IMG/VR virus record: IMGVR_UViG_3300042298_002143
Span: 1 to 21,881 of that record
Length of the DNA: 21,881 nt
Reading direction: 5' to 3' (one strand)
Source: a virus
Shown: positions 1 to 21,881 of the stretch, one piece after another
Numbering within the stretch: position 1 is the stretch's first letter
How the letters are laid out: the number at the start of each line of letters is the position of its first letter
Position numbers and translations under genes: made by a program
The notes under the pieces: generated by a model
What the model saw: only the letters and a program-made list of their open reading frames with translations
Database searches by the model: none
What the model was told of the DNA's origin: nothing

Positions 1-248
1 GCTTTTGCATCACCAAGTTTTTTGCCGGTATTGTTATCGTCACCATCAACAGTTACATAAAGAACGTTTGTTACTGTTGCACCAACACCAAGACTTACAA
101 TGTCGGTGCCTATACCACTTCTTTCTCTACGGGTATAGAGTTCAGCATCAAAAGTATTAAGGCCAAGTTCCCCCAGTTGCAAATCAGCAACTGTAGGCAC
201 TTTACCCGGTACGGATGACCGTTTAATTTTAATATTCGGATTTGCCAT
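1..248 (-). CDS. Fibre-like virion structural protein, N-terminal part only (cut by left window edge)
   Basis: Only the first 82 codons are visible; the frame stays open to base 1. The protein starts MANPNIKIKRSSVPGK and continues with LQLGELGLNTFDAELYTRR and then NVLYVTVDGDDNNTGKKLGD. The opening pattern (short beta strand, KR, then GELGLNT and LYT) is the N-terminal signature of many T4-like cyanophage virion proteins. It resembles the start of phage fibre and tropism-determinant proteins, and the 453-residue protein at 528-1889 starts in a related way. The later VDGDDNNTGKKLGDAK segment is typical of large beta-helical or adhesin-like phage proteins. The ATG at 246-248 is the natural start, since an exact late-promoter octamer lies about 70 bases upstream and no earlier in-frame ATG follows it. 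No clear Shine-Dalgarno sequence is seen. The role is inferred as a tail-fibre or adhesin component; total length is unknown. Confidence 0.75.
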   Translation of the reverse strand, partial: MANPNIKIKRSSVPGKVPTVADLQLGELGLNTFDAELYTRRERSGIGTDIVSLGVGATVTNVLYVTVDGDDNNTGKKLGDAK

Positions 249-268
249 CAGGTCAAACTAACATTGTT

Positions 269-300
269 GGTATATACCGTAAACCCAATATATATTGGGT
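269..300. repeat. Two perfect palindromes in the leader of the left-edge fibre gene
   Basis: Bases 283-300 form a perfect 18-base palindrome (7-bp stem ACCCAAT, ATAT loop). Bases 269-278 form a second perfect palindrome (GGTATATACC). Both lie between the late promoter at 319-326 and the start codon at 248, so they should be transcribed into the 5' leader. Only three U residues follow the first stem, so a rho-independent terminator is weakly supported. A translation-control or mRNA-stability hairpin, or a dyad bound by a protein, is equally possible. Confidence 0.5.
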
Positions 301-318
301 ATTAATCAGCATTAACAA

Positions 319-326
319 TATTTATA
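319..326 (-). promoter_or_regulatory. T4-type late promoter, exact TATAAATA
   Basis: Read on the minus strand this is an exact match to the T4 late promoter octamer, which is recognised by the gp55 sigma factor with gp33 and the sliding clamp. It sits just beyond the stop codon of the 61-residue gene and about 70 bases before the ATG of the left-edge fibre gene. By T4 spacing, transcription would start near base 313. T4 late promoters need no -35 element, so its absence is not a problem. Confidence 0.7.
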
Positions 327-332
327 AAAGTT

Positions 333-518
333 TCAGTAAGACCCTTCCGAATTGTTAGCATTTTTTACTTCACATTGCTTGAGTCTTTCTTCCAACTCAA
401 CAATCTTTGCAAGTGCTTGTTCAAGTTTTGTTTCTGCAACAACGAGTTGTGTAAATAAATCCATTGCCTTTTTTTGGTAAGTATTCAAAAGATACTTCAA
501 ATCATTTTCAGTTGCCAT
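333..518 (-). CDS. Small coiled-coil protein of unknown function (61 aa)
   Basis: I do not recognise this gene. It encodes 61 residues. Residues from about 15 to 52 are rich in Leu, Glu, Lys and Ala with heptad-like spacing (QLVVAETKLEQALAKIVEL then EERLKQCEV), which predicts one amphipathic helix or coiled coil. There is one cysteine and no signal peptide or membrane segment. The ATG at 516-518 is separated by only nine bases from the stop of the 453-residue fibre-like gene, so it is probably co-transcribed with it. Short coiled-coil genes beside phage fibre genes can encode chaperones or trimerisation aids, but that is only inference. It is followed by a strong late promoter, so it probably ends a transcription unit. 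Confidence 0.65.
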   Translation of the reverse strand: MATENDLKYLLNTYQKKAMDLFTQLVVAETKLEQALAKIVELEERLKQCEVKNANNSEGSY

Positions 519-527
519 TAATTAATC

Positions 528-1889
528 TCAAAAAGTTCCACAATCAATAGTTATGTTAATCAGATTTCTTGTTGATCCTGAGCAAGAAATTACCTGCGAT
601 TGACCAGCACAGTCATTAACAAACAAAGATCCAATTTCTAGACCAGCATATCCGGATGGAGTTAAAACGCCAGAAGATTCTGATACAGCAGAAGCAATAA
701 CAATTCTTGCTGCGCTATCATCCCAGAAAACTGCGGCTTTTTTAGCAGAACCATCATAATAATTTAAAAGTAGACCGAGATCAATATCAAGATCAGTAGA
801 TGGTGCAGAACCATTTACAAGGCCAACTTCAATAAGAGCATCTTCAACAGTTAACGATTGAGTATTAACTTGAGTTGTAGATCCATTAACAAACAGATTT
901 CCACCAACGGTCAGATTACCAGTAATATTTCCTGTTCCAGCAGTAACAATACCAGAAATATTAACATCATCTAACTCGGTATGTCCATCTACATCAATTG
1001 AGGATTCAAAAATAGCTGGATCTGTGAATGTTGTAACACCAGCAATTCTATTATTTACACCAGAAAAAGTAACTGATGCAGATCCTACAGTTAAAATTCC
1101 AACAATTCTAGTATTACCAGTAACTAAAAGAGCAGTTGATGCACCACCTACAACAACACTATTAGCAAATGTAGAAACACCAGAAACAGTTAAAGCATCA
1201 ATATCTGCAGTTCCATTTAAATACAGGTCTTTCCACTGTTTTGAAGACGAACCCAGATTAAAGGTATCATCTGTTGTTGGAATAAGATCTGATGCAAATT
1301 CTCCACCAACTACAACGTTATCACCCTCGGTATCTCCAAGTCCAATAGTTCCACCACGGAATGTTACGACACCAACAAACTCAGAATATCCTTGTACATT
1401 TAAATTCTGACCGATTGTTAGATTCTTATTAACTCCGAGGCCGCCATCAATTTGAACTGCACCACTGTTAGCATTTCCAAGTTCATTATCGGTTGTATCC
1501 GTAAAATTTACTACACCACTAAAAGAAGCACTTGCTGCTGGGTCTGCCCAACTTAAATTGCCCGCACCATCATTTGACAGAACATAACCAGCACTTCCTT
1601 GAGATCCTGGCAGATAATAAGTAACAATCCCAGCAAGAGAAGCAGGAGATGCAAGAGTTATAAAACTAGTACCGTTATTGGTTCCTTCTACAAGGTTAAC
1701 ACCACTACCAGTTGTAGAAGTTCCTTTTGTCCAATATCTATGAGAACCAACAAATCTATTTGTCGCGGTATCAGAAGTTAAACCAACATATAAATCATAA
1801 CTATCGGTTGTAAATCCGGGTTCTCCGGCTTGCAACCCAGGAAGATTAGCTAATAATCCTCTCTTAAATTGAATAACTGGCGCAACCAT
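528..1889 (-). CDS. Tail-fibre-like virion protein with beta-repeat shaft (453 aa)
   Basis: Residues 1-40 (MVAPVIQFKRGLLANLPGL, then GEPGFTTDSYDLYVG) match the N-terminal attachment signature common in fibre-type proteins of marine T4-like phages, with some likeness to the Mtd N-terminal domain. From about residue 120 to 370 there are many short beta repeats of the type NLTVGGNLFVNG, GVVTF and LTVSGVSTF, consistent with a beta-helical or triple-stranded shaft. A conserved LGSSSKQWKDLYLNGTAD segment lies near residue 215. The C-terminal domain holds all three cysteines I can find (C427, C436, C450) and ends TIDCGTF. The start codon lies 33 bases after the upstream gene's stop. It is inferred to be a tail-fibre or adhesin part, not proven to bind the host. 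Confidence 0.75.
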   Translation of the reverse strand: MVAPVIQFKRGLLANLPGLQAGEPGFTTDSYDLYVGLTSDTATNRFVGSHRYWTKGTSTTGSGVNLVEGTNNGTSFITLASPASLAGIVTYYLPGSQGSAGYVLSNDGAGNLSWADPAASASFSGVVNFTDTTDNELGNANSGAVQIDGGLGVNKNLTIGQNLNVQGYSEFVGVVTFRGGTIGLGDTEGDNVVVGGEFASDLIPTTDDTFNLGSSSKQWKDLYLNGTADIDALTVSGVSTFANSVVVGGASTALLVTGNTRIVGILTVGSASVTFSGVNNRIAGVTTFTDPAIFESSIDVDGHTELDDVNISGIVTAGTGNITGNLTVGGNLFVNGSTTQVNTQSLTVEDALIEVGLVNGSAPSTDLDIDLGLLLNYYDGSAKKAAVFWDDSAARIVIASAVSESSGVLTPSGYAGLEIGSLFVNDCAGQSQVISCSGSTRNLINITIDCGTF

Positions 1890-1913
1890 AGTTATTTTGT
1901 ATTTTACTTATTT

Positions 1914-1921
1914 TATTTAGT
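1914..1921 (-). promoter_or_regulatory. Possible late-promoter variant (ACTAAATA)
   Basis: The minus-strand octamer ACTAAATA matches TATAAATA at six of eight positions. It includes CTAAATA, a variant I recall being proposed for late promoters of T4-like cyanophages. It begins just after the stop codon of the 103-residue gene and lies 24 bases before the ATG of the 453-residue gene, a geometry like the stronger sites at 2257-2264 and 15774-15781. Confidence 0.35.
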
Positions 1922-1922
1922 T

Positions 1923-2234
1923 TTAGAAAGTTCCAGCGTCCAAATCAATCTTATTATCAAGATCGACATCCATACGATCAAGAAATGCTGTAGCAAAACC
2001 AACAAGTCCTGGTTGATTGGTTTCAGTTGAAGCAGCCGAATTTAAAACGACATCTGGATTAACCAGTTTATATTTTTGTGTTGATGCATCATAAACCAAA
2101 ACATATTGATCTTTATTGCCAAGATCTGTGGCACTAACATCACTAAGATCTGAAAGTCTATCTGCCACAATAGCCCTCTCTACTGATACGGAGAATGAAT
2201 TTGAACCATCCATACTAACAGAATAATCTGCCAT
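1923..2234 (-). CDS. Small virion-type protein with a fibre-like 'LSDV' repeat unit (103 aa)
   Basis: The protein has a central segment LSDLSDVSATDLGNKDQY followed by VLVYDASTQKYKLVNPD. This is one unit of a motif common in phage tail and fibre proteins (L.DV, then G-x-x-LVYD, then T-x-x-Y/W). The N-terminus (MADYSVSMDGSNSFSVSVE) looks like beta strand. The C-terminus DLDAGTF resembles the TIDCGTF end of the neighbouring 453-residue protein. It has no cysteine or membrane segment. It lies between two other small structural-type genes, with its own late-promoter-like octamer 22 bases before the ATG. It is probably a small structural or fibre-accessory protein; the exact function is unknown. 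Confidence 0.7.
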   Translation of the reverse strand: MADYSVSMDGSNSFSVSVERAIVADRLSDLSDVSATDLGNKDQYVLVYDASTQKYKLVNPDVVLNSAASTETNQPGLVGFATAFLDRMDVDLDNKIDLDAGTF

Positions 2235-2256
2235 GGGAATACTCTAGGTTTAAAAA

Positions 2257-2264
2257 TATTTATG
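2257..2264 (-). promoter_or_regulatory. T4-type late promoter, CATAAATA (7/8)
   Basis: The minus-strand octamer CATAAATA differs from the T4 late consensus only at the first position. It contains the TAA stop codon of the 107-residue gene (2260-2262) and lies 22 bases before the ATG of the 103-residue gene, so the leader would be very short. Confidence 0.5.
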
Positions 2265-2583
2265 TAACAATAGCCATCCCCTCAATAACTCTCGTTTTTT
2301 TATTCGTTGTATTGTTTGTTATTAAAATATTGTAATAATGACGACCCATGTCAAGTTCACTTGTAATAGAATTTCCAAGTGATATTGTTACCTTTCCAGT
2401 GGCAACAACTAAAGAAGATGTGAATGTCGTAATTCCAGATGTTGCATCTGGAAATTTTTTTAAAGTTGACAATGCACTACTATTTGTTAAATTATATGGA
2501 GTTCCATCTGGATTTGTAATTGTAAAAGTTGCAAAATAGTCTGCTCCCTTTTCAATTACTATATTTACTGCTGGTACTGCCAT
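2260..2583 (-). CDS. Small beta-sandwich-type virion protein (107 aa)
   Basis: The 107-residue protein starts MAVPAVNIVIEKGADYFATF and continues with alternating strands, a GKVTISLGNS segment, then GRHYYNILITN and RVIEGMAIVT. I recognise this pattern from small virion proteins of T4-like cyanophages. It suggests an Ig-like or BppU-N-like beta sandwich. It has no cysteine, signal peptide or membrane segment. The gene begins 13 bases after the terminase small-subunit stop codon and shares the start context TCCCATGGCAG with the 103-residue gene downstream. The family resemblance is from memory; its place in the virion is not known. Confidence 0.7.
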   Translation of the reverse strand: MAVPAVNIVIEKGADYFATFTITNPDGTPYNLTNSSALSTLKKFPDATSGITTFTSSLVVATGKVTISLGNSITSELDMGRHYYNILITNNTTNKKTRVIEGMAIVT

Positions 2584-2596
2584 GGGACTTTTTCAA

Positions 2597-3031
2597 CTAT
2601 TTATTATCTGTTCCCAATCCATCCTTTAAAAGTTTGGAAAGTTCTGCAGTTGATCCAACGAACAATGCATTTGTCACATTTGTAGGACCACGAACTTGTT
2701 TAGTTTCTTCAATATCTTTTAGTTTTTTCTGAAGATCCATTAATTTATCGGTTGCATCTGAGACATTTTTAATTAATTGTCCAGCAACTTCATAAGCTCT
2801 AGGCATTTCACTTTCTTGTGCAAGTTCTAAAATACCATTAATGGCTTCCTGCCCCTTTTCAATAATTGAATACAAATTTCCTCTAGTATATTCATAATCT
2901 TTTTTAATATCTTCAACCGAAGATGAAATTGATTCGATTTTTGTCTCGACAGTTTCCGACTTTGATTCGACTATTTCTCCAGAAATATCAAAAGTCTCGT
3001 TTAATTTGTCGAATTTCTTTGTCATTTTCAT
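2597..3031 (-). CDS. 16: Terminase small subunit gp16
   Basis: gp16 is the regulatory small subunit of the DNA-packaging motor; it forms rings and stimulates the gp17 ATPase/nuclease. The protein is 144 residues against 164 in T4. The N-terminal third is acidic and probably disordered. Residues 45-110 are two long helices with features matching T4 gp16: DYEYTRGNLYSIIEKGQEAI, then SEMPRAYEVAGQLI, then DKLMDLQKKLKDIE. The C-terminal TNALFVGSTAELSKLLKD parallels the T4 ending NATVFMGSPTELMDEIGD as I recall it. The start at 3029-3031 overlaps the gene 15 stop as ATGA, which suggests translational coupling. A second ATG two codons later is a possible alternative. gp17 does not follow in this window. 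Confidence 0.9.
   Translation of the reverse strand: MKMTKKFDKLNETFDISGEIVESKSETVETKIESISSSVEDIKKDYEYTRGNLYSIIEKGQEAINGILELAQESEMPRAYEVAGQLIKNVSDATDKLMDLQKKLKDIEETKQVRGPTNVTNALFVGSTAELSKLLKDGLGTDNK
2598..2605 (-). promoter_or_regulatory. T4-type late promoter-like octamer, AATAAATA (7/8)
   Basis: The minus-strand octamer AATAAATA differs from the late consensus only at position one. It overlaps the last codons and TAG stop of gene 16 and sits 14 bases before the ATG of the 107-residue gene. Part of the match is forced by the coding sequence Asn-Lys-stop, so it could be chance in such AT-rich DNA. Confidence 0.4.
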
Positions 3032-4029
3032 GATCCACTAAATCCAAAATCGTCGCCAAGTTGTATCAATGCATTATCTGCAGTCGTAATTTTCTTAACT
3101 GCAGAACCGTTCACATGAGGTGCAATAACTGTGTTATCAGATCCTCTTGTAACTTTGAGTGTGTTTCCAGATATTGATTCTACATACATTTCTTCACTAT
3201 CAATTACAATATATGTTGCTGCAGAAATAGATGATGCATCAACAACATCTATAAAATTAGTAGTTGATAATGCATCAATATCTTGTGCAAGATTAGTTGT
3301 TACAGTACCAGTATAGTTCTTAGTTGCACGAGGTTCAACACTGTAAGAAAGATCTCTTGATGGACTTGAAGATTGATCTCCACCAATATATCCGATAGTA
3401 ACTTTTTTGATAATATCTTTGGATATATCTGCAACTGGGCCAAACAAGTATGTTTTGGCAGTAAATCTAAGAGTATAGTATAAAGATCTCCTAGTATTAA
3501 AATCACCTTCATATTCATCTCTCATTGTTATTCCTTCAAAGACAACTGGAATATCTCGTTTTTCTCCAATCGTTCTTACTAGATCAACCGATAATGTATA
3601 TGCTGGTTGAAAATATGGCAAAATTTGCTCCACAATTTGAAGCATATCATCATTTAATTTTGTATAGATTGCTAACTCAAAACTCATATTATATGGAACT
3701 GGCATATAAGTTTTTCTTGGTTTAGTTGTATCCGAAGCTAAACCAGAAAGAAATGTCTGAGTCGTTGTAACTTTTCTAGAAGGATCATAAGTTAAACCAG
3801 TAAATTCAAATGACATTCTTGGTAAAGAAATTTGAACTGGTTTGTTAAGATCGGGAACTTGTTCTAGTCTTGCTAAAAATTTCTGAGTGGGTCCATAAGC
3901 TAATGGAACTTTAATTACACTCGTTACATTATCAGAATCATTTGTGTGTTTGATTGAAATATCATTGAATATAGTACCAAACGCTACAATTGTACTCCTC
4001 AATATTTCGTGATAAAAATATTCAAACAT
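3028..4029 (-). CDS. 15: Tail completion and sheath stabiliser protein gp15
   Basis: gp15 forms the hexameric ring that caps the tail tube and sheath and joins the tail to the neck of the filled head. Residues 1-200 align well with T4 gp15: the start MFEYFYHEILR, the core FELAIYTKLNDDMLQIVEQ then ILPYFQPAY at residues 117-144 (T4 has YELSIFTRYEDDMFQIVEQ and ILPYFQPHF), and an RRSLYYTLRF strand near 180. T4 gp15 has 272 residues and this one has 333. The extra length is a C-terminal module at about residues 252-315 with VIDSEEMYVESISGNTLKV then TRGSDNT and H305, a motif also found in both giant proteins of the window. The ATG at 4027-4029 is the only start that keeps the conserved N-terminus. 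Confidence 0.95.
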   Translation of the reverse strand: MFEYFYHEILRSTIVAFGTIFNDISIKHTNDSDNVTSVIKVPLAYGPTQKFLARLEQVPDLNKPVQISLPRMSFEFTGLTYDPSRKVTTTQTFLSGLASDTTKPRKTYMPVPYNMSFELAIYTKLNDDMLQIVEQILPYFQPAYTLSVDLVRTIGEKRDIPVVFEGITMRDEYEGDFNTRRSLYYTLRFTAKTYLFGPVADISKDIIKKVTIGYIGGDQSSSPSRDLSYSVEPRATKNYTGTVTTNLAQDIDALSTTNFIDVVDASSISAATYIVIDSEEMYVESISGNTLKVTRGSDNTVIAPHVNGSAVKKITTADNALIQLGDDFGFSGS

Positions 4030-4075
4030 GTTAGCAATTGCTTATATAATCTATTTAACAAATAAAAATATTTAA

Positions 4076-5455
4076 TTATGGTGTTCCAAATGGATTTGTC
4101 TCAGAAAAGTCTACGATTTGATCCGCTTCAGACTCAATTACATCATTTTGAGCATATCTATCGACATTATCATCAGTAAAATATATTCTCAGTTTATATG
4201 CAGCAGATGATCCAGCTCCAGTTATAACGTCACCATTAATAAAGTTTCCATTTATCTTATAAACATTAAGTTCACCTGTAGGAGCATTCCAAGATTTGAC
4301 TAATGCAGTCGTTCCACTGATACTTCCTGTAACAGTTTCTCCATGAATATAAGTGCCAACACCAGATGATGCTGGTGTTGCAATAGTAATAGTAGGTGCA
4401 ACAGTATATCCAGCACCGGCATTTATAATTCTAATTGAAGTTACAACACCAACAGTATTAATGTATGCTCTTGCAGTAGCACTAATGCCTCCAGCTGGAG
4501 CAGCAGGAATAGTAACGATTGGCGGAGTTGCATAACCCCCACCACCATTTGTTACTGTAATTACTCCAACAACTCCATTACCAATTGATGCCGTTGCAGC
4601 TGCCCCAGATCCACCTCCACCAACAAATACAATCCCAGGAGCAACAGTATATCCATATCCAGGATTTATAAGTTCAACTCCTTGAATCTTATTAGATGTT
4701 GTTCCATTACAATCCACAATAGTATCAATAAATGTTGCGACTCCAACTGCTGTTAATCCACCAGATGGTGCAGAAGAAATTGCAACTTGAGGTAGAGAAA
4801 TATATCCACGTCCTCTATTTGTTACAGTAATTAAACGTACAGCACCATTAAGTATTCCGGTAATCGCAGTTGCTGTAGTTCCAACTCCAACTAAATTTAG
4901 AGTTTGTGTATATCCATCGTTAAGGATATTATCATCAATTTCATCAACATCAGTATTGAGTTCTTCATCTTCATACCTGAAGAGTTCACATTTCAACTCA
5001 TAAACATAAGTTTTTTGTAATTGATAGAAAGGTTGCTCATGTTCTACAAATTTAATTTCAAACAATCTATCTCCAAGGGGAAACCAAATTAAATCACCCT
5101 CTTTTGGTCTCGTAGATAATTCAACATTTGGTCTATCTTTTATTAATGGTGTAATATAATTTTCAAATCGTTCTCTTGAAATTGTTACAGTTAAATCTGT
5201 TAAAGGTTGAATACCAAATTTGGAAAGTATTGTTCCTTGCCCCTCATATCCATCATAAGTATTAACATAAGCTTCGATTGGCAGTGCCTGGGTGAATTTT
5301 GATTCGATGACTTCTCTTATAACACTTTTTTTAGTAATATAACTTCTAGGGATATAATATATTTCAACTCCATACATACGAAGTTGTTCGTTAATTAAAT
5401 CTTGAATTAACGATTGTTCGGTTTTAGATCCTTGAAGAAAAAATGGATTAAGCAT
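4076..5455 (-). CDS. 14: Neck protein gp14 with a large repeat insert
   Basis: gp14 forms, with gp13, the neck that seals the portal and receives the tail. Residues 1-165 match T4 gp14 motifs: MLNPFFLQGSKTEQSLIQD, RMYGVEIYYIPRSYI, and PKEGDLIWFPLGDRLFEIKF then QPFYQL near 117-146. The C-terminal tail (VDRYAQNDVIESEAD, then SETNPFG) also parallels T4. Between them, about residues 185-425 form an insert absent from T4, which explains 459 residues against 256. The insert has four repeats centred on GY at residues 217, 268, 307 and 349, each followed by P and a short strand (ITVTNGGGGYATPPIVTI is one). A GETVTGSISGTTALVKSW module follows at 372-389. The ATG lies one base after the gene 13 stop (TAATATG), so translation is probably coupled. 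Confidence 0.94.
   Translation of the reverse strand: MLNPFFLQGSKTEQSLIQDLINEQLRMYGVEIYYIPRSYITKKSVIREVIESKFTQALPIEAYVNTYDGYEGQGTILSKFGIQPLTDLTVTISRERFENYITPLIKDRPNVELSTRPKEGDLIWFPLGDRLFEIKFVEHEQPFYQLQKTYVYELKCELFRYEDEELNTDVDEIDDNILNDGYTQTLNLVGVGTTATAITGILNGAVRLITVTNRGRGYISLPQVAISSAPSGGLTAVGVATFIDTIVDCNGTTSNKIQGVELINPGYGYTVAPGIVFVGGGGSGAAATASIGNGVVGVITVTNGGGGYATPPIVTIPAAPAGGISATARAYINTVGVVTSIRIINAGAGYTVAPTITIATPASSGVGTYIHGETVTGSISGTTALVKSWNAPTGELNVYKINGNFINGDVITGAGSSAAYKLRIYFTDDNVDRYAQNDVIESEADQIVDFSETNPFGTP
4370..4843 (-). repeat. Four GxGY-P protein repeats inside gene 14
   Basis: This part of gene 14 (residues about 205-362) encodes four diverged repeats of the form I-x-V/I-x-N-x-G-x-G-Y-x-x-x-P-x-V/I-x-I. 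The GY centres are 51, 39 and 42 residues apart. The DNA copies are diverged, so the repeats are old or fast-evolving and not a recent tandem duplication. Confidence 0.85.
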
Positions 5456-5456
5456 A

Positions 5457-6302
5457 TTATCCGATCATGTCTAACGGTGGTAATTCATAAGTATTGGACA
5501 TTCTTTCCATAATGAGATCTATTTCTCTTTGAGCATCTTCATACATCTGCCTTCCATTCAGTTCCACACCACCAGGCAATTTGACTCCCGTAAATTTCAT
5601 CATGTTTTGCCCCCACTGACGCTTAATCAATGCAGTCAAATATGGTTTTAAGAAAGAATCATTCCAAACTCTAGAATAATCATTAGGATCTAATGTCCTA
5701 AAGCAATCGATAATAATGTAGTTTCCGACAGCAGCACTTCCCCAATCAATATCAATATACAGTCTATCTTGTCTCTTATTAAATCTAATTTGCTTCTCAG
5801 TCGTTAATAAGAAATCAATATCTTCCAGATAAGTTTTAACCATAGCATAGGTTAAAAGTTCAGTGGTGCCCCAATAGTAAATATCATTTAAGAATAACTG
5901 ATATTTGACACTGAACATATTGTGAGTAATGCTATTAGTGCCATCAAATTTATAAATTTTATTAACACCAATTACTGATGGTGGAACTGGTAAATAATTT
6001 CCGTTTTCTTCAAAATTAAATGATGTTGTAAGCCCGACTGTTTCTGTTACGGTTGTTGTAGTAATTCCAACAGAACCTGTATTTCCTCCTCTAGCTCTTC
6101 CCCTATCAATATCATCTTGAGTTATTCGATACTTCATGTATGTCTGATAGACACCATCAAAATGACGTTCTTGAAAATATTGAACCGCATCATCAACAAG
6201 ATCTTCTATTTGCTCATCAGCAACGTTGATTTCCAAAACTGGATATCCCAGTTTTCTTTTGCAGTAATCAATCAGTTCTTGTCTTGTGCTGGGTTGGGCC
6301 AT
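5457..6302 (-). CDS. 13: Neck protein gp13
   Basis: gp13 is the head-completion protein that binds the portal after packaging and forms the neck with gp14. The 281-residue protein (T4: 309) has the conserved N-terminus MAQPSTRQELIDYCKRKLGY then PVLEINVADEQIEDLVDDA, and an aromatic-rich AVQYFQERHFDG segment at 39-50. The C-terminal core is KPYLTALIKRQWGQNMMKF then GVKLPGGVELNGRQMYEDA (219-257). The WGQN and LPGGV-x-x-NG motifs are hallmarks of the family. Residues 68-95 (GRARGGNTGSVGITTTTVTE) look like a flexible loop. The start overlaps the end of the 64-residue gene by 31 bases, and the MAQPSTRQEL start is the family-typical one. The order gp13-gp14-gp15-gp16 is identical to T4. Confidence 0.94.
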   Translation of the reverse strand: MAQPSTRQELIDYCKRKLGYPVLEINVADEQIEDLVDDAVQYFQERHFDGVYQTYMKYRITQDDIDRGRARGGNTGSVGITTTTVTETVGLTTSFNFEENGNYLPVPPSVIGVNKIYKFDGTNSITHNMFSVKYQLFLNDIYYWGTTELLTYAMVKTYLEDIDFLLTTEKQIRFNKRQDRLYIDIDWGSAAVGNYIIIDCFRTLDPNDYSRVWNDSFLKPYLTALIKRQWGQNMMKFTGVKLPGGVELNGRQMYEDAQREIDLIMERMSNTYELPPLDMIG

Positions 6303-6466
6303 TTGAGTTCAGATAAAACTTCTTCTTGCTTGAGATATAACTTTGCAAACGATTTAGCGAGATTTTTTAACTCATCAATATCGCTTATACTATCTATATC
6401 ACGAGCAACCTTTTCATATTCAAAGCATTTATTCAAATTTGTAAGTTCAATATTATTTGGATTCAT
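6272..6466 (-). CDS. Small helical protein of unknown function (64 aa)
   Basis: The 64-residue protein reads MNPNNIELTNLNKCFEYEK, then ARDIDSISDIDELKNLAKSF, then AKLYLKQEEVLSELKW. It is predicted almost wholly alpha helical. The FEYEK...R-x-ID...LK...K-x-x-KLY-x-KQ-x-x-V pattern is one I recall from conserved small hypothetical proteins of T4-like cyanophages, without a known function. It overlaps the upstream 77-residue gene by 14 bases and the downstream gene 13 by 31 bases, which argues for a real, translationally coupled gene. It lies where T4 has genes 11, 12 and wac, but it resembles none of them. Confidence 0.72.
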   Translation of the reverse strand: MNPNNIELTNLNKCFEYEKVARDIDSISDIDELKNLAKSFAKLYLKQEEVLSELKWPNPAQDKN

Positions 6467-6686
6467 AGGTCAAAACTCTTAAAAGATTTTTAATTTCATC
6501 GAGATCATTTTTCATTCTACACATATCATCCTCAAGTTTTTGAAGTTTTTGTCCTTCAGATTCTTTTGCTAATTTTAAATTTTTATAATTTTGATAGTCA
6601 CTCATATTTGTGTTTAAAATTGCATTTGTGGAATTATCACGAATTAGGTTATTATAACCTTCAACTTTGGAAAATTTTGTATTCAT
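6453..6686 (-). CDS. Small coiled-coil protein of unknown function (77 aa)
   Basis: The first 35 residues (MNTKFSKVEGYNNLIRDNST, then NAILNTNMSDYQNY) recall the N-terminus of a small protein conserved among T4-like cyanophages, in which KVEG-x-x-NL-x-RD and AILNTN are recognisable. Residues 38-74 (KLAKESEGQKLQKLEDDM, then DLDEIKNLLRVL) form a strong coiled coil. The ATG begins two bases after the stop of the giant DUF4815 gene (TAATTATG), so it is probably translated by coupling. Its function is unknown. A structural or assembly-accessory role is suggested only by its place among baseplate and neck genes. Confidence 0.75.
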   Translation of the reverse strand: MNTKFSKVEGYNNLIRDNSTNAILNTNMSDYQNYKNLKLAKESEGQKLQKLEDDMCRMKNDLDEIKNLLRVLTYESK

Positions 6687-6688
6687 AA

Positions 6689-9600
6689 TTACGCAAGAGC
6701 AATAACTCTAAGGTCCTTTAATCTTGGTGGGTGGGCCATATCGGTTGATGATCCAATCAATTTAATACTAAAGTATCTAAAATCTGTCAGATTATTAGTA
6801 GTGAATGTATATTCTTTGTAATCTAAATTCTGACTCAGGTTGGCAAGATTATCAGTTTTTGCAATCTTGACATCAGATAATCCATCATTGTTTGCAGTAT
6901 TAATTACATTACCAAGACTGTCAAGATTATTATACCCTGGGAATGGATAGTAGATGGGTTTCTCCGTAGGATCGCCCAGAAGGGCATAGAATGCCCTTAG
7001 ATCGCCAATTCTGTTAACATATGCACTCATAATAACTTTCAGAGAAGATGCTGGAACTTCAAGTGCAATTGGATTTGATGCATAAACAAATGCTGATGGA
7101 TCGTCCTCAAGGGTAGAAACTCTAAAATCGGTTGCATAGTTTTCGATTGGACTATTTACTCTATTACTAATAAAGATTGCAGATACTCTATCCAAATCAA
7201 TAACTGGAGATACATTTCTGTCAAAAGTATCCATCTTAATATTCAGAGTAAATGATTTATTTCCTGGAAGTGTAGTTAAAGCAGAAGTCTCATTGACTGA
7301 TGCAGCTACAATTCTTGTGGAATTGAGATAATTGTTTGATGTCAGAGAAATTGGTTCATATCCTGCATCAGTATAAGATTCATCATTTCCATCGACACTT
7401 GAACCAGTTACTGTTCTAATCGAAGCAGAGAGACCTGTTCCAAGCAAGTTCATCGTTTGAATATTTGGTCTTATAATTTCGAAAGGAATGTTTTGAGTTG
7501 CATAAATGTTTGTTCCACCCGCAGATTTTGTTTCATTAATATAAAGTGGTGGGAATGAAGTTGCAACACTCCTATTAACTTGACCTTGTGGTAAAGATGC
7601 CGAATTACCAGCAGAACTTGAATCAATTTTCAGATAGTAATAGTCAAGATCAAAAGGCCTTGCTGAAGAGAACCCAACATCTTGAAGAGTGTGAGTTTTG
7701 TTAATTCTTCTAAGAGAAACACCATTTAATTCATATTTGAATACTGGAGTTCCAGCAGTATATGAGAAAGCTTTGGTTTGATCAATTTGTCTGGTAATTC
7801 CAGTCAGAGTATTTCCATTAACTCCTTGATATGCGATAATCTCATCACCAATTAAAACATATCCTGGATTTGTTGATGCAACACCAACATTTTCAAATGT
7901 AGAGAAATTAGATGAACTTACAAGTACAATGCTTCCAGAATCCTCTTTAGCATATGCAGCGTTCAATGTTGTAGGAGTTATGTCAGAATATGTTCCAGAA
8001 ATAACAACGTTGTTATTTAAGGCATACATACCATGGTTTTTATGATTTACCTTGATATGCAATCCATCAAATTCCTCAGAATCTACGGTTACATAACTTG
8101 CAGTTACCCCGCCACCATTCAAATTAGTGATCCCGATTCCAGATACAACATATGCAATTGTACTACCAGCACCAGTAGTGAAATTGCCTTGAACTTTATC
8201 AAGAATAATTTCATTAATGCCTGCTATTTGCCCAACAGAAAGTCTCAGATTGGATCCAAGAGTGCTTCCATTTAAACTGGATACACTCAGAACATCACCA
8301 ACTCGATATCCAGATCCTCCAGCACTAATCGTTGCTGCTGTAGCTACGTTTCCAGAAATTGTAATGTTTGCAGTTGCATTAACTCCAGATCCAGTTACAT
8401 TAGTCAAAGAAACTCCACTGTAAGATCCATCAGAGTAACCGATACCTGCATTTGTAATTGTAAGTGTGTTAGTTGCAGATCCAGCAGATCCAACATAATT
8501 GCCAGTTGCATTTGAATTTCTTTGGGAAACTGTAGTTCCAACAATAAAGTTTGTGCTAGTTACCGTAGTTCCTAATCCAATACGAATCTTTCTTGAATTC
8601 ATTTCAAGAGGATTCTTTAAAAGATTAGCAATTTGTTTGTTACCAATGTTGAGTTGTGGATTATAGAAATTAATATCCCCAACTTCATCAGTAAATACTG
8701 CTTGATATAAATTAAATTTCAGATCTTCATATTGGCTTGGAGTCCAAGTAGAAGCGTTTTGAGACTTAAATAATGAACCTAAAAGTGGTTGCTCGGTTAC
8801 AAATATTTGCTGAGATTCTGCTAACCCGGCGGTTGTCCTGTCTGGTTCACCGAGTCTTGAAATCCAAACTTGATATGAAGTTGATTCTGACAGAAGAACA
8901 ACTGCATGTTCTTCTCCACCTCTAAGATATACTGGAGATGGGAAAGTTACTGTTGTGACTGCACTACCATCATCGGAAATATTAACATTTGCAGGATCGA
9001 TCACAACTTCACTAAATGGATAAATTTCTGTGGTTGGCAGTCCAAGCTTCATCGAGCGAAGTTGTACTGTAACGGGCAGAGTATCATCTTTTGAGTTAAA
9101 ATATAAATCAATTTTAGTTACAAATAATCCGTTTCCATCAGGAAGTAAGAATGATTGTGCTAAAGGATCTTGCTGAGGTGCGGGAACTTGAACGAATACT
9201 TGCTGTACAATTGTGTTGGTCTGTACAATTGTGTTGGTAATGAATACTGGTTGAATTCTTGTAACCTGAGTATTTGATGATGTTGAAGAATTTGATTGTG
9301 TTCTGGAATCAGAAAGTGTAGTTGATTCAAAACGAGGACTTCTAACCGATGCAATAGTTTCTTGAATGTTATTTACAAGGCCTTGTGCATAATAATTTAC
9401 TTCACCTTCAGTGGAAACAGATCCTGGAACTAAAGAATTTGTTGGATTATTAGTTAACTTAAATGTCTTTACACCAGTTTCAAAAGTTGGATTTGTTGGA
9501 ACATTTGGATTTGGAATTAAATATGAACCAATGACTGTTCCCTGATTATCAGAAACCAATCTGACATTTGATATTGTTGCCTCTGCTCCACTTGTTAATC

Positions 9601-12600
9601 CTTTTAACTTAAGTCCAGTTGCAACTCTACCAAAGAATTGTCCTTGCGCTTGTTCGGAGAGACTTACAACATCAACATTAAGAATTGTTGAAGTTGCCGA
9701 ATAACCAGAAGCTAAAGTTCCGGTTACTTGCTGATCATATGGTGTTCGAGTATAAACATCAGTTGGAGCATTAAATGGACCATACTTGTGATTTGCAGAT
9801 GCGACTCTAAATGTAATTTCTGTTGGAGTAATCCCTGGAGTATTATTTTGATTAATTGGAGATGTTGCGAAACTTCCAGTTACAGTTTCTCCAACCTGGA
9901 ATATTCCAGATTCCATTGTAATTTCAAGAAGTTTTGGAACAATAAATGAATTAACATCTTCTCCATCAAAGAAAGCATATACTTGAGTGAATGGTCTAAA
10001 ACGTTTAGCAACAAACTCAACGTTTCTTGATCTCATAAATGTTATGAGTTCCGAGGCAACTAAGGAATCTCCTTGAGAAGTTGTTGTTACTTGCTCAGTG
10101 AGTTGTAATTGAGTTCCTGTTCTTCTTTGTTCTTCAGTTGTTGTAGTAGTGGTAAATGTTGTAGTGGCATCTCCAGAATCTTCTACTCGTTGTGTGGTGT
10201 CTGTTCCTGACCATGTTGTTTCCCACGCATTCCAATTTACTGGACCAAGACCTGTTTGTGGGTCAAATCCTTCAGCAGCTAATTGTTGTTGAGTAGCAGT
10301 AAAATTATCTTGCGATATAATTCTTGGATCTAATCTAACTTGATCAGTCCAAACATCAGATGATGGAGTTAACTCAATATTTCCAATGTAATTGGTTACA
10401 AGATATGGAGTTACATTTTCAATTCTCGTAGCATATGGTTGAGATAAGAAACGAGCTTCTGTATAATCTAATGTGATAACCTGTCCTGTTCTTCTTACAT
10501 TACTACCAATTAAATCTGTAACAAATCTTGAGTCTGCTGTAGGATCCACAGAAGCTCCAATTCCCACTAGTGACTTTGATCCAATTAAAAGATCAACTTC
10601 AGTACAATATGGAGATGGTCTTAATTCTTGATTTGTTGCGTCAATTGAATTTTTAATTTTTGTAGTTGTATTTTGTGTATTTAAATTTCTAAAATTATCA
10701 ACAAAAAATCCAGATTTAAATCTATCCAATCCATTTACATCTCGAATACTTAATGATTGTGTATTTGCTTCTAAAAGATTTAAAGTTGTATATGTTTCCA
10801 GATTTTTAATTCTATCTTCAAGTCTTGAGATATCTTTCATTTGATATCTCTTATGATTAAGAAGTTGAATAGATGCCTTATTTACATCGCAAAGATATGG
10901 TGGAAGAACTGCAGACGCAATTTCAAGTGCATCATCCAGTGCTTTTGGTGGTCTTGGAGTTTCTGCTGAATCTCCAGAAACAAGTTGAAGTGCTCCAGTT
11001 TTTGTGAGGAAAATGCGATCAATTCTTCCCAAATAATGGTTAAAAGAAAGAAGAATTGATTCATCGGAAGCAAGAATATTTCTCCCAGAATTTTGCGATT
11101 CTGAAAAAGTTCTTGATAAAAATTCAAAAGGAGAACGAGACCCAGCAGAAACGGAATACTGTGATACTCTTGGTCTAATATCTAAAATATCACTGTTTGC
11201 AACTCTTCCTTCTACGGGAGCTATATCACAATAATCAAAGTTGTCATAAGAATTTACTGTAGTAATATCTCCAAGATCAGATGATCCATAACTCGCAGAC
11301 TCAAAAATAATCTTAATTTGTTTTGCGGGTTCCTTTGTCAGAGGATCTCTTACAATTCTCGAATAATCGTAAATTGTATTTTTCTGAGCAGAATCTAATT
11401 TATAGTTTTCAGTAATGTTTTTATCAGATAAAGTAATTGATGAAACTGCAGCTTCAATTCCTGTTTCATCAAATAAAACAGTTTCATTTTCTTGGAAAGA
11501 CTTATCATTTAAGTAAACAAAATTGATTTTCAAATCATTTACTTTAGTTGTATAAATCGCTATCGCACCAGAAGTTTGACCAATAAAAGTTTCTCCAATT
11601 AATAGGTCTCCAGTTCTGTTTGTTGGACCTGTTAATGAACTAAAGGTAACCGAAGATAAATTCGCTTCTGATGTAGTGGTAGATTCAAACACCCCATAAA
11701 TTTTTGTTACATCTGGTACATTCAGACAAATTTCTTCGTCTTGTACTCTTGTTCCAAATGGGAACGTGCCATAGGTCAATCCATCATTAATTGTTGTTGA
11801 TCCAATTCCAGAATAATCATATTTTGACTTATTTACAATTAATGTGTTGATTCTATTTCTATTTTTAACTTTAGATTTTACATTGATTTTTCTTAATGTT
11901 GCAATTAATCTTGCACTACTATCATTAGCACCAAGGCCTCGAAGTGTTAATTCCGAAGAAGTTGCATTAAAAGTAAACTTATCTGCTCTTAAAGTTTCAA
12001 AAGAACCATCGGATCTTACTAATACATATCTTTCTTCGTCAAATGGTAAGAAAGTTTCATTTGTCGCTGCGGTCAGAGTATTTGATTGATTACTTGTAAT
12101 AGTAACTGCAAATTCTTTTTTAATAGTTAAATTTGATTCTGTGAGATCTACTGATTGTATGAAGTTTTTAGGTAATTTAGTGTATAATGTATTGTCTACC
12201 GATGTTTGAAAAGATGATCCAAGAATAGATAGGTCACTTACAGTTTTTGTAGTGGATGGAGGAGAACCCTCACAAATTCCTGTTACTGTTGCAACTCCAG
12301 TTACAACAATAGAATTTTGAGATACGCTTAAAACTTTATTATAAGTTGGAACAGTCGATCCAGAAATTGTGTACTGAACCAATCCTCCAATTTTTACATT
12401 ATTTGTAAACGCAAAATTACTATCTGCTCTGTCCAGACTAATACTACTAATACCTGTTGTAGATCTTGCGGTGATTGAAGCAAGTCCAACATTATAAGTT
12501 ATTATTGGAACAATATCTGCAGTAAATGAAGTAGTTGAAGTGCTAACGTTTGAGAGAGACTCAACATCTTGAATTGAATACTCAGTTATTGCTGTTGATA

Positions 12601-14197
12601 CCCTACTTGTTCCCTCCACTCCATTGAAAATGAATTTTTCATTTGCTGCAAAAGAACCCTTTACTCCATAAGCAGTAATAATTCCTGCATTGTTAACATC
12701 AAATCTCAGATATCCCGTTGCGCCACTTGCTTTACCTTTGATATGAATAGGAGTCGTAAGGGTTACATTTTGATTGAGTGTAATTTCAGTATAAGTTTCT
12801 ATATCAAATAACGCAATATCCCACTGATTGAGGTTTAAATTGGAAGTATTATAAGAACCAGATTCTAATGCATAATCATAAACTCTTGCAAGACCAATTT
12901 CTTTTCCTGAAAGAGCAGAAGATGCAACACCAACTCTAGAGTCTCTTAAAGATACAATAAATGGACTTCCAAGATTTAAATTTGGAGCTCCAGTTGCCCT
13001 GTTTACCGCAAACGTAGGACCAGTTACATATGCAATGCTTGCATCAGTAACACTCTTGGTTGATCTTGGTTTTTCAAAATCCAAGAAGTTTGCAGATAAA
13101 GACTCAACTTCATATCCTTTAACGAATGCTTTTCCAGCGCCAATTTTATATGTTGCTAAACTTTCTCTTGGTGTATTGTTATTATACGTTAGCGAATTTT
13201 CTTGAAAAATTCCACCATTTCCCAGATTATCATTTAAAGTTTCCTTTGCAGTTACATCAAAAGGTCTTACATAATAATCCCCAGATTCATCTGATGTTCT
13301 TCTTGCAAGTTCCGTTGCAAGAATATTATATTGGGAAGTTGTTGTAGTATTTTTAATTAATTCGCCATTTCTTATTTCCAATAATCCTACAAAATTATCT
13401 GCAGTTGTATCAGTTATTTCTTTCTTACTTAATAAGGCTGATACTTTAAATCTATCCGCTCCTGGAGCTGCATAATTTGAAAATCCTTGTGCATTATCAT
13501 TTAAGGTATCATCTTCATCTGATGTAACAGTCTCTTCAATTACATCAAATCCAACTTTACAACTTGTGATATTTGAATATGGATCTAAAATTAAAGTCTG
13601 ATCAGATACCTCAACAAAATACCCTCTTAAAAAATAAACTCCATTATTAAGAACTGCGGCTGATCCATTTCCTGTGGCATTGGAAGTTGTATTTGCAAAA
13701 CCTTCTCCACTTTGGATTATTACAGAATTTTCTGTATATGCAGAATTTAAAGTCAGTTTTTCATTGTCAGAAAATGTATTCTGGTCGTTCAAACCAGAAG
13801 CCAAATAATTTACATACAAGGTAGTATATTCATTTCCCAATTCATTTTGTGTTAAAACGTATACAATCTGAGCTTCTACTTTTGATTCGTCGCCAGTAAT
13901 TTTTTTGCCAACAAGATCATTGATATAAACACTAACATCTACTCCAAGATATGAATTTTCGATTTTAACAAATCTAAACTCATTACTATAACTCAATTGA
14001 CCCGGAATTACTACAGATCCTTCTTTAAAAACATGATTACCAAATTTTTCAATCTGATCTTGAAGAATAGATTGAAGCGTGGTTAATTCTCTAGCCTGAA
14101 CTGGATATCCAGGTTTAAACAAAACCTTATGATAATTCTTTGTAGAATCAAAATCATCAAAATATGGAGAAACGTTAAGATTAGTTGACTCTGGCAT
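6689..14197 (-). CDS. Giant DUF4815-type virion structural protein (2502 aa)
   Basis: I recognise the N-terminal domain as DUF4815-type: at residues 21-67, NYHKVLFKPGYPVQARELTT, LQSILQDQIEKFGNHVFKEG. Near 1114-1150 is the family motif MKDISRLEDRIKNLETYTTL then NLLEANTQSL, a probable coiled coil. A Thr-rich linker (TTTFTTTTTTEE) lies near 1345. FMRSRNVEFVAKRFRP then VYAFFDGEDV (about 1385-1415) and DPLAQSFLLPDG then LFVTKIDLYFNSKD (about 1675) are motifs shared by many marine phage tail proteins. GxGY units sit near 1910-1975 and an RG-type module near 2106-2157. The C-terminus ends PPRLKDLRVIALA. The gene occupies the T4 gp9-gp12 interval, so I infer an outer baseplate or short-fibre-like role. 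There is no signal peptide or enzyme motif. The start is six bases after the gene 8 stop. Confidence 0.9.
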   Translation of the reverse strand: MPESTNLNVSPYFDDFDSTKNYHKVLFKPGYPVQARELTTLQSILQDQIEKFGNHVFKEGSVVIPGQLSYSNEFRFVKIENSYLGVDVSVYINDLVGKKITGDESKVEAQIVYVLTQNELGNEYTTLYVNYLASGLNDQNTFSDNEKLTLNSAYTENSVIIQSGEGFANTTSNATGNGSAAVLNNGVYFLRGYFVEVSDQTLILDPYSNITSCKVGFDVIEETVTSDEDDTLNDNAQGFSNYAAPGADRFKVSALLSKKEITDTTADNFVGLLEIRNGELIKNTTTTSQYNILATELARRTSDESGDYYVRPFDVTAKETLNDNLGNGGIFQENSLTYNNNTPRESLATYKIGAGKAFVKGYEVESLSANFLDFEKPRSTKSVTDASIAYVTGPTFAVNRATGAPNLNLGSPFIVSLRDSRVGVASSALSGKEIGLARVYDYALESGSYNTSNLNLNQWDIALFDIETYTEITLNQNVTLTTPIHIKGKASGATGYLRFDVNNAGIITAYGVKGSFAANEKFIFNGVEGTSRVSTAITEYSIQDVESLSNVSTSTTSFTADIVPIITYNVGLASITARSTTGISSISLDRADSNFAFTNNVKIGGLVQYTISGSTVPTYNKVLSVSQNSIVVTGVATVTGICEGSPPSTTKTVSDLSILGSSFQTSVDNTLYTKLPKNFIQSVDLTESNLTIKKEFAVTITSNQSNTLTAATNETFLPFDEERYVLVRSDGSFETLRADKFTFNATSSELTLRGLGANDSSARLIATLRKINVKSKVKNRNRINTLIVNKSKYDYSGIGSTTINDGLTYGTFPFGTRVQDEEICLNVPDVTKIYGVFESTTTSEANLSSVTFSSLTGPTNRTGDLLIGETFIGQTSGAIAIYTTKVNDLKINFVYLNDKSFQENETVLFDETGIEAAVSSITLSDKNITENYKLDSAQKNTIYDYSRIVRDPLTKEPAKQIKIIFESASYGSSDLGDITTVNSYDNFDYCDIAPVEGRVANSDILDIRPRVSQYSVSAGSRSPFEFLSRTFSESQNSGRNILASDESILLSFNHYLGRIDRIFLTKTGALQLVSGDSAETPRPPKALDDALEIASAVLPPYLCDVNKASIQLLNHKRYQMKDISRLEDRIKNLETYTTLNLLEANTQSLSIRDVNGLDRFKSGFFVDNFRNLNTQNTTTKIKNSIDATNQELRPSPYCTEVDLLIGSKSLVGIGASVDPTADSRFVTDLIGSNVRRTGQVITLDYTEARFLSQPYATRIENVTPYLVTNYIGNIELTPSSDVWTDQVRLDPRIISQDNFTATQQQLAAEGFDPQTGLGPVNWNAWETTWSGTDTTQRVEDSGDATTTFTTTTTTEEQRRTGTQLQLTEQVTTTSQGDSLVASELITFMRSRNVEFVAKRFRPFTQVYAFFDGEDVNSFIVPKLLEITMESGIFQVGETVTGSFATSPINQNNTPGITPTEITFRVASANHKYGPFNAPTDVYTRTPYDQQVTGTLASGYSATSTILNVDVVSLSEQAQGQFFGRVATGLKLKGLTSGAEATISNVRLVSDNQGTVIGSYLIPNPNVPTNPTFETGVKTFKLTNNPTNSLVPGSVSTEGEVNYYAQGLVNNIQETIASVRSPRFESTTLSDSRTQSNSSTSSNTQVTRIQPVFITNTIVQTNTIVQQVFVQVPAPQQDPLAQSFLLPDGNGLFVTKIDLYFNSKDDTLPVTVQLRSMKLGLPTTEIYPFSEVVIDPANVNISDDGSAVTTVTFPSPVYLRGGEEHAVVLLSESTSYQVWISRLGEPDRTTAGLAESQQIFVTEQPLLGSLFKSQNASTWTPSQYEDLKFNLYQAVFTDEVGDINFYNPQLNIGNKQIANLLKNPLEMNSRKIRIGLGTTVTSTNFIVGTTVSQRNSNATGNYVGSAGSATNTLTITNAGIGYSDGSYSGVSLTNVTGSGVNATANITISGNVATAATISAGGSGYRVGDVLSVSSLNGSTLGSNLRLSVGQIAGINEIILDKVQGNFTTGAGSTIAYVVSGIGITNLNGGGVTASYVTVDSEEFDGLHIKVNHKNHGMYALNNNVVISGTYSDITPTTLNAAYAKEDSGSIVLVSSSNFSTFENVGVASTNPGYVLIGDEIIAYQGVNGNTLTGITRQIDQTKAFSYTAGTPVFKYELNGVSLRRINKTHTLQDVGFSSARPFDLDYYYLKIDSSSAGNSASLPQGQVNRSVATSFPPLYINETKSAGGTNIYATQNIPFEIIRPNIQTMNLLGTGLSASIRTVTGSSVDGNDESYTDAGYEPISLTSNNYLNSTRIVAASVNETSALTTLPGNKSFTLNIKMDTFDRNVSPVIDLDRVSAIFISNRVNSPIENYATDFRVSTLEDDPSAFVYASNPIALEVPASSLKVIMSAYVNRIGDLRAFYALLGDPTEKPIYYPFPGYNNLDSLGNVINTANNDGLSDVKIAKTDNLANLSQNLDYKEYTFTTNNLTDFRYFSIKLIGSSTDMAHPPRLKDLRVIALA
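9203..9238. repeat. Perfect 18-bp tandem duplication in the DUF4815 gene
   Basis: The 18-base unit CTGTACAATTGTGTTGGT occurs twice in direct, perfect tandem (9203-9220 and 9221-9238). It is in frame and encodes TNTIVQ twice on the minus strand, in the low-complexity Ser/Thr/Gln-rich linker just before the DPLAQSF domain. Perfect identity suggests a recent slippage or duplication event. Confidence 0.95.
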
Positions 14198-14203
14198 GAT
14201 TTC

Positions 14204-15757
14204 TTAGAACTGCAAAATTACCTTGATATCTTCTTTTTGACTAGATGATCTTGTTACAGAAGGTCTATTATCTACATGGATAATATTTCCAGAATATTTT
14301 TGAACTTCTGGATTTGAAACTCCATTTGTAAAAGTTTGACCAAAATAATATGTCCTACTATTTATTGTGGTAGTGAGACCAGTAAAATTGGTGTCAATTG
14401 TTAAATTAACACTTCCTCCCTGAACAATAGTTGTGCCGCTTGCTCCCACAGAGGATGTAAATCTATTCAGACCAAATCCATAGATTGGAGTTGTATCTTT
14501 TGTTCCATCTGTATTGAATCCAGATAAAGTTCTATCCTGCCAATACTTAAGAACACCTGTAGTCTGATCATAAGACACAACTTTACCTACAGCCGTGGAA
14601 CCAACTCCAATAGTTTGAGAAACTAAACTGTCGGCAACAAATGTTGCTGTACTATAACCTGTTCCAACAAGTTTTAAAGCATATACTGCACTTGCTTTAT
14701 CTTCAGTCAAAATAGAACTTGAACTGTATGCCAAAGGATTTTCTATAACACCAACTCTAGCAATTTGGTTACCAGTTATAAAATCTGGATTTTGGGTATC
14801 ATTTTCAATTCTTGTGTAAAGACAAACTCTATTTGCTCCAAGTTCTCTATAAATGTTTGCACCATGTCCACCTTTTGGGGGAATAATGACATCGAAAACG
14901 GGAGATGTTGTTCCGGTAGGAACATTTCCCGTTACTAAATCAACTGTTCCAAAAGTATAACCAGAACCACCACTCGAAATAGTAATTGATTCTATTTTTG
15001 AATTATTGTTTACAACAATTGTTGCTTCGGCTCCAGATCCATCACCCTTTATAGGAACTCTTGTATATGTTGTGTTTGCTGTTCCAATTCCTACTCCACG
15101 ATTTGTAATAGTGACAATCTTTAACTGTCCACTGGTAGCAGCATTATTTCTAACTGCAGAATCTTCGTCATTGGTTTCCCAATTCTTTGGAACGGGAATA
15201 AAATTAGAAGTATCAAATTTAACAATATCGCTTGGAGTGATTGTATACAGATATTTCCAGATATATCCATCACCACTTGTTCCAGCGGATCTTGGTTCTA
15301 AATCAGTGAAAGTTGGTTCATCAAGAGATGGTCTTCCTTCGGGATTTTCTGGGTCAGTTCCATTTTGGAGGCAAATATATACACGAAAATCACTATTTAC
15401 AACATAAAAATTTGCAGCGTATAAACTGGTAACTCCAGAGGGTTTTGAAGTATTGGTTCTACTTATATCATGTCTATACATATCATAAGTTGTTCCAGAA
15501 CTCCAGGTTATTTTTCTCACCACCTGTTTCATATTTTCTGGAGATATTTTTTTAAGTGCTATGGCAGTATCCCAATAACCATTTTCTTCATCAAAACTAT
15601 CTTTTGGCGCAGGTGGATTTATATCCCAAGTTGAACTAGAATCTGTTGGATTTGGGAGACCTACAAAAACATAATATGAGTTAACTGTAGAACTTGCTGC
15701 AGAAACAAAATTCTTAGCACTTAGTATTCTAAACTGGTCTGTTATAATAGCGGCCAT
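14204..15757 (-). CDS. 8: Baseplate wedge protein gp8, enlarged
   Basis: gp8 is a wedge component that links gp7, gp6 and gp10 in the T4 baseplate. The 517-residue protein keeps the T4 gp8 landmarks: an N-terminal ITDQFRILSAKNFVSA (T4 has a comparable VTSKFRTEKMLNFYNS), YICLQNGTDPENPEGRPS (127-144), GDGYIWKYLYTITPSDI (162-178; T4 GDGYVWEYLFEIPPDV), and the C-terminal GNIIHVDNRPSVTRSSSQ with KEDIKVILQF at the end (T4 GEMIYMENRPPIIMAMDQ, then EEINILFTF). T4 gp8 has 334 residues. Most of the extra sequence lies at about 210-300 (two GxG-type units, one ISSGGSGY) and 375-470. The ATG at 15755-15757 follows a late promoter overlapping the previous stop. No strong Shine-Dalgarno sequence is visible. 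Confidence 0.93.
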   Translation of the reverse strand: MAAIITDQFRILSAKNFVSAASSTVNSYYVFVGLPNPTDSSSTWDINPPAPKDSFDEENGYWDTAIALKKISPENMKQVVRKITWSSGTTYDMYRHDISRTNTSKPSGVTSLYAANFYVVNSDFRVYICLQNGTDPENPEGRPSLDEPTFTDLEPRSAGTSGDGYIWKYLYTITPSDIVKFDTSNFIPVPKNWETNDEDSAVRNNAATSGQLKIVTITNRGVGIGTANTTYTRVPIKGDGSGAEATIVVNNNSKIESITISSGGSGYTFGTVDLVTGNVPTGTTSPVFDVIIPPKGGHGANIYRELGANRVCLYTRIENDTQNPDFITGNQIARVGVIENPLAYSSSSILTEDKASAVYALKLVGTGYSTATFVADSLVSQTIGVGSTAVGKVVSYDQTTGVLKYWQDRTLSGFNTDGTKDTTPIYGFGLNRFTSSVGASGTTIVQGGSVNLTIDTNFTGLTTTINSRTYYFGQTFTNGVSNPEVQKYSGNIIHVDNRPSVTRSSSQKEDIKVILQF

Positions 15758-15773
15758 TTTGAAGTTTTTTATA

Positions 15774-15781
15774 TATTTATG
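15774..15781 (-). promoter_or_regulatory. T4-type late promoter, CATAAATA (7/8)
   Basis: The minus-strand octamer CATAAATA differs from the T4 late consensus at position one only. The TAA stop codon of the giant upstream gene (15777-15779) lies inside it, and the gene 8 ATG follows 16 bases later. It probably starts the transcript carrying gene 8, the DUF4815 gene, the two small genes, 13 and 14, since the junctions from gene 8 to 14 are overlaps or gaps of at most six bases. Confidence 0.5.
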
Positions 15782-18700
15782 ATGAGTAATCTCGATACTT
15801 CAGAGGAAGTAATCTTTGAACTGTTGGTGATGTTGAAATTCCTGCAAGACCATTATTGTAAACTATAAATGATTTTGGATCTGCTCTATTTAATTGACTA
15901 ATTCTACCCCAACTATATTCACCATAAAAACTGCTAAATCCAAATCCTGAAAGTCCATTATAACTTGTTAAACTTACAGTTACTTTAGCAACATAAGTAA
16001 GTCCAATTCCAGGAACTCCAGTCTGTGCAATAGAAACTGCAGCTACTTCATAAATATTATCAATAAATGTACTACCAAGTCCAACTATAGTGCCATCTGA
16101 TCGACGTGATGTGACACCTTTACCAACATTAGAATTGAAAACCTTAAAATAGTAACCAGTTTGAATTCCACTCACTCCAGTAGTTGCAATTCCGACAGAA
16201 TTAATATTTAAATCTCTTAAGAATGAGTTTGTAGGAATAAACAAGTCAAGAATAATTCCAGTTGAAGCAACTCCAACTGATGTTGTTTTAATTCCAGTAA
16301 TAACTCCAAAGTCGCCCGAATATACAACATTTGTAATCAATTCACTAGTTACTGATGGAAATTCAATCAAAACTTGTGGTGGATTTGTTGAAGTATATCC
16401 ACTACCAGAATTTACAACACTGATAGAAGTTACTATACCGCTGGTTATAGATGCTGATCCAGAAGCCCTAAATGTAGTTCCAAGTCCGACTGGATTTGAA
16501 ATCGTTACTTCTGGTGCGGTAGAATATCCCTTTCCACCATTACTAATAACAATTGAAGAAATTGTACCTGCAGCAGATACGACAGCGGTTGCAGCAGCGG
16601 CCACTAAAGTATCTTGAGATGTTATGATTACTTTCTTTGGATCAGTATTCGCAAAAGCATATTCATTAGCACTATCAAAAAATGTCTTGACACTCTCTAC
16701 AAAAATTACAGAGGAAGTAACTCCAACACTTTGAATAATATTTGTAGTCGGTTGAATAACTGGTTCGTAAAGAACTCTATTTTTTCCAATTTCAACTCCA
16801 TCAATAATTTTATCTTGAGTTTGATAACATAACGTAACTGGTCTAATTAGACTTTGATTTAAACTAAGACCTGGATTAAAATAGGTATTTGTTTTGGCAT
16901 TATTGCTGGAAAGAATCTCAGATACTATTCTTTCATTTTCAATTTGATCAATAGTATCACCAATTATAGTCAGTCCATCTCCAACTTCAATTGGTTCTAT
17001 AATATCAACAAAAGTTACATCAACTTCACCATTACCTTTATAGAAAAGAATCTTTGAAGTATCCTCTGGTTTTGGTGGTTCTGGGAAAGTTATTGAACTT
17101 CCTCCAGAAAATAGATATCCCTTTCCAGGAACTTGTAAAATATCATTAATGAAAACCAATAATGTGGATTGAATATCAATTCCAGAACCAACTCTAGCTC
17201 TAATAGAAGTTAAAGTATCATTAATTTTTAGTGGGAACACCGTGGTCTCACCATCAAATAGCGAATCAAAAGGATCTATTACTTGAAGATCTCCGATAGA
17301 TAATCCAGAGAAACTATCTGTGAAAGTTCTATCAACAGTAATTTGGAACTCACTGAATGTTAGGGCAATATTTGTAGGAATTCCTACAGTTCCTCCGACT
17401 CCAACAGTAAGAATTTGTCCTTGACCATAAGAATATCCAGTATTTTTAATTTCAAAAGTGATTACGCTTGATCCTTGGCCAACGACAATATCAACGGTTG
17501 CTCCACTTCCAAATCCAGTTGGAGATGAAGAACTATAAACTAAAGGAATATTACTATATGATAATGGAGCATCAATAACAACTAATGGAGGATTTGATGA
17601 AGTATATCCAACACCGGGGTTTGTAATTGCAATACTCACAATTCTACCTTTATTTGTTGTAGACGTTCCAATTGATGCAACACCAACATAAGTAATATTT
17701 GGAGTTCCTGTACTTTGTGTGATAACTCCAACTCGAACCGTTGGTTGAGATCCTGATCTATATCCAGAACCACTATTTCCAATACTAATAGATTGAATAG
17801 TTCCAGCCACAGAAACAATGGCCGTTCCTCCAGCACTTACTAGTGGTTGATAACCAAATCCAGCAGTAGATCCAACTGAAACAATAATACCAGATCTTGG
17901 TAAAGATGTTGCATTAATATCATAAGATTGAGTTTGAGTTCCTGTGAAAGTAATTGAAGTAATACCAGCAGACTCAGAAAGGTCATAATTTCCAGAAACT
18001 AAAACTGATCCTGTGGATCTTTCTGGACCTTGGAAAATTTGATTTACTAAGACGATTGCATTTGATGTGCTAATTCCAGTAATATTGGATCCCTCAGACT
18101 TTAATGTAAAAACACTATTCGAACCATTAAATGATCCAGAAATGTCATCAAAAACTTTATTATAAAAATAAGTATCATCAACTGAGTTGACATTACCTGA
18201 TTTTAAGAAAACTCTTCCACTAAACGTAGATCCAGTAATCAATCCAACATAATCTTGTTCATCTCCTCTATCAGATACACTAGTAAATGGAACTTGTCCA
18301 TATGGAGCAGTTGAGAAATAAATGGTATTATTATCAATATTATAATTTCCGTTCAGTTTTGTAATAAGACTACCAGTGCTATGCGTACTAATTCCAGTTC
18401 CCAACCATCCTCGTTGAACAATTGCAACATTTGTAGATCCATATCCAAGAGTTTCAATTAACATAATTTCATTACCAATTTTTATCATATCCCCGGTAAA
18501 GAATGATGTAATTCCAGATAATGTCACTAAATTGGTTATTTCTCCAACAAAACTAGAAGTTATCGTTGTAACTGCTGTAGATACGATAGGAGACTGAATA
18601 ACGTTATCGATTGATATTAAAGTTTTTGCATTTTGTTTTTTAGATCTGAAGACGTGTGAAGTTCCAATTCCAACACTCGTAATATCAAATGTTACTGCTG

Positions 18701-21700
18701 GTGTTGATAAAGCATCAGCTGCAGATTTTGCAAATTTTGCGTATAAGTTATCAGATTTGACAGCATATATGGTTCTTGGAAGTTTATCGGTTGTTCCTAC
18801 ACCAACGGAAGTGGTTGCGATTCCAATAGCATTAATTGAGGTTGTGTCTGATGAAGTATATTCATAAGAAATTTCTTCTCCAGTTACAAAGAAATGTCCA
18901 GGAATTTTAACTGCGTTTAAACTTAAATCAACAATACTAGAATCAGATCCTAATGCATATCTTTCAAAAATTGGGAGTTGATTGCTTGTAAGATTAAATT
19001 CTTTTTTCGTGGAAACTAAAGTTCCTTCATAAGATCCATTTCCAGAAGCAATCGATGCATTATTCAATGATATTTCTCTGGTAAAATTATTTCCTTCAGA
19101 TGAATGAACCGACTGCTGGAAGACTCTTACTTGTGCTTCAATGTTTGCATTTGGAGTAAAGTGTAGTCGGGTGTTATCTCCAACTCTTTCAATTGTAAAA
19201 CTTCCAAGATCTCCGTCTGTTTGTACAAATCCAAATTCTGACACATAAGCATTTGATTGATTTTTAAGAGAAACTAACTCAGACATTTGATATTGTTGAT
19301 TTGTCAAGTCCTCAACAACTGCAATATAGTATGCAGCATCTCCAGTTAATGAAAATTCAGAAACCGTAGAAACTCCTGGTGCTGTTGATGAAGCAATACT
19401 TGTCAATGTTGAGGTAAGGAAACTATCATACATGACAGTTGTTCCCACTCCAACTGCAGATGAATTTGCAATTGAAACGCGAACAGTATTTACAAAGTGT
19501 GCTGTAGATAATCCAACATCTGGAGTTAAATCAATGTTTAAATTGGATCCAGACAAATACGCATTGTATGTTCCAATTCCTGGTGAACTGAAAGAAGATA
19601 AGTTACCAGTTGTTAACTGCCCATATTCTAAGAACTCTACATCAGTTCCATTATGGAGAACGCTAATTTCATCGACTTCATAGAAAGAACCATCTGTTGC
19701 TCCAATTACAACATAAACTTTAGAAGCCCTATACGTAGATGCAATTCCAACAATTGTAGTTGCAGTGCTAACACCAACAGGAATCGTTACAGTTGAAGAT
19801 TTAATATTGACAATATTTCCAAGGTTATACTCTCCAGTAGATGTAACAACATCGGAAACATTAATACTTGAAAATGAAATATCATAATTATTTTCTTCTG
19901 TAAAAACTGGATAAAATACTAAAGCTCCTTCAGTACCAGCGATACTAAAATCAAAGGTTCCCAAATCATCTTGATTGAAAATTTTTCCATATTGATTCAA
20001 ATAACCAAAATTATTGTCGTGAAGTAATGATGTCAATAGTACTTGATTTTGTTCTGGTAAAACTAAATCTCTTACAAATGTAATATATTTTCTATAACGA
20101 TTATCGGATAATGTAAATGCGTCAATCGTTGAAAACGGAGTTGATCTAGGATTACTATTAAATTGTGGAGAAAGATCATCAATATTAAGAACCCTATTTC
20201 CAACCGACTCAAAATAATCTTGTAGAATCGCTGAATTGAAGTTAATTTGATTTGAGGCAAATCTATTACTAACAAAAATATTATTTTCTGTTACAAGATC
20301 AAAATCTGATATACAGTGAGTATCGATTGTAGAATCCAATTCGGCCAAAGTGGCAATTTCCATTTCTGCGGTTGTTCCAATTCCAATTGAATCTGGAGAA
20401 GATACAACTTGAAGATCTGCAAATTTTTTAAATCCTGCGGGGTGATTTAAATCATCTACTACATCATCCCAGTCACTAAATGGAGTATTTGTTTTGATAG
20501 AATATGAAAAATATTGATAGTAATCATTATCTGCAATTTTTTGAAGATCATTATTTAAAAATCCGGTTTGCTGTTGCCAACCTTTTTTAACTATTGAATT
20601 TGATTTGACATTATAGATTGAATCAAAACTAATTACTCGATTAATTACGGCCTCAGTTTTAGAAGATTCACCGACTAAAGTATCACCTTGCACAAATCCT
20701 TGATTTGTAGAGACTCTTACGGTATTATTATTTTCATCCCAATTTTCTATAACTCCACTGGATGATTGTGAAAATACATTTTCTCCATCAAAAAATTCAT
20801 TTCTTTGATACTCAATTGAAAATGATGGAAGATCTCTTTCCGCAATTATTCTTCCTGCAGAATTAATTGGATCATAGTTTCCTGGAATTTCTGTTAAAGA
20901 TAGTCTTCCAGTTAAGTTATAGGAAACCGTTGCTCCAATTCCACCAATATTTGGATCTATATTGACAATTGTAAAGGACTCATATCCATAGGCTTCTGAA
21001 TTATATCCTTTGGCAGTCGATCCAATACCAACACTAATATTTTCAATTAAAATTTTATCTCCAATTGCAAAGGGGAAATCTGCGACATTACTAAAACTGG
21101 ATCCAAGTGTTACGACAACATCTTTACTTGCAGAAATAAATCTAATCGTACTGATTCCAACACCATTACTATTGTTTATTGGAAAAACTATTGAAGTTTC
21201 TTTATTGACAGATCTTGAATTTTTTAGAATAGAAACTTGAGTATCTCCAAGATTATATTCTAAATCAACACCTTGATCAATTTCTCTTGTTAAACGATCA
21301 ATAACAATTAAGTCTGGTGCTACAATATAGTTTCTTCCAACTGAAGTAACTCCTATGGATTTAATTGAAAATAAATTGTTTACTTCTAAAATTTCTGGAA
21401 TTTTTGCTGTTGGCCTTAAACTTAAATCTGAAGGATAGTCAAATCCAATATCTTGAATTTCAACTCTATTAATAGACCCAATACCAGTGCCATATGGAAC
21501 TAAAACTGCATTTGTTCCAATACCTGTTGTTATTGATTCAATATATGGAAGAGTTCTATATGATAGACCTTTTGATTTTAATTTTGCTTGATGAATTGGA
21601 CCATAAGCAGTTCCGGATGTAGTTTGATATTTCAATTCCCCATTGGAGGATGAATAACTTGATGCCTCTGGATAACTTAAAATTGTATATGCAAATTGAG

Positions 21701-21881
21701 TAGATGATGTAGAAACAATCTCATAGGTTCCAGAATATAAACTTGTTACAACTCCAGGAAGAACTGAAACTTTAACAGAATCTCCTATTTCAAGTCCATG
21801 AGTTGCAGCAAGAGAAACTGTGACTAAATTTCTAGTCGTTGTTCCTTTTAAAGTATTTTGATAGTTTGTAGTAAAACTATG
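15777..21881 (-). CDS. Giant virion structural protein in the gp7 position (5' end outside window, at least 2034 aa)
   Basis: The frame is open to the right window edge. A TTG at 21633-21635 could be read as a start, but 82 further in-frame codons upstream (including HGLEIGDSVKVSVLPGVVTS) read as the same beta-rich protein. From the edge, visible residues 430-463 hold GWQQQTGFLNNDLQKIADND then YYQYFSYSIK, a segment familiar from cyanophage giant structural proteins. About 592-929 holds three tandem copies of a domain of about 120 residues. An RG-type module lies at 1127-1177, an FDDISGSFNG unit near 1243, a DPFDSLFDG unit near 1535, and five GxGY-type units lie between about 1360 and 1840. 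I find only two cysteines. It sits directly upstream of gene 8, the T4 gp7 slot, but I cannot show homology to gp7. A baseplate or fibre-attachment role is inferred. Confidence 0.88.
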   Translation of the reverse strand, partial: HSFTTNYQNTLKGTTTRNLVTVSLAATHGLEIGDSVKVSVLPGVVTSLYSGTYEIVSTSSTQFAYTILSYPEASSYSSSNGELKYQTTSGTAYGPIHQAKLKSKGLSYRTLPYIESITTGIGTNAVLVPYGTGIGSINRVEIQDIGFDYPSDLSLRPTAKIPEILEVNNLFSIKSIGVTSVGRNYIVAPDLIVIDRLTREIDQGVDLEYNLGDTQVSILKNSRSVNKETSIVFPINNSNGVGISTIRFISASKDVVVTLGSSFSNVADFPFAIGDKILIENISVGIGSTAKGYNSEAYGYESFTIVNIDPNIGGIGATVSYNLTGRLSLTEIPGNYDPINSAGRIIAERDLPSFSIEYQRNEFFDGENVFSQSSSGVIENWDENNNTVRVSTNQGFVQGDTLVGESSKTEAVINRVISFDSIYNVKSNSIVKKGWQQQTGFLNNDLQKIADNDYYQYFSYSIKTNTPFSDWDDVVDDLNHPAGFKKFADLQVVSSPDSIGIGTTAEMEIATLAELDSTIDTHCISDFDLVTENNIFVSNRFASNQINFNSAILQDYFESVGNRVLNIDDLSPQFNSNPRSTPFSTIDAFTLSDNRYRKYITFVRDLVLPEQNQVLLTSLLHDNNFGYLNQYGKIFNQDDLGTFDFSIAGTEGALVFYPVFTEENNYDISFSSINVSDVVTSTGEYNLGNIVNIKSSTVTIPVGVSTATTIVGIASTYRASKVYVVIGATDGSFYEVDEISVLHNGTDVEFLEYGQLTTGNLSSFSSPGIGTYNAYLSGSNLNIDLTPDVGLSTAHFVNTVRVSIANSSAVGVGTTVMYDSFLTSTLTSIASSTAPGVSTVSEFSLTGDAAYYIAVVEDLTNQQYQMSELVSLKNQSNAYVSEFGFVQTDGDLGSFTIERVGDNTRLHFTPNANIEAQVRVFQQSVHSSEGNNFTREISLNNASIASGNGSYEGTLVSTKKEFNLTSNQLPIFERYALGSDSSIVDLSLNAVKIPGHFFVTGEEISYEYTSSDTTSINAIGIATTSVGVGTTDKLPRTIYAVKSDNLYAKFAKSAADALSTPAVTFDITSVGIGTSHVFRSKKQNAKTLISIDNVIQSPIVSTAVTTITSSFVGEITNLVTLSGITSFFTGDMIKIGNEIMLIETLGYGSTNVAIVQRGWLGTGISTHSTGSLITKLNGNYNIDNNTIYFSTAPYGQVPFTSVSDRGDEQDYVGLITGSTFSGRVFLKSGNVNSVDDTYFYNKVFDDISGSFNGSNSVFTLKSEGSNITGISTSNAIVLVNQIFQGPERSTGSVLVSGNYDLSESAGITSITFTGTQTQSYDINATSLPRSGIIVSVGSTAGFGYQPLVSAGGTAIVSVAGTIQSISIGNSGSGYRSGSQPTVRVGVITQSTGTPNITYVGVASIGTSTTNKGRIVSIAITNPGVGYTSSNPPLVVIDAPLSYSNIPLVYSSSSPTGFGSGATVDIVVGQGSSVITFEIKNTGYSYGQGQILTVGVGGTVGIPTNIALTFSEFQITVDRTFTDSFSGLSIGDLQVIDPFDSLFDGETTVFPLKINDTLTSIRARVGSGIDIQSTLLVFINDILQVPGKGYLFSGGSSITFPEPPKPEDTSKILFYKGNGEVDVTFVDIIEPIEVGDGLTIIGDTIDQIENERIVSEILSSNNAKTNTYFNPGLSLNQSLIRPVTLCYQTQDKIIDGVEIGKNRVLYEPVIQPTTNIIQSVGVTSSVIFVESVKTFFDSANEYAFANTDPKKVIITSQDTLVAAAATAVVSAAGTISSIVISNGGKGYSTAPEVTISNPVGLGTTFRASGSASITSGIVTSISVVNSGSGYTSTNPPQVLIEFPSVTSELITNVVYSGDFGVITGIKTTSVGVASTGIILDLFIPTNSFLRDLNINSVGIATTGVSGIQTGYYFKVFNSNVGKGVTSRRSDGTIVGLGSTFIDNIYEVAAVSIAQTGVPGIGLTYVAKVTVSLTSYNGLSGFGFSSFYGEYSWGRISQLNRADPKSFIVYNNGLAGISTSPTVQRLLPLKYRDYSS
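17030..18155 (-). repeat. Two copies of a 'FDxxxxFDG/FNG' domain in the giant gp7-slot protein
   Basis: Copy one (about 17940-18155) has FDDISGSFNGSNSVFTL then AIVLVNQIFQGPERSTG. Copy two (about 17030-17280) has DPFDSLFDGETTVFPL then TLLVFINDILQVPGKGY and SSITFPEPPKPEDTSKI. The shared order is FD-x-x-x-x-F-(D/N)G-x-x-x-V-F-x-L, a variable turn, V-(L/F)-(V/I)-N-x-I-(F/L)-Q-x-P, and then a G-S-type strand and an I-T-F strand. They are separated by GxGY-type repeats. Confidence 0.75.
19095..20105 (-). repeat. Three tandem domain repeats of about 120 aa in the giant gp7-slot protein
   Basis: Three diverged copies lie in a row: about 19855-20105 (starts KYITFVRDLVLPEQNQ), 19456-19740 (starts KVYVVIGATDGSFYEVDE) and 19095-19345 (starts YYIAVVEDLTNQQYQMSE). 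Shared landmarks are an opening V/F-x-x-D or V-x-I strand, a hydrophobic-LHN or LKN turn, then EYG, QYG or EFG, then L-G/S-S/T-F, a hydrophobic turn, and a final L-x-F/L-x-P strand. The spacing between copies is about 365-395 bases. Confidence 0.8.

Follow-up and report, generated by a model that had tools for sequence, protein, structure and literature searches.

The window analysed here, a 21,881-nucleotide stretch of DNA from a marine T4-like cyanophage, carries the gene of the neck protein gp14 within a T4-type gp13-gp14-gp15-gp16 gene order (Table 1). By its Pfam match, the fold of its core, and this gene order, gp14 is a T4-type head closure protein (Hc2). PF11649 (T4_neck-protein) matches residues 2-176 with an E-value of 1.1e-32 and 113.9 bits against a Pfam cutoff of 25, and phrog_460 (head closure Hc2) matches the protein with an E-value of 7.6e-133. 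The solved T4 gp14 aligns by sequence with residues 2-171 (E 1.2e-28) and weakly with the tail (residues 427-449), the core fold superposes on T4 gp14 9lu4 with Z 11.5 over 123 residues at 3.5 Å, and Foldseek pairs the core with T4 gp14 9mkb at E 6.2e-10. These matches bear out an earlier note on this DNA, which had described the N-terminal core and the C-terminal tail of a T4-like gp14 as both preserved, with the agreement being weak at the tail; its remark that the neck is usually a compact, conserved ring is uncontradicted, as the ring itself is kept in gp14.

The protein thus shares with T4 gp14 (PF11649, phrog_679; PDB 9mkb, 9lu4-9lu7) the ring core, the C-terminal arm, and the order of the surrounding genes, and differs from it in the stretch between core and arm, which measures about 25 residues in T4 and about 246 in the window. 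T4 gp14 is assigned to phrog_679 and cyanophage gp14s to phrog_460, a family whose annotation consists of its name alone, of which the window protein is a plain member, and in many of whose members the repeats described below are present.

Table 1. Neck genes of the window and the features mapped within gp14
Feature	Position	Strand	Basis or remark
gp15, tail sheath stabiliser, 333 aa	3028..4029	minus	extra segment at residues ~238-315
gp14, head closure Hc2 / neck protein	4076..5455	minus	single unbroken frame, 459 aa
gp14 C-terminal arm, residues 429-459, DFSETNPFG motif	4079..4171	minus	counterpart of the T4 gp15-binding arm
Inserted beta-barrel, remainder, residues 368-428	4172..4354	minus	AlphaFold2 model, fold match, profile
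GxGY repeat 4, residues 333-368	4352..4459	minus	repeat profile, 43.8 bits
GxGY repeat domain, residues 191-366	4358..4885	minus	AlphaFold2 model of residues 189-368 alone
GxGY repeat 3, residues 293-326	4478..4579	minus	repeat profile, 32.1 bits
GxGY repeat 2, residues 253-287	4595..4699	minus	repeat profile, 37.9 bits
GxGY repeat 1, residues 203-235	4751..4849	minus	repeat profile, 42.0 bits
Inserted beta-barrel, first strand, residues 183-189	4889..4909	minus	AlphaFold2 model and gp7 fold match
gp14 T4-type ring core, residues 1-176	4928..5455	minus	PF11649; T4 gp14 structure match
gp13, head-tail adaptor Ad2, 281 aa	5457..6302	minus	without T4 fibritin-binding domain III

The extra segment of gp15 (3085-3318; IDSEEM..SISGNTLKVTRG) lies ahead of the acidic C-terminus and is present in S-SM2, S-SCSM1, S-P4, S-PRM1, and Sf-FS3 and absent from P-SSM2, Syn33, S-CAM1, S-H34, and DSL-LC02. 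A 453-aa protein at 528-1889 carries an N-terminal Mtd_N (major tropism determinant) domain (E 3.2e-8) and may be a receptor-binding or fibre protein. A 2502-aa protein that matches phrog_358 over its full length (6689-14197) separates gp8 from the neck genes and stands roughly in the place that runs from gp9 to wac in T4.

Anatomy of the gp14 insert

The earlier note had placed an insert of about 240 residues, rich in beta structure and bearing four GxGY-P repeats, at 4181-4903 (residues 185-425). The repeat profile, the AlphaFold2 model, and the comparison with T4 all confirm its presence, with the insert as modelled covering residues ~183-428 (~246 residues) between a helix at 171-180 and the conserved C-arm; its treatment as one segment does not hold, as the insert is predicted to consist of two nested modules, a beta-barrel (183-189 and 368-428) and a GxGY domain that interrupts it. 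The full-length model, built with 91 homologues, reached a pLDDT of 79, most of residues 191-366 exceeding 90, and a pTM of 0.51, a value too low to fix how the insert is oriented against the ring. AlphaFold2 prediction of the insert gave a confident beta-structured GxGY domain plus a small barrel, and the GxGY domain modelled alone (residues 189-368) had a pLDDT of 93.3 and a pTM of 0.84.

The best fold match of the barrel is a domain of a T4-like gp7 (9f4a, residues 767-848), with Z 8.7 over 74 residues at 2.4 Å; barrels of the aIF2-gamma type also match, with Z of about 5.8. The two phage barrels share a fold at 12% identity, and they differ in that the gp7 domain is one contiguous stretch of 82 residues whereas its gp14 counterpart is split across residues 182-431 by the GxGY repeats. 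The barrel is likewise uninterrupted in the gp14 of S-PM2, S-SM1, S-CAM1, and S-P4. Because the barrel is contiguous in gp7 and because repeat-free gp14s exist, we read the GxGY domain as a nested insert in the loop that follows the first strand of the barrel.

The GxGY motifs of gp14 start at residues 215, 266, 305, and 347, and the repeat profile gave its units 32-44 bits, compared with a best score of 7.3 bits among 280 shuffled window proteins; since the profile was trained on the gp14 units, these four scores match partly by construction. Outside the training set, the gp7-like protein of the window has four GxGY repeats scoring up to 31 bits, and gp8 has the repeat once or twice. The barrel module, too, recurs in the gp7-like protein, at residues 358-410. 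Both baseplate genes are enlarged, the gp7-like protein (15777-21881) to over 2000 aa compared with 1032 in T4 and the repeat-bearing gp8 (14204-15757) to 517 aa.

Searches of solved structures with the GxGY domain returned no good match: Foldseek reached E 0.56 at best, the top VIA score was Z 3.6, to a filamin Ig-like domain, and the best hit of an HMM comparison was HCF-1 at E 0.076. On these weak scores an assignment to a known solved fold was set aside; the lack of a structural match does not prove that the fold is new. Pfam and profile searches matched no lectin or carbohydrate-binding domain within the insert of the window gp14.

Distribution and turnover among relatives

We compared 390 complete gp14 genes in 130 clusters at 85%, a sample drawn with five cyanophage queries and thus not a census. 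All Kyanoviridae gp14s examined have at least the small beta-barrel at this site, with GxGY repeats nested in the barrel in most clusters. An insert is standard in cyanophage gp14s, and the idea that it is peculiar to the window phage was rejected on the 130 clusters. Outside the cyanophages, T4 and five other T4-like gp14s (KVP40-like, the Ackermannviridae Dickeya phage Ds20CZ and Vibrio phage BX-1, Vibrio phage K447, and a Campylobacter phage) all lack the insert, with 46-76 aa between the core and the tail motif. The earlier note had held that an equivalent segment in every T4-like gp14 would undo the idea of a decoration, and the alignment found it in none of these six.

In the cyanophage genes of this sample the same stretch spans about 105-915 aa, within which we distinguished a class with the barrel only (105-116 aa), the Syn33 type (~195 aa), the window type, to which most clusters belong (259-309 aa), a class with up to 8 motifs (350-467 aa), and the Sf-FS3 type (571-578 aa). 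About two thirds of the clusters have the window-type insert, in which the GxGY/P positions are nearly invariant. In these sequence comparisons the stretch from core to tail motif has changed more quickly than the core itself, as mean pairwise identity is 0.66 for the core, 0.41 for the GxGY domain, 0.42 for the barrel, and 0.55 for the tail, and identity in the GxGY domain falls below that of the core in 99.8% of pairs. Even gp14s whose cores are 94-96% identical may be ~80 or ~195 aa apart in the length of this stretch: the gp14s of S-P4 and L169 have cores 95.7% identical, the former without and the latter with repeats, and those of L285 and L317 differ in a block of ~195 aa despite cores that are 94.1% identical.

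In the Syn33-type gp14s, the sequence alignment places the repeats apparently in another loop of the barrel, inside its first hairpin, suggesting that repeats entered the barrel independently at least twice. A tree of the N-terminal core, a quick tree with long branches in which the deep joins are unsure, gives the class with the Laminin_G domain one origin (support 98) and has the expanded classes arise several times. In Sf-FS3, residues 322-448 of gp14 match Laminin_G_3, a ConA-like lectin domain, with E 2.9e-7, which passes the Pfam cutoff; of three further gp14s of its clade that match the domain, one (E 3.8e-8) passes the cutoff and two fall below it.

Giant inserts occur in the gp14s of L305, L308, and L311 (1021-1109 aa) and L332 (895 aa), which contain further stretches with no Pfam match; a ConA-like reading of the long inserts of L305 and L308, made by eye, was unsupported by Pfam and is not claimed. 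The annotated gp14 of DSL-LC02 (L098, OR032571.1) starts well within the gene, and the upstream frame appears interrupted in the record. Matching proteins in the Tenacibaculum phages PTm1 and pT24 (BFVD A0A5S9C1A0, 619 aa and named a neck protein, and A0A1W7GKQ7, 552 aa) could represent a separate instance of neck-protein enlargement. A BLAST search of phage genomes with the GxGY domain returned 23 records, a count from which the spread of the domain is unreadable, as the low-complexity filter probably masks the repeats. The gp14 family is already known as phrog_460, and the literature searched held no description of the insert or of the GxGY repeat fold.

Probable exposure and putative role of the insert

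The external position of the insert is strongly implied by the comparisons. A buried insert is very unlikely because the GxGY domain is nested in a domain loop, the region reaches up to 915 aa, the ring cores are conserved, and one clade bears Laminin_G_3; there is, moreover, no room for six copies of an insert of that length in the DNA channel or between tightly packed ring subunits. Burial in the ring core, which the earlier note had named as fatal to its decoration idea, is therefore not plausible. That idea survives in part: an exposed insert is strongly implied by size, nesting, and turnover, and the whisker-like form is not supported, as the insert is predicted to fold into compact beta domains and not into a coiled coil. 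GenBank marks the 482-aa insert-bearing gp14 of S-SCSM1 as a 'virion protein', and the virion proteome of that phage is reported as measured (PMC9602691). Cryo-EM of S-PM2 revealed no collar (PMC2984593); since the S-PM2 gp14 (292 aa) is barrel-only, this is neutral for the repeat-bearing phages. Detection of gp14 in the virion of S-SM1 (PMC3037559) likewise concerns the barrel-only form (308 aa).

In T4, domain III of gp13 (190-239) binds fibritin and the C-arm of gp14 binds gp15 (PMC12270204). Just 9 of the 50 T4 domain-III positions aligned with the window gp13, and the domain is missing in all six Kyanoviridae gp13s aligned, whereas it is retained in the KVP40-like gp13. Domain III has also been lost in two phages whose gp14 lacks the insert, Vibrio phages K447 and BX-1, so a missing dock alone does not track with possession of the insert. 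Of the window proteins that were scanned, none matched a fibritin family, in agreement with the earlier note's statement that wac fibritin is absent from the window. A review of 2010 reported that none of the cyanomyovirus genomes available at the time had wac, and it mentioned one unpublished isolate with whiskers (PMC2984593). By the missing dock, the negative scan, and the published absence of wac, the place that fibritin fills in T4 is vacant here. T4 fibritin and the insert share a location at the neck; fibritin is a coiled-coil trimer seated on gp13 domain III, whereas the insert is predicted to be all-beta in a phage that lacks the dock, and homology of the two was ruled out on these grounds.

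On balance we favour the reading that gp14 of the Kyanoviridae displays an external barrel and a modular GxGY domain, set in the linker between the ring-forming core and the gp15-binding C-arm, as a scaffold for low-affinity contacts. By homology with T4, six gp14 per neck would place six copies of the insert around the head-tail joint, with their modules facing outward. The barrel, which every examined Kyanoviridae gp14 has, would probably be a structural part of the neck-tail joint; the GxGY domain nested within it would probably serve for display, supporting accessory contacts with the surface of the host or with fibres that are folded back. Adhesion is plausible by analogy, and accessory surface contact is favoured because of the lectin clade, the modules held in common with baseplate proteins, and the precedent of the lactococcal 936 phages, in which carbohydrate-binding modules at the neck bind host cells (PMC6669499). 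Those modules resemble the insert as variable domains displayed at the neck, one of them shown to bind host cells, and differ from it in belonging to a separate collar protein of a siphophage and in having other folds. Against a display role count the window's own insert, which matched no lectin or carbohydrate-binding domain, the adjacency of the insert to the segment corresponding to the T4 gp15-binding arm, and the barrel-only Kyanoviridae (S-PM2, S-SM1), which do without repeats.

The main rival to the display-scaffold reading is a structural brace, in which barrel and repeats, packed on gp13, gp15, or the uppermost sheath ring, would make the joint stiffer or control it and would have no contact with the host. 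We consider a brace conceivable and rather improbable: the insert lies ahead of the arm used for gp15 binding in T4 virions (PMC12270204), the barrel is universal in the examined family and its fold is kin to a baseplate gp7 domain, and gp15 in some of these phages likewise has an extra segment, but 0 to 8 repeats, blocks of ~195 aa, and a lectin domain beside near-identical cores are more variation than a load-bearing contact should allow. Unlikely, too, is neutral bulk, whereby a tolerant exposed loop gathers mobile repeats through recombination with gp7/gp8 and fibre genes under no selected function; repeats common to several structural genes, the viability of barrel-only phages, and the patchy expansion on the core tree agree with it, and retention of the window-type insert with near-invariant GxGY/P in some two thirds of clusters suggests maintenance instead. 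We give little credence to an assembly checkpoint, in which the insert would cap or steer gp14 before the tail docks, as E. coli Hfq caps T4 gp14: T4 gp14 binds Hfq beside the C-arm, which is disordered until tail docking (PMC12270204), and the insert occupies the place of that binding, yet barrel-only gp14s exist and insert length turns over. Scarcely credible is a genuine whisker, or a replacement for fibritin, by which retracted long tail fibres would be held or sensed; the absent wac and the lost gp13 dock leave room for one, but the insert is predicted as compact all-beta domains and not as a long trimeric coiled coil.

Returning to the display scaffold, a bolder version that we advance only tentatively would make the GxGY repeat an unsolved beta fold used as an interchangeable scaffold across neck, baseplate, and fibre proteins, with the six gp14s as side-mounted accessory adhesins, some of them lectin-bearing, that replace fibritin. 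The barrel-only S-PM2 and S-SM1, the repeat-bearing P-SSM2 and S-SCSM1, and the lectin-bearing Sf-FS3 provide a comparison set, and the confidently predicted GxGY domain is one for which no match was found among solved structures. T4-like cyanophages, abundant in the sea, have neither fibritin nor several of the fibre genes of T4, and little is known of the accessory contacts they make with the host. A fast-evolving, modular, and probably exposed domain on a conserved neck protein is a concrete candidate for such contacts.
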